The notes under the pieces were generated by a model that saw only the letters and a list, made by a program, of their open reading frames with translations, did no database searches and was not told the DNA's origin. Positions 1 through 64,000 of a stretch of 64,000 bases of DNA are shown here, piece after piece (positions within the stretch are counted from its first letter, which is position 1; every line of letters starts with the position of its first letter). The DNA is from Muricea muricata (Eukaryota; Cnidaria; Anthozoa; Malacalcyonacea; Plexauridae). The position numbers were made by a program, and so were the translations under genes. The stretch covers positions 49,547,379-49,611,378 of the forward strand of contig OY979716.1 in assembly GCA_963855995.1 (NCBI GenBank). Reading direction: 5' to 3'.

Positions 1-20
1 CCGCCATATTGGATTGACAA

Positions 21-52
21 ACTTGAAAAACTACGGCAGTAGTTTTTCAAGT
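21..52. repeat. Perfect short inverted repeat
   Basis: Two perfect 14-bp arms (21-34 and 39-52) are separated by a 4-base spacer. It would form a tight hairpin. It may be the tip of a foldback element cut by the window edge. Confidence 0.7.
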
Positions 53-1895
53 TAGCGTGCGCAGAAAAGATGCGCAGATATTGGCACTGCTCCTTTAAAC
101 CAGCAATGACAATGTGGTGTATGTGACAATTTTCTGTTGAAACAACTAATACTCTAAGATATAATCTACAATTAAATTTTTCAGGTTTAAAAAAAATCCA
201 ACTAAATGTTTTAACACAATAAACCACTAGTAGACAGGCAACTGTGTGCATGTACTTTAAAGTTGTTTTTTCTGTTTGGTTTATTCTAACCTCATGTTTG
301 CTTTTGCAGGATGGTAAAATGGTGTATTCTGGATAAACTGTTAATCTCTGATTGTGATCTGAGCCATGCATCCAAGCTTTCTGGTTGGCTGCACTCGAAA
401 TCATCTTTTCTTGCCAGTTGGATGTCCATTCATACCCTATTAATTCAAATTCATAAGTAAAGTTTAAAGATGTAGGGAAGATTTGCTGTTATATTATAAT
501 AATAAACTCATAATAATAAAAACTCTTTATCTGCTTACTATTACTCTTTATTTAGTACTGACACTAATTATACTGATTAACACTTTTGCTGATTACTTAG
601 TGTTTTACATTGTGACCCTTTTACATTGTGGCCTTAAGATTTTATTTATTTTAAAGTTATTTTACTTAGTATCCAACTAGATGAACAGCATTAAATTATA
701 ATAAAATGTACTACATGTATTAAAATATTCAGAGTATGTGGTTCTCCCCTTTCCCACCAGTGTATACAGGTTCCCATAGTTTGAAAAGAGTTTTATTCCC
801 CCTGTTTTAAAATATCCCCCACATTTTTTAACAGTGGCCCCCAAATGGTTGGTTGTCAAATTTTAAGGTTATATTGTTGTTATTTATTTTTTTTATTATA
901 GTATCCAAAAAACTTAATCAACAATGGCAACAAAATAATCAACATTTTGAAATGTTTCTTCCCTGGTTTCCCTTCAACAGGGGGGAGGGGGGTCAAACTA
1001 TGGTTCCTCTAACTTGATGACTATTCAGTCAAAAATAGAACAATATATATCCACCCAATAGGAGGTCCAATAATACAGCCCCAAGGTTTTTTATATGGTG
1101 TTAACTGACTAAGGCAATGTTCCTAGTTGTATAAAACTAACTTAACTAGTCAGTGAGTCAATTTGGCCACTAATTCTGCTAATTGCATGTCAGGCAATTG
1201 TGTCAACATGATTAAACAACCCAAGTACTACTGATTACTGAACAATCCATATTGCCACATATGATTACTGACATCCCATATTTCATGTTCAGCACTATAT
1301 AATTCCAAGATGTATCATCAATGTGTTGTATGTGTCTAATGTTAATTACAATTTATAGCACTGGATAAATAATTATAAAGTCAAAACAAGTGGACATCAA
1401 AAGTTGGGAAAAGTAGCCAAACCAAAATTATTGAGGAAAAGATCTGGCTTTAATGTTTTCACCAGTGAAAACCTCCTTAAAGGTAACCTTTCAAAATGTG
1501 ATAAATTTGAACTATAATGCCCATTATTAATCAATATGGTACAGCTATAAGTAGGTATGATAATTTTTAAGAAGTTCAGGTATTGTGTATTGTATACGGT
1601 ACCAGTCCTAACCTTAATTATGCCAGCTCCAGGAGAAAAGATACCAGATTGTAATAAAGATTTTAACCAAGTAATACGTGGAGTTCAATGTCAAGATCCC
1701 TCCTGTGATTCAAGTGTTTTCTCAAGAACTTTTTGAAGATAGATCTAAGAGCTGATGCCACTTGGCAATATATGTTTTGCTGTTTGTTTATCTTTATAAA
1801 GTTAAGATTTTAACCTGGTGTGTCTTTATCACCATGTGCAGAACATGAGTAGTTGAGTCTTCATATATCTCCTATCGTCATCATGATCTAATTAG
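53..1895. other. AT-rich stretch without a recognised gene
   Basis: Only short reading frames of low-complexity composition occur here. A cytosine/guanine-rich tract lies near 978-992. I see no splice-bounded exon, RNA gene or transposon end that I can support. Confidence 0.5.
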
Positions 1896-1998
1896 CAATT
1901 AGATTACAAGCTCAAGATTTCTATGCGATGATAGTTGATGAGGGCAAAGCCCGAATCAACTATCACAGCATAGAAATCGAGAGCGAGTAATCTAATTG
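1896..1998. repeat. Foldback (MITE-like) element 1
   Basis: An imperfect palindrome of about 103 bp. The outer arms at 1896-1907 and 1987-1998 are exact complements, and the inner arms continue the pairing around a loop near 1945. Such short palindromes are typical non-autonomous DNA transposons, but no target duplication was resolved. Confidence 0.6.
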
Positions 1999-2097
1999 TT
2001 TTAGTAGAATCAGATGTCAAACATGGAATATTCAACAAAAAATTTGATTTTTAAGCAATTTTTTAAAAAAAATCTCTATAGGAAGGTGATTGTTTCG

Positions 2098-2172
2098 CTA
2101 CTCGCTATCTATCGAGGAATATATGCTATGTATAGCATATATTCATGGCTAATAGCTATGTATAGCGAGTAG
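2098..2172. repeat. Foldback element 2
   Basis: The outer arms at 2098-2108 and 2162-2172 are complementary. They enclose a second, near-perfect palindrome at about 2118-2143 centred on an AT-rich loop. It lies only 100 bp from the previous foldback. Confidence 0.55.
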
Positions 2173-2655
2173 AATAGCCGATCAAATTACAGCATTTGCA
2201 ATAGAATACTAGTATTATTCTACTTATAAATTGTATAAGAATTTTTACCATTTTTTAAAAGCAGCCCACTTTGCTGATATTTAGAGTTAAAGTGTATTTT
2301 AAGTATTCATTATCTCTGAATTTGCATAATCGATTCAGACAGGTATTCCTTATGAACACTGGTAAAATATTTATAGAAAATTTTGCACACCTGTTCACTG
2401 TTCATGTAACTTGCAAAATGTTTTATAGTTTAACTTCGTCTGCCTTTCTCAATTGATTGCTTGTAGGATTGTACATTTATCATATATATACCCCAGCTAT
2501 CAGTGCACTTCTTTCAAGTTGAATAATCATTGCATCACTGATAAGTTACAGTAGTTACATTTATTATCAAGTTGTTAAACTGAGATTATAAAGTACTAGT
2601 TATCACCTGTAGCTGTTGCATTTCTGAATTCTGACCAAGGGAACATGTTAGTTAG

Positions 2656-2822
2656 ATTTTGCTGCCTTCATACAAAGTTTGGCAGCTAGTACACTGACAG
2701 CTGACAAGTACTTGGATGACTGTCGGAAACAGGATGCCCGAACCATTTTTGTTGAAGTTGTCTTAAATTTTCTAAAAACAATAACCTGTTCCCTATTTCT
2801 AATGTGTGCCTTTTGTTCTGGC
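2656..2822 (+). CDS. Candidate internal exon, unknown protein
   Basis: A reading frame follows a plausible acceptor (TTAG just before 2656) and runs without stops to about 2822, where a GT donor is possible. The residues are mixed and protein-like (for example LTADKYLDDCRKQDAR) rather than repetitive. I do not recognise the domain. It lies about 240 bp upstream of an HMG-box-like exon on the same strand and could belong to the same gene. The call rests on composition and splice-site resemblance only. Confidence 0.3.
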
Positions 2823-3061
2823 AAGTTATGAATGTAGGTTTTCATTGCCAAAGTTCAGTTTTTATATCCATTCACCAGTTGTTGTGGTCACATTAAACAG
2901 TGAAAGTTTTTCATTCAGAACATTAAACAACATTATTTTAGTGCTTGCAGGTATGACAAGCTTTATTGAATTAGCTGACGTGTATACCATTATTGTTATA
3001 TATCTTCTTTGTTTTTTAATAATTTTCTTTTATCATTTATTTTTACTTTTTCATTCTGTAG

Positions 3062-3168
3062 AAAGCAGTGAGACTCATTCTGATGCTTTCAAAAACATCG
3101 GTGAGAAATGGAGATGCCTTTTAGAAGAGCAAAAAGATGTTTTCAGGAAGAAAGCCAGAGACAGATGA
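3062..3168 (+). CDS. HMG-box-like exon (second half of the box)
   Basis: After a pyrimidine-rich acceptor ending at 3061, the frame reads FKNIGEKWRCLLEEQKDVF followed by RKKARDR and a TGA. This matches the C-terminal half of an HMG box: the IGxKWxxL helix-2 signature, then the EExKxxxxxKA helix-3 start. HMG boxes bind DNA in the nucleus. The first half of the box was not found, and the stop follows directly, so this is either a terminal exon or a remnant. The longer open frame upstream (from 2806) is hydrophobic, low-complexity and likely intronic. Confidence 0.45.
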
Positions 3169-3534
3169 AGATGTTTGCTCTCCATCCAACAGTCAAAAAG
3201 CAGGAAAAATAATAAAGAATATGATGAAAGAGGTGTGTACAGTATGGTAAATCATCCTGTGATGTGGTGTTTCAATGTGTTTCCATGGTTGTATAGAGTG
3301 TTAAATTATAACTTAAAATGGAGGCTCTTATAAGAAGTTAACCCTGGCAGTACTACATACTTTGCATTCTGAAAACAAACCTAAACAATACATAATGAAT
3401 GAGGAGACCAACTGTCTAATTTTAAAACGAATTAAATATATCGTACTAAATAACCACAGTGGCTTACGAGGTGTAATCTATTGAACCATGTAGTTAATCG
3501 AGGGATGAATTGGGAACTCATTAGAAATACAATA

Positions 3535-3813
3535 GGGCCATTTATACGGGCAAAAATAAGCCGCGGCTTAAATAAGTTGCGAACATTAGTATAAACGAAC
3601 AATTTCTTTGCGACTCAATTAAATCACAGCTAATTTCAGCCCATGCTCGGGGCCTTGTCTTATATAAGCAATAATTTTTTTGTCATACGATTTTTTATTA
3701 CTAATTGTCCTAATTTAGAACAACTGCAATGTAAACGTTCATGTTCGCGACTTAATTGAGCCGCGGCCTACAGTGTTCAAGCTGTGGCTTATTTTCACCC
3801 ATATAAATGGCCC
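3535..3813. mobile_element. MITE with ~36-bp TIRs and TA target site
   Basis: The left terminus beginning GGGCCATTTATA and the right terminus are inverted copies over about 36 bp with a few mismatches. TA dinucleotides flank both sides (3533-3534 and 3814-3815). A TA target duplication points to the Tc1/mariner/pogo group. The 279-bp interior has no coding capacity. Confidence 0.75.
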
Positions 3814-3874
3814 TAATGTAAATCATCAATGGTTTCGTTCCATTTTACGCGAAAATAGGGTTCTTCATCACCTC

Positions 3875-5318
3875 CAGGGGCGCACATTAGGGGGGGTTTG
3901 GGGGGGCGCGAAACCCCCCTTAGCGTCCGAATGTGACCTAAAGTCGGTCCCATTTTTCTTTGACACTGTGCTAAAATTCGGTCCCAAAATTCGGATAGAA
4001 CGGAGAAGAATTATAATTTACTTCTGTCAGTGAATTTGGACCGAAAACACAAGAGCTGGTTTGTAAGATAAACAAGGGACTCGCGTTCAGCGGTTCATGC
4101 ATTACCAACCGGAAATACAAATACATTTCCTAAACATCATGTGCATTAGATTTCATAAAATGCGGCCTTAGGAACTTTTAATGTATCGGCAGTATCGCGT
4201 TACATAAAATGCGGTATTTCTCGCCGAGTTGAGAAATTTATCTGCAACACGTTGGTGCGTCCGTGCGGATTCAATAAGAGCTGTTTGGTCAAGTTTTGAT
4301 GAAATAACCAGAGGGCTGGAAGAATTAGAAGTTCTGACGACAACAAAACTAAAGCAAAGGCGGAAAATCTTCTGGCAAGAGTAAGATCTTTTCAATTTAT
4401 TGTCATGATTATGTTTATGAAGAGTGTGATGATAAAAACAAAAATGTTGACAAAGCAAGTTCAGAGTGTCAATATCAACATTGTCGACACTCTACAATCT
4501 GCTAAAGTAACCATTTCCACACTGCACCACTTACGTGATGATGAACAAAACTTAAACAACCTGATTACTGCCGTCGTAGAATTTTCTGAACGCCATGGAG
4601 TCGATGCTAATGGCGAATACCAGCGACAACATCGTCACATCTTCCAATGCGAGAGCACGACATCTCACCACAGAAGAGGACGTGTTCCCACGTTTTCACT
4701 GGAACGCTTCGGAACGCGTTCGGAACGCGAATGCAGTGTTAGGTTAATTACATTGTTTTGGAAATTTAAGTGTGAAGTTTCAAACGATTTTTTTTCTCAA
4801 AAAATTCAGCATTTTTTCAAAATTTTGGAGTCAAAATTTTAATAAAAAGTGCGCTCAGAACGCTGGAAATCGCATTTCCGAGACCCTAGATTTCAAAATT
4901 TTCCGGGGGAGGATACCCCCGGATCCCCCTATACTTATGCAAGGTTTTGGAGGTTGCATCAGTCAACCCACATGCTGGATCCGCCCCTCATTAGTGGTAA
5001 TAATAATAGCATTTATAATAAGTGTTCAAATGGAACATTGGTATTTCCATTTGGAACTACTTGATTTAAGATTTCCTAATTATTAATCGTATAAAGTTAT
5101 ATCCTGCAAAATTTTATATTTTTTCCGTCTAATTGTCAATTCGAAATGCATTAAGTATCAATTTTCAATGAACAATTTTAAAAGTCTTTTCATTGTAGCC
5201 AGGTACACTGTATCATTATTCGTTATGAACAACACTCGGTCCCTGATCACTCCCGAGTCAATAGTCGGTCCCAGATCGGTCCAAACCCCCCTTAAAATTG
5301 ATCAAATGTGCGCCCCTG
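3875..5318 (+). mobile_element. hAT DNA transposon with perfect 8-bp TSD
   Basis: The termini are CAGGGGCGCACATT and its exact inverse, flanked by identical 8-bp duplications ATCACCTC (3867-3874 and 5319-5326). CAGGG-type ends plus an 8-bp duplication define the hAT superfamily. Copies of a TCGGTCCC motif lie near both ends and may be subterminal transposase-binding repeats. The interior carries a transposase fragment (separate entry), so this is an internally deleted, probably once-autonomous copy. Confidence 0.9.
4241..4660 (+). pseudogene. hAT transposase remnant (DUF4371/ZMYM1-like group)
   Basis: The first segment (from 4241) reads SATRWCVRADSIRAVWSSFD, the conserved 'TRW' block of hAT transposases. 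After a one-base frameshift around 4350-4380 the frame continues with AKAENLLARV, then a helical region and LHHLRDDEQNLNNLITAV, ending with the Arg-Gln-rich stretch that precedes the C-terminal dimerisation region. The N-terminal zinc finger, the DDE triad blocks and the dimerisation domain are missing. It lies inside the TIRs of the hAT at 3875-5318 in the expected place, so it is that element's own decayed transposase. Confidence 0.8.
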
Positions 5319-5326
5319 ATCACCTC

Positions 5327-5895
5327 ATGCTTATTGCATTCCGACCCATCTAACCCAGTAGCAATGTTAGAGGAAAGTGTGCAGTGGATTTGGTGAAAAT
5401 ACAATATACATGCGTGATGATGAAGGAACCACATTTTTGCATAAGCACTGACCGACATTTATTTTCTAGGCCCTACCGTAAATGAATTTCATTTTAAAGA
5501 CGTTTCGTAGTCTAGTAATATATACATCTTTATTTCTCTCTCATACAGTACAATATTTAATATTTATTTTGAAGGTTCAAGTTAGTTTCCAATACTGATA
5601 AGTGGGATTACAACTTTCTGGTTATTTTTAATTTCGACTGGATTGCATCATTATTTTTCCGATTTGTCCATGAAATTTACATTGTTTTATTTCGTCCTTA
5701 TATAAAATTGCTTAGTTTTGCTCATTGAATAATGGGGAAAATTATAATATATTGCTGTACTTTGTTCACATTTGCTAAAAATAACACTTTTTTGCTAGAA
5801 CACATTGGCTGCTTTAAAATAGAATTTTTTATGATGGGCTATGATGTTGATTTTGCACCGGGGAGCATACTTTGCTGGTATGGCAAAGTGGTGCC
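5327..5895. other. No gene seen
   Basis: AT-rich sequence between the hAT and the CAACTTG-rich repeat. Short frames here have no recognisable motif or splice context. Confidence 0.5.
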
Positions 5896-5899
5896 GAAT

Positions 5900-6240
5900 T
5901 CTTTTTTACACAGCAGAAATGCACAAGTTGCAACAAGTCTGCAGACAACTTGCATCAGACTTATCAAGCCGATATCAGGATGTGCTCGCATTGCTTGCTC
6001 CTGTTTGACGATGTCCAGTCTGTTGCAACTTGTATACAAACTTGCTGTAACTTGATAAAATCAACATGCTTGCTCCAAGCTGTTCCAGCAACTTGCAGCA
6101 ATTCTGCAACCTGCAAACATTGAGTTGTATCAAGTCTGATTTTCACAGGCTTGCTACAACTTGAGGAATTTATCAGACTTCCTGCAAGTTTTCTACAAGT
6201 TGCATAATATTTGTTGATTTCATCAAATTCGATCAAATAT
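5900..6240. repeat. CAACTTG-rich interspersed repeat, copy 1
   Basis: Dense degenerate copies of CAACTTG / CAAGTTG and GCAACAAG occur on both strands over about 340 bp. A second copy with the same vocabulary and a similar edge (TTTACACAGC near its start) lies at about 59345-59610. This is a repeat family of unknown class. The open frames here are by-products of the repeat. Confidence 0.6.
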
Positions 6241-6465
6241 CACAGTGATTTTCATTTCACAATCCGGTGTAATGAGAACGAAACCTAAACATGTTGAACT
6301 GAATGCTGTTTATGTGAATCGTTTTGTAACTTGATACAACTATCGCGAGGCTTGTACAACAAAGTGGTACCAGAGGTGAAGCAGGTTCTCAATTTAAAAA
6401 TGGTTTGAATTACATTCAAAATTTTGGCGGCGATGGCGGCGGTGACAAACAGAATGTTGTGCTCC

Positions 6466-9400
6466 ATGATTATATTATATTTCTTAGCTGTTGGGCTTTG
6501 TGTATGTACCTCTGAAAGTTCATATCACTCGTCTGGTATACATGGAATTCAAAGTAATATTGTACGTGTACATACTGCAAATATTTAAAGAGAAAAATTC
6601 CTTGGACGCAGATTAAGATGTTACTCAAACAGTTTAACATCATTTAACCCGTGTATTTTGAGTTTAGGTGGTGATATACATCCGCATCCAGGACCGAATA
6701 AGAGAGGTAAACAAACTTTAACTGTTTTATTGATTAACGCTCAAAGTCTAAAGAACAAGCTCTGTGATTTTCAAACTATGGTATATTCGAGAGACAGTGA
6801 TATTGTTGTTTGCGAAACATAGTTAACATCATTTATGTTTGATAAGGAAATATTACCAAGTGGTTATGATATTTACCGTCGTGACAGACTTAATGATAAA
6901 AGAGGTGGAGGGGTTTTAATTGCTATCAAGAGCAATATAAAATCGAAACGTTGTTGGCATTTGGAATCGGCCTGTGAAATTATTGTTTGTGAAATATATC
7001 TGTCTGAATCAACGAAGTTAATCATATGCGGTTTCTATCGACCTCCTTCAAGCAATTATGAATACTTAATGACTTTTAATAGCTCCCTCGAGAGTATTAT
7101 TCGTAGCAATTTACCTCTCGTATTATGTGGTGATTTTAATTTCCCTGAGATTAACTGGGAATGGCAAGTAGTGCCAGGGAATGAAAATTTATCAAATACA
7201 TTTTGCAATATGGTAAATGATGCTTTTTTAAGTCAAATAAACTTATTACCCACCAGGGTAACGGAAACCCCCAGCAACATTTTGGATCTAGTCTTTACAA
7301 ATGTACCAGAGCAGCTAAATGGTTTGTCGACATTTGATAGCCAATTGAACACTGATCATCTTGGTGTATCTTTCTCTGTCCGAACAGTATTGAAAAGGAC
7401 GAAATTTTCTCGTTATGTTTACAACTTTAAAAAGGCCGATTTTGTCGGACTAAGAGCGACTCTCTTGCATACACCTTTCGAAATAGCTTTTGACTGCGAC
7501 GACATTGATCAGTGTTGGGAAAAATGGCGTGACTTTTTTCTTACTACTGCTGAAATGTTTATTCCAAAGTGCAAGGTCAATGATGCTGGAGCACCGAAAT
7601 GGATCGATGGAGAAATAATTAAGCTCTCCAAGCATAAGTCCAAGTTGTGGAAAAAAGCTAAAAGAACTAACTTATTGGCGCATTGGGAAGATTATCGCAA
7701 GGCCTGCAAGCAGATAAAAACATTAACCAGAAATAAATATTGCAAGTTTCTGTTAAATATGCAAGATGAATTGAAAGATAATCCCAGAAAATTCTGGTCT
7801 TTCTATAGAACTATGGCTAAAACTGCTAGAATACCTAAAACCATGCATCTGGGCAGTGATGTAGTATCGTCGGCGCTTGCTAAAGCCTCCTTGTTTAATA
7901 GATTTTTTGCGTCTGTTTTTCAAGACTCTAATAATCAAACCCCAACAAATGATGACGATAAAGATGGTTTGTCTACAAGTGATAAACTTCGCTTGTTACA
8001 AGCAACTATTGACGATGTTCTATGTATTTTAAAGGCGATTGACACCTCTAAAGCTAGTGGGCCTGATCTTATTGCTGGACGACTGCTAAAAGAATGCGCA
8101 AATGAAATTGCACCTTCATTAACACGAATAATAAATTATTCACTTCGTATTGGTGTTTTACCAAGGGAATGGAAACTAGCAAATGTATTGCCTATTTTTA
8201 AAAAGGGGGATGTTAATGATGTCATTAATTATAGACCTATTTCACTACTTAGCTTAGTTGAAAAAGTGGTCGAACGTGTCGTCTATAATAAGTTCTATCC
8301 ATTTGTTGAGAATCGTATTTACCATCTTCAACATGGATTTATGAAAGGTCGCTCCACAGTCACCCAATTACTCGCAATTGTACATCAGCTGTCTAAATCA
8401 ATCGACGAAAGAGGACAAACAGACATTGCTTACTTGGATTTCACTAAGGTTTTTGACTCTGTTTCACATAACCTTATAATAGATAAATTATACTCGATAG
8501 GAATTAGAGGTCCTTTATTAAAGTGGTTCAGAAGTTATTTACATGATAGGAAACAACGAGTAGTGTTAGATGGTAAATGTTCTGAATGGCTTTCCGTTAC
8601 TAGTGGTGTTCCTCAGGGTTCCATTTTGGGTCCTGCTCTCTTTGTTCTTTTCATAAATGATATGCCAGATGTAGTTTCTGAGCCGAGCACACTTGCGTTG
8701 TTTGCTGACGACGCGAAATGCCTTCGTGCAATTAATGATGTTGGGGATTGTGTTGCATTACAAGATGATTTAAATAACTTGAGTGAATGGAGCGTAAAAT
8801 GGAAACTGAATTTCAATATTGAAAAATGCACCATCTCCACGATAACAAGAAAACGAAATCCCGTTTTGTCTAGTTATACCATAGCTCACTGCCCTATAAA
8901 GAGAGTTAATGAGCAACGAGATTTGGGAATACATATTAGAAGTAATGCTACCTTTAATGAACATATATACACCCAAATATGTAAAGCAAACAAAATGCTC
9001 GGACTTATTCAACGTGCAGTTTCCAGAGACAAGAGATTATTGCCAACAATGAGATCGCTGTATATTACGCTAGTCAGAAGTCATCTTGAATATGCATCGG
9101 AGGTTTGGAGTCCGAAGTCTGTTACGTTGATCAAATTAATTGAGCGAGTCCAACGACGAGCAACACATATTTTGATGCCTGAACTTGACTATAAGGAACG
9201 ACTTCGACGACTTGATTTGCTTCCTTTGCTGCATCGACGAGAAATAAAGGACTTAACTACCTTTTACAAGTTAAAAAGTGGTCTGTATAATTGTGATATT
9301 GATTCATATGTTGCTTTTTGTTCAGATACCAGGTTAAGATCAACTGCTCAGGGAAAGTTAAAAACTCCAAGATGCAGAACTGAATTGTTTAAGGCATCCT

Positions 9401-9552
9401 TCTTTAATCGAATAGTTTATCTTTGGAACAATTTGCCTGAAAATGTCAGAACATTCAGTGGCAGTGTAGGAAAGTTTAAATATTACTGTAGAGAGTTCTA
9501 TAAAACGATACCTTATGACCCGGATCGACCTTGTGCTTCCTGGGTTTCATAA
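6466..9552 (+). pseudogene. LINE ORF2: AP-endonuclease plus reverse transcriptase, two nonsense codons
   Basis: One frame runs from 6466 to 9552, broken only by TAA at 6586 and TAG at 6820. From the latter on it is open for over 900 codons. Order: hydrophobic leader (about residues 1-15), a GDIHPHPGP motif (about residue 70), an AP-endonuclease-like domain (LLINAQSL, then RGGGVLIAI, GDFNFPEINW and a TDHLGV block), then the reverse transcriptase (SGPDLI, NYRPISLL, FDSVSH, GVPQGSILGP, FADDA) and a C-terminal CR1-type tail (RVQRRATHILMPELDYKERL). It would nick DNA and prime reverse transcription at the target. TAG 6820 falls where related elements have Trp (CETWL), a single G-to-A change. Confidence 0.9.
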
Positions 9553-9740
9553 GAACATTATTAGGCTTAATAGCTCTATAAATAGTATTTTTTTATTGCT
9601 TTGATCATTCTTTTCTTTTGGGTGGAACAGCTTAGTATGGTTCTTTTAGTTCCTTTCTGTTCTTCCTTCTGTGTACGCATTTTATTATATTTAATTATTT
9701 TTGTATGCAGTAAACTGTATTAAATTAAAATTAAATTAAA
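6466..9740 (+). mobile_element. CR1/L2-type non-LTR retrotransposon (LINE), nearly full length
   Basis: The element runs from an ATG with a hydrophobic leader at 6466 through endonuclease and reverse-transcriptase domains to an AT-rich tail of short ATTAAA-type repeats at about 9718-9740. A tandem 3' tail instead of poly(A) is usual for CR1/L2 elements. The 5' end is uncertain because no target duplication was found. The 3' end lies about 11 bp upstream of a likely splice acceptor of the gene model at 9752. Confidence 0.85.
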
Positions 9741-9751
9741 CTCATCCGCAG

Positions 9752-11147
9752 GCTCACAAGAGGGAAAGGAGAGTATTTCAGTAAGAAACATTCAAGAACT
9801 CTTCAATAAGAAATACGGTGAGAAATACTGACATTATTTGTTTGAGTTAACCAGAGGCCATTTATAGTGTCTAGTCATATACAGGGTGTCCCAAAGTTGA
9901 AGTTGAAGACACATACTTAAAAATGAAGTTGAAGATACAAGATCCTAATTTTAATTTTAATTTTGCTAGATTTTAATAAGTGAACTCGTAAAAAATAAAA
10001 ATAAAAAAATGCCTTCCAGCTCATCTGGAGCAAAATATTGGCACTACGCTGCGAAAACCAGCTTTATACGGTTCTGCTCAGCGCCGTGAATTGTGGCAAT
10101 CTAGAGATGTTTGGTCATTAACAAATAATCTTCCGACCAATCTTCCTGCTGATGCCAGTCCTTCCGCTATCGAACCTGCTTCTGGTCTTGTTTCTAGCTC
10201 CCTCCATTCTAGTTCTTCAATACTCCATCCTTCCTCTGATTCTGTCACCAATCCTGTTGTCTCTAGCTCCCTCAACTCTAGTGCTTCAACACTCAATCCT
10301 TCAACTTCCAATACTTCTATTTCTACTTCCTCTGATTCCTTAAATTCCAGTTCATTGTCCATGGTTCCTGTCTCCAATCCTTTCACCTCAAATCTTATTG
10401 CTTGTAACTCTCGCGATTTTAGTTCTATGTTCAGCCCTTCAACTTCTACTGCTCCCGTCTTTACTTCCTCTGCATTCTGACATTCCACTTCTTTATCCAC
10501 ACCTGCGTTCAATCCTCCTATTTCTGTTACTCGTGGTAATCTTTTTAATTCTTGCCCTTCTTTTTCCAAGTCTTCTGCTTTGAGTTCTCGTACTTCTGGT
10601 TCGTTTACATCTGCTTCTTCTTCACTTGTGTCCAATGCGTCTAAGCCTGTTAGTTTCAGTCCTGGTCTGGCTGTTTCAAGTCCGGCAACACTGGCTTCAC
10701 TACATGCAATTCACAAAACAAATGCTATCAGAGTACCAAAAGGTACAGCAATTCCTACATATTATTGATATACATGTGCAAATTGCTTGAATAATATGAA
10801 AAAGTGCATAAATAGTACATGCAGTAACTTACTTACATATTGCTTCTCTTTAGACATGTTGTTTGGCTTATTGAAGAATGACAGTAATGATGTACAAGCT
10901 ATTGCAGTAGTATCGGAGCAAACTCGCGTTGACGAGAAAGACGTGGGGAGTGGAAATGTTGCTGTTCAAGTTCGCCAGATTATTAATCCTGGTGTACTTC
11001 CTTCTTGTGTGGTGCTTTTAATATTGATTAACCTGTCACCGTGGGAGCTTTTTATGAGTGGCCTTGTGATAAACTGGCTTTACTGCACTTGCAGAACTCG
11101 TGAGTGGTATTATATCAACATCGACACCAGTCGCATATATGTACTGG
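9752..11147 (+). CDS. Three-exon serine-rich gene model, unknown function, one nonsense codon
   Basis: Proposed exons are 9752-9817, 10020-10742 and 10854-11147. All have AG/GT borders and both junctions are phase 1 and agree. Exon 1 reads ISVRNIQELFNKKY. Exon 2 opens with GTTLRKPALYGSAQRRELW and continues as a Ser/Thr/Pro/Asn-rich region of imperfect ~70-bp repeats, broken by TGA at 10478. Exon 3 contains NPGVLPSCVVLLILINLSPW, resembling the ILPSC segment of the P2X7 C-terminal domain, then Trp/Cys-rich sequence. The 3' part of the gene is not identified. The antisense of exon 2 also has a long open Glu/Leu-rich frame (10078-10635), which I take as a shadow of the repeat. Confidence 0.5.
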
Positions 11148-11159
11148 GTGAGTAAAAAT

Positions 11160-12890
11160 ACTCATATGCTAATTTCTGAAGTCTAGAGCCATATCAGTTT
11201 TCTTTCACTCACCCTGCATCATATGAATTGCTGCTCAATGGTATTATATAGATGCACAAAACACGGCGGTCAAACGTTTTGTACAAGGAAATGGCTGAAC
11301 GTACAGTACAAGGTGCAGCATTTCATCGCTTCTTTATTAGAACAAACTATTTTGAGTTTACACTCTCGTTATTTTTAGACTTTTTGCTGCAGCGTTGTGA
11401 AGTTCACACTCGTAGTAACATAACTGATTGATATAAAATGAATAATTGCTTGAAAAATACCTTGTGTGTTATCCTAATTAACGTTTAACTGTAGTATGAC
11501 CAGAATAGACAAGATAAAACAACAAAATCAAACTTTGGCAACAATTTAGACTTTTACATTCCTAGCTACGGATAGCAGATGCTTGCATCGCATAACAAGG
11601 CTTGCTCCCGCGCTTGACCGTGTTCATGTACAAGGGATCGGGTACATATGCTTTTCTTAACCAATTAATTCAATGACTGATTTCTTTTGTCTGTTTTTAT
11701 CAATATATTTTTTAAACAAGTTGTTTAGATTTCTAATAAAAATATATGGTTGCCCTGGAAAAACCAAAACTCTGAATTCTAGACCTTAAATGGGCTTGAG
11801 CTCCAAGCATGCAAAACATCATGGAATACATGTGCATGCTGCATAAAAAGAAGAATGTTTTAAATTTTTGAGCTATGCAGCATGTGTCCCAAAAAATGTT
11901 AGTTTACAGCAGCCGGTCATCATGTTGTATTGATTACCTTGTCTGTTATATTCGCTTCTCCATTACAGAATTATTGGTCTTTAATTTTATTTTGGCAATA
12001 AATTCACTCAATTTCCTAAGTGTATTAGAATTCATTACTCTACGTTGTATAATTCCAAGTACGGAACTTTTGATAAATGCAAACTAATCTCAGGGTGTCT
12101 CCCTACAGTTTGATACAGTTTACGAATGATTTATATGCAGTAGATCAGTGAGATTAGACGTCATCCTCGCGACTTTCGTGTGGAATTTTTGTAGTTCGGC
12201 AAAACTTTTAAAACAAGAGCCACAGTCACAGAACTTGTTTTTGAGTGCTTTTATGTACCAAAACATGATCATTCTTCGTTATTTCCTTGACTTTTTGAAA
12301 AGTTAAACAGTATGTATGTTTTTAACCAGTTTTTTAAGTATATATTTAAATATGTTTCTGAGTATTTATTTTGAAGCAATGTTGTTTATAATATTACTAA
12401 AAAATTGTTGCCAATCAAAATTCAAAATGCTGTTTTATGCTGTCTTCAAAAGCACTCTCAAATTGTCGGCGAAGCATATATAGTTCCTGCCAGTCAACTC
12501 TGTTTAATATGTAGTACTTTACCTGTTGAATTCAATAGAAGAGATAGAAGTTGTTTGGATGAATTGTTCAAGTCGTAGTTGAATCTTTTGGTGCTTTTTT
12601 ACGAATATTTACACATATTTTTCAATAAAAAAGAATACAATGAACCATTGATCAATTCAATGGATTATAGTGTTTTTTTTGTATTTTAAACATTATCTTG
12701 TGTTTTCGTCTCAAACAAGTAAAAAATATCTGTTTCATAACATATGTGCCATTACAACTCGAAAATAAAATTACTAAAAAAGCTAACTAGACAACACGCA
12801 TTTTCCACGCATTACAATTTACGCGCATGCGCAAATAGCGATCATGTCGAATCGATATTTTGTCACGACAATAAAGTCAAACAGAGTTTA
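11160..12890. other. No gene seen
   Basis: AT-rich, with only short hydrophobic or low-complexity frames and no convincing splice-bounded exon or transposon termini. Confidence 0.5.
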
Positions 12891-12906
12891 GGACTGTTTT
12901 TCTCAC

Positions 12907-13120
12907 TTTTCCTTTGGTGAATTTTTTTTTAATTTTGCACATTTTCTCGGTATAACAAGCAGTAAAACATATCAAAATTTCAAAAAATTCTATACGATGG
13001 AATTGTCGTGAATACCTCAGAACCTGCCTTTACAATTCGTCTCAAAATTTATCAGGTTATTCCTTCCTCAACCAAAAGTCATCAGAAAAAAAAATTAGAA
13101 AAATTCACCGAAGGAAAATT
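12907..13120. repeat. Imperfect inverted repeat
   Basis: Segments at about 12907-12930 and 13100-13119 are complementary around a shared TTTTCCTT-GGTGAATTTTT core with one mismatch and separated by about 170 bp. Probably a decayed MITE. The borders are not defined. Confidence 0.4.
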
Positions 13121-13499
13121 AATAAATTATGTAAAGATCATAAAAAATATGACATGTATAACGCCATATTGCCATGGCGACGAAATGAACCAACAAAAGT
13201 TTTCAAAAAACTTAAAAAATGTTTAACATCATGCTAATGTGGTGGCTAAGTTTCAACACCACAACTTTCACGAAAAAGAAATAGTAGACCTTCAAACAAT
13301 ATGTGAACTGAAACATTATAACTGTAGGGAGCCACCTTAATGCTTTAGTGTCAGGAAATGTGTGATTTTTGTCAAGTAGTTTTACCGAATGTGAAAACGT
13401 ACACATGAAAATACAGTCATTATTGGTGTTCTCTCTACCGTCTTGGACATCCAAGGGAATAGCTACGCATATCCTTGATTCCTTCGAGCTTTTCACATT

Positions 13500-14430
13500 G
13501 CAAGGAATAAAAACACTTGCAATTGCATGTTGAAGAGTTTAGAGAACCCTGACACAATTTGCAATATATTTTGTTACTGAAGTTATCATCTAGATCGATT
13601 TATTAGCTAGGGCGCAGTCTAAAACTCGGAATGACGAGAACAACTAGAACAAGTTTAAAGATTGAAGAATAAGTTTATAAAACACATTCCTCGTTCTTTA
13701 AACTTGTTCCCGTCGTCCCAGCTGTTCCATTTATTCCGCCTTTACCTACTGTTTTGCTATTTAAGCTTGTTCGAGCTGTTCCGCGTTTTATACTGTGCTA
13801 TTTTTAGCTGTTCAAGTTGCTCGAAAAAACCTCAAATGGGGAATCTTATTAGTGTGAATAAAACAAAAGAGAACTTATTTGCATTTCCCTTTTGACGTTA
13901 CTTCGGTAACTTTAACAGCTAATTAATCCCCCAGGACCAATTTTGTTAGAGCAAAATATATTGAAAATTGTCTTGGAACTTTCCAAATATTCTAACTTCA
14001 AAATTGTTACATAAGCTTCTCAAGTAGTAACTCAAATACTGTTTGGAATTTCACATGACAATGAGCATTAGATGCGGACACAAGTCATAAGTAATCCCTA
14101 ACAAACAAAAATCTGTAATTGAAGCAACATTTGCAAAAAGCGATTTCGTATATTTCTAGGTACTGAAACTACATCAGGTTGACTTTGTGTTGGTTTGACT
14201 CAACTCGCAGTGAATGGTCTCAGCATTTTTGAGCTCGGACTATTGCAATAAGCACCTGTCAGCTATCTTTATAATGGTCATCTAACGAGGGGTTACAGTC
14301 CCTTCTGCACATCAGTCCTTTTCAGAACAAATGTGGACCATGCACATTGTCCAAATTTTGCATTTTTTAAAAATTTGAATCGAAACGCTGGTTTGTATTC
14401 ATTTAGGAGCTAGCAAAATAACTAATTCCC
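13500..14430. other. No gene seen
   Basis: A weak inverted pairing exists between about 13630-13662 and 13687-13715. No exon or element end can be supported. Confidence 0.45.
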
Positions 14431-14440
14431 TGTATTCTAA

Positions 14441-15125
14441 CATAACCAAGGGTTCCCAAAGTGTACCTCGTTTACAAAAAACAGTGAAGAACTTTATGAA
14501 ATTGGCTGAAATTTTGATATGTCAACTATTTCATCGATATAAAGTGACCTTTAAAGTATTAGCCAAATTAGGTCAAAATATTAAAAAAGTTCTAATTCAG
14601 TTGCGAATTCCATTTTCATGCGTGGTCTCAATATTAGGACATAACCAAGGGTTCAGAACGTGTACCTCGTTTTTAAAAAAACAGTGAAGGACTTTATGAA
14701 ACTGGCTGGAATTTTGTTATGTCAACTATTTCATTGATGTAAAGTGACCTTTAAAGCATTAGGTCAAAATATTAAAAAGTTCTAATGCAGTTGCGAATTC
14801 CGTTTCCACGCGTCGTCTCAATATTAGGACATAACCAAGGGTTCAAAACGTGTACCTCGTTTATAAAAAAACAGTGAAGAACTTTAGCTAATAAAATTAG
14901 CTAAAATTTTAATATATCAACTATTTCACCAATATAAAGCCATGGGTAAAATGTCAGGTAAAAATACTGAATTGTTTTAATTCAGTTGAGAATTCCATTT
15001 CAATATGTTAATGTCCCTATATTGTGACATAACCAAGGGTTCACAAAGTGTACCTCGTTTTTAAAAAGCAACAAGGAACTTGGCTAAAAATTTAATATAT
15101 CAGCTCTTTCATTGATATATAGTAA
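14441..15125. repeat. Tandem array, ~195-bp unit, 3.5 copies
   Basis: The marker CATAACCAAGGGTTC recurs at about 14441, 14640, 14830 and 15028, giving spacings of 199, 190 and 198 bp. Each unit then has GTGTACCTCGTTT, an AAAAACAGTGAAG block and a TATAAAG block in the same order. Units diverge progressively, copies 3 and 4 most. The last copy is partial. Confidence 0.85.
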
Positions 15126-15274
15126 AGGTTAAACTGCCTGGGAAAGAAGTTCCTGCCTAGACTTTTCTGTCACCCAATTTTCCAGAACTAATAGACAATA
15201 AAGCTAGTTAGGCAGAAAAGCTGTCTTACATTTAAGACGAAAAAAGTATAAATTCGGGTATTTGTATATTAGTA

Positions 15275-15601
15275 AAAAAAGGTGATATTTTAAGTTCAAT
15301 TTAAGAATAAATGACTTACATCAGGAGAAAGCTCACAAAAAACTAAATATAAGACATTTAAATGTCACCTTCATTTTTCAAGCGATTCTCAAGTTATTGA
15401 TCCTTCAAACTACGAAAAAATGTTAAAATCACTCAAAAACCCTGGCACTAGTGTAAAAATGTGCTTTCAAAGGCTCATAACTCACTAAGATCTGGAAAAA
15501 TTAAGGTGACAATTTAAATGTCTTATATTTAGTTTTTTACAAGCTTTCTAATGGTGGAAGTTATCTTTTTTCAGAATTGAGCTTGAAACACTACCTTTTT
15601 T
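15275..15601. repeat. Foldback element with ~97-bp arms
   Basis: Arms at 15275-15371 and 15504-15601 are inverted copies (TTTAAATGTC and TTATATTTAGTTTTTT blocks in the right arm, complements in the left) around a ~130-bp centre. There is no coding sequence. It has MITE-like architecture, and the target duplication is not resolved. Confidence 0.7.
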
Positions 15602-15699
15602 GACAGCATATACTTTCATCGTAATATCAACGAAAAACGTGTTGGCAAGAACCAACAAGGCATTTCAGTATGGCCAACACTCAGAAATATACTTACTAA

Positions 15700-16090
15700 G
15701 GGAAGCATCACATATCGATTTTGTTTACAAAAAACGTCATATGGACTTTCTTCTGGAGACCATCCCATCCCCTTAGAAACATCATGCAGTTTTTTTGATA
15801 ATTTATCTTGCAGGCATTTAGATTGAGTGTTGTATATAAAAGTATAAAAGTACATTTGAAGCGAAGCTAGGAGCTGATAATGAGCATACATATACACTGA
15901 AAATTAAATACACTTATAAAAATGCTGGATTTTGTATAAATGATTTCAGTTTTAAAAATTTTCAACGAACTATCGAAATTGTCCACGATTTTTCACCGAA
16001 AAACGTTACAGGCGCCCCCCCCCCACCCCCCTCACCCTCCAACGTCCATATGACCTTTCTCGTGGACAAAATCAATATGTGATGCTTCCC
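15700..16090. mobile_element. PIF/Harbinger-type MITE with TAA target duplication
   Basis: The termini GGGAAGCATCACATAT and their inverse continue as imperfect TIRs for about 55 bp (through TCATATGGAC). Both ends are flanked by TAA (15697-15699 and 16091-16093), the 3-bp TWA duplication of PIF/Harbinger elements. The 391-bp interior holds a cytosine run (about 16014-16024) and no transposase. Confidence 0.8.
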
Positions 16091-16173
16091 TAACCTTACA
16101 GGAACCAAGATGGAATTGCCCCTTGGTTTGATGCATAAGTAAAAGTGCTTTTTGGTACCCCTATTTGCAGGTT

Positions 16174-16347
16174 AAAATAAGGAAACTATGGCCTGGCAAA
16201 GTTTGCGAATTTGGATACAAATGTATTACACATGCGAAAGCCTACCACTTTTCAGGCATAATTGATACAAATGTGGTAGGCTTTCGCGTGTGTAGTACAT
16301 TTGTGTGCAAATTCGCAAACTTCGCGAGGCCACATTTTCCTCATTTT
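16174..16347. repeat. Palindromic MITE
   Basis: A near-complete palindrome whose arms read TTGCGAATTTGGATACAAATG on the left and the inverse on the right, around a centre near 16260. The downstream flank (GCAACCAAACTT and ATTCTACTAA) recurs at about 32440-32480, showing a family. Confidence 0.7.
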
Positions 16348-16550
16348 ACAACATTTTGCAACCAAACTTGGCAATTCTACTAACTTCAAGCTGTGGTGAA
16401 AGATTTTGTTCGTCTTGTCTGAATCAAAATTTAGTCTACTATGCAAATTGCCATTAGTGACTTAGTTTGCAATATAGTAACGTATATCTTATTGTTAATG
16501 TATCTAATACCATATACATATATTGATATATGTACATATATACATATATC

Positions 16551-19248
16551 CTACAGACATTCATTTTCAGGCAAAAAGAATTTCTTTATAAAATCTCGAT
16601 TCTGATAAAGTTCCTCGTTTGGTAGTCTGTTGCCCCTATCTTTCCTTTTTAGGAATTCACAAACTGCATGTCTCGGGTCAAAAACAGAAGTCCCTTTTCC
16701 ATTTAATGAAACGAGCATGATTGAGTTGATTTTTTTGGGCTTTAAGGATGCTCTTTCAGGTGTCTTGATGTTGTTGTAGTGTTATACAGCTCTTTCAGTT
16801 GCCATGCTGTGGGGCGTCAACGTTAAGAACGCTGCAAGAAACTTTTTGAGGAGTCCACAGCTAGCCTGCGTCATTTTTCTTAAACGTAACGCATACGATG
16901 TGCCAATATCTTGAATGTCACCAACGTGATTTATATCGCTTATTTTAGACTATGATTGGCTGACATCTTCAACAAACTGTCCAACATCATCATGTCCAAA
17001 AATTTGAGTGACAAGAGCTCTACTTGCTGTAATTAACTCTGTAGGTGACTTTGCATCAAGGATAGCTTTCAAGTTATTAATAGTGTCATCTTCTTCAATA
17101 TTCATCTTCTGGTCAAGGAAGTTGATTGCAGATTGAACAACTTCAAGACGCACCGCGCTATCTTCTCTGTTTGTCGTCGTCACAAACTTATGTCTTGCAT
17201 TCATTCTCTGGCTCCGTTCACAGCTATCATCAGTTTCAACCGTGCAATTTTCAAGCTCTTTTAGGTACATCTCTTCTTTTCCACCAGGAAGTGGCATTTC
17301 CTTCAAAACGTTGAGCTTAATAATTGCAGCATCTCTGGCAGATATAACATCCAGCAATATTAAGTTTGATTTTTGAAAGACTTTTTGCAGATTCTTGAAT
17401 ATGTTGCAAACATCAAACATGAGTGTGCTTAGCCACACCTATATAAAGAATTTAGGTTCACCATTGTATTGATCGTGCTAAACCATGTACTTAATCTTAA
17501 TAATTATAGTATAAAATATTTACAGGTATAAAAGTTACCTGCTGTGTACCTTTCTTCCATTTTCTCAAAACCTTGTGCTGTTGCCTTTTCTGTTTTTTCT
17601 GTCTCAATAGTTCCATTGTTCATTTTTGACCACAAGCTTCTGGCAGCTTCAAGATTATTTAGAACAGCTTTCACAATGTTTAACATGTGTTCTGCAAATC
17701 TCATGTTGAAGTGTTTTGGGAATGTTAAGCAGTTACTGTCCTCCTATAGAAGATGTACATACATAATGTGTAAAATTGGTCTTTAACAGTGAAAGTATGT
17801 TTACAGATGTCATACCATTTCAAGTAAAATAAATTCCGAACAATTTCTAAGATTCCAAAGCTTATTTACGATTCTGGAATTGGCTTAAAGTAATCATTGT
17901 AATGAAATACAAGCAAGTCAGTCGTACCTTGTGCAGCAACTTGGTTCGTCGTGGTGATGTGCTGAAAAATGTTGACACTGCAAGAACATTAGACATCCAA
18001 ATGGACAGCTCTGGAACCTGAGATTGCACAGACTCTAAAGCTAAACCTGAGTGATGACAAACACACCATGCAGTCAGGATATCTCTCCCAGTATGTTCTT
18101 TTAACAGCTTCCACAAACCACCATTTTTTCCTGTGTTGGCATTCTCTCCATCAGTTGTTACACTTACTAGCTTTGTTGTCTCAACTTTAACACCATTTAA
18201 ACAAGACACAAACAAATGCATCAAGCAGCCCAGGTGCTCCCCCTAATTCACTAGATGAGATCCCAAGAAAAACAGTGTTGGCACTTACCTCTTCTGGAGG
18301 TACATACCTTGCTGTTATGAACTTAGAATCAACTTGTTGCCGATCAGAACTGCCATCAACTTGCACAGAATAACAAAGACAATCTTTTAATAACTGTGCA
18401 GTTTTCTCCATTTCATGTTGACCAATTATATCTCTCATTTCTGCATAAGTAACAGGATCTCGGTAGTGATACAATGAGCCCGGGTGGTTGAAAGGAATAA
18501 AAACCCTGCATCCCATCCTTCGTTTTGAAACACGCGCAATAAATTATTGCTATGCTCAAATGCTAAAGACCTTGATGGCCAGTTTCTAGCACTGAGCATT
18601 TCCACTCTACAGTCATTGTACACATCAACTGCCAGGCGCAAAAGAAATTCCAATGTTTTAGCTTTGCATTTTTTCATTATTTTCATCCATGGATGACTGT
18701 CAGATGTGTTATTCCATGACTCCTCAAGTTGCTTTAAACGTAAAGATTCGTTGTGGGCAGGTGAAAATAAGTGGTCTATCACATTACATAATCTGTCTTT
18801 ACCATCAACCCGAACACTCTTCCATTGCTGGCTAACTTTCTCACCTCCATCTCATACTTGCTGCAAAATAAACATTTAATCAAAGGTCTTTGCCGATTTT
18901 CTTTAATCTCTTTTGTCAACTCTGAGCATTCCTCTGATAACACCAGCCAGTCAATGTCTAGTTTTTTCCCTTTGTACCAGCAGCTTGTTTGAATTTCCTT
19001 GGAAGTAGCCTGTAGGTTTTGATCAGCAACTGGTATATTATTTCCATTATTGCCCGCTTTATTATTACCTTCTTGTTCCGACCACAAGGGCTGTTGTGGC
19101 GTTTTTGCTGGTTTTTCAGTTGCACTCATATCAGAATCTTTTTTCAAAAATGTTAGCAAAGATTTCTGGCCTGTAGTGGAAGCAGCTTCTCTCAGCAATC
19201 TTCGCTTGCTTTCCAAGCGTTTTTCGTGGCCACTTTTCTCTTTTCATT
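16551..19248 (-). pseudogene. Decayed hAT transposase, ZNF862/KIAA1586-like
   Basis: Reading from 19248 down: a basic start, LLTFLKKDSD, a TTF-type zinc-finger region (CLFCSKYE), a DUF4371-like region (YRDPVTYAEMRDIIGQHEME, then VQVDGSSDRQQ), the catalytic VTTDGENANTGKNGG block, WCVCHHSGLA, SNVLAVSTFF, and finally a dimerisation region (FLTLTPHSMATERAV, then YNNIKTPERASLK, then SVFDPRHAV). Introns are likely at 17928-17744 and 17538-17439. Frameshifts occur near 18790, 18500 and 18235, and in-frame stops near 16950 and 16770. It is therefore inactive. A phase mismatch across the second intron suggests another indel. TIRs were not identified. Confidence 0.85.
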
Positions 19249-19863
19249 TCATTCAAATGATTTCAACTTTCAAGTCTCAGTGAGAGTTCATTTAGTTTAG
19301 CTCTCAAGACTCAAGCTGCTACAAGCTTCGTGTCTGATGGCAAATTACATTGAACTTAACTAAAATATTTAAAATAAATGCACAAATATTTTAGTTTTGG
19401 CAAAAGCAACTAAATCTGATATATTTGTTTTCATAGTTATCAGTTCCATATTTCGTTTGTGGTAATAGTATAACAGAAAGAGGAAATAACTTACCTTGCC
19501 ATTGAATTAAAATAAAATGTCCTGTGATTTTGGCGCCATTCGAATAAACAAAAACAAAGTGATGTACTTCGTGTATGTCTGTTATGAAGCATATGAGGCC
19601 CGCATGCAGGCAGTGAGGCAGGACGCAAATTATTACAGAGCCACTGTGACAGAGCCTAAGCCTTCACATAGTTTTGTAATTGTGCTATAATAAAGCTGGC
19701 TATATTTCTTCCAACAAATTCAACTGATAACCAAAAACCCGCTTTTTTACCCAGGTAAAAGGGCCCACCTCACCATTAAATCAATGTTTACTACTGGGTC
19801 AAGCAGAGGGCCTGCTGGGGTAAATGCCCCAGTAGTTATATATAGGATAATAACCGAGTGGGA

Positions 19864-19926
19864 GGTCTTGTATTAAAATTCAAGACCGTGCGCGCAGTGC
19901 GAGGTCTTGAATTTTAATACAAGACC
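19864..19926. repeat. Perfect 24-bp inverted repeat hairpin
   Basis: The arms 19864-19887 and 19903-19926 are exact reverse complements around a 15-base GC-rich loop. Pairing extends imperfectly outwards (about 19849-19942). A related but diverged hairpin occurs at 27112-27170, on the other side of the Crypton. Confidence 0.8.
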
Positions 19927-19959
19927 GACCACGAGGTTGTTATGTTGTTTAAATAGTTA

Positions 19960-20400
19960 CCACACCCATTTTCTTTTGTTCTCAAGAGGTTTTAGATAAT
20001 TGAATGATATTAGGAGTAACCCCACAGTTTTATTCATGCTATTGTTGACGCCGTTAATGACAGTTTGGCCCATTTATGACGATTTGGCTTTTTGGTGCAG
20101 TTTGCAGCAGAGTTGGTAGATTTCATAAATAAATAAGCCAATTTTTAACAATGCTCTTTGTTTTGTTGAAGATGGTTAATTAAGGATGGCTAATTACGGT
20201 TTGGTTAATATTTATTCATAAAATCTATCAACTGTGGCTTGCAGAAGAGTTGGTAGTATTGATGAATAATCAGGCCAAACTTTTGACAATGCTCCTTGTT
20301 TTTCTTTGTGAAGGCCTTTTGTTTTTTTTTGTTTTCTTGATGGTACTAATGATAGTTTCACTTATTGATTATTCATAAATACTAGCAACCATGGTTTGCA
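19960..20400. other. Probable Crypton 5' flank
   Basis: Contains two near copies of an AACTNTGGCTTGCAG-like motif, each followed by an AGAGTTGGTAG block (about 20105-20125 and 20232-20250). No coding exon is evident. The stretch ends with a TTTGCAG acceptor-like site just before the first Crypton frame. Confidence 0.4.
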
Positions 20401-20672
20401 GGCTTGTTTTTCTTAGCATTTTTGAACATGTGGTCAGAGAACTCGGATGAGGACATTTATATCACTCAGTCGACGTTTCGCCAGGAATCGAATTTGGACG
20501 ATGTCAATGACTGGTTTCAAGATGGATCGTCGACAGATGGACAAGTGTTAAATAATAATGTGGAGAAGGAGAAAGCCACGGAAAAAGCCGCTTTGCAAAC
20601 CGCTTTGAAAACCTAATTTTCGAGGTGGAAATTCAAGCTAAGATTGATGATGCGGTTCCTAAATCGACAATT

Positions 20673-20963
20673 AATAAATCACGCAAATCCTTCGTTGGCA
20701 AAATTTGGGAGGCAGAAAGTGCTGTTCCTGGGGGTGAGGGCCCCCAGAAAAGCTGGGGAAACAAGATCAGGGTGAGAGTTAGGGCCCCCGCCGTTATGGA
20801 CCTTGAATCCCATGTCCTGACTGGGGTTCCCCACACATAAAGCGACCAAGAGATGCGAAGATCAGGACGGGGGTAGGGCTCCCGCTGTTATGGACCTTGC
20901 TCTCCTTCGCTGGTGTGTGCTTCACCGTGGGGAAGTGTGGCCATATGGACACCACTTTCTGCC
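20673..20963 (-). repeat. Ngaro-like B2 repeat (3' outer)
   Basis: Direct copy of B1. It ends at the Crypton codon ATT (20670-20672). It makes the open frame at 20625-20840 look coding, but that frame is repeat sequence after the first 16 codons. Confidence 0.9.
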
Positions 20964-21142
20964 CCGCTTACTTTATTTGACAAATAATTCATTTGTTTAC
21001 ATGTTACCTGATACATCTCACTATTATTACAAACTGTTTACTGTATAGAAGCTAATGCAACATTCTAGGTACTGGATTTCGGTAGTAGCTAATTATTGCT
21101 TTTTTTTCCTTTTTTTTTTGAGTAAAGGGTTGGGTGGGTGGG

Positions 21143-21428
21143 TTTTTCTTTTTGTGTTAACGCAACGAAGGTCAAAACCAGAATGAGTTAGGTTTAGTTT
21201 TGAGCGAGCTTTTGCTCTAGATAATCGTGACATTAGGAATGACGGTTATGAGTAGGTGCCAAAGCTAACAATGGTGGTGCCAGATAGTTAGGTGTGAGAC
21301 AGATTTTGTAGGAAATGACTTGGATTATCGCACGTTTCTATCTAACCTACTTTAAGTGATACAAGGAATTTCTTTTAAGGATGTTGCTTCATATTAAACT
21401 CAATTTATTCTTTAAATAAATTGTCCCT
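21143..21428 (-). repeat. Ngaro-like A2 repeat (internal)
   Basis: Direct copy of A1. Its end next to B1 has the same terminal sequence (ATTGTCCCT) as the outer end of A1, which would template the circular junction during replication. Confidence 0.9.
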
Positions 21429-21430
21429 TG

Positions 21431-21719
21431 ATAAATCACGCAAATCCTTTGTTGGCAAAATTTGGGAGGCAGAAAGCGCTGTTCCTGGGGGTGAGGGCCC
21501 CCAGAAAAGCTGGGGAAACAAGATCAGGGTGAGGTAAGGGCCCCCGCCGTTATGGACCTCGAATCCCATGTCCTGACCGGGCTTCCCCACACATGAAGCG
21601 ACCAAGAGATGCGAAGATCAGGACGGGGGTAGGGCCCCCGCCGTTATGGACCTTGCTCTCCTTCGCTGGTGTGTACTTCACCGTGGGGAAGTGTGGCCGT
21701 ATGGACACCACTTTCTGCC
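21431..21719 (-). repeat. Ngaro-like B1 repeat
   Basis: 289 bp, matching B2 at 20673-20963. It carries two copies of a CCCCGCCGTTATGGACCT-like motif. It follows the recombinase frame and abuts A2 with only 2 bases between. Confidence 0.9.
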
Positions 21720-22171
21720 ACTGATCGAAACAAAGTGTAGATCCCCCACGTGAAGCTTGTTTGGGGTTGGCTGGAATGTAATACTGGTAATTATTAGTAG
21801 GTGATCTGAGAAGGCAGGAAAGTACTGCCGCCAGCTGTCAAGTGGAAATCCATTTGATCCAAACCACTCAATCCCACGCAACATATGTTTTACTTCGGTT
21901 CTCAAGATTTGGTAGACTTAGAGATGGATTTCCATTCCTAAGCTAGCGTCAGGCCGATGGGTCAGATCAACTAGTAATATGTATATGGTAGTGATATTAA
22001 TGCCTGATCATTATGTTATTTACTTATTTATAGTTTTTTTCAACCTTATGGAAATTAACTATGTAGTCTATTAGCAGATAATTAGGACTATATTGTTCTC
22101 TATGAGAACTGATTGTTTCAAAATAGCTCACGGTGTTAGCACTTGCGCGAGTTTTTCAGGCACTGAGTTAA

Positions 22172-23098
22172 TCACCGTATGTGGTGTACGAATGTGGTGC
22201 AGTCGGAACGCCAGCAGCCTAGAGTTTTTATTAGCCAAGGAGGCATATAGGCGGCAGCAGCTGTTGTTGCTGCACCGATTCTAAAGCTATGTGGAGCATA
22301 ATCAGTTTCCAAGTAACCTAACATGTTCAAAAGTTCACACAGATTTGCATTTAGTATACAGCGCGACAGAGGCTGGCCGTTCTGTAACATGAAAAGAGGT
22401 TCGTCCGTCGTAGTTGAATTGCGTTGAAGGATATAATCGCGTAAGGCGATGACAGCACATACTTTCGAATTGCTTTTAGCGATTGTTAATGTAGTACCCT
22501 GGCGAAATGGGTCTGTTTTAGACTGCTTAATTCGAACTTGAATGTAATCTGGGTTGTGGATATTAGGCACAAAGGCGATGTCTTTAACTGCGAGGAAGGA
22601 TTTTGAGCTTGAATAGGTAAATTCGCTAACTCGTAGAAATCCAAAAAAGGCCAATGTAAAGGCAGCCCATAGCATGACGGTGTCAAGTTCCAGGGAGAAA
22701 GCAGGTCGTAGAAGGTCTGAAATTTGTGACAGAATTTGTATAGTTATCGGGCGGCGAGTTCGTTGTTGGGAGCTGGAAGTGCGTTTAATGCCTTTGAGGA
22801 TACGGTGTAGCTGGTACATATTGTCAGTCCGAAGAGGCATGCTTTGTTCGACGTAGAAATTCGCTATAGCTGCAAGATATAATTTTACAGTTTGATATTG
22901 AACTTTGCCTTGAAGAGATGCGACGAAATAGACCAGGTTTTCCTCTGTTGGAGCTGGGAGAAGGTTTTCCTTGGTGGCGAGGTTGTGGGCAAAGCAGAAA
23001 TCCAGGTATTGATGTACTCTAGAAGAATATGTTCTATGGGTAGAGGATGAGAGAGCTTCGCCAAGCAAAGAATTGACTTTACGGCTTAGACTCGGATC
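22172..23098 (-). pseudogene. Ngaro-like tyrosine recombinase
   Basis: The frame changes near 23090 from the RNase H frame, then reads SLLGEALSSSTHRTYSSRV, the usual start of DIRS/Ngaro recombinases. The core has GFLRVSEF (catalytic Arg), VRIKQSKTDPF (Lys), HSFRIGAATTAAA (HxxR) and LGCWRSD (Trp). The expected nucleophile Tyr in a YIR context is absent: the frame reads TTFVHHIR and stops at 22172. A TAC-to-CAC change or a nearby indel would explain this. The enzyme integrates circular double-stranded DNA. Confidence 0.88.
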
Positions 23099-24749
23099 AA
23101 GGATTCGGGAATGACGGTAGGTTGTTCTGAAGCTGTAGGGACTAGTTGACGGAAACGTTGCATCTGAAATTGGGATAAAGAGTCGGAGACTGAGTTGTCT
23201 AGCCCGGGAACATGTTGTGCGGTTAGTGTGAAGTTGTGTATTAGAGTTTGCATTGTAATTTGGCGAACTAAATCCATAATCTTAGTGACTTTGCTTGATT
23301 TTGAATTAAGGATATGAGTAACTGAAATGTTGTCGCACCAAAGTATAATGCGTTTGCCAGACCAAAGAGGGCCCCAAACTGCGCATGCGAGGTACACGGG
23401 AAAAAGCTCTTTCCATGCTATGCTTTGCTGCTCTGTATGCGCGTGAAATTGTTTTGACCAAATGCCCTGGAACCAAAGATTATTAAAGAATGCGCCATAG
23501 CCTAGTGAGCCGGATGCGTCAGTTGAGAATTCAAGCGCAGGCGAGTGTGTTGGCGCAATATCGAGAAAAATGTTAGAACTGTTCCATTGATCTGAGAAAA
23601 CGAGCCACATAGAAACGTCTTTTTGGAAAGATGAATTAAGTTTGATGTGATGATGAGGTTCGGTAACGCCGCAAGTCAGGTTTATCATGCGCTGGAGAAA
23701 AGCCCCCCTGGCACAATAACGCGACATGCAAATTGAAGCGTGCCAATTAGGGATTGCAGTTCGCGTAGAGTACAAGATTTTTTTGATTGCCAATTCTATA
23801 GCTCAACTTTTGTTCGCTCTAATTTATCCGGAGGCAGACAGGCAATCATATTTTCGGAGTTGAGAAGCACACCAAGGAATTCGAGAGATGTAGACACAGC
23901 ATAGGTTTTTGATGAAGCAATCTGAACATTTAAGTTTGTCATTAGAGTAAGCAGTTTGCATAAGGACGTCATGCAGTTAGCCCGTGGGGGCGGTTCAATT
24001 AAGAAAAAATCGTCTAAAATATGCAAAATATGCCTGATATCATAATTTGTTTTGGCAATCCATTCAATCGCATCAGAAAGTTGGTTAAAAATGTAAGGCA
24101 CGCTGCGTAGGCCAAACGGTAGGACTGTGTCGAAAAAATAAAGGCCGTTCCAGTGCATGCCTAATAGCTCCCAATCTTTTGGGTGGACCGGCACATTGCG
24201 GAAGACAGAGCAAATATCGGTTTTTGCCATGTAAGAGCCCTTACCAAGCTGAATTATTAAGTTAATCGCATCGTCAATTTTGACATATTGTAAGGAGTAT
24301 GTGTCTTTCAAAATATGATCGTTCACGCTTGTACCGGTTGCTTTTGGGTGTGATAAGTGAAAAATTGTGCGCCAGTCCGTCGAATGCTTTTTAGGAACAA
24401 CGCCAATTGGGTAGACTTGAAAATTTGGAAATGGTGGGCGTAAAAAAGGACCTGCAGTGCAACCTAAAGTGACTTCTTTTAGCAAATTTTTGGAGACAAG
24501 GTCAGGGTGATCAGCGGCAGATTTAAGATTTTTTAAAAAGCGAGGCGCGCGGGGGCCCTCAAAACCAATGCGAAAACCCTCCTGAAAGCCTTGAATTAAA
24601 TGCGAGACAAATGTAGCATTAGGATGAAATTGTAATTCGTGTTTTAGGTAAGTTACATTGACTGGTGTAGAAGTGCTAAGATTGTTAATATAAGTGTTAA
24701 CGTTCTCGTTTGGTATGGCTAGACTCCGCAGCTCTTGCATCATGCTCAA
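23086..24749 (-). pseudogene. Ngaro-like reverse transcriptase and RNase H
   Basis: The RT segment (24749-23796) shows PIGVVPKK, DWRTIFHLSHP, MAKTDICSVFRNVPVHPKDW, LPFGLRSVPYIFN and the catalytic HILDDFF box (LDD instead of YxDD, as in DIRS/Ngaro RTs). After an in-frame TAG at 23796 the same frame continues as SCTLRELQSLIGTLQFACRV and then slips frame in a run of six G near 23705. The RNase H segment has STDASGSLGYGAFF, then ILWCDNISVTHILNS and HVPGLDNSVSDSLSQ. It would copy element RNA and remove it. The TAG and the slip inactivate this copy. Confidence 0.9.
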
Positions 24750-25333
24750 TGGCGGGATGGCGGCCGACGCAGCCGGATCGATTGCAACGGTGAATGGACA
24801 TGGGTTGCTGGCGCAAGGGACCTTTCGGTTGTAGTTGCGACAGAGGTCGTCATTGGAACGTGGCGTGGATCATTGCGTATCGACGTGGTTGTCTTGGGAG
24901 GCAGGTGTTGGGGTAGCGAGGATGAAGATCCAGGAGAGACGGTTGGTTCAGGCGGGGTGTGGACACTGGACAGCTGAGGCAGGATAGCATCGCGAATCGA
25001 GGAAGAAATCAGCGACTGCAAAGTTTCCATCTGCTCGGCCGTGAAACCGTAGACATTAGGCGTAGATTCTTCAGTGACAGGTCAGGACGGTACTGTAGAG
25101 TCGGTGGGAGCAGTTGAAGGAGTTACAACTGGGGGGTTTGAAACTGCAACAGCGGATCTCGGAGCGGCGCGAAGACGAGCAATAAGAGTTCTTCTTGAAC
25201 CAGTAGGTGACAGTTGTAAGTTGTCGCAGCGTAACCGAAGAACTTCAGTAGTCAAGGTCTCCAAATTGTCTAGAGTAGGTTGTGGATCAGCACTACGAGA
25301 AGACGTTGATGTCAATCTTCTGATGCGAGGCAT
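24746..25333 (-). pseudogene. Ngaro-like gag with SAP-like motif
   Basis: It starts at ATG 25333 (MPRIRRLTSTSS). An early helix pair, LTTEVLRLRCDNLQLSPTGS followed by RRTLIARLR, resembles a SAP DNA/chromatin-binding motif. A Ser/Thr/Pro-rich region then leads to FTAEQMETLQSLISSSI and a basic end (RLRRPPSRH). An in-frame TGA lies at about 25082-25084. The stop overlaps the start region of the RT frame. Likely the structural/nucleic-acid-binding protein of the retroelement. Confidence 0.75.
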
Positions 25334-25372
25334 GATTAGTCCGTTTATAGGATGTACTGTTGCAAATTTACG

Positions 25373-25658
25373 TTTTTCTTTTTGTGTAAACGAAACGAAG
25401 GTCAAAACCAGAATGAGTTAGGTTTAGTTTTGAGCGAGCTTTTGCTCTAGATAATCGTGACATTAGGAATGACGGTTATGAGTAGGTGCCAAAGCTAACA
25501 ATGGTGGTGCCAGATAGTTAGGTGTGAGACAGATTTTGTAGGAAATGACTTGGATTATCGCACGTTTTTATCTAACCTACTTTAAGTGATACGAGGAATT
25601 TCTTTTAAGGATGTTGCTTCATATTAAACTCAATTTATTCTTTAAATAAATTGTCCCT
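25373..25658 (-). repeat. Ngaro-like A1 repeat (5' outer)
   Basis: 286 bp, the same length as A2 at 21143-21428 and nearly identical. Its outer end is at the Crypton junction. It must contain the element's promoter, since it precedes gag. Confidence 0.9.
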
Positions 25659-27111
25659 ATATAAAGAAAAATGGGCTGTTAACTTGTTCGAGAACTGGAG
25701 ACAGCAAAGAAATGAGAAAGTAAGTAATACTGGCGGTATTACATTCTGCACAATAGCTTAGAAGTTATGTCTGATGAAGAATTAAATCACTCGTTAGCAT
25801 TGTTTGTTTGTGAAGTACGAAAAGCCAATGGAAGCAAATATCCGGCAAACACCCTTCATGGTATGGTTGCTTCAATTCAGCATCATTTGAAAGGAAAGAA
25901 AAGGATTGTGAGACTATTCAACGACGATTAATTTTATTTTTTTTGAGAGATGCTTTAGATGCGATGATGAAGGAAAGTGCTTCTGATGGCCTTGGACTGA
26001 CAAAGAAGCAAGGCGAGGTTATCACGTTGGACAAAGAAGAGCAGCTCTGGAGTAAAGGGGTTCTCGGAGATTCAAACCCTCAACAATTGCTTGATACCAT
26101 TGTTTATCTGTTTGGAATTCACTTTGCTTTAAGAGGCGGTAGTGAGCATCGAAGACTGCGGTCAGAAAATTCACAAATTGTTAAAGGGAAAGATAAACGA
26201 ACTGGCTTAGAGTATTTGGAATATCGTGAAGATATATCTAAAACGAATGCTGGCGGGCTAAAAGACAGAAAGATACAAGGAAAGATCACGCGTGCATATG
26301 AGAATATAGCGGACAAGAGACGATGCATTGTTCGTCTGTATGAAAAGTACATAAATTTATGGTAAGTCTTTACCGTCAAATAAAACAGTACGTTTGTTGT
26401 TTCTAGCGGATAATATCTATTTTATTCCCGTTTATGCTTCTCTAGTCCAAACTTGGAACCTGGAGGGACAAACACATTTTATCGAAGTGCTTTAAAATGC
26501 CCAAGGTCTACGTGCTGGTATAGCAATGTGCCAGTTGGACATAACAAACTAGCTTTAACGGTGAAACGATTGTGCGGACAAGCTGAAATTTCTGGCTATC
26601 GGACAAATCATTTACTGCGGGCCACTGCTGCAACAAGAATGTATGACATGGGAATTGATGAACAGCTTATCTGCGAGAAAACTGGAGAGCAAAGTGAAGT
26701 AATCGAAAGATAATTATGATTTAATTTAAAGGTCACCGAAGCTCCGCTGTCAAGGCATATAAACGAACTTCAACAGAGCAAGAAATGAGAGTCTGATATT
26801 TTGTATGGTGTAAATGTACGAAAAAAAGCGAAAGAAGAAAGTTGCGGAAATGAGAAGTGTGCACAGGAGGAAACAGTGGAGATAGAGAGTGTTAACAAGA
26901 ATCAAAATAAGAAGCAGGCTGGGGTCTCGACAACTACAGAACAAAGTAAAATCCAGAAAGAGAATACAGATCAAGAAATTGCTGCAAAAGCTTCGATAAA
27001 CATAACGTTTAATTTTGTTTTGAAATAACTTAATATGAGCGTGTCAATATTATTTGTGTTAAGATTTGTTGAGTGGAAATGTGTGCGAGTTTAAAATTCA
27101 AGAGCTTGGAC

Positions 27112-27170
27112 AGGTTTTGAATTCAAAGTTTAAGACCCAGTCAGGGTCTTGAATTTTGAATTAAAAACCT
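27112..27170. repeat. Hairpin downstream of the Crypton
   Basis: Imperfect arms (27112-27137 and 27144-27170) share the GGTCTTGAATTTT core with the hairpin at 19864-19926. Confidence 0.65.
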
Positions 27171-27265
27171 CGAGTGAGTGTCTTCTTAGGCCCGCTCTCC
27201 CCTGTAGAAATCAAAAACCGCCCCCTGCTTTCAGAATCAGGTCTTTGGGGAAAATGCAAAACCGA

Positions 27266-27312
27266 TTGAGAACAAAAGAAAATGGATGTGGTAATTTTTT
27301 AAATAGTTAAAA
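27266..27312. repeat. Inverted copy of the segment at 19946-19990
   Basis: The sequence GAGAACAAAAGAAAATGGAT, then GTGGTAA and AAATAGTT, is the inverse of the left-flank segment TTTAAATAGTTACCACACCC plus what follows. The two copies bracket the 7.3-kb Crypton/Ngaro interval in inverted orientation. Confidence 0.65.
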
Positions 27313-27319
27313 AATGCCC

Positions 27320-27980
27320 TGCAAGGGGTGACAGGTTATTGCTTATTCTCTCCTCTAAACTCAGAATTATTAACTCGAAACAGCATCAAGGGCACATGCG
27401 AAACTTACTACAGCAAATTTACTTGCTGAAAGTCTACCAGGGCCTAAAAAAACAAAAATCCATCATCCCCTGTGCGCTCATAGTTCACAGTTTATGCTTT
27501 TGGAAAGACAACCTTAATTGAATTGGCTATATACGAATCTAAAAGGTTTCTATTAATGTAAAAAGAGTATCAATAGTTATATATTTACATACAAATATAC
27601 AATATGTTGTAAATAAGCCTACAAAACACCAAAAAAGTGTTCAGCATTATTTAGATAGAGCGAATGCAATGACACATTTGAAAAAACACGTTTCACTTGC
27701 TGCATTGAAACTCATCATACAGTACCACAATTTTATGTCACATGGGAATAAGAAAGAAAACAAAATGGCTTTCCCTTCGGCTTTCCCTTCGGCTTAATCG
27801 AAGCTCGAGTAAAACTGTAGAACAATAAACACAAAAAAAAGACTGGTGGGTCACGTTTTCAACACTATTCAAGCCAATCCAATTATCTAAAATCCAAACT
27901 TCTGAGGTATTTGAGCAAGCTTATTCTTATGCATTTACCTGGAGCTCTGGTAGCACCCTAATCATAGTAAAATTGTACCA
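27320..27980. other. No gene seen
   Basis: Contains a 12-bp direct duplication of TTTCCCTTCGGC (about 27769-27794). Otherwise AT-rich with no supported exon. Confidence 0.45.
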
Positions 27981-27987
27981 GCATGTG

Positions 27988-28040
27988 TGGTGTAGGCGTG
28001 TCTTTCAGGCTGGGAGACCGGGGCTCAGATCACTGAAACT
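27988..28040 (+). repeat. Possible tRNA-derived SINE head
   Basis: The stretch TGGTGTAGGCGTGTC and, 25 bases later, GGGGCTCAGATC resembles degenerate A and B boxes of an RNA polymerase III promoter. No tRNA fold was established. It abuts the LINE fragment that follows. Confidence 0.22.
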
Positions 28041-28043
28041 GAT

Positions 28044-28930
28044 GTGGGTTTTGAACATTATATGAAATTCAAAGCACATCAAAGTTTCTATTTTAGAAAC
28101 ATTAATATAGATGAAGTTTTAAAAGCGCTTGAGAAATTAAAGACATCTACTAAGTCAACTGGACATGATATTATCCCAGTTAAGCTTAATCTGAAAGATG
28201 CATGTGATGTCGTAGCACCTTTCCTGGTTAATTATTTTCTTAGACATGGTATTTTTCCAGATGAGCTTAAGACTGCAAAAATTAATCCAATACATAAATC
28301 TGGAGATAAAAAAATTTGCAGCAATTACAGGCCAATTTCCATTTTCTCAATTGCAGCTAAACTATTCGAAAAACTTGTCTGTACACAGCTTAATTATTTT
28401 TTAATTGAAAACAATGTTCTGAGTTCTTCTCAGTCTGGTTTCCAAAAAGGCTATTCTACCGCATCAGCTCTTTTAGCAAATACGGATTCATGGTTACTAA
28501 ACATGGATGCCGGGATAAATGCTAAAATGGTGTGCTTTTCCTTGATTTAAGTAAAGTGGTTTGATACAGTTGACCATGAAATTCTTTTGAACAAATTATC
28601 TATTTATGGAGTTCAAAATAAAACCTTAGATTGGTCTAAATCACATTTGACTAATAGAATGCAATACTGCAGGGTAAGTAATGCAAGATTGTCCACAAGT
28701 TTTGGGGTTCCTTAGGGATTCAACCTTGGTCCTCTTTTATTTTTATTATATGTAAATGATAATTCGTGCTCAGCAATGTATGCAGATGACACAAATCTTA
28801 CGGTGCGTTCCGATGACATAAATAATTTGGAAGAAGCACTGAACTCTGAAATGTGCAATATTCATCCGTGGCTTTTTCAACTAAATTGACATCAAACATT
28901 GATAAAACTGAATACATGATCATTGGAACG
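28044..28930 (+). pseudogene. LINE reverse-transcriptase fragment (L2/CR1-like), second family
   Basis: The frame begins mid-element and reads NINIDEVLKALEKLKTSTKS, INPIHKSGDKKICSNYRPIS and SSSQSGFQKGYSTASALL. A frame change near 28530 leads to LDLSKV and VDTVDHEILLNKLSIYGV, then FGVP followed by a TAG, GPLLFLLYVND and MYADDTNLTV (catalytic ADD), ending at KTEYMIIGT. The endonuclease and 3' tail are missing. It differs clearly from the LINE at 6466 (YADD rather than FADD), so it is another family. Confidence 0.85.
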
Positions 28931-29165
28931 TGCCAAAGACTTAGGTGTAGTAATTGATGTTTTTTGTATAATTATATAATACTTTAAAATAATGTATATT
29001 CAATTTTAATATGATCACGGCCTAATGAAAAGCAACCTTTTTAATTGTTTAGTAAATATTTACATGGTTGATTAGTTACCACGTTAAAATATGTGTTATA
29101 ATAGTAATAATAATAAAAATAAGTTTCTTGTGCGTTTGCATGGTGAATACAATGTACTTTTTAAG

Positions 29166-29227
29166 CTTGTGGAAAAACCACGTAAATTTATTATTGCAGT
29201 AATAAATTTACGTGGTGTTTCCACAAG
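29166..29227. repeat. Long-stem hairpin
   Basis: Two 28-base arms (CTTGTGGAAAAACCACGTAA onwards and the inverse) pair with one mismatch around a 6-base loop. The surrounding 29100-29290 remains weakly palindromic, so this is the centre of a MITE. Confidence 0.75.
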
Positions 29228-29468
29228 ATTAAAGTGCTGTTTGATTACAATTTCTGGAAGAACTTCCAGTTCTTTGTATAGGGACATCTTTGTCTGTTAT
29301 GGAGCTCTACGTAGCAGAACCTTTAAATCCATTGTTACATGTTTGGTTTGTCTCTCTAAACTTCACTAACTTACTTTGAATTGCTGGCATTTTGTATTTA
29401 ACACTATTTCTACATTTTCTTGAAAGCATATACTGTATTTGAAATAGTAGTTTTACCTTTCATTTCAG

Positions 29469-29555
29469 GTGTATTCAAGATGCTGATAGTACAAAGGTAA
29501 AAGACAAAATTCAGGAGCAGCTACATAATTCAGCAAGAGAACTGTTGCTTAATTG
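29469..29555 (+). CDS. Candidate terminal exon, unknown protein
   Basis: An acceptor (TTTCATTTCAG) precedes the frame CIQDADSTKVKDKIQEQLHN, which ends in TGA at 29553. The sequence is amphipathic and helix-like. Two AATAAA-type signals (TCATAATAAACAATAG near 29620) follow at a plausible distance for polyadenylation. The parent gene was not identified. Confidence 0.35.
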
Positions 29556-29850
29556 AAAATAACTATTTTGTCAAATTTTTATTATTAAAGATTTTTTTAA
29601 TTGGAACAATGTGTAATTTTTCATAATAAACAATAGTTATTCTATTTACACTGCATCAATAGGATGTTAAAGCCAGAGGTGTGTGTATTATATACTCTGT
29701 ATGTGTGTGCATTATTTCTGTTTTGATGAAACTGATGGCTTTAAAACAAGGACATACAGCATTACTAAATATCTTCATACTTTAGGAATGTCTAAGATAA
29801 GTTTATAACTTATCAAAATAATATGCCAAGTCAGTTCAGCAGAAGACTCT

Positions 29851-30286
29851 TTGTGATGACTGCCGCACTGCTCTAGGATCACAAGATAACACTGCTCCAT
29901 CATCTGAGTTCCTGAAATTGAAAGATAGTGGCAAATTATTCAAGCCTTCCCCCAGTGTCGTCAACATTTGTAATGAAAGCGAAAAGCGTTTTGAAAGAAC
30001 GCTGGCAAAAAATGCTGGGAAGCTTCCCCATGGCAAAGGCATACCTGAGGCAATTGCTACAGTAGTTTTAAGCACTTTAAAAGTATCATCCCTATTTACA
30101 GAACTAGATGATCACGTGTTTGATTGGACAGTGGATGACAATCATGTTTACAAGCTGATCAAGAAGATTTTAAAATGCTACTGTAAAGTCCAGCTGTACC
30201 ACTTAGGTAAAGAAACTACGGCAGATTTATCTGGTGAAAAAATTCGAAAAAAATTAGATAAGTTGGTTCTTTTCAAACACCAATGA
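29851..30286 (+). pseudogene. C-terminal part of a P-element/THAP-type transposase-like protein
   Basis: One frame reads KTLCDDCRTAL, then LKLKDSGKLFKPSPSVVNIC, RFERTLAKNAGKLP, ELDDHVFDWTVDDNHVYKLI, YCKVQLYHLGKETTADLSG and KLDKLVLFKHQ before a TGA. This is the C-terminal module found in animal P-element-like transposases and THAP-linked proteins, where it helps DNA binding or dimerisation. No upstream RNase-H-like catalytic part is present, so it is an isolated fragment. The recognition is from memory of the motif order. Confidence 0.55.
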
Positions 30287-30299
30287 CAAAGAGACCAAC

Positions 30300-30700
30300 A
30301 GGAATATGATTCGATTCAAAGTCACAGATCGAGCAAGATGGTAAGATGTCACTGCACATCAACGCAAGAACAATGTCAAAAACCTTACTTTATAATTACC
30401 TGTTGAGAGAATCTCTTTCTTCAACCTTCGTTTAAGTTCTTCATGGGGTCCATTTGAAGATGGTGTAAATGCAAAATGATTTGTTTATTTAAATATGGCT
30501 GCATTGGCGGCATACCGTGGTCTGTGTTCACTCCTACAAACTTGAATTTATCGAAGTTACGATGCCAAAGTAACCGAATGCCCGTGATTTTTCACTCAAA
30601 ATCGTTCTTTTATTGTGCTGTCCTTATAACTAAACTATTCGGTCCGAATACTTTCACATATGATGCGAAATAATCGCGAAAAGGATGGCTCAGTATTACA
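30300..30700. other. No gene seen
   Basis: AT-rich intergenic sequence between the transposase fragment and a minus-strand exon. Nothing recognisable. Confidence 0.4.
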
Positions 30701-30709
30701 AGTGCATAC

Positions 30710-30921
30710 CTAAAAGCACTGAAAGTGGGATAGTCCAATACGGCCGCCGCTGACTTCAGCACAAACACCGGATGCGTTATCCAGTAATGTATATCAGTGG
30801 GTAATGCTGACTGCTGCCATTTTGGTAGCCCAAATTCGTCATTTCCGGTGGCTTCAATTCGCTTCACTAGCTGGATGTCATATCTTGGTTTATTCATATC
30901 TGTATTGCTAGCCAATTGACC
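30710..30921 (-). CDS. Well-bounded exon of an unidentified gene
   Basis: The exon lies between a strong acceptor (TTTTTTGTTAG before 30921) and a good donor (TTTTAG then GTATGC at 30709). It is open and reads NKPRYDIQLVKRIEA, then DEFGLPKWQQSALPTDIHYW and THPVFVLKSAAAVLDYP. It lies just 3' of the KDZ gene, but its phase (0) does not fit the last KDZ exon, so I treat it as separate. I do not recognise the family. Confidence 0.4.
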
Positions 30922-31485
30922 CTAACAAAAAAGATGGCAGCATGTACATTTTACCAGCATGCATTAGGGACATTAACACATAATCACTGGCAAGAAAAAC
31001 CATTGCATGCGGTAAAAATTTTAACAGAAAGAAAAAAATAACCTCTTGTCTTATTTCAGTCTTTGAACATACGTCAATTTGCTTCCTTTAAATTTGCTTC
31101 CTTTAAATTTGCGATTTCTTTAAATGTAATACTGGCAGGAAATTTAGATTGGCAGTGCTCAGCAATGTTTCTATCATACTCTTTCACAAGCTTCTTAATG
31201 GCATTGGTTGTTCTACTTATTCGTCCACAAATCTTTTTCGCAATGGCTTGCCCGTCTGTAAAATAATAAAAATATAAGAAGTTATGAAACGTATATTCAA
31301 CTATAAAAAATTGTTTAATCAAATTCAGTCCGACTAGTGACAACAGTCTGCTTTATCATATCTGTTTTATTGGGTAGTTTAGCAATACACTCCTCAAGTG
31401 TTTATGGTATTGCAGTTTCCTAAAATATTTATGCGTACAAAACGGTAAGGGTGGCTAGGTACATATATATCAAGGAGTTTTTCAT

Positions 31486-31543
31486 ATGTATAAATCTCAT
31501 TAAACCTGATTGATATGTATGAATCTCATTAAACCTGATTGAT
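31486..31543. repeat. 29-bp direct tandem duplication
   Basis: Two copies (31486-31514 and 31515-31543) of ATGTATRAATCTCATTAAAC and nine further bases, with one mismatch, in a KDZ intron. Confidence 0.85.
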
Positions 31544-32394
31544 AGCATATAAACCTGCATATTTCTTCATAAGCTGCAGCAAAAACCATTGTTCAAAACA
31601 TCTTGCACGCATATCACTCAACAATTCATTCTGACGTGCATCTTCTGCCTTGCTAATATACCACTTAAATGTTGGGTGATTCAGACTCCAGCACTGCTGT
31701 CCATTCTCAATTCTTTTCAGTTGTTCATTTTTGCTAAATTATAAGAAATAATCAACACATTGTGCTAACATTTACAGTATATACATAACTTGAATGCTTG
31801 CGACGTGTGCCCTGCTAACCCCAGCATTTAATCCCAATTTTGAGGGGTCTGCTGTAATGGAACATAGATAAAATGCAAAAAGGAAACATTTACCTGTTTA
31901 ATTAAGAACTTAGAATGGAAAACTCTTCACTGTCCACCTCAGTTTTTGTAAGCTTATCCCTTTGCAAAAAATATATATAGACATTAGAAATAATTAACAT
32001 GAATTACCGTACAATAAATCGTTGTGATTAGGTTGCGATCGTCGTTAATATATTCTAGATACATGTTTGCAGTTTTCAAACATTAAGGAAATATCAGTCA
32101 AACCTTGTATCGTAATAGTCTTTCAGCATTGCCGAGTAACATTCCGTGATATCTGTAATATTTGCAGTAGCTAGAAGTAGAAATGTCCCAATAACAAAAT
32201 GAGTATATTTCATGAGTCATTTCATATTTTGAGTTAATCACGCAGCAGACCGATACAATAAATGTATAAATATATTTGTTATAAACTCATATACTGTAAC
32301 GTCTTTAATACTTTTGTTACTTTTACTGACTTTGAATTAGGAAAATTCATCAGCGCAGCTAGAATGTGCATCCTAAAACTACTTATGGCAGAAA

Positions 32395-32485
32395 ATATCG
32401 CTGACTTCGCAAAGCTGCTGTATATTTTCCACATTTACGACACTTTGCAACCAAACTTTCCAATTCTACTAAATTTAAGATGCTC
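32395..32485. repeat. Partial copy of the 16174-16400 MITE family
   Basis: TTCGCAAAG, ATTTTCCACATTTACGACA, GCAACCAAACTT and ATTCTACTAA occur in the same order as at 16320-16395. Only one arm and its flank are present. Confidence 0.55.
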
Positions 32486-33100
32486 TTTCCGTTTGCAATG
32501 ATGGTTCAACGTTTATAATCTAATATGTGAATGGTCCATTGATTGGTGATCAGAGGCACTACGACTCAATGTCCTCGAAAAGACGCAAATTTGCAGAATT
32601 TGTAACAATGTCAATGTAAAGGTACTATAGCCAAATGGCCACCACACCCCATTAGCAGCATCAGAAATCAGAAAATAATGCAGTCTCAAAAACTGTTGTT
32701 CGATAAACGTTACCTTCCTACTCCGGTTTTTTATATATAGCTCTTTCTCAGACTTTGACCACAATTCTATTGTTTTCATCTTCAGGTGTACACCTATATA
32801 ACCAATGAAAATGCAAGCATGGAAATGTGTACACTACAATGAGATAATTTTTATGATCATTTTGTAATAAGCTAGAACTAATGCACATGTACTCAATATC
32901 TTTTCATAACAATAATTTGTGAAACTGTACAACTGCAGAAACAAAGAAAAGGTGAACAGACTGCTTTGACAAGATTCTCAAGAAGCAAATGCAACTGATC
33001 GGTTGTGTCGGCTTTCATGTGCAATGCTTTCTTTAAATGGTCACAGAGACGTTGGCCTATTAGTCAAGATATTAAAACAATGAATATCATAACAAGTGCA

Positions 33101-33195
33101 CCACACCACACCACACCACACCACACCACACCACACCACACCACACCACACCACACCACACCACACCACACCACACCACACCACACCACACCACA
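33101..33195. repeat. (CCACA)n pentanucleotide microsatellite
   Basis: Nineteen uninterrupted CCACA units. It lies in a KDZ intron between the 33315 and 33056 splice sites. The His/Thr/Pro frames it creates are artefacts. Confidence 0.95.
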
Positions 33196-34848
33196 CTTTA
33201 CACTACTCTATACTAAACTGTACAAGATATAAATACAAACTTCATTATAGAGCATATACAGTATTCCAGCATGAAATACGTTATACAAATCAAGACCAAA
33301 TGCTTTGTGCTTACCAATTTGCCCCAAAGATTTCTTTCTATAGTGTAACAAAAAGTCAGTCAAGGCGTCAACTCGATGGAATAGGTTTCAACGCGATGGT
33401 GTCATTTCTTTGGTGATTTTTGAAGTTGGTCAAGGTAAGACCACATTCGCTCCATAACTTCACCGTCACTTAGCCCAAAGCCGTCCATTCTCCGACCACT
33501 GTATGACACCTTGTCAGTAAAAGGAATACAGGTTTAATTCATGGTATATTACAATAGTATATTACAATAGTATACAGCATGAACGTGGATAAAACTAAAT
33601 AATGAATATATTTTTATATATATAAAGTTAGAAATAGAAAACTTTAAAATTAAATGTGGAAAAACCTAGAGCGTATTACATGTAACTACCTTATTCGCAG
33701 CGTTTTTAAGTATAGTTAGTAAAGGGTTAAAACCTGTAGGGCTGGAAAAGGCAAAGTATAATAGCTAAATTTACAATACCTGGCACGATACTTTATGTCC
33801 ATAGCAGTGAAATGTAGGTATGGCCACCTTAACATTTTCCAACAACGCTTCCTGATTTGTTTTCTAATTATACAGTAAAAAACATACAGTAAACATTGCA
33901 GATAGTTCAATCCTTAAATTATAAATATCTCTAAAACTTGTTGTCATAAAAATAATTGGAAGAAAATATTGTGCCATTACGTTCTTGGAAGGATTGTTCA
34001 AAACTAGATTAACGCTAACCCAGACACCTAAAGTCAAGACATAACCTGCTGCTACAGTGTGGTACTCCATTTCAATAGGTCTAATCATGCAATGAAGATT
34101 TCAGTGAACCACAAAAGGCTCAACAGTTATTGTTGATGACAAATTTAGCAGCAGGTAGATGGTTGTTCACCTCACTACAAGAGGGTTGAAGATTTTGCAA
34201 ATGTTTGCATTTAATCACTAAAGTTTGTGGTACCTTAAGATGAGATTCCAATGTGCATGCTATATCATAGTACAAATATAAGTTCAAGTTCTTGTTTTTC
34301 GAACTTTCCTTCAACCATTTGAGCAAATAAACTGCATTTCCAATTCTAAAACATGCAGAGCGCAGTGTCATTCAATTGAATCTTCAACACAACATAAAAA
34401 ACATAGTTACCCTGAAAAACAGCAACTTATACTTACACTTTTCAAAAACAAGATAAGACTGTAAAATTGTTGGCTTTTTCTTAAAACCTCAAATCTTGCG
34501 TTTACAAAATGTTGTTTTTCAGAAAATAACGTACAAAGCCAAATCCGAAAAGAAATAATGAATTCCCAAACAGCATGTTTACTTACTCGTCCCCCCTTTT
34601 CAAAATAAAGAATTTTAAAGGCACTTCGTGTCTGCAGCCTGCTCCAAATATTGCGGTTTTATCTAACTTTTTGGTCTTCACCTTAGACATGAGATTTGAT
34701 CCAGCTTATAAGTTATGACAGGACACCTTGAAGGCAGGTAAATAAATTGAATGTTATTAAAATGTATGAAGACCTTGAACAATTTACAACCAATTACACT
34801 GTACATGGGTATTGTACCATCACTGAATAGCACATGATGAGTGAAAAG

Positions 34849-34974
34849 AAACTGACAACCAACTTATTCAGGCTTCCTTCTCAAATGATTACAATGTATT
34901 TTAATTCCTACAGGGAGTTGAAATGCATCATATTCATTTGAGAAACAAGCCTGAATAAAGTTGTATATCAGTTT
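34849..34974. repeat. Foldback MITE with ~43-bp arms
   Basis: The left arm starts AAACTGACAACCAACTTATT and its inverse ends at 34974 with few mismatches. The centre is about 40 bp. Located in or just upstream of the 5' side of the 34704 KDZ exon, intronic. Confidence 0.7.
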
Positions 34975-35744
34975 TTTTTACTCTGTATCCTCACATTGCC
35001 CAAAAAAACACTGTACTAGAAATACATGCATGCAGCAACCCTTTGCCACTAAAAGCATGCAACTATATTTTCGGAATTACATGAAGTACTTCTAGAGGTT
35101 GTTGTCATAGCAACACGGCAATTGTTATTCTTTCTGTATATTTTTTCAAAATGACAAAATATCAGTTTTTCATCCTTGTTTTATTGACAATTTTTTTAAA
35201 TGGTATAACATTTGTCATCAGTATGTTATTACACCTAATGTAAGCTTAAACATACGACCTATTAATTACATTAGTAATAAGAAGACAGTCTTGCATTTAC
35301 AAAACTTGAACTTACTCTGGAGTTTAAACAGTGAATAGACTGGATGAGTACGGCTACGCCGGCCTTTGTAAGGCATTAAAACACAAGTATAAATACGCAT
35401 TATCAACAAACTTGCCTTGTGTTTCACGCCATAGTCTATTCTTGGCGCTTTTCTGTATTTTCCCCGAATTAATCTCTCTTCAAGAGTCTTGTGACAGCCG
35501 TTTTCGTCTTATTTCTTGCCTTTTGGGATGCCGTAAGTATTTGCTACTCCTGAGATCAGAATGGCCACCCTTCGTTGGTTGTGAAAGTCTTTTTGCAAAA
35601 ATACGAAATATTGTAGTGCAATATAGTCCGCCATATTTTTGAGATCAGTGATGACCACCCACTCACCGCCACCCTTGAGCCACGCGCCCGCGATATTTGA
35701 TGAACTTCAGACTTCGCTATGCTTTCCTTTCCCAGTTGTAAATA

Positions 35745-35822
35745 GCCGTGCGGAATTAGTATCCTCGCCCCAAGCTAACACCCGGAACGGCGCTTCGCGC
35801 CGTTGGCTCGGGGATTAATATT
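35745..35822. repeat. GC-rich stem-loop beside the hAT edge
   Basis: A perfect 8-bp stem AACGGCGC/GCGCCGTT (35786-35793, 35797-35804) with a TTC loop, extended outwards by imperfect pairing of CCTCGCCCC with CTCGGGG. It is far more GC-rich than its surroundings. It probably marks an element end. Confidence 0.5.
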
Positions 35823-35865
35823 ATAATTGAATGTATTTAATATTGTACATACTTGTGATTTTAAC

Positions 35866-38800
35866 CGGGGGCGTTGGAACGTTAATGTTTATGGGGAGGC
35901 CAAATTCCACGAGACGCCACCATGGCTGGCGCCGAGTGAAAAAATTTTTTGAAAATTGAAGACTCTAAATCCTTGGAAATGGCCATTTCAGAGTTCTATC
36001 AATGCCTGTTTGAAAGATCAATAAGCTCATTGATAGGTCCGTGCGTGCGTTTTTTAATGCCGTGAGGTCGTCAAAATTGGATCTAAGCACTTAAAAAATT
36101 TAATAAATCGAGTAAAAGAACAAGTAGTAATAGTTGTACATTAATCGAGCAAGACTGTAACAAAACAATATATTTACAATGCGTTGCCTTACTACCACAA
36201 CTCGAAGTGTCATTTGAAAGACCCAAAAAAGGCCCTTCTACTTTCGTTACAAGTTGCAAATTTCTCTGCTATCCCATGGATATCAAGATCATCAAGCTCT
36301 GACTGGTAAATGTTAAGTAGTATGACATTATTCAACCTCTCTTGCGTCATCGTTGTGCGAAGGTATGATTTCAGTTGTCTGAGCACTGAAAAGGTACGTT
36401 TTGCTGTTGCACTAGTTGCTGGAACAGTAAGGTAAAGCCCAAGCAGCTTGTCAATTTCAGAAAACAATTTTCGGTTGTTAGGATTTTCAACCATCACATT
36501 GCACAGGGTTTCAAGCTTGGTGACGTGTTTTATTGGCACGACAGCATTCGAGCATTTAACCAGATCGGCAAGCATTTTTAGTTGTAACTCCAGACTTTCC
36601 AAGTCAAGATCACCAGCGTAAATGTCAGAAATCGTTTATTTGATAACAAAGTGATTTCTATTGGCAGCTCTCAAAAGTAGTTGCTCAATATCTTGAAGTA
36701 ACGAGACGCTTTTTTGGTTGAATCGTCAAAGAAGTTCTTGATAGACAAGATCGAGAACTTCAAAGTACTGCTGGCGATGAAATGCCTTTGGGCTGCTAAA
36801 GCAATGTTCAGAAGCACCATCATCTAATCTTGCTGGTGTTTTACGTTGCGGTCACAAAGACGAAGGTTTTGTTTTGTCTTCAGACTCCTTTACTATGCCA
36901 TCGTAGAAACCGTTAAACTCTTCATTTGAGCGCATGCGCTTATAATATTTGCCGGTGAGATTGGAAGAATTAATGGCCTCTTCGATGTTGCAATCTTTGC
37001 TCTGCAAGGTTCAAGATAATCCTTCACATGCACTAAACACAAGATAGGACCATCTCAAACCAAACAGAGTTGAAAACTGTTTTAGTCTTTTAAGCATACC
37101 ATCTGCTTTTAGACTAACATCCCCACCTTCGTCAGCAACATCTTTGCAGATTTATTTAAAAGCCTCATAGTTGTCCAAAACAGCTTTAATAGCGCCAGTT
37201 TGAAGGGTCTAACGAGTTGGGCAAAGAGGTTTTAGATTCCGGTGGCCAGACACAATTGTGTCGTCATTTTCCATTTGCTTTTCACTGAAGATTTCAGCCT
37301 TTTTTGGGGACTTGTTGATAATGTGGACAGCTTTCCTCATCAATTCTAAGGCATTTTTTATTAAACAAAACGACTTACATATACCTTGCAAACACAAATT
37401 AAGACTATGGGCCAAGAAGTGAACTGGAATTGCACAAGGTTCCTCTTGCTGAATTTGCGTGGAAACACCATTAAATCTACCACTCATCGCTGCGGCACCA
37501 TCGTACCCTTGGCCACGACACTTATTTAAAGGTAGCATGCAATGAACAAGAACATCCTTTAGGTGAGATATGATTGAATCGGCTCTGTAGCTTGAAATTT
37601 GGAAAAGACCTAACGGATCCTCATGAACATTATAGCTCTCATCTACCCAACGACAGCAAACGGCTAATTGCTCCTTGTTAGAGATATCCCTGGTTTCATC
37701 TGCCATTAGACCAAAATACCCTGCCTCACGGATTTTTACTAGAATTCCATGTAAAATATCTTGGCCCATTAGAGAAACGATTTCATTTATAATCTGAGGA
37801 GACTGATAACGTTTTAACTCCAGCCACTTTAAAATTTCTGGAACATCTTCAGCTCTAGTTTTCATCATCTGGAATAGGTTTCCATCATCATCCTTATGCC
37901 CTAAAATTTTATTGAAACAATTAACGTACATGCATAGAACATAAAAATTGAACTTTACTGAATATTATATATATTGACAAATGCTAAGCGTATCTATTTT
38001 GAGGACAGTTAAATCAATTAAAGTCTTTATGTCACTTACCTTGTAAAGGCATTCCTTGTCTGAGAAGATATTTAATGGAAGATATCTCCTTTTCTAGCAA
38101 TCTACGGTGCAATGCTTGAGACGTTTTAAGTTCAGTTGTTAGTTGGCTAGTGACTGAAGGTTGACGCATTAGGATATGTTTCTCCATGCTTTCCTTATGA
38201 CCTTGGCTGCTCTCGTGTTCTTTAAACCGCTGAAGAGCTTTTTTCCAGTTACCAAAACCATCCACAGTAAAGGCTTTCTCTTGCTTTGAACTTAACGTCG
38301 ACAATCCTTTTTGCTTAATTTTCCGGCAATAATGGCAGAAGGCTAAATTGCTTGTGGTACGTAATGTAATCCGAGGATAATTATTATACCAATCAACTTG
38401 AAATGTCCTAGCCCGAAAATTTTTTCCTGCACCTGAAGTCTGGGATGTTTTTCCCAGAATACTCTTAGAACGTGGTTGGAATGGTTCGGTTGAGTCTTCT
38501 ACACAACATATATTTAAGCATTTAAGCACTAGGACCCTGAAAATTGAATTTAGAAATTTTAAGGCCAAATTCCCGATTCCATGTATGATTAGCTAACATT
38601 GAGTATGAAAACTAGCATAAACAGATCTTTTTGTTTAAATTTCGTACAGATTAGGCTGCACTTAACAGTCTTTATTGATACAGAAACTTTGTATACCTGA
38701 TGATCGTTAACATTTTTATCCAAGGCTGTTATTGTTTCGGAATCTTCAAAAACACTTTCATCTTTAAATGAAAAATAAATATGTTTGTCTAATTTTGTTT

Positions 38801-39773
38801 ATTCAGAATGTTCTTTACACTACTGTTAATATAAATGCCAATAACCACTTCTTTTTTCTCTTGTAGGTCTATTTCCTACTTTTCAATGTTATAATAAAGA
38901 ATTACTGCATCGGAATAGACAGAACAAACAGATTTTCTTGATACTGTTATAGAATACAATTGGCAAAAATAAATTTGAATTCAAAATTAAAAGAACTGCC
39001 CAAATATAGCCGGAATTTTTCGAAGTTCCTTTGAATTTGTGAATTGTTCGAAATGGCAAATTGCGGATCTCGCCCGCATCACGCCACAAATGTTCCATAA
39101 ATCCTGTATCCCTAATTTAGACAAAATACCGCTTCTCGAGTTATATTCATATTCTTCTTATAAAATTCCCGCATCCCGTCTTAGTTTTTGGCCAATCCTG
39201 CCCTCCCGGAAAACTGGTGCACACCCCTCCTTACTTGGGCAAGGAGAATGCTACTAAAAATAGACAATTGGTTGAGTCTTACTTGGAAAGTTACTTGGAA
39301 AAAACACACCCCACACAACTCTATAAACCAAAAATAACAAAGGTAAAAGCACTTATCTTGATTGGAATAGTCAACTCCTCTATGTTCGCTTCCTTCATCA
39401 AAAGACCTGGAAGGAGTGGGGTTGTCATTCTCATGTAAACAGGACTCCTGCTGGCGGCTTTCTTTGTGTGTAAAAAACTCTTTAATAGAACGCAAACGAT
39501 TTGCGATCATGTTTTATTCATATTTTGCTTCCAGTTGCGCTAGATGATGTTTACCATAGCAAATGCCGCTGTCTAGCTATCACTTTAAAATATATTTTAT
39601 ATAAACTTTTACGCATATAAATTTTTAATTTATGATTTGTTTTCAAATGCTTCAGCCACGACTTTCACAGAATATTCTGTAAAATTATTGCATAAATATT
39701 TTTTGGGGGGGGGGGCAAAAGGTATTCCAGCCCCCGCTCAAATAATTTTGGCCCCCCACTTCCTACGCCCCTG
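35866..39773 (-). mobile_element. hAT transposon, full length, in a KDZ intron
   Basis: The termini CGGGGGCGTTGGAA and (inverted) CAGGGGCGTAGGAA continue with a shared GGGG-GGCCAAA block. The flanking 8-bp duplications are ATTTTAAC (35858-35865) and ATTGTAAC (39774-39781), one mismatch. These are hAT signatures. It is 3.9 kb long and carries its own multi-exon transposase on the minus strand. It lies between the 40637 and 34704 exons of the KDZ gene in the same orientation. Confidence 0.88.
36210..38763 (-). pseudogene. hAT transposase (TTF zinc finger, ZMYM1-like), six nonsense codons and no frameshift
   Basis: Exons: about 38763-38698 (small), 38536-38040 and 37900-36210. The second and third join in phase 1 (MPLQ-GHKDDDGN). 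Domains: TTF-type zinc finger (FQVDWYNNYPR, then FCHYC and HESSQGHKE), DUF4371 block (KTRAEDVPEILKWLELKRY, MADETRDISNKEQLAVCCRW), catalytic region (RGQGYDGAAAMSGRFNGVST, HFLAHSLNLCLQ), and the C-terminal dimerisation domain (YLTVPATSATAKRTFSVLRQ, then LRTTMTQERLNNV). In-frame stops lie near 37209, 37152, 37011, 36852, 36726 and 36636. An upstream ATG exon near 39510 (MIANRLRSIKEFFTHK) is possible. Confidence 0.9.
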
Positions 39774-39784
39774 ATTGTAACGAT

Positions 39785-40630
39785 GATGTAACTTTGTAAT
39801 TTTGCAAAATGGTGTCCACTTTTGTTTGCTCTATGAAAAGCATCTCTCCATGGTTTGCTGGTCTAACACTTGCCCTGCACCTATCTTCCTCACAGCCAAA
39901 TAATGCATCCAAAGATACATAAATATTTCCATTGTTCTAAATATAAATGCAAATTTCAAAAGCTTAAAAGCCTAATTCACAACTGGATGTTCTAACCTAA
40001 CAAATCAAACAAACGAACTGCATACAACATTTTATGATTATATCAGTGACATAAATACCATACAAATATGATTTCTGTTCACTAAACATGATTAGTACCA
40101 GTACTATACAAAACTCTAACTTCCAAACAGTATGCTGACACATGCGATGAGTAAATTGGTGTTGGTATTTAAACCATTAAATAAACTCCACTCTTGAATA
40201 TATAAAATTGCCTCATGTTACACAAAGTGAAAGGAAAACATTCGTCAAGTGCTTAGTCAGGTCTCGAGTGATGAAATACTACCGTAATTTTTCATTATTA
40301 AAGGGGCATTACAGTTGCTAATGTAAACAAATGCTTTGTTCACATTTTGAGCTGCTGTACTGGTAAAATTTTATTGAAGTAATTGAATACAGTATCTGAC
40401 ACTTTTTAGATTTGCTACGCTCCTTAATGAATATAAACCGGCATTTTGACTCAAAAATGTTCGAAAAACCCAAAATTTGGACAATGAGTTCACATGTGGT
40501 CCACATTTGATCTGAGCAGAACCAATGCGCAAAAGAGACCGTTATCCAGTATTTTACTATTAATGTCTAACACCATTTTGTCAGGGGGCATTAAGGCATC
40601 AACTGATCATGAAACAAATATATACCTGTA
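39785..40630. other. No exon identified (KDZ intron)
   Basis: A KDZ exon carrying the expected DGNF-type block should lie between 40637 and 34704. None could be recognised here. Confidence 0.4.
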
Positions 40631-41028
40631 CCATACCTTAGGGCAAGCAGGACATTCACTAACATTATCCAGTTGCAGATTTTTACCACCAAATGTATCC
40701 AGCATGTAGGTAAGGTAACGGTACTCTCCAAAGTTTTCACCAACAAGAAGTCGATATATGTCCTTCACCTAAAATTAAAGTTTGGTTCAACTGAATATCT
40801 TTACCACAGTAATATGTACAAGTGAAAAGTGTTCTAACAAAGTAAAGTCAAATCGAACTAGACTGCCTGGTAATTTTTTAACATTCTTATACAGGTACAG
40901 ATCAAACCAACAGAGTTTGGATATGCATACAGTATCTGACATTGTTCTTTCACAACCGTGTGTTTCATGTAAAAGCTAAACACGCAGACTTTAACTCATT
41001 AGTGGATCCAGCAACATTCAGTCATAAA

Positions 41029-41197
41029 TAGGGATGTAACTAGAGCAATAATTGGGGGGGGGGGGTGTTTATCCGTATATTCACGATATGCCCGACAGAT
41101 TTCTTTTGAAATCAACTTAGATTCAAAAGAAATCCTTCGAGGGGAACATGAATACATGAATAAACACCCCTCAATTAGCATTCTAGTTACATCCCTA
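41029..41197. mobile_element. 169-bp hAT-type MITE with perfect 8-bp TSD
   Basis: The termini TAGGGATGTAACTAGA and inverse are flanked by GTCATAAA (41021-41028 and 41198-41205). A C/G run and a palindromic centre (AGATTTCTTTTGAA) fill the interior. It lies in the stretch expected to hold the fourth KDZ exon, interrupting that open frame. Confidence 0.88.
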
Positions 41198-43303
41198 GTC
41201 ATAAAGTTGTAATTTTGTACCATTGATAGAAAATCCAGCACCTGCTTTAAACTAAGTATGGAAAAGTTTTCACCATTGTGCAATTACTGTACTCGTTCAA
41301 AAGCTATTTTGGAAGCATAATATGCAAACTACCCAATTAGGACGAACAACTGGCCATTAAATAGCATTTGAACCTTGAATTGCAGGGGAAAAGTCTGGTT
41401 ATCAATTTCCTAAATTTGGGATCCTTTCAATATCATCATATTTATGTTTCAACAGTGAAATTTTGGAGTCTCCTGTACAATACCATTTGTAGCAACACCA
41501 TCAATTTGAAACAACAAAATAGCAAATGCTGCACAACATCAGTAACAAGCTTAAAAGTGTATCATACTCACATAAACAGGTGAAAGAGAAGGCATAATCC
41601 AGTATATCACTTGACATATTGATTTCAAAGAAGTTTGGGATTCCAAGAATACATACTTGATCAACTCCATAAGACCATTTTTAAAAGCTGCTTGTGGTAA
41701 CTTGGGTGATGATGGCCACAAACCATGCTTCATTAGTGTAACTGCTTCTGGCTCATGGTAACAAAACTTGAACCTGACAAGATGCTGTTGACCTAAAAAT
41801 ATTGATCAGTGTATCATTGTATGCATTGTCAGTCAATCTGTTGAACATCTGCAGGCATACATATCTTAAATTAAAACAGGATAAAAACATAAAAGTTTAT
41901 TGAACTCATGAGCAACAATGAAGTCTGAAGATAATTAAGTAGGCAGGAGAAATAGTATGTAAATTATCACAGAATTTGGAATAATAAAGTGCGGCTCAGA
42001 ACTTCTAATCATGAAATTCTAATCGTGATCATAAGTCTATTATAACAATGAAGCTTAGCAATATAAAGGTCATTAACATACCATTTCTACTAATGACAAC
42101 AACATCACAAGTATAACCATGATCAAGATTGTGACTTGTTTCCCACACAGCAACTTCTTGAAATTCATACTGGACATACTTTTCAATCTATAATATATAT
42201 ATCATATATCACACGGCAAAAACCAATACTACAGGGCAAAATGAATACCATGATGAATATCACAGCTAGTTAGCTTGCATTGTAATAATATGAAATCTAA
42301 TGAAACTTGTTTAATAAAGGCAAGTTGTCACTTTAAACAAAACCAGAGTATAACTTTATGTGATGTATGAAACAAACAAGTTTCATCAAAAAGCCTTCGC
42401 CAACAAGAAGGTGCCCTATAATCCTATAGAGCTACAGTTTATGTTAATTTATAGCTTTCATATTTTTCTATAATTGTTGGAGATTTGAAGTCCTGTCTGA
42501 GCAGTGAGCACAGTTTCACATCATTTATATTACCTCCCAAATTTTGGGATAGTGAAACGTCTGACGAGAGGCATGAACCATATTTATGTGTTCCTCACAC
42601 ATGAAATGTGCTGGGCCAGTCAAGGCATCTACCACATGCATTTTCTTTTTATCCAGGAATGACACAGCTTTGGTCGACAGGCATAGCTTGATGCTCCAGG
42701 AAAGCAGAGAAAAGTTGTTGCAGAATACCAAGCCACGCATTCCCCAGCTTAATCTTTCTGTCTCGATAAGCTTTAATTTTCCTCTTTAAACGAATTTTGC
42801 CACGCTTTGGTTTAAAGCTTGGTCCGACCACGTCGTCTGCACCAAAGCTGATTTCTGGCTGTTCATATCTTGAAGTTTGAGACGAAGAAGACGGATCGTC
42901 AACCTTGTTTATAGTTCGCTCAGAGTACTTTACGGGTACACTGAGCTTCGATCTTCGACTGACTTTCCCGTCTTTAAAGCTAACCACTTTGACACTACGT
43001 TTTGCTTTAAAACATCTACAGGATGACATGGCTTGGAGTTTTCTCGATAAACGCAAACATTGCTATAATTGTTTTACACGAACAGTCACCCCTGTGATTG
43101 GTGCCATTCTTATTTATTTGCCAAGGCTGAAGACTATAGTGTCCAGCCTCCAACCTTACATACACCAACAGTTGGTTTGGTTAGGTATCCGACACCTATT
43201 ATCACCACATGTATGCGCCAATTACGTTTCAATTTGATGTGTTTATAAGTGTATAATTACATACGTATAGGGTGATATATCACAGTAAAATGTTTTAACC
43301 TAC

Positions 43304-43771
43304 CTCATTATTTTTATTTGCCGGTCTACTTGGCCCATAATTACACTCGAGTAACCTTATTCCATTAATGCAAAATGGAATGCCAGTGAACGGAATTAAA
43401 AGATCACCAATGTTACTTCTCCATCTCAAATTGCCTGTAAATATAAAACACTTTGTGGAGGTAAATTAACAAAAATTCATTGCAACACTCCATTACACAA
43501 ATTTTCCCTCTATTATGCAAATGCACGTACTTTATATGTTAATACCTTCATTTCCATATCTCTTTGCCGAACCTCATGACGCTGAAGAATGCAGCTTGAA
43601 AGATGTTGATCCAACAACTTTGCACTCTCGCAAAAACTCGTTTAAATTTACTTCTTCGTCAATCCATCCCGTAAAATATGCATCCTTCTCCACAACGTCA
43701 TTTAAATGTTGGTTTATAACCTCTGAAATATCTCGATCGCCATTGATTGCATGATTTAAATTGCCTGCCAT
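43304..43771 (-). CDS. Two candidate exons of a multi-copy invertebrate family, function unknown
   Basis: An ATG-started frame (43771-43574) reads MAGNLNHAINGDRD, then EKDAYFTGWIDEEVNLNEFL. A second exon (43434-43304, good acceptor TTTACAG and donor GAG-GTAGGT) reads LLIPFTGIPFCINGIRLLEC followed by NYGPSRPANKNNE. The 'PFTGxPFxxxGxxxLECxYG' block recalls a repeated protein family I have seen in cnidarian gene sets, with no known function. It lies just upstream of the KDZ gene on the same strand, so it could be a partner gene of that transposon. Confidence 0.35.
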
Positions 43772-43829
43772 TACCCAAATCTTCGCTCAAAAAAAACGCT
43801 AAGAATCTACTTGATTCCATCGTTCAAAA

Positions 43830-44440
43830 TTCGATTTCACAATCAGTACTAAAGACGTCACGACATGAACTGCTGCACAAATAGAAAATCCCGTATGTTA
43901 AAGTGTTATCTATTTTTGTTTAAGATGGGACTGAACTTATAAAGATTGATATTTATTAATGAACCATTCTTATTTATGAAAGTAAACATTGTTTGGAAAG
44001 AACAAATATTTATATTTAAAATAGAAATTTTATTCACTATAATCTTTTTAAAGATTTATACAAAACCATAGTAACAAAATGCCTATAGAACTTTTCTGCA
44101 GCCATATAATTTTTGTACCTTTAATAATTGTTTGCATATGTTTGATTTATAACTGGACCAATGAACTGGCAGTATTCAGTGAAGATCAGCAAATATCTTT
44201 GGAAGTGTTCTTGGCTCATTTGTTCAGGCAGTAGTAGTACAATTACAATTGAGTACGCACTACAATTTTCTAATTCTTGTTACACTCTAATAAAAATATC
44301 TAACATACTGCCAGACTGAAAAGTTTTATTTTGCGCATAAAAGATCCTATTCACCAGAGAATTTTGTGCAAAATGTAGAAAACTTTAGCTGATAATTATG
44401 AGTCTAATCAGGTGGGTTCAGTTTAGTTGATGACTCTCAG
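43830..44440. other. No gene seen
   Basis: AT-rich, no exon or repeat border supported. Confidence 0.45.
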
Positions 44441-44442
44441 AC

Positions 44443-44641
44443 CCTTTTCACACGAGACCGGATCCATGTGATCTCGACATTTAGTTTGGTCACCTTACGG
44501 TCACATTTACTCTTACCACTTTTTCTATGGTACGTTTTAATTAAGTTCTGTAATATTATCACAAATTTAAGAGTCATGCTCGTCTTGAAACTTGTAAAAT
44601 TGATATGGTGACCATACGGATCCGGTCCCGTGTGAACGGGG
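44443..44641. mobile_element. 199-bp hAT-type MITE with perfect 8-bp TSD
   Basis: The termini CCTTTTCACACGAGACCGGA and (inverted) CCCCGTTCACACGGGACCGG are flanked by TCTCAGAC on both sides (44435-44442 and 44642-44649). The TIRs of about 25 bp are unlike those of the other hATs in this window, so this is a further family. Confidence 0.85.
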
Positions 44642-44816
44642 TCTCAGACTCAGTAAATAAATTTATCATCATCAATTTATCATTATCAATATTGAGCACA
44701 GTTGGCAGGTTAGCCTAGATTTTTTGATGATTTGTGCAGACTTTTCTGCGTAGTTTATCTGCACTTAGGAATTTTGCGCAGATTTTTGCAATTACAAAAA
44801 TTTTTGCGCAGGAAAT

Positions 44817-45267
44817 TAATTTCTGCCAAAGGCAAAACTTTTCAGTCTGGACATACTGTAAATCTGTCTGATATGCTTTCCAGCTGCTTCATTGACAGCT
44901 GTTCTGTAACTTTGTGAAACTGTAGGTGGTTGAAATTCTTTATCATATTTGCATTCTTCTCTGAACTGATCTTCAGTAATGCTTTCCCCACGTACTTCAC
45001 AAAAATTGTGAAGCACAAAGCATGCAACAATAGCACTTGGAAGATATTCTATTGAAATATCCATAGGTCTTCTCAAAGCTCCCCACCGTCCTTTTAACCT
45101 CCTGAAAGAACATTCTATGACCATTCTTGCTGATGACAATTTGTACCCGAAGAGCTGTTCACTAGGTGTAGTGCCACCTCCAGCAAATTCCTTGAGAAGA
45201 AATGGGAGAGATGGGTAGGCTGGAACTCCTAGTATACATACAGGTACTGTATCCTCCCCTTCAACTA
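44817..45267 (-). pseudogene. PIF/Harbinger transposase C-terminal fragment (HARBI1-like)
   Basis: The frame reads VCILGVPAYPSLPFLLKEFA, then EQLFGYKLSSARMVIECSF, RLKGRWGALRRPMD and AIVACFVLHNFCE. The 'LSSARxxIExxFxRLKxRW' block and 'ACFVLHNFC' are diagnostic of the third catalytic-acid region of Harbinger DDE transposases. The upstream two thirds is cut off near 45267, where unrelated GGGGG-containing sequence begins. No TIR was found. Confidence 0.85.
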
Positions 45268-45439
45268 TAGGGGCTGTTCACATAGGGGGAGGAGGTAAAA
45301 CGCTGACTGTCACGTGACGTTTTTATCTTTTTGGTTTCTTAAAGACATATTACATGAAGTATGGAATTGATGTCATTTTACAATTTTGTTTACACGAAGT
45401 ATTTTCAAAATTGATTTATTAAAAAATATGTTTTGGGAT

Positions 45440-46558
45440 CCGAAGTTCACATTACGAAGGTAGACGCCCTGAAGCTATACAATTTGTTGATTAGTGGCCA
45501 TCAAAAAGCTTTTTCCAACAAAAAAGAACAAGAAATTCAACAGGAAGTTTCAAAATTATGGAAGGAAATGGAAAAAGAAAACAAAACTCTGCAGGATTTA
45601 GCTTCAGCAACAGAAAAAAAAACTTGGAGAGTGGAAGCAGATCGAATTGCGAAAAGAAAGGAAAACTACTTTCTTTTTGGTCTATGGTATGCGTATTTAG
45701 TATTGTATAAAATATAAACGTAGTACATTTTTTATTAATAAGAAACTTTCATATTAATAAATGAATAAATTTTAATTTGCTATTACATAATCGTAAATTA
45801 TTATTCCCTAATCTGCGAAATTCGTATGAGTAAATTCACAATCACAGGTTTCATCTCAAGTTGAAAATTGCAATTTTGCAAGAACTGGTGCGGTTGAAAA
45901 GCGACCGGTCGCAGTTGAAACTAACAAAGCTGCTATCACTATACAAGATGTCGCGCCCTCAGTTGTGCCAAGCATCAACGAAGTCAAAGATGCTGCAGTG
46001 AATATAAACGAGCCAGACACCCCGAAACAGAAAAAGTTAGAAAAAGAAATAACATCTCTTCAAGCTGACATCATTAACTTGCAACGTAAGGGTGATTCCA
46101 ATACAATGACAAGCAATGATAGAAAGGAATTGCAAGGGGAAAAAAACTACTCAAAGTTATCGAAAAGAGTCTTAGAGCTAGAAAATCTGCAACTGAAAGA
46201 CAAAGAAAATTAAAGCTAAAACGAAAGGATGCAATGGATGAGATTTATCCAATCCTTAGAAAAAAGCTTCGTAGGAAAGACGATGGTACTCGTGGTAGAC
46301 CACGAAAACCAAGCGATTCAAATTCCTCTGCCCAAACAGAGGAAGAACTGCTAAAAACAATTGCTGAGATTGCGTGTACTGGCTCTTCAGCTGATGAACG
46401 TCGGCATTCAGAGATCATTCGCACAATAAATACCCTTGACAAATAACAGACGAGCTCCACAAACTTTCTTGAAGTGCAGTCTATTTACTTATTTTGCCCG
46501 TCGATCTCTAAGTGCTGAAGGGAAAGGACACCTAAAGACGGCACCAGTGCGACTAATT
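45440..46558 (+). pseudogene. Truncated multi-copy protein, coiled-coil plus LLKTIAEIA/GKGHLKTAPVRL block
   Basis: The first exon (about 45440-45690) is charged and helical (DALKLYNLLISGHQKAF, then ESEVSKLW-like region). After an acceptor near 45847 the second exon has PKQKKLEKEITSLQADIINL and ends at a stop at 46211. A frame change then leads to GRPRKPSD, EELLKTIAEIACTGSSADER and IIRTINTLDK, and after another shift SAVYLLILP and RRSLSAEGKGHLKTAPVRLI. This order matches a large cnidarian repeat-associated family I recall but cannot assign to a transposase superfamily. At least three lesions and an abrupt 3' end show a dead fragment. Confidence 0.5.
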
Positions 46559-46682
46559 CTATACTATACATAATTAAAAATTATGTATTAAAAAGTCGTG
46601 CATGCGTGATTGCTTTTTACAAAAGTATACAAATAGCTATAGATAGTATACGTATACGAAACTATTCACTATTTACAATCAC

Positions 46683-46750
46683 CGATGAAGAGATAATTTT
46701 TTTCTTTTTCCAGTGTTCCAACACCAAAAGACTGAGCAAGAATTAGGCAT
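46683..46750 (-). pseudogene. THAP-domain first exon fragment
   Basis: From ATG 46750 the frame reads MPNSCSVFWCWNTGKRKKLS, then LHR, and reaches a donor-like CG-GTGATT. MPxxCxxxxC and the LxxHR step are the start of a C2CH THAP zinc finger. The second half (C and H ligands, AVPTF box) is not present nearby. Confidence 0.5.
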
Positions 46751-46869
46751 TTTGTACTTTTTCTCAATAAAAAAATGTCTTTGAATATATTTCCCGCTAG
46801 AGTTGAAAAAAAAAACGCCCGGGGGTGAAAATATTTTATTGTTAACCCCTTTTTCCACATTCATAGCTG

Positions 46870-48420
46870 GTCAGTGTTCTATACCATAAATTTGTGACGT
46901 AAAAAGGACATATTTTTGCCAAAAGCTGCCAGGTTTTTGAGGACAGCTTTTTGACTGGCAAGGTATTAGAGCCCGATCTTTAGGTATATTAGTAGAGCTC
47001 AGTGGTCCATAGTTTTACCATAGAGGGAAATTGGGAAGCAATTAAGGACTTGTGGGAGTAAACGCAACTTCAATATAGCTAATATTTAAAATGGCACTTG
47101 CATCTTTTTCTTTCAACATGACTGTAGGTTTAAAACGTGTACAGAGTACTAGAAATACCATATAAATGCTGAAAAGATAGGTAAATTGTGTTTCAACAAT
47201 CAGAAGGCAAGTTAAATAATATATATTGTTTGAATTGAATGATGAATTTTACATGTCAAAGTGAAATCTTGTTGTTGTTCGAAGTTATCAAGTGTCGAAC
47301 TGCTTCACATATATGCTGTTTACATGCTTATATTTTGATGTATTCTTGTTATTTTTTGCTATTTAAAACATAGCATGGAAAGTCTGAATAAATAATTCTT
47401 GCTGATTCGCACGAGGCCGAATTTTGCTTTAAAATAGTCAATAAGTGATGTTTTTGTCATATGTCGCTAATGTCGTTCATTTTGACGTTCGAGAAAAGTA
47501 CTTTTCATTACTCAAATTTTAAGCAACCTTTCCAATTCATGTTCTTAACATCATAATCCATCATTGTATCAAGTGCGGGTCTGTTGTCACGATTTGAAGG
47601 ATTTGCCTAGAATTGGCATCTTAACAGGTCTACTATAATCATAGGTAGCCCAGGCTAGGTCACATTCAATATAATGAATATATAATTGCATAAGGTTGGC
47701 AACTATATCTAAGTCTACAACGATACGACATCAGACAAGCGAAAATACTTCGCAAACGTAAATAAAACACCGGAAAAAATTGGAGACCTTAAAACATGAT
47801 AATTTTTCTACAAACCACCGAAAAAACCTTGCTTCAATGCGTGCTAAAAAGCTGAAAAAAAGTTGTGAATATTTCAAGTTTTGATTTTTTTTCCTGTCCA
47901 GATGCACGATGCCACAAGGTGGTAATGTCGTCATTTTTTTAAAAACCAATATGTAATCTGGTTGGTTAAAAAAATAAACAATTTATGACGTAAACTCTTG
48001 AATTCCGAGGGGGGGAGCAGTAATATACAAAACAAAAATTTTAATCGGATTTTGCGATCGAGTAGGCGAAAGTTTAACTTTTTTCAAGGATACGAGAAAA
48101 TAAGAAAATGTAATTCGAAAAGAGTAATTCAGGTACGTATCTTTATGTTGTTTGAACTTATTTAAGATACATATTAAAATGAGAAACACAATACGAGCAG
48201 TAATTTATAGAGTCTACAAATGATCATTGAAACAAAAAGGCAAAGCGAAGTAGCGAAGCATTTTTTTGTTTTTATGTGGTTTAGAAGCCATAAACTCTAC
48301 ACGAACTAGAAAAAATAGGCTCACTTTCTACAACGACATCTGCTTATTTCATTAAATTTAATCTACCATAAAAAATGACACACTCTCATTGTTTTCAACG
48401 ACAGTATACACGTTGGACGA
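46870..48420. other. No gene seen
   Basis: AT-rich intergenic sequence. Reading frames are hydrophobic or low-complexity. No TIR pair or tandem array noticed. Confidence 0.45.
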
Positions 48421-48439
48421 GCAAGAAAACTTTGCCGAA

Positions 48440-48493
48440 ATGGAGGCGAAGCTCTCTAGCCGGCCAAGCGGGTTTTGTAAAGATGTTTTTGTG
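48440..48493 (+). CDS. Possible first coding exon
   Basis: ATG in a good context (CCGAAATGG) opens an 18-codon frame (MEAKLSSRPSGFCKDVFV) ending exactly at a consensus donor GTG-GTAAGTA in phase 0. The region is locally GC-richer than its flanks. No matching second exon was found, so the call is weak. Confidence 0.25.
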
Positions 48494-49240
48494 GTAAGTA
48501 CCTGATGAAAACATGAAACACAGAAAAGTGAACATAAGTCAAAAAACTGATATAATAATCGACCAGAAATCTCTCTTGATCCATATTTCTACTAAGAATA
48601 ACCTAAAAACGCATGTACATGAGTTTAAACGTTGTAAAGTTTATGGAAATTGCATGAAAAAACCTGTAACTAAAGTCGAAGATTAAAAAAACCTCGAAGT
48701 CATTGGGATTCGCAAAAACACTCAACAAATCTTGTATATTCCTGTATTAAACTGGAAAATGATTGAACAAAAGGGTAGGACTTACCAACTAACATCAATT
48801 TTCAATGATCAGTAATCTTTACCATTAAAAATTACTTTAAACAGCTCAAATATCGCATGGCATATTATGAACGGCCATCGTGCAAAAAGAACGCTTCAAG
48901 AAGATGTGCGTGCGCAACTAGCCTTGTTAAAATTCTGTTCTTTGCAACACCGCCGAAAAACGTCTGCGCATGCGCGTGTTTCGACCACACGGAAGTGTCA
49001 AACATGTACTCAAAGGCGACAGTTGGGAAAATTACTCAGTTTGTGTTTTAATTTAGAAGAGTATAAAGCACAATTTTTGCAATCGAAATACAAGAAAAAG
49101 TTGCATTGATTCTAAGGAGCTAAGCTTGTATCTGAAAGCTTTTGAAATTGGTATTTAATGACGATTTTCTTAAATATTATACTTCACATATTTATATATA
49201 TTTACTTAATTTACATTTTGAATGAATGATTCATTCATCT
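48494..49240. other. No certain gene
   Basis: A GC-richer patch at 48870-49010 contains TGCGCATGCGCG-type alternating sequence and a basic 80-residue frame on the plus strand with no recognisable domain. It may be a promoter region rather than coding. Confidence 0.35.
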
Positions 49241-49248
49241 CTTTGAAT

Positions 49249-52200
49249 TTAAGGAAGATATTTCACAAATGTAACTGTACATAAATTTATTGTCTGGCTT
49301 ATTCTAGCCTTTATCCAAGCAAGAAGATGTTCTATCTTATGCATGGGTGTGATCGAAACAGTTGCCCCACTGTTGCGCTCGAAGTCGGCATGGGTATCTA
49401 ATACAATTATGGTGTTCTCCTGCTTCAGAAATGTAATGGTTTTGTCGTTGATGATCACGAAGGCAGCAGAGTTGTTGCTGGAGTCAAAATAGCTGGTCAG
49501 GTGATGAGACAGTGCAGAACTGTTGTCAGCATCGTCTTCTTTAGCAAAACATACGGTAAGCTCTTCATTTAAATCGACTTCCCCAATGCTACAGGCGACA
49601 AAGGGTATCGCTTCTAAGATGCCAGGAAACCTCCCATGAGGAATACAACTGTCGTAGACGTTGTTGCCTCCAAGTATACATGATACCATCACTGTATTCC
49701 AGTGCCCTGATAAAGACTGTGCAGAGTAAAGTTGTAATAGATTTTTGTTCATTAAATAAGTCTTAGCTAGTAGCAGTGCAATCAAGGTGCAAGCATTGCT
49801 CCCCATACGACCATTGATGGTACTCTGTGACACACCGAACGAGAAAGACCAAATTGTAAAGTCATCCATAGCTGTCGCCTTGACTTGAATTCCACTCAGT
49901 GGTGCTGCTGAAACAGTTGTGCCACTTGTGCTGTTATCCTTTCCTCGTAGTGAATTGTTCAATTTCGGAAGTCGACAGCTGTTTTTATTATGTCCACATT
50001 CCTTGCAGATTGTGCAGTGCCTTTTTTGTTGAAATGGCTTTACCTGGCTTTTGGGTGGGTTTATGAGGGATTGGTGGTTGTGAAACGTTAACATCTGGTA
50101 ATTCCATTTTAACAAATTCTTTCCATTCATTTGACTGGTAGAAGTTGTAATCCTTACTTGTTGATATGGTAACAGGTGGCTCAATTTCATCTTCATCATT
50201 AGATATATCATTACTGGTGGGCAGTGTTTCGGAGTCATGATGAAGCAAACTACTATTGAAGCTCTCTGCCAATTCTTCAACTTTCATGGCTAGAGGAACT
50301 TTGCATAAACTGGCATTGATTCTGGTTCTCCTCGAGGCAGGTAGCATGACAAGTATGGAAGCACCTAAGTCGTACAGCATTGCTCACACTTTCATCGGTG
50401 CATGTGGAGAAGTTGCAGACTGTGTGTTTATCTAGCTGGAGCTTCTGGTTGTATTTGTCATGTGCATAGGATACAGGTAAGCATTTGCTGTCGATCGTAG
50501 TATTGCAAAACGATGGTAGCGTGAACTTTGGCTTGCCTTTCAATTTACCCTTAGATGTGACTTTGCGAGGAACCTAAAACAATGAAATTATAATGCTACT
50601 ATCATCTTTTACACAGTATAAAATGCCTGACATTGTCCCACAAGCAACAAGAGATTTGTGGGGGATTTTACTTCGGATAGGCTCTGACTTGCAAGATCCA
50701 CATTCCACAGAGTGAACTTGGCTGCTTTACATAGGTATAAACCTACCTGCTTGATCTTAGTTAAGTTTTTTGCAATGCACTGGAATTTGTGAATTAGAAA
50801 TTCTGCAGCTTTTCCAGCCAGGAGAGTGTGGTCTTTCTCACTGGTTCCTCTTTGGTACTCTGGAGCAAAGTGGTGTTGAAATGAATTTTCATGGGTTGCA
50901 TCACTGATTACTTTTGCCCTCTGGGTTATAACGTTTGGTGGATCAGAGGGAGTGATATTACTAGGCAACTTTGAGTGCCATATTTTTACTTTTTTCTCTG
51001 TAAAGACAGTAAGCCAATTTTGCTTGGTGGAATAGTATTCTGGGAAAAATTCTTTTTGGTGTTGTGTTTCGCACAGCATTGAGAGTGTTGATTTATCATA
51101 ATGTCGGCGTTGCCAGCAGATGAACAAGATTAAAAATCTGTGCATGATTGTGCATAATTATTAAAATCACCATCTCGAAATACTACATTGTAATGATAAA
51201 ACAGAAGGGGTAAAATCTCATCTAACAGGTGTAACATCATGACAAATTCAATGTCTTTGCACAACTTAAATTTCTTCAACACTATTTCTCGGATTAGTAG
51301 CCATCCTGAAAAGGCAGCAGTGGTGACAATTGAGGTTTAGAATGGCTTTGGGTTTGCTGGCAAATCTTTCCTGAAGAGATGCTTGTACAACTCAGTGAAA
51401 AAGAAATGAAACAGTAGGACAGCGTCCTCTGTGGCATTCAGTATGACATGAAATGCTCCTTGTTCTGGTATCATTGAATTCAATGGAGAGCTATCTTCAG
51501 ACTCTGCAATTAGCTTCTTGACAAAGTCACCTGGTGAAGGCATAACAAACGTCTGTAGGTATTGGCATCAGCAGATTTAAGATCTTGTTCTGATTCTGTT
51601 ACAAGGATACATGAGTTGAGTTGGCTTAAGGACTGGCCATTTAATTCATTATAAACCCTAAAACAAGATAACAAAACAAATTGTATTGCATACTGCATAC
51701 ACTGTGTATGCTTGTGCAGTTGTTTGGTATTTCACTCTTCTTAAAAATGTAATTTCTTGCATTAATTACAAAATTTTTGTTAATTTTTACCTGAATTGAC
51801 TTACTTGTTTGTTTATCATTTCAGTGTTCACATTGTGATGGGTTGGTGGTAGAGACTCCAGGTAAGTAACAGAGTGGTTTTTTAAGGCTTTTGTCATGAT
51901 TTCCTGTGCTGTTTCAATTTTAATACCACCTTTGCAAATAAGATTATTGTCATCCTTGTGAACTTATACCACACTGCGCCTGTTGTCTTGACTTTCAGGG
52001 AGCGGAATAGCTGGTATATTTTGGATGTCTAGTAAGTTTGAAGCCATGTGTGATGCAGAACTTAATTTGAAACTAGTTTGAAGTTTGATAGTTTGGATGT
52101 TGTGAAAATCATCAATCAAGTTTACTATTAATTGTTCGTTCTACGTAATATAAAAATATCTGACTTAGTCAGAAAAGTTTTTTGAAAAAATATTGTCTAG

Positions 52201-53854
52201 CTTGGTTCACCACAATTTAATTGTGTATTTGCAAAAAAAATTGAATATGCTGCACCTGCAATGCTTGTTGGACTTTATTGTAGGACAGTCTCATGATTTT
52301 CCTGAACTGTTTTTTTTTGTGTATGTCTGTTGCTCTTGGTGTTAAACTACATCCGAGCATTGTGCCGACTGTTTGACCTGACTTTGATAGGCTGTGACAG
52401 GATAAGAAAAGCCCTGCATCTTTTTGCATTGTGCTTGTCTTTTGAGATCTATAATAAACTACCCTGTATTAGTAGACACAGTGCAAAATGTAAGCATGTA
52501 TGGTTGAAGGTTCTCATACTGGCAAACATTGACTGCTTGCTGTTACTGTCAACCAGGATGCTGTCCTGAATAATGTAATATCAGATAGATTAACATACAT
52601 TAGCAAACACCCCTTGCTTGAAATATGAAAGAACATGTAAGATTGCCACAGTTCTCTGAAGATTCTTCATATGTCATTTTTCCGTTATAGGTCGTTTCTG
52701 GTTGTCTTCCATGCACAGAAGGATTTTGTCAAAAAGAGTTGGGGCATATCTGTCAGCAAACAATTTCATTGAAGGATCGTACAGGCTGGAGTTAGATTCA
52801 ATCCCATTGTGGTATCGGTACAATGCAATCTGAAATTTGGCAACCAAGTCTGGAAAGTCACCGTCTGTGTAAATTTAAAGGTAAATTTTAATTAGATATT
52901 AAAGAACATCATTTCCTATGTGCAACAGAAGTTTCAAGTCTGTCTGGACCTTTCACTTTGTGCACTATTTTTTTCCATGTTTCTTCAGTTAATTTTACTT
53001 CACTCCATTCATTGACTAGAACTGGACAAACCAGAGTGCTTTTTTCAACCCATTTATTGCTGACATTGGGGGATGTATTTTCACTATCACAGTTGACTGA
53101 AAGCTATGAAGAATAACAATTTTCATAAATTGAAGCTGATGAGGTTAATTAAATGGATCTGTTTTGGCAATTAAAACATGGAAATACGGTGTCTTATGGA
53201 AGAACAAATCTCATGTCTGTTATTACAAGCTTCTGTATGTACATGAAATGCACTCCCCATGAAATAGTAAACTAAATTGAAATTTATCTACTGTTAATTA
53301 TGATTATTTACCCTTGGCTTTTTTGATGGGCGAACGTATAATGGATGAGATGCAAAGTTGTCATCAGCACGACTCATACAATTCTTACATATCATTGTTC
53401 CTATTTTGTAGCATTCTAGACTTTTCCCTACTTCATCAAAAACATTACACGACCGTTTGGGACATTTCATTTAATATTTACTATGGTCTGATGTGGGACA
53501 ACAACAAAATTTCTCATTGCATTTGTGGTTGATGTGATGTGAACATGCATAGGAACTTATCATGGTTTGTTGTATTCCAGCTACCCGAAGTTGACCTTCT
53601 GTAAGTCGCTTGTATTGACTTGGGTTTTCATGACTGCCTTTTTTCCTTTCTGACCGACTCCTTGCAAAGATACAGTTTTTGTTCAGTGGCATATTACCTA
53701 TGATGAATTTTAATACATTTATTTCAAAACAGTATATGCTTCTATTGAAACTTAAAGAGGGGTAAAAGTCCCTTCTGGGCATGTGCATACTTTTGTTGAT
53801 GTTCTTGTTATGGTTTACAAATTCACCATAACATGAAGTATTTCCATCAGACAT
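49249..53854 (-). pseudogene. Large multi-exon protein: RING-like, zinc knuckle, papain-like end (decayed)
   Basis: From ATG 53854 downwards: PLNKNCIFARSRSERKKGSH and CSHHINHKCNEKFCCCP; exon 53103-52947 (LVCPVLVNEWSEVKLTEETW); near 52860-52690 (FPDLVAKFQIALYRYHNGIE, DRYAPTLFDKILL); 52429-52217 (FLSCHSLSKSGQTVGTMLGC); near 52140-51780 (NLIDDFHNIQTIKLQTSFKL, HMASNLL); 51145-50620 (FICWQRRHYDKSTLSML, VFTEKKVKIWHS, HHFAPEYQRGTSEKDHTLLA, GKAAEFLIHKF); then a RING-like RLRCFHTCHATCLEENQNQC, a zinc knuckle (CTICKECGHNKNSC) and a C-terminal block with SQSTINGRMGSNACTLIALL and VLDTHADFERNSGATVSI. The Cys and His there could be a papain-fold dyad. Lesions: TAA near 51967, frameshifts near 50320 and 49990. 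The family order is familiar from cnidarian repeats, function unknown. Confidence 0.6.
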
Positions 53855-53961
53855 TTATATTTTCGCGCGATAAATTTGCATAAAACTGAGCGGTGCCAGC
53901 TGGGATATAGGATATCGTATCTGTGATTATGTGTCATTTGGATTGTATTATATTTCACATC
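53855..53961. promoter_or_regulatory. Putative bidirectional promoter of a head-to-head pair
   Basis: Only about 107 bases separate the two divergent ATGs (53854 minus, 53962 plus). The interval holds a TTTCGCGCGATAAA stretch (E2F-like core), a TTTGCAT octamer-like motif and an AT-rich right half. No clear TATA box. Regulatory role is inferred from geometry. Confidence 0.5.
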
Positions 53962-55594
53962 ATGACTGACGACGTAGCAGGCAAACCCTTCACGCTGGAA
54001 GACTTAGAAATAAGTCAAATCGACAAGCTTGCAACACTACCAAACATCGATAATGTTACAATTTGTAAATGTAGTAGCCGGTTTTACTGTTGTCTACGCA
54101 AAAGTGGACGAAACGTTTGTCCTTGTAAAAGCATGGGCAAATATTGTTCGAGTGTGTGTCATGGTGATGATTTTGAGACATGCATGAATCGCCAGACAGT
54201 TCAGGAAAGCAACAGCGATGACTCAGACGTTACAACGGTAAGCTTTGTCTCTTTATGTACTATAGCGCAGACTACAAACTTTTCAACTGTGGTGTGTTTA
54301 TGCAAATCTTTGCCATATATTGGCTCATATGGCTGTCATCCAAATTAGTTCCAACCATGTTGTTTATTACATAGAACAATGATTGTTTGCGACATAGTTT
54401 TATACAAAAGCAAATCTTTGAGATCTATTAATACTGTTTTGCTCTTACTTGTTTTATCATATTCTTTTATCAGTCTGAGTATAGTTTACTGCCTCTGTGC
54501 AGTCTAAAATTAACAAATTTTAAATAATTTGTTTTATAGTCCTCTGTGTTTGAAATGCATTCATCGTCTGAGCCTGATGAGGGACCACAAAAAAGTGGAC
54601 GAGGGAATGGTGCAGGCAAAGGTCGTGGTAGGGGAGCAACCCAAAGAAGGGGCCAAGGGAGTGGTAGTCAGGGGAGGGGACTTCACGCAGAAGTTGATCC
54701 TGTTCAGAACAAACCTAGTCATGAAGAACAAATAGTGGTAAGACAAATCAATTTACGTAAGTTGAATGTAGTATTACCACAGAGTGAAGATTTATATTGA
54801 TTTGATTGTATGGTCACACAATTCTAGTAAAATCCATTGGCAGATCCAGGTAAGTTAAAATAAATTATAGCAGCTTTAAATTCAAAATAACTTTATAACA
54901 ATGTCATAGGTTATGAATTTCAAAAGAATAAAATCTAACCAATGAAGTTGCTTTGAAGGTATTTTAAAATGTAAATATATCCTAGAATGAGTATATATCC
55001 TTGACTTACGCTAGATCCGCCACTGGTAAAATCATTTGGGCCTATCAGTGGAATGTATTATGACAACAAAACCTAAAATTAGTTTTCCTGTTGCACTATA
55101 TTTTTATGGATAGGAAAATAAGGAATGTTTATCCAGTCTTAAGATGTAAATTTTGTCCTAACATATTTTAGAATCTTGTTGAAGGCTCAAATGTTGAGCA
55201 ATTAAGAAGGTTAGCTCTGGAATTATTGAGACGACAACCAGCAGCCTTTGCCGATATGGTAAATGGGGAAATTCCTGGCGGAGACGGATTTGAACCTCCA
55301 AATCCTCTTCCTGACAGAGATTTACCTGAGTGGTGCATGTGTGGGCATTGCATTATGATGCCCACACAAGAAGAGAATAAATGCTGCGCGAGATCAAGGT
55401 GGGCATGTATAACGACAACACCTTTGTTTGCACAGCTGGTTTTGAATGGCAATGTTTTGGATATTGCAATGCGGTATAGGGAGAATTTTTTAGTGCTGGA
55501 CAATGCTCGCAATAATGAGAATTTCCGCCATGCTGCGTACAGACAGTTTGTCCTTTGGCAGCATGGACATTTCCGGTCTGTGGCAAATGTTTAA
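53962..55594 (+). CDS. Three-exon protein: Cys cluster, Gly/Arg linker, P2X7 C-terminal-like domain
   Basis: Exons 53962-54237, 54540-54737 and 55172-55594 are all phase 0, give 298 codons without lesions, and have good borders (ACG-GTAAGC, TTTATAG, GTG-GTAAGA, TTTTAG). Exon 1: CKCSSRFYCCLRKSGRNVCP then CKSMGKYCSSVCHGDDFETC, a probable zinc cluster. Exon 2: Gly/Arg/Gln-rich (GKGRGRGATQRRGQGSGSQG), likely nucleic-acid binding. Exon 3: LPEWCMCGHCIMMPTQEENK, CCARSRWACITTTPLFAQLV, then FRHAAYRQFVLWQHGHF, which aligns with the cysteine-rich cytoplasmic domain of P2X7 receptors. No membrane segment exists, so it is not a channel. The domain's final PSCxxWxIR part is missing, replaced by RSVANV and TAA, suggesting a 3' truncation. 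Confidence 0.7.
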
Positions 55595-55653
55595 TACACC
55601 CATTGTTCGTTTTGTACCTATTTTGTTCAACTCCAGCCACTGTAGTCCATATA

Positions 55654-56972
55654 CACCATTTGCCCTGCATTAAGAGAAAAACTATTACGAATAACACGTT
55701 TTGCATATTCAATAGTGCGTCCCAAATATCAATAACATCAATCAAATATCAATTGTGTACAATGGGAACGTAAATAGAACAACGCTATAATTTATGCCTT
55801 TTTTGAACATTCAAATGAGTGACCCAAACAACAATCGCATGTATTGAAGAATCATTAGTGCCATACAAATAACAATAAGGAAAATTGGAAAACAATGTAT
55901 TATCAATTAACGTAGGTGCTTGTTGGGGTGTTTGTTCTTACAACCGTGTATTGTCACTCAACGAAACTGTACTGCAATGCAAAGTTCATGCAATACTGTA
56001 CATACTACAAGTTGATGGTAATCACCCTTGCTAGGCATCTGGGTAGGTACGACTGCATCAGTCGGAATCAGGCATCACACTTTCCCACAGTCATGGTGGG
56101 TAAATTTCTCTCAGCAGCAGCAATCAAAAAACGTTTGCGATATCCTCACAGGGAAATGTGTGCGTTTTGGGCAGCGTTTCTGTCATTAATCTGATTCTGG
56201 AAGAGAGGACGTGTGATGTCAGCCTTAATATTCGCTTTCAACCAGCTGATAGCTTGCTCGACTAGATTCAGAAATGGAGTGTATGGTGGCAAAGAGTGAG
56301 CATACTCGTTTCGGCGTTCAATAACATCTGCTCGATTTCGCTTGGCTGGAACTCTGTGCCTACAACAATCCATCCAAATGGTTGGCAATTGTGCTCGCGT
56401 GAACAGCCGGACGGTCTTGGAATCGTTCTCTCAATTCTGCATTGATAGCTTCTAAAGTCAACATAGGATTCTTGTTAAGGATTTCTTCGAGGCACTGTCT
56501 CATCTCTTCGTTGACTTTGATATTATTACGACCGCCACGTGGCCTTTCATCTACTCTGTTCTCTCGTATAAAGCGTGTTACAATGCCTCTTTTTACCATC
56601 AACTTGTAGTATGTAGAGTATTGCATGAACTTTGCATTGCAGTATAGTGTAGTTGAGTGAGAATATACGGATGTAAGAATAAATGCTTTAAAAAGTACCT
56701 ATGTTAATTAATAATACATTGTTTTCCAAATGATATTTGAAGTTTCCTTATTGTTATTTGTATCGCACGAATGATTCTTCAATACATGCTATTGTTGTTT
56801 AGTTCACTCATTTGAACGTTCAAAAATGGTATAAATTGTAGCGTTGTTTTATTGACGTTCCCATTATACGCAATTGATATTTGATTGATGTTATTGATAT
56901 TTGGGACGCACTATTAAATATGCAAAACGTGTTATTCGTTATCGTTTTTCTCTTAATGCAGGGCAAATGGTG
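55654..56972 (-). mobile_element. Tc1-like element with ~380-bp inverted repeats
   Basis: TA (55652-55653 and 56973-56974) flanks termini CACCATTTGCCCTGCATTAA and inverse. The inverted similarity continues through GAATAACACGTTTTGCATAT and ATTGAAGAATCATT to the block CATACTACAAGTTGATGGTA (about 56015-56035) and its inverse at 56595-56615, so each TIR is about 380 bp. The central ~560 bp holds a deleted transposase. It lies just 3' of the P2X7-C-like gene. Confidence 0.85.
56146..56626 (-). pseudogene. Tc1-like transposase, internally deleted
   Basis: The N-terminal part (56626-56360) reads KRGIVTRFIRENRVDERPRG, GRNNIKVNEEMRQCLEEILN, then ELRERFQDRPAVHASTIANH, a paired-type helix-turn-helix. 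After a jump near 56375 the frame resumes with VIERRNEYAHSLPPYTPFLN and LVEQAISWLKANIKADITRP, the end of a DDE domain (the LPPYSPxLNPxE box, with LxE here). The middle, including two catalytic acids, is deleted. Non-autonomous copy. Confidence 0.85.
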
Positions 56973-56999
56973 TAGTTAACAGTCAATAGTATTCAAAAA

Positions 57000-57800
57000 G
57001 GTATACAACGAATAGGATAGAAATTCAGTCAAAAAAACGACATCGAAGATAAAAAAAGTAGTGTAATACACAACTTCATGTTGCCAACTGATGTCAGAGG
57101 CGCCACGAAGAATTACAAATTGCTGCTTCAATATCGACATTTTATGCATCAAATAACGTACGTATTTCGCTTAAATCGATATGGGTGTAACTTTAAAGAT
57201 CTTTTCCCCGATAAGCTTAATAAACCATGTATTAATTGTGGTAGAATAAAAAAAAGGTTATAAATAGACACAAGTGTTACACGTTCACTTTTTCGTTCAT
57301 GTTTCTTTGTCGATTTCAGAATTCGTAAAATTGACCAATCACAGCGAAGCACCAAAGTTCTAAACATTTGCCACAGAAAAGACATTTGGAAAAAGGAAAC
57401 AGACGGGTTGTTTCTAGCTGTTGTGTGACCGCCATAAGAGCACGATACTCTTCTCCTAATGGTATATATACTGGCTACAGACCAGCTAGATTATAAGTAT
57501 TTCTTGGTGTGATAATTCTTTTATTGATGATTATTTGTAACAGGTGCTATAAACGTGTAAAAAGCTAAAATTGACCTTGCTCTTTATTACACTTTTATCC
57601 AGTGGTCTAAATTTCATGTTTACTTCATTTTACCGGGCAATCTTTACTAAATCTTTATCTGGGTTTGAGCCTTATTACATACACCATTCATCCTCAGTCC
57701 TTTTTCACATAACTATTGACAAATAAATATAAAAAACAGGCCATTGGTTAAAAATGCAACAAAAAGGTAAGGTATATTTTGCTTGTGATTAATATTATTA
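57000..57800. other. No supported gene
   Basis: A 61-residue plus-strand frame at 57078-57263 (with CINCGRIKKR near its end) has no family match I can name and no clear splice borders. Confidence 0.35.
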
Positions 57801-57805
57801 AAATG

Positions 57806-59696
57806 TTAAAAATGTGATTTGTGTGATTCAACAAGTGCTTGTACTGAAGGTGGAGGGATTGTAGAAATATTAGGTGCAATATGTCTTGGATCTTCTGGAA
57901 GCATAACAATTTTTTGGCTGACACCTCCTTCAGTGCTTGCTCTTTTTTCAAATATCTTGACCAGCAGGTTCGGTATGTACAAGTACTCTTTCTGTTGCAG
58001 TACTTTTACAGCACACCACTGCTTAGTTCGTTTGCCGAACTTGCATTCCATCCTATACAATTTGTGTTTATTATTTGTTAGACAACATTAATCAATTAAA
58101 ATCAACAGTTTGCACATAAATTTAGTCAAACGGTTGAAATTGCCAAAAACATTTTTTGAACTTTGCCACATTGAAAAGTTTTTTAAAAACACAAGGGAAA
58201 ATAAACAACAGGGAGAACTTGTAAACCAAAGCATTTCCTATGTGTGGAAAGATGTATCTTGAAATAATTTTACATGCCTAGTACAGCACAGGGCATTTGA
58301 TACAACTTTGGAACTGAACAACAAACTACCGTGCTACTTTTACTAATTTCACAAATTTCAATGCTACGCATTCAAAATACTAGATGAGGTGATAAACTGA
58401 GAGAAATTCTGCTAAAAAAGATTGCAAAATGATCTATAAAGTGATCTTACCTTGGACGAACATCTGCTGTGGTTGCTCCCTCTCTTGCTCTGTGGTGGTT
58501 GAAATCTAGTACTGCCAGTTGATTCCGAACTCGATATCCAACAAACCTAGAAAAAAATTTGAGAACAATAATCTATTGAAACATTCTACTAGTCTGTGTT
58601 AAATTATTTACAATATCGAATTAATAACAACAGAGCAATACAATATAGTACATACGTGTAAGATTGCCGTTTAGGAGCATACATGAGGATATGGTTGTGG
58701 AAACTCTCAAGAAATCCGGTATGTCTAGATAGACAAATGAGCATGATAAGTGAAAGTTTTATATAAATAACATCAACATTTGGTGTATATCATATAGTAC
58801 TATACTGACATGTGCCTCTATACATAGCTGAAAGATTTCATCTAGGTTACATGAAGTGGGTGTAGTATCTAAAGGTATTTAGAAACCGCTTATCCAATAC
58901 AATTTTTGCCAAAGCTTTGTGTGGTGGTGAATCTTTCTTTAACCATGGTTTATCCCTTTCTTCACTCTGTAATGGATCATGGTCACATTTTGCACCATTG
59001 CTGCCCTCCTCTATCATCCAGTCATGTTCATTGGCGACATGATGCAAGATTCCAATCCATTTGTCCTACAATAATCAGTATAATATAGACAATCCTAGTA
59101 AGCACAAAATTGTTAAGAAATAAAAAATATTGAAACTTCACTCTTACTTTCATGTTCTTGACATCTTCATGACAGTTTTTCGAGCAATACCAAAAATGGT
59201 TCCGAACAGCTGTTGCCCATAATGCCAAGTCCTGGTCGCTTTTGGTTTTTGAAGCCTAATAATGAATAAAATTTCAGATTGTAGTTTAACAACAATGCAA
59301 AATCTTGATGTAATAAACCACAGAAGAGTTCCATTATTTACACAGCTGGAATGCCATACTTGTTGCCAGCTGTCCATTTTAACGGCTTGTAACTTGTCAA
59401 CCCGTGGCAATAGTCTGTTTAAATCACAATTACTGCAACCTGTCAAATTTAAAACAACTTGCAGCAAGCCTGTTGATAACAAGTTTGGACAATCAACTTG
59501 CCTCCGTCTGCTAACAAATTGCAACAGATTTGTCATCAACAAGCTGTTGCAAGCTATCTGAATGCATTGTGATATCAGCTTTTTGAAACAAGTTGTTGCA
59601 AGATGTTCCTTACCACATTCATCTTCTTTGCTAACGACTTTCCACCATGCCACACATAATTTTGATGCCTCACTTTTTTATACTTGTCTGCAGATT
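57806..59696 (-). CDS. 3' end of a multi-exon gene, 'LESFHN' repeat family, apparently intact
   Basis: Six exons (59696-59614, 59255-59148, 59065-58851, 58724-58656, 58546-58451, 58052-57806) have consensus borders and fully agreeing phases (0, 0, 2, 2, 2), no stops, and end at TAA. Motifs in order: VRHQNYVWHGGKSLAKKM, DLALWATAVRNHFWYC, WIGILHHVANEHDW, SPPHKALAKIVLDKRFL, HTGFLESFHNHILMYAPKRQ, YRVRNQLAVLDFNHHRAR and MLPEDPRHIAPNISTIPPPS. The family recurs in cnidarian and fish gene sets and is thought to be transposon-derived, but I know no demonstrated function. The His/Asn/Asp pattern (FHNH, LDFNHH) suggests an RNase H-like or metal site (inference). The 5' part is not identified: a 12-base micro-exon-like unit flanked by AG and GTAAGT lies at about 59753-59764. 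Confidence 0.65.
59345..59610. repeat. CAACTTG-rich interspersed repeat, copy 2
   Basis: Same dense CAACTTG/CAAGTTG vocabulary and TTTACACAGC edge as copy 1 at 5900-6240. It sits in the first intron of the gene model above. Confidence 0.6.
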
Positions 59697-60229
59697 CTAT
59701 AAAAAAATTAGTACTTAATGACAGCAATGCACAGATATTAATCCCGACTTACCTCATATGGGCCCTAAATTTACAATTATGTATTAGCTTTTTGTTGACA
59801 ATATCACAAATGTAACAATGACCCTTTGCAAAATGTAGATTTTGTGTTCAAAAACAATCATAAGGTTAACATTTTAGGACATCAAAATTAGCAAGAATAT
59901 TAGCAAAATCTATGTTGACAATTGAAGTCAAGCTAGTGTATGATGTTGATTTTGCGGTCCAACAAATCTTGAATGATAGTGCTCAACACAAACAGGTGTG
60001 GAGCTGGAATATTTGTATATTTTGAAAAATAAAAAGTTAAAATTCTGTTACTCGAGTTTTACGCTGTACGCGATCATCAGACTAAAGCTAGCTAATAAAA
60101 ACAGGGTCCTTTAACGTTTTGGTTTGATTAGCATACAACCGATTAGTAGGCTATTAACATCTACATTACCATATGTACAATAATACCCATTAGGCCTATT
60201 TGTACAAAAATTTGTTTGCATGCCTACAT

Positions 60230-60702
60230 TTTGATACCAACTCCGACCTTTTGTTCAACAGGAACCATTTGTTTGCATTTAGAATTGACAATTTCTCCAT
60301 CATGCAAAGGTTACATGCTCTGCTTCCGCTTGTGTATGGTGTTGCTACAAACATTGGAAGAACATTCTTAGAATTGGTAAACAAGCATTTCCCCGCAGGT
60401 CATCGATTTAACGTGTTATTTAACAAGAACAACATGAAAGTCAGCCATGGATGCATGGATAAAATGTCCCAAGTCATCAAACATCACAACAACAAGATTT
60501 TATATAGTAACTACCCCAGAAACGAAGAAGCTTGCCCCTGCAGAAACTAAAATGAATGCCCGTTGATGGGAGCATGTGGTAAAAAGAGCCTTGTCTATCA
60601 GGCTACTATCACATCAAACAACAATACTATAAAGAAGAATTACGTCGGTATGACGGAAGGCTCGTTCAAAACTAGATTCAACAACCACATATTATCGTTT
60701 AA
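60230..60702 (+). pseudogene. Penelope-like element C-terminus with GIY-YIG endonuclease
   Basis: The frame reads FLELVNKHFPAGHRFNVLFN, KNNMKVSHGCMDKMSQVIKH, then NEEACPCRN, a TAA (60548), NECPLMG (Cys linker), SLVYQATITSNNN and NYVGMTEGSFKTRFNNHILS. The Cys-rich CPCRN-NECPL linker followed by VY-YVGxTEGxFKxRxxxH is the linker plus GIY-YIG nuclease of Penelope-like retroelements. The reverse transcriptase is absent. The endonuclease is cut at about 60702 by a foreign repeat. Confidence 0.8.
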
Positions 60703-60950
60703 GGGGACAATTTATTTTTATAAAATAAATTGAGTTTAATAAGGAGCAACATCCATATTATATCCTCTAAAGATTAAGTAGATAAATATGTCTGGCAACA
60801 CAAGTAATTTCCATCAACACCTGTCTCAAGTTTACGTACCGCCTGGCTCCGGCTTTAACACATCTTCCTAAACAGACATTCCTCACTTATTAGTAATATT
60901 TACCACAAAGCATGCCCAAAACCAAAGCTAAGTCATTCTGGTTTCAAACT
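60703..60950 (+). repeat. Solo Ngaro-type A repeat, diverged
   Basis: It begins GGGGACAATTTATTTTTATA and later reads AAATTGAGTTTAATAAGGAG, CAACATCC and ends in AAGTCATTCTGGTTT, which is the inverse-oriented match of the Ngaro A repeats at 21143 and 25373, though quite diverged. No gag or RT follows. It lies exactly where the Penelope frame breaks. Confidence 0.7.
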
Positions 60951-60989
60951 CCGTGGCGACATCACAAACAACACAAATATGCGAGTTTT

Positions 60990-61143
60990 GAGAGAAATGT
61001 AAAAAAAAAAGAAAAGAAAAGGTTCCTCAGAAAGTCGCTGTCAGAAAAAGATCGGCTAAGGTACATCTTTCTGCTGGCGTAGAAGCTTGTACAGTCAACG
61101 TTTGGAAGAATCTTGATGGGCTACAGATTTTTCCCTGTGCCAG
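60990..61143 (+). CDS. Candidate exon, basic protein
   Basis: The frame reads KKKRKEKVPQKVAVRKRSAK, then VHLSAGVEACTVNVWKNLDG and LQIFPCAR, ending at a good donor (CCAG-GTGAGT). The family is unknown. It could be the start of a gene fused to the Ngaro remnant or an unrelated exon. The upstream border is uncertain because of an A-run at 60998. Confidence 0.3.
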
Positions 61144-64000
61144 GTGAGTTCATTTCATGTTATCGCTTAATTTTCACTCGTTGCGCTATCCGTTGAAACC
61201 AGCAAAATCCAGTTAGACTGGCCATAAACCAACTACTACTGCGCTATATATTACTTGCCCAATCTGGCAGTCTATATGTTATCATTTCACTTAATCGCGT
61301 TGCGCTATCTGCTACGATATATTTCATAATATTTTCATTATGTCATGTCAGTGTTACTCTGCCTCTGGCGTTGGCAAATCGAAGCCGCATATTAGTCCAT
61401 GTAAATGTCAAACTATATGCCTCAATAACATAAGCAATTCTCATTATAGACCCTCTATTCAGACGCGATAGATAATTGCAAATATCTTACGTTGTGAGAA
61501 TACCTAATGCGCAAAATATCGAATCGAGGTTCTGCCTTTAATGTCACGTCTCACACGAACTCGACCTAGCTAAATGACACCTACACAATCCTTGAATACG
61601 CACTATACTAGGTTACCTGAAAGGTAGGATCGCTGCGAAAATTTTAAGCATATGTTTGCTTCCTATCATGCATGGTACTTTACAGTCTTTATAGATAGCT
61701 TTCTCAAACGTATAAATATTCCCTGCCACCTGAGCAAGAGCTATGTCAGTATGTGAGTCATGTATAAGTTTGTTGTAATTCGACCTGTCTATAAACATAT
61801 AGGTTCCATGGTAATGTGATCGCAACCACATGTGGGCTGTATTTTGGCCGCAAATACTGTACTTACTGATTTAAAGTTAGATCAAAGTTGTTAATAAGAA
61901 CTACAAAAATTCCACCGCTAATTTGCCTGATTTAAGAAGACCAAATCTTCTACAATCAGTTGATTAAAAGAGTCGATTCAAACGGACGAATTAGCGGCGC
62001 ACAATACCGTTAAAATGTATCTAATAGATTAGCGCGTCTTTATATAGATGGTTTAGGAACTGGTTCATATTATTGATCATGACGGGCTGAGGAGCATCTG
62101 AGACGGATGCTAAATTAAAGTACATGTAAAATATCTGAAAGGACGCAAACAAAAGGGACTGATGAATGTTTTGTATCTCTGGTAGTCACACTAGCGTGGT
62201 AGCAGTAATTCGCTGCAATGTCTGCAATAAATATTTTGAGTCCGGTTGGCATTATCATAATAAGTACAAATATAAACAATTGCGTGACTTCAAACATTAA
62301 TGTTCAATTCCTAACAAATTCTTCTGCATGCATAGCCTTCCTAACAAATGCTGGAACGCCTACAAATAACAATTCTGTGAAGGGTTTCATGCGTTTAAAA
62401 TATTGAGACACTAAACGTTCAGAACAATTGTCGAACTACACATTGTTCACAACTACTGCATACATTAGTAAATCAATTTTATAAGTTTCATGAACACGGA
62501 CCATGACCATAATTCAAATTCATGTGACGCAGCGACCACTACCTAAACACAACGCTTTATATATGTAGCTCGCTGTAATTTACGGCTTGTAACGTTAGTT
62601 TTACGCACACCTCTCACATCCTAATAACGCGCCACTCGCTTCAAACTTGTAACTTGATCACAAAGTAACATTGAAATCAGAACACTACATTGCCATGTAT
62701 AAATAATCAGCTGAAGTTAATGCGTTTTCTAATGCCAAACTTGGCCACAATTTATAGCAAATTTTACCTAGTCCGAGATTACAAATACTAATAAACCTGA
62801 TAACACTTCTAAAAATTTCAACCCTTGCGGGTTCTTCCTTAGGCTTTAGTAGCTACAACATGCATGTCACTCGTATTGAGTTTGCTTCAAATTATCGCTT
62901 TATTTTCGCGCGCAGTGCTAATCGTTTATGAGAAGTAAAATCCACCTATAGGATAACTCTTATCACAATACATTAGTTGCACAGTCTGTACATGTATAAT
63001 GCTAATTTAATCGTGTCACACACGACGCTTCATTCCTATATGATCTAATTCTCAGTATTGTCAGCGTTGCGGAGCCTCATGCTAGCTAATTTGAGCGCTG
63101 CATAATACCAAGCCACTACTGATCAATAAAACAATAATCAATAATTCCGCTTAAGAATCATTATATTAGGTTGGTTTCATACAAGGCACTACCTGGATGC
63201 TCTACCTACGGGAGATCCCTCTGAACTACATCTGAAGGCTACACAATCACATACACAAAACAGACAGCTTTTCTTAGGTTATCATAGCCTAATGTTAATG
63301 TGATTCCTGTACAGGTATTATAGTATTCAAATTCTTAGTGAATGCTTTTGTCTAGCCTTCCTAACAAACATTCTGTTCTGTCCAATAGCATAAAGCAGAT
63401 ACTGAAGTCAAATGCCAAAACACCTCACAGTTACGCGAATGCTTTCACACTTTAAAAAACTTATTGCAACAACAAAACAATACCAACTACATTACACTGT
63501 TCAGAACTCCATACATACAAAAAATTCACGCTATCTTACAAGTTTTACGGACCATATATAGTCATAATTTATTTCAGCGAGTCACACAGCGCTTGCAAAA
63601 CGCAGCTCATTGCTGTTATCTTCGCGCCCAAACCACGGTCTGTATCACGCGTTCCTTATTATATTCTGTTGTAGCTGCCATATGCACGTCATTTACAGCG
63701 TCTAATCCAATCCTACTTTAAATCTAAGCATGATGCATTGTAAAATCTAATTCCATAGGGCGGTTGCTGCTTTTATCCATTTCTTCCTAGTTGTTCCCTC
63801 AAAGAAGACGCATCAACAAGAGACAGATGAAACTCTGTTGGTTCCCACCGCCCAACTTTCTTCCTACGTGTTTTTCCTATGGCTCTGGACAACGAACATT
63901 ATTTGTGCATGACTGTAAACTTTGTACTAAATACGACGTACTGCATTGTGTTCGTGGATGCTAGCAATTTGCATTGTCCAAGCTTATTTTATAATCCAGT
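61144..64000. other. No gene seen
   Basis: About 2.9 kb with no recognisable domain. Weakly similar GTTATCGCTT-AATTTTC-GCGCTAT patches recur near 61160, 61285 and 62890. A short inverted pairing (GGGCGG at 63759 with CCGCCC at 63850) exists. It may be unique intergenic or regulatory DNA. Confidence 0.4.

What the first reader, a model, noticed from the sequence alone, without database searches (positions are those of the whole stretch)
20428..27028. Ngaro-like retroelement nested precisely inside a Crypton recombinase exon
Two different tyrosine-recombinase mobile elements are nested in opposite orientation. Removing 20673-25659 restores the Crypton N-terminal frame across the joint (VPKSTI followed by YKEKWAVNLF) with no duplicated or lost host base. 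That gives base-level insertion evidence for a retroelement that leaves no target duplication. The near-identity of A1/A2 (about 5 differences in 286 bp by eye) suggests recent activity, while the Crypton host is older and broken.
Basis: partly seen in the sequence, partly recalled or inferred. Interest (0 to 1): 0.85.

Follow-up and report, generated by a model that had tools for sequence, protein, structure and literature searches.

The report
Ngaro retrotransposon nested in a Crypton
A decayed jumping gene of the Ngaro kind sits cleanly inside the coding part of another broken jumping gene of the Crypton kind; the nesting is real and easy to read, but it looks like ordinary behaviour of known elements.

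Summary
On the minus strand, about 25657-20674, lies a Ngaro-type retroelement: split direct repeats A1-ORFs-B1-A2-B2 around gag-like, RT, RNase H and tyrosine recombinase (YR) frames. It interrupts a plus-strand Crypton reading frame whose QRICH1 and DUF3504 domains lie to its right. Joining the flanks keeps the frame, VPKSTI-YKEKW.

Corrections. (1) The cut is not fixed to the base: three cuts give the same length and frame. Read against the internal junction (TTG), the two ends carry different 3-base cores, TTA and TAT. (2) A1/A2 differ at 4 of 286 sites, B1/B2 at 11 of 289 plus one gap, 6 of the 11 being CpG transitions. Gag has an in-frame stop, RT and RNase H lie in different frames, and the YR frame ends without a tyrosine in its last 15 residues, so "recent activity" is weakly supported. 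(3) Integration without target duplication is the published DIRS model (PMC3266345), and Ngaros inside other mobile elements are published (PMC8547959).

No genome is held, so no empty allele could be sought. Verdict: new member of a known kind.

The parts
25372..25657 (-). A1, 5' terminal repeat of the Ngaro-type element (element sense is minus)
   Evidence: 98.6% over 286 bases to A2; outer end TAAATTGTCCC occurs 3 times in the window, 0.03 expected
25082..25417 (-). gag-like frame with SAP-like stretch, closed by a stop at 25084-25082; same frame is open again to 24746
   Evidence: ORFs; SAP E = 0.0037, 17.3 bits, below the cut-off of 23.9; the continuation 24749-25081 has no Pfam match at E <= 1
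23796..24869 (-). reverse transcriptase frame
   Evidence: RVT_1 E = 7.1e-10, above cut-off; closest solved chain by sequence is 4ol8 'Reverse transcriptase/ribonuclease H', E = 2.7e-06, then 7q5b Ty3
23086..23802 (-). RNase H frame, in a different frame from the RT
   Evidence: RT_RNaseH E = 0.00087, 19.9 bits, below the cut-off of 24.8; frames
22172..23281 (-). tyrosine recombinase frame, no tyrosine in its last 15 residues
   Evidence: Phage_integrase E = 0.00039, 20.7 bits, below the cut-off of 27.1; XerA-type NF040815 E = 2.3e-06, 27.4 bits against a cut-off of 220; sequence
21431..21719 (-). B1 repeat
   Evidence: 11 substitutions and 1 gap over 289 aligned positions to B2
21428..21430 (-). 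internal B1/A2 junction core, TTG on the plus strand; expected copy of the circle junction
   Evidence: role inferred from the published model
21142..21427 (-). A2 repeat, directly next to B1
20674..20963 (-). B2, 3' terminal repeat
20671..20673 (.). left border core, TTA on the plus strand
25658..25660 (.). right border core, TAT on the plus strand
20428..20670 (+). host Crypton, left part, in two frames; ends in VPKST(I)
   Evidence: frames; no Pfam match for 20428-20613 at E <= 1; open 38 codons up to 20672
25661..25930 (+). host Crypton, QRICH1-type N-terminal domain of the recombinase, in two frames
   Evidence: PF25561 E = 6.2e-13 for the second frame's piece alone; 1e-15 for the two frames joined, right of the joint only
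25814..26365 (+). host Crypton, DUF3504 domain frame
   Evidence: PF12012 E = 5e-25, above cut-off
26414..26790 (+). host Crypton, integrase C-terminal block, in two frames
   Evidence: Phage_integrase E = 3.3e-05, below cut-off, for 26414-26710; E = 7.5e-08, above cut-off, for the two frames joined

Best explanation
A Ngaro-type YR retrotransposon copied itself through RNA into a DNA circle whose joined ends are still recorded in its internal B1/A2 junction (GTCCC-TTG-ATAAA on the plus strand). A tyrosine recombinase crossed that junction with a site in the recombinase frame of a resident Crypton, so the circle opened into the frame without duplicating the target. Shown here: split-repeat anatomy, gene content, opposite orientation, frame continuity of the Crypton, and the three junction sequences. 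Inferred from the published DIRS model: RNA copy, circle, YR catalysis. Inferred by me: the right core (TAT) is the old target's and the left core (TTA) descends from the circle's TTG. The copy has since decayed and now looks immobile.
For: A1-ORFs-B1-A2-B2 layout with B1 and A2 abutting; RVT_1 7.1e-10 and weaker gag, RNase H and integrase matches in the expected order; DUF3504 5e-25 and QRICH1 domain in the host; open frame across the joint; the 60.7 kb remnant ends its A repeat at the same base; published Ngaro layout and DIRS1 integration model (PMC8547959; PMC9210276; PMC3266345; passages of each).
Against: Three of the four Ngaro domain matches are below Pfam's cut-offs. The border cores TTA and TAT differ from each other and from TTG, whereas the DIRS1 model asks for an identical target core. 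No empty allele and no other full copy were available. The YR frame has no tyrosine at its end, so this copy's own enzyme, as it stands, could not have acted.
Confidence: 0.87

Rival explanations
1. The host is not a Crypton transposon but a gene or pseudogene derived from one (QRICH1/KIAA1958-like), struck by the Ngaro.
For: DUF3504 and QRICH1 are the domains of such genes (PMC3212892, passages). The mobile ends of the host were not found; Cryptons are described as lacking terminal inverted repeats, yet 46-base inverted arms flank this host.
Against: Motifs of the recombinase's catalytic residues can be read in the host's pieces (LRGGSEH, NHLLR, HRSS...AYKR, my reading), and the joined C-terminal block matches Phage_integrase to profile position 167 of 172, whereas the paper's abstract says the domesticated domains lack most catalytic residues. 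Intact genes of this kind would not be broken in several frames.
Confidence: 0.1
2. The inserted element belongs to another YR retrotransposon group with split direct repeats (PAT or VIPER) rather than Ngaro.
For: PAT and VIPER elements also have A1-B1-A2-B2 repeats (PMC4157794; PMC6681497; passages). No tree could be built for lack of reference sequences.
Against: No methyltransferase match in the five element frames scanned at E <= 1, which speaks against PAT; VIPER is described from trypanosomatids.
Confidence: 0.07
3. The junctions are an assembly mis-join between a Ngaro and a Crypton.
For: Repeats of about 290 bases can mislead assemblers; no reads were available.
Against: Both borders fall at natural ends of the element and the Crypton resumes in frame beyond it.
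Confidence: 0.02

Closest known systems
Ngaro retrotransposons (Cafeteria burkhardae Ngaro types 1-4, PMC8547959; Xenopus DIRS-53_XT, PMC9210276; passages)
   Same: A1-[ORFs]-B1-A2-B2 split direct repeats; gag-like, RT/RNase H and YR frames in one orientation; insertion inside another mobile element is known for Cafeteria Ngaros (in virophage elements).
   Different: Host is a Crypton-type element; the copy is about 5 kb, against 'typical length of about 6 kb' in Cafeteria; no room for, and no match to, the extra hydrolase frame described in amphibian Ngaros; the genes are damaged.
DIRS1 integration model: circle with a 3-base junction, no target duplication (PMC3266345, passages)
   Same: Internal junction of abutting repeats; no evident target duplication; three-base core between the ends.
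   Different: DIRS1 has inverted, not split direct, repeats; here the cores at the two borders and at the internal junction are three different triplets (TTA, TAT, TTG).
Cryptons and Crypton-derived DUF3504 genes such as QRICH1 and KIAA1958 (PMC3212892, passages)
   Same: DUF3504 and QRICH1 domains, integrase C-terminal block.
   Different: Broken into several frames; flanked by 46-base inverted arms of unclear meaning, while Cryptons are described as lacking terminal inverted repeats. Solved QRICH1 is only a weak sequence match (9hjt, E = 0.14 and 0.86).

Membership tests
Ngaro | split direct repeats A1-ORFs-B1-A2-B2 | tested here: met
Ngaro | RT, RNase H and YR domains in the same orientation | tested here: met
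   RT above Pfam's cut-off, RNase H and integrase below it
Ngaro | no methyltransferase domain (present in DIRS and PAT) | tested here: met
   no such match at E <= 1 in the five element frames scanned
Ngaro | catalytic tyrosine of the YR | tested here: not met
   no tyrosine in the last 15 residues of the frame; read as decay of this copy, not as a feature of the family; no fold could confirm the place (pLDDT 37.7)
Ngaro | position in an RT tree with reference elements | not testable with these tools
   no eukaryotic reference sequences held; scans gave no relatives
Ngaro | integration without target site duplication | tested here: inconclusive
   three net-zero cuts fit; no empty allele
Crypton | DUF3504-type tyrosine recombinase | tested here: met
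   PF12012 E = 5e-25; QRICH1 domain
Crypton | catalytic tetrad R-H-R-Y | tested here: inconclusive
   motifs readable in pieces in different frames (my reading); integrase match to profile position 167 of 172 on a joined piece
Crypton | no terminal inverted repeats; 4- or 6-base terminal direct repeats | tested here: inconclusive
   inverted arms 19948-19993 and 27258-27303, 89% complementary over 46 bases, may or may not be its ends, so short terminal repeats could not be sought

The most novel reading that the evidence does not exclude
The Ngaro recombinase chooses targets by a short, imperfect overlap with its own circle junction (circle TTGATAAA against putative target TATATAAA, 6 of 8) and leaves a different core at each end. 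That would relax the identical-3-base rule of the DIRS1 model and make Ngaro targeting resemble bacterial YR elements that tolerate mismatched overlaps (Tn916, recalled).
Probability: 0.15. Interest if true: 0.45.

Novelty: new member of a known kind. Interest (0 to 1): 0.2.

Why it matters
One copy shows both borders and the internal record of the circle junction of a Ngaro-type element inside a coding frame, so the empty site can be predicted to within three stated alternatives. Reading more copies this way could settle the target rule of the little-studied Ngaro recombinases. On its own, one nested and decayed copy changes little.

Tried and rejected
Recent activity: rejected as stated. B1/B2 differ at 11 of 289 positions against 4 of 275 for A1/A2 (Fisher p = 0.12, not significant). 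Without CpG transitions the figures are 5 of 289 and 3 of 275, compatible with one age.

Pfam test of the joint: the joined piece, the right part alone, and joints with one residue less or more score alike (57.3, 58.3, 57.6 and 57.4 bits; 54.2, 55.6, 54.5 and 54.3 bits with a shorter linker), because the QRICH1 model starts right of the joint. Uninformative. The first joined piece, without the second frame, had no match.

Searches found no stretch; one search found 5 stretches, none confirmed as a relative. One search gave one locus (L001) and ten (L002-L011). Against these 11 loci the element's DNA had no match at E <= 1e-3, the six window proteins none at 0.01, and the Crypton pieces only matches with E >= 0.12; treated as chance. 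The one genome-contig scan found nothing. Phage records gave no RT match. No Rfam family at gathering score and no tRNA.

Fold of the YR without an alignment: mean pLDDT 37.7, discarded; no fold search was run. PDB search with the YR: one match, E = 0.91, a myosin light chain kinase, taken as chance.

Second copy as a test of the overlap reading: the 60.7 kb remnant has core CTT followed by AAACGATAAT, unlike ATAAA. This counts against that reading, though the remnant is 33% diverged.

Full report
What is there. The window looks like eukaryotic DNA rich in transposon remnants (inference); no genome is held for it. Between about 20674 and 25657, on the minus strand, lies an element of about 5 kb bounded by split direct repeats. 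In element sense the order is A1 (25657-25372), open frames, B1 (21719-21431), a three-base core (21430-21428), A2 (21427-21142), a 178-base spacer, B2 (20963-20674). The frames match a SAP domain (E = 0.0037), reverse transcriptase (7.1e-10), RNase H (0.00087) and phage-type integrase (0.00039). Only the reverse transcriptase match passes Pfam's cut-off, so for the others the order and the anatomy carry much of the weight. The integrase frame also matches the NCBIfam model NF040815 at 2.3e-06, far below that model's cut-off. No methyltransferase match appeared at E <= 1 in the five element frames scanned. This is the published Ngaro layout (PMC8547959, PMC9210276 and PMC4157794, passages).

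What it sits in. On the plus strand, right of the element, lie a DUF3504 domain (E = 5e-25, 25814-26362) and an integrase C-terminal block (26414-26710, E = 3.3e-05, below cut-off). A QRICH1-type domain begins immediately right of the insertion (E = 2e-15 on the joined piece, 1e-15 on the right part alone; profile position 3 on). On the left the frame ending in VPKSTI is open for 38 codons; on the right the frame starting YKEKW is open for 33. DUF3504 is the recombinase domain shared by animal Cryptons and the genes derived from them, among them QRICH1 and KIAA1958 (PMC3212892, passages). The host has further frame breaks on both sides. It was there before the Ngaro, as the nesting shows; whether it was already broken then cannot be told.

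The joint. In plus orientation the internal junction is AAATTGTCCC-TTG-ATAAATCACG, the right border AAATTGTCCC-TAT-ATAAAGAAAA, the left border AAATCGACAA-TTA-ATAAATCACG. A diverged A repeat elsewhere in the window (60968-60704, 67% over 286 aligned columns) ends at the same base, AAATTGTCCC-CTT. TAAATTGTCCC occurs three times in the window, at those three A ends, against 0.03 expected. This supports GTCCC as the true end. Pfam cannot judge the joint because the QRICH1 model starts right of it.

Mechanism. In the published DIRS1 model a circle joined at a three-base sequence recombines with an identical genomic sequence, giving no target duplication; in the part of the table I saw, the first and last trinucleotides of an element are not always the same (PMC3266345, passages). 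I apply that model by analogy: the B1/A2 junction records the circle junction, the recombinase crosses it with the target, and the circle opens. The right core TAT is most simply the target's own and the left TTA a one-base derivative of TTG; this is inference. Circle TTGATAAA and putative target TATATAAA agree at 6 of 8 positions; 1.2-1.3% of 8-mers of the window outside the element do as well or better, before allowing for the choice of cut. One insertion does not make a rule, and the 60.7 kb remnant does not show the overlap.

Age and state. A1/A2 differ at 4 of 286 sites. B1/B2 differ by 11 substitutions and one gap over 289 positions; 6 of the 11 are transitions in a CpG context, as expected if the GC-rich B repeats were methylated (inference). 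Setting CpG transitions aside leaves 5 of 289 and 3 of 275, consistent with one moderate age. Gag has an in-frame stop, RT and RNase H are in different frames, and the YR frame has no tyrosine in its last 15 residues. The copy looks immobile now, so its insertion predates that damage or used an enzyme made elsewhere.

Known or new. [quoted passage not shown] I saw no Ngaro-in-Crypton nest in the listings of six searches of the open-access library, which showed 20 of 41, 5 of 5, 20 of 116, 16 of 16, 12 of 36 and 10 of 118 papers; the papers listed were not read for it, and subscription journals are mostly missing. I file this as a new member of a known kind with low interest, and keep the mismatched-core reading as the boldest one not excluded.

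Noticed in passing
19948-19993 and 27258-27303: Inverted arms of 46 bases, 89% complementary, lie outside the host Crypton frame on both sides. They could be terminal inverted repeats, which Cryptons are said to lack, or two copies of another repeat.
   Followed up: partly
19847-19943: Near-perfect hairpin of 97 bases, DNA folding z-score -11.6; a second palindrome of 59 bases lies at 27112-27170.
   Followed up: partly
60704-60968: Diverged remnant of the element's A repeat in opposite orientation, 67% alike, same outer end; none of the element's gag, RT, RNase H or YR frames was found beside it by tblastn in the window.
   Followed up: partly
6823-9552: Frame of 909 residues with endonuclease (E = 1.6e-11) and reverse transcriptase (2.5e-30) domains: a non-LTR retrotransposon with a long open frame.
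   Followed up: no
29822-30286: Frame matching the C-terminal domain of THAP9 transposase, E = 1.4e-05.
   Followed up: no
27996-28550: Short reverse transcriptase fragment just downstream of the host Crypton, RVT_1 E = 4e-08.
   Followed up: no
55652-56021 and 56593-56974: Long inverted repeat, about 88% over 382 aligned columns, possibly the ends of another DNA transposon.
   Followed up: no
14440-15145: Tandem array with a period of about 190 bases.
   Followed up: no
33099-33196: CACCA repeated 19.6 times without a mismatch.
   Followed up: no
22001-26000: Strong G over C skew on the plus strand, 0.22-0.24, and higher GC (0.43) across the Ngaro element than in the window around it.
   Followed up: no
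20102-20302: Two direct copies of about 64 bases, 81% alike, upstream of the host Crypton frame.
   Followed up: no
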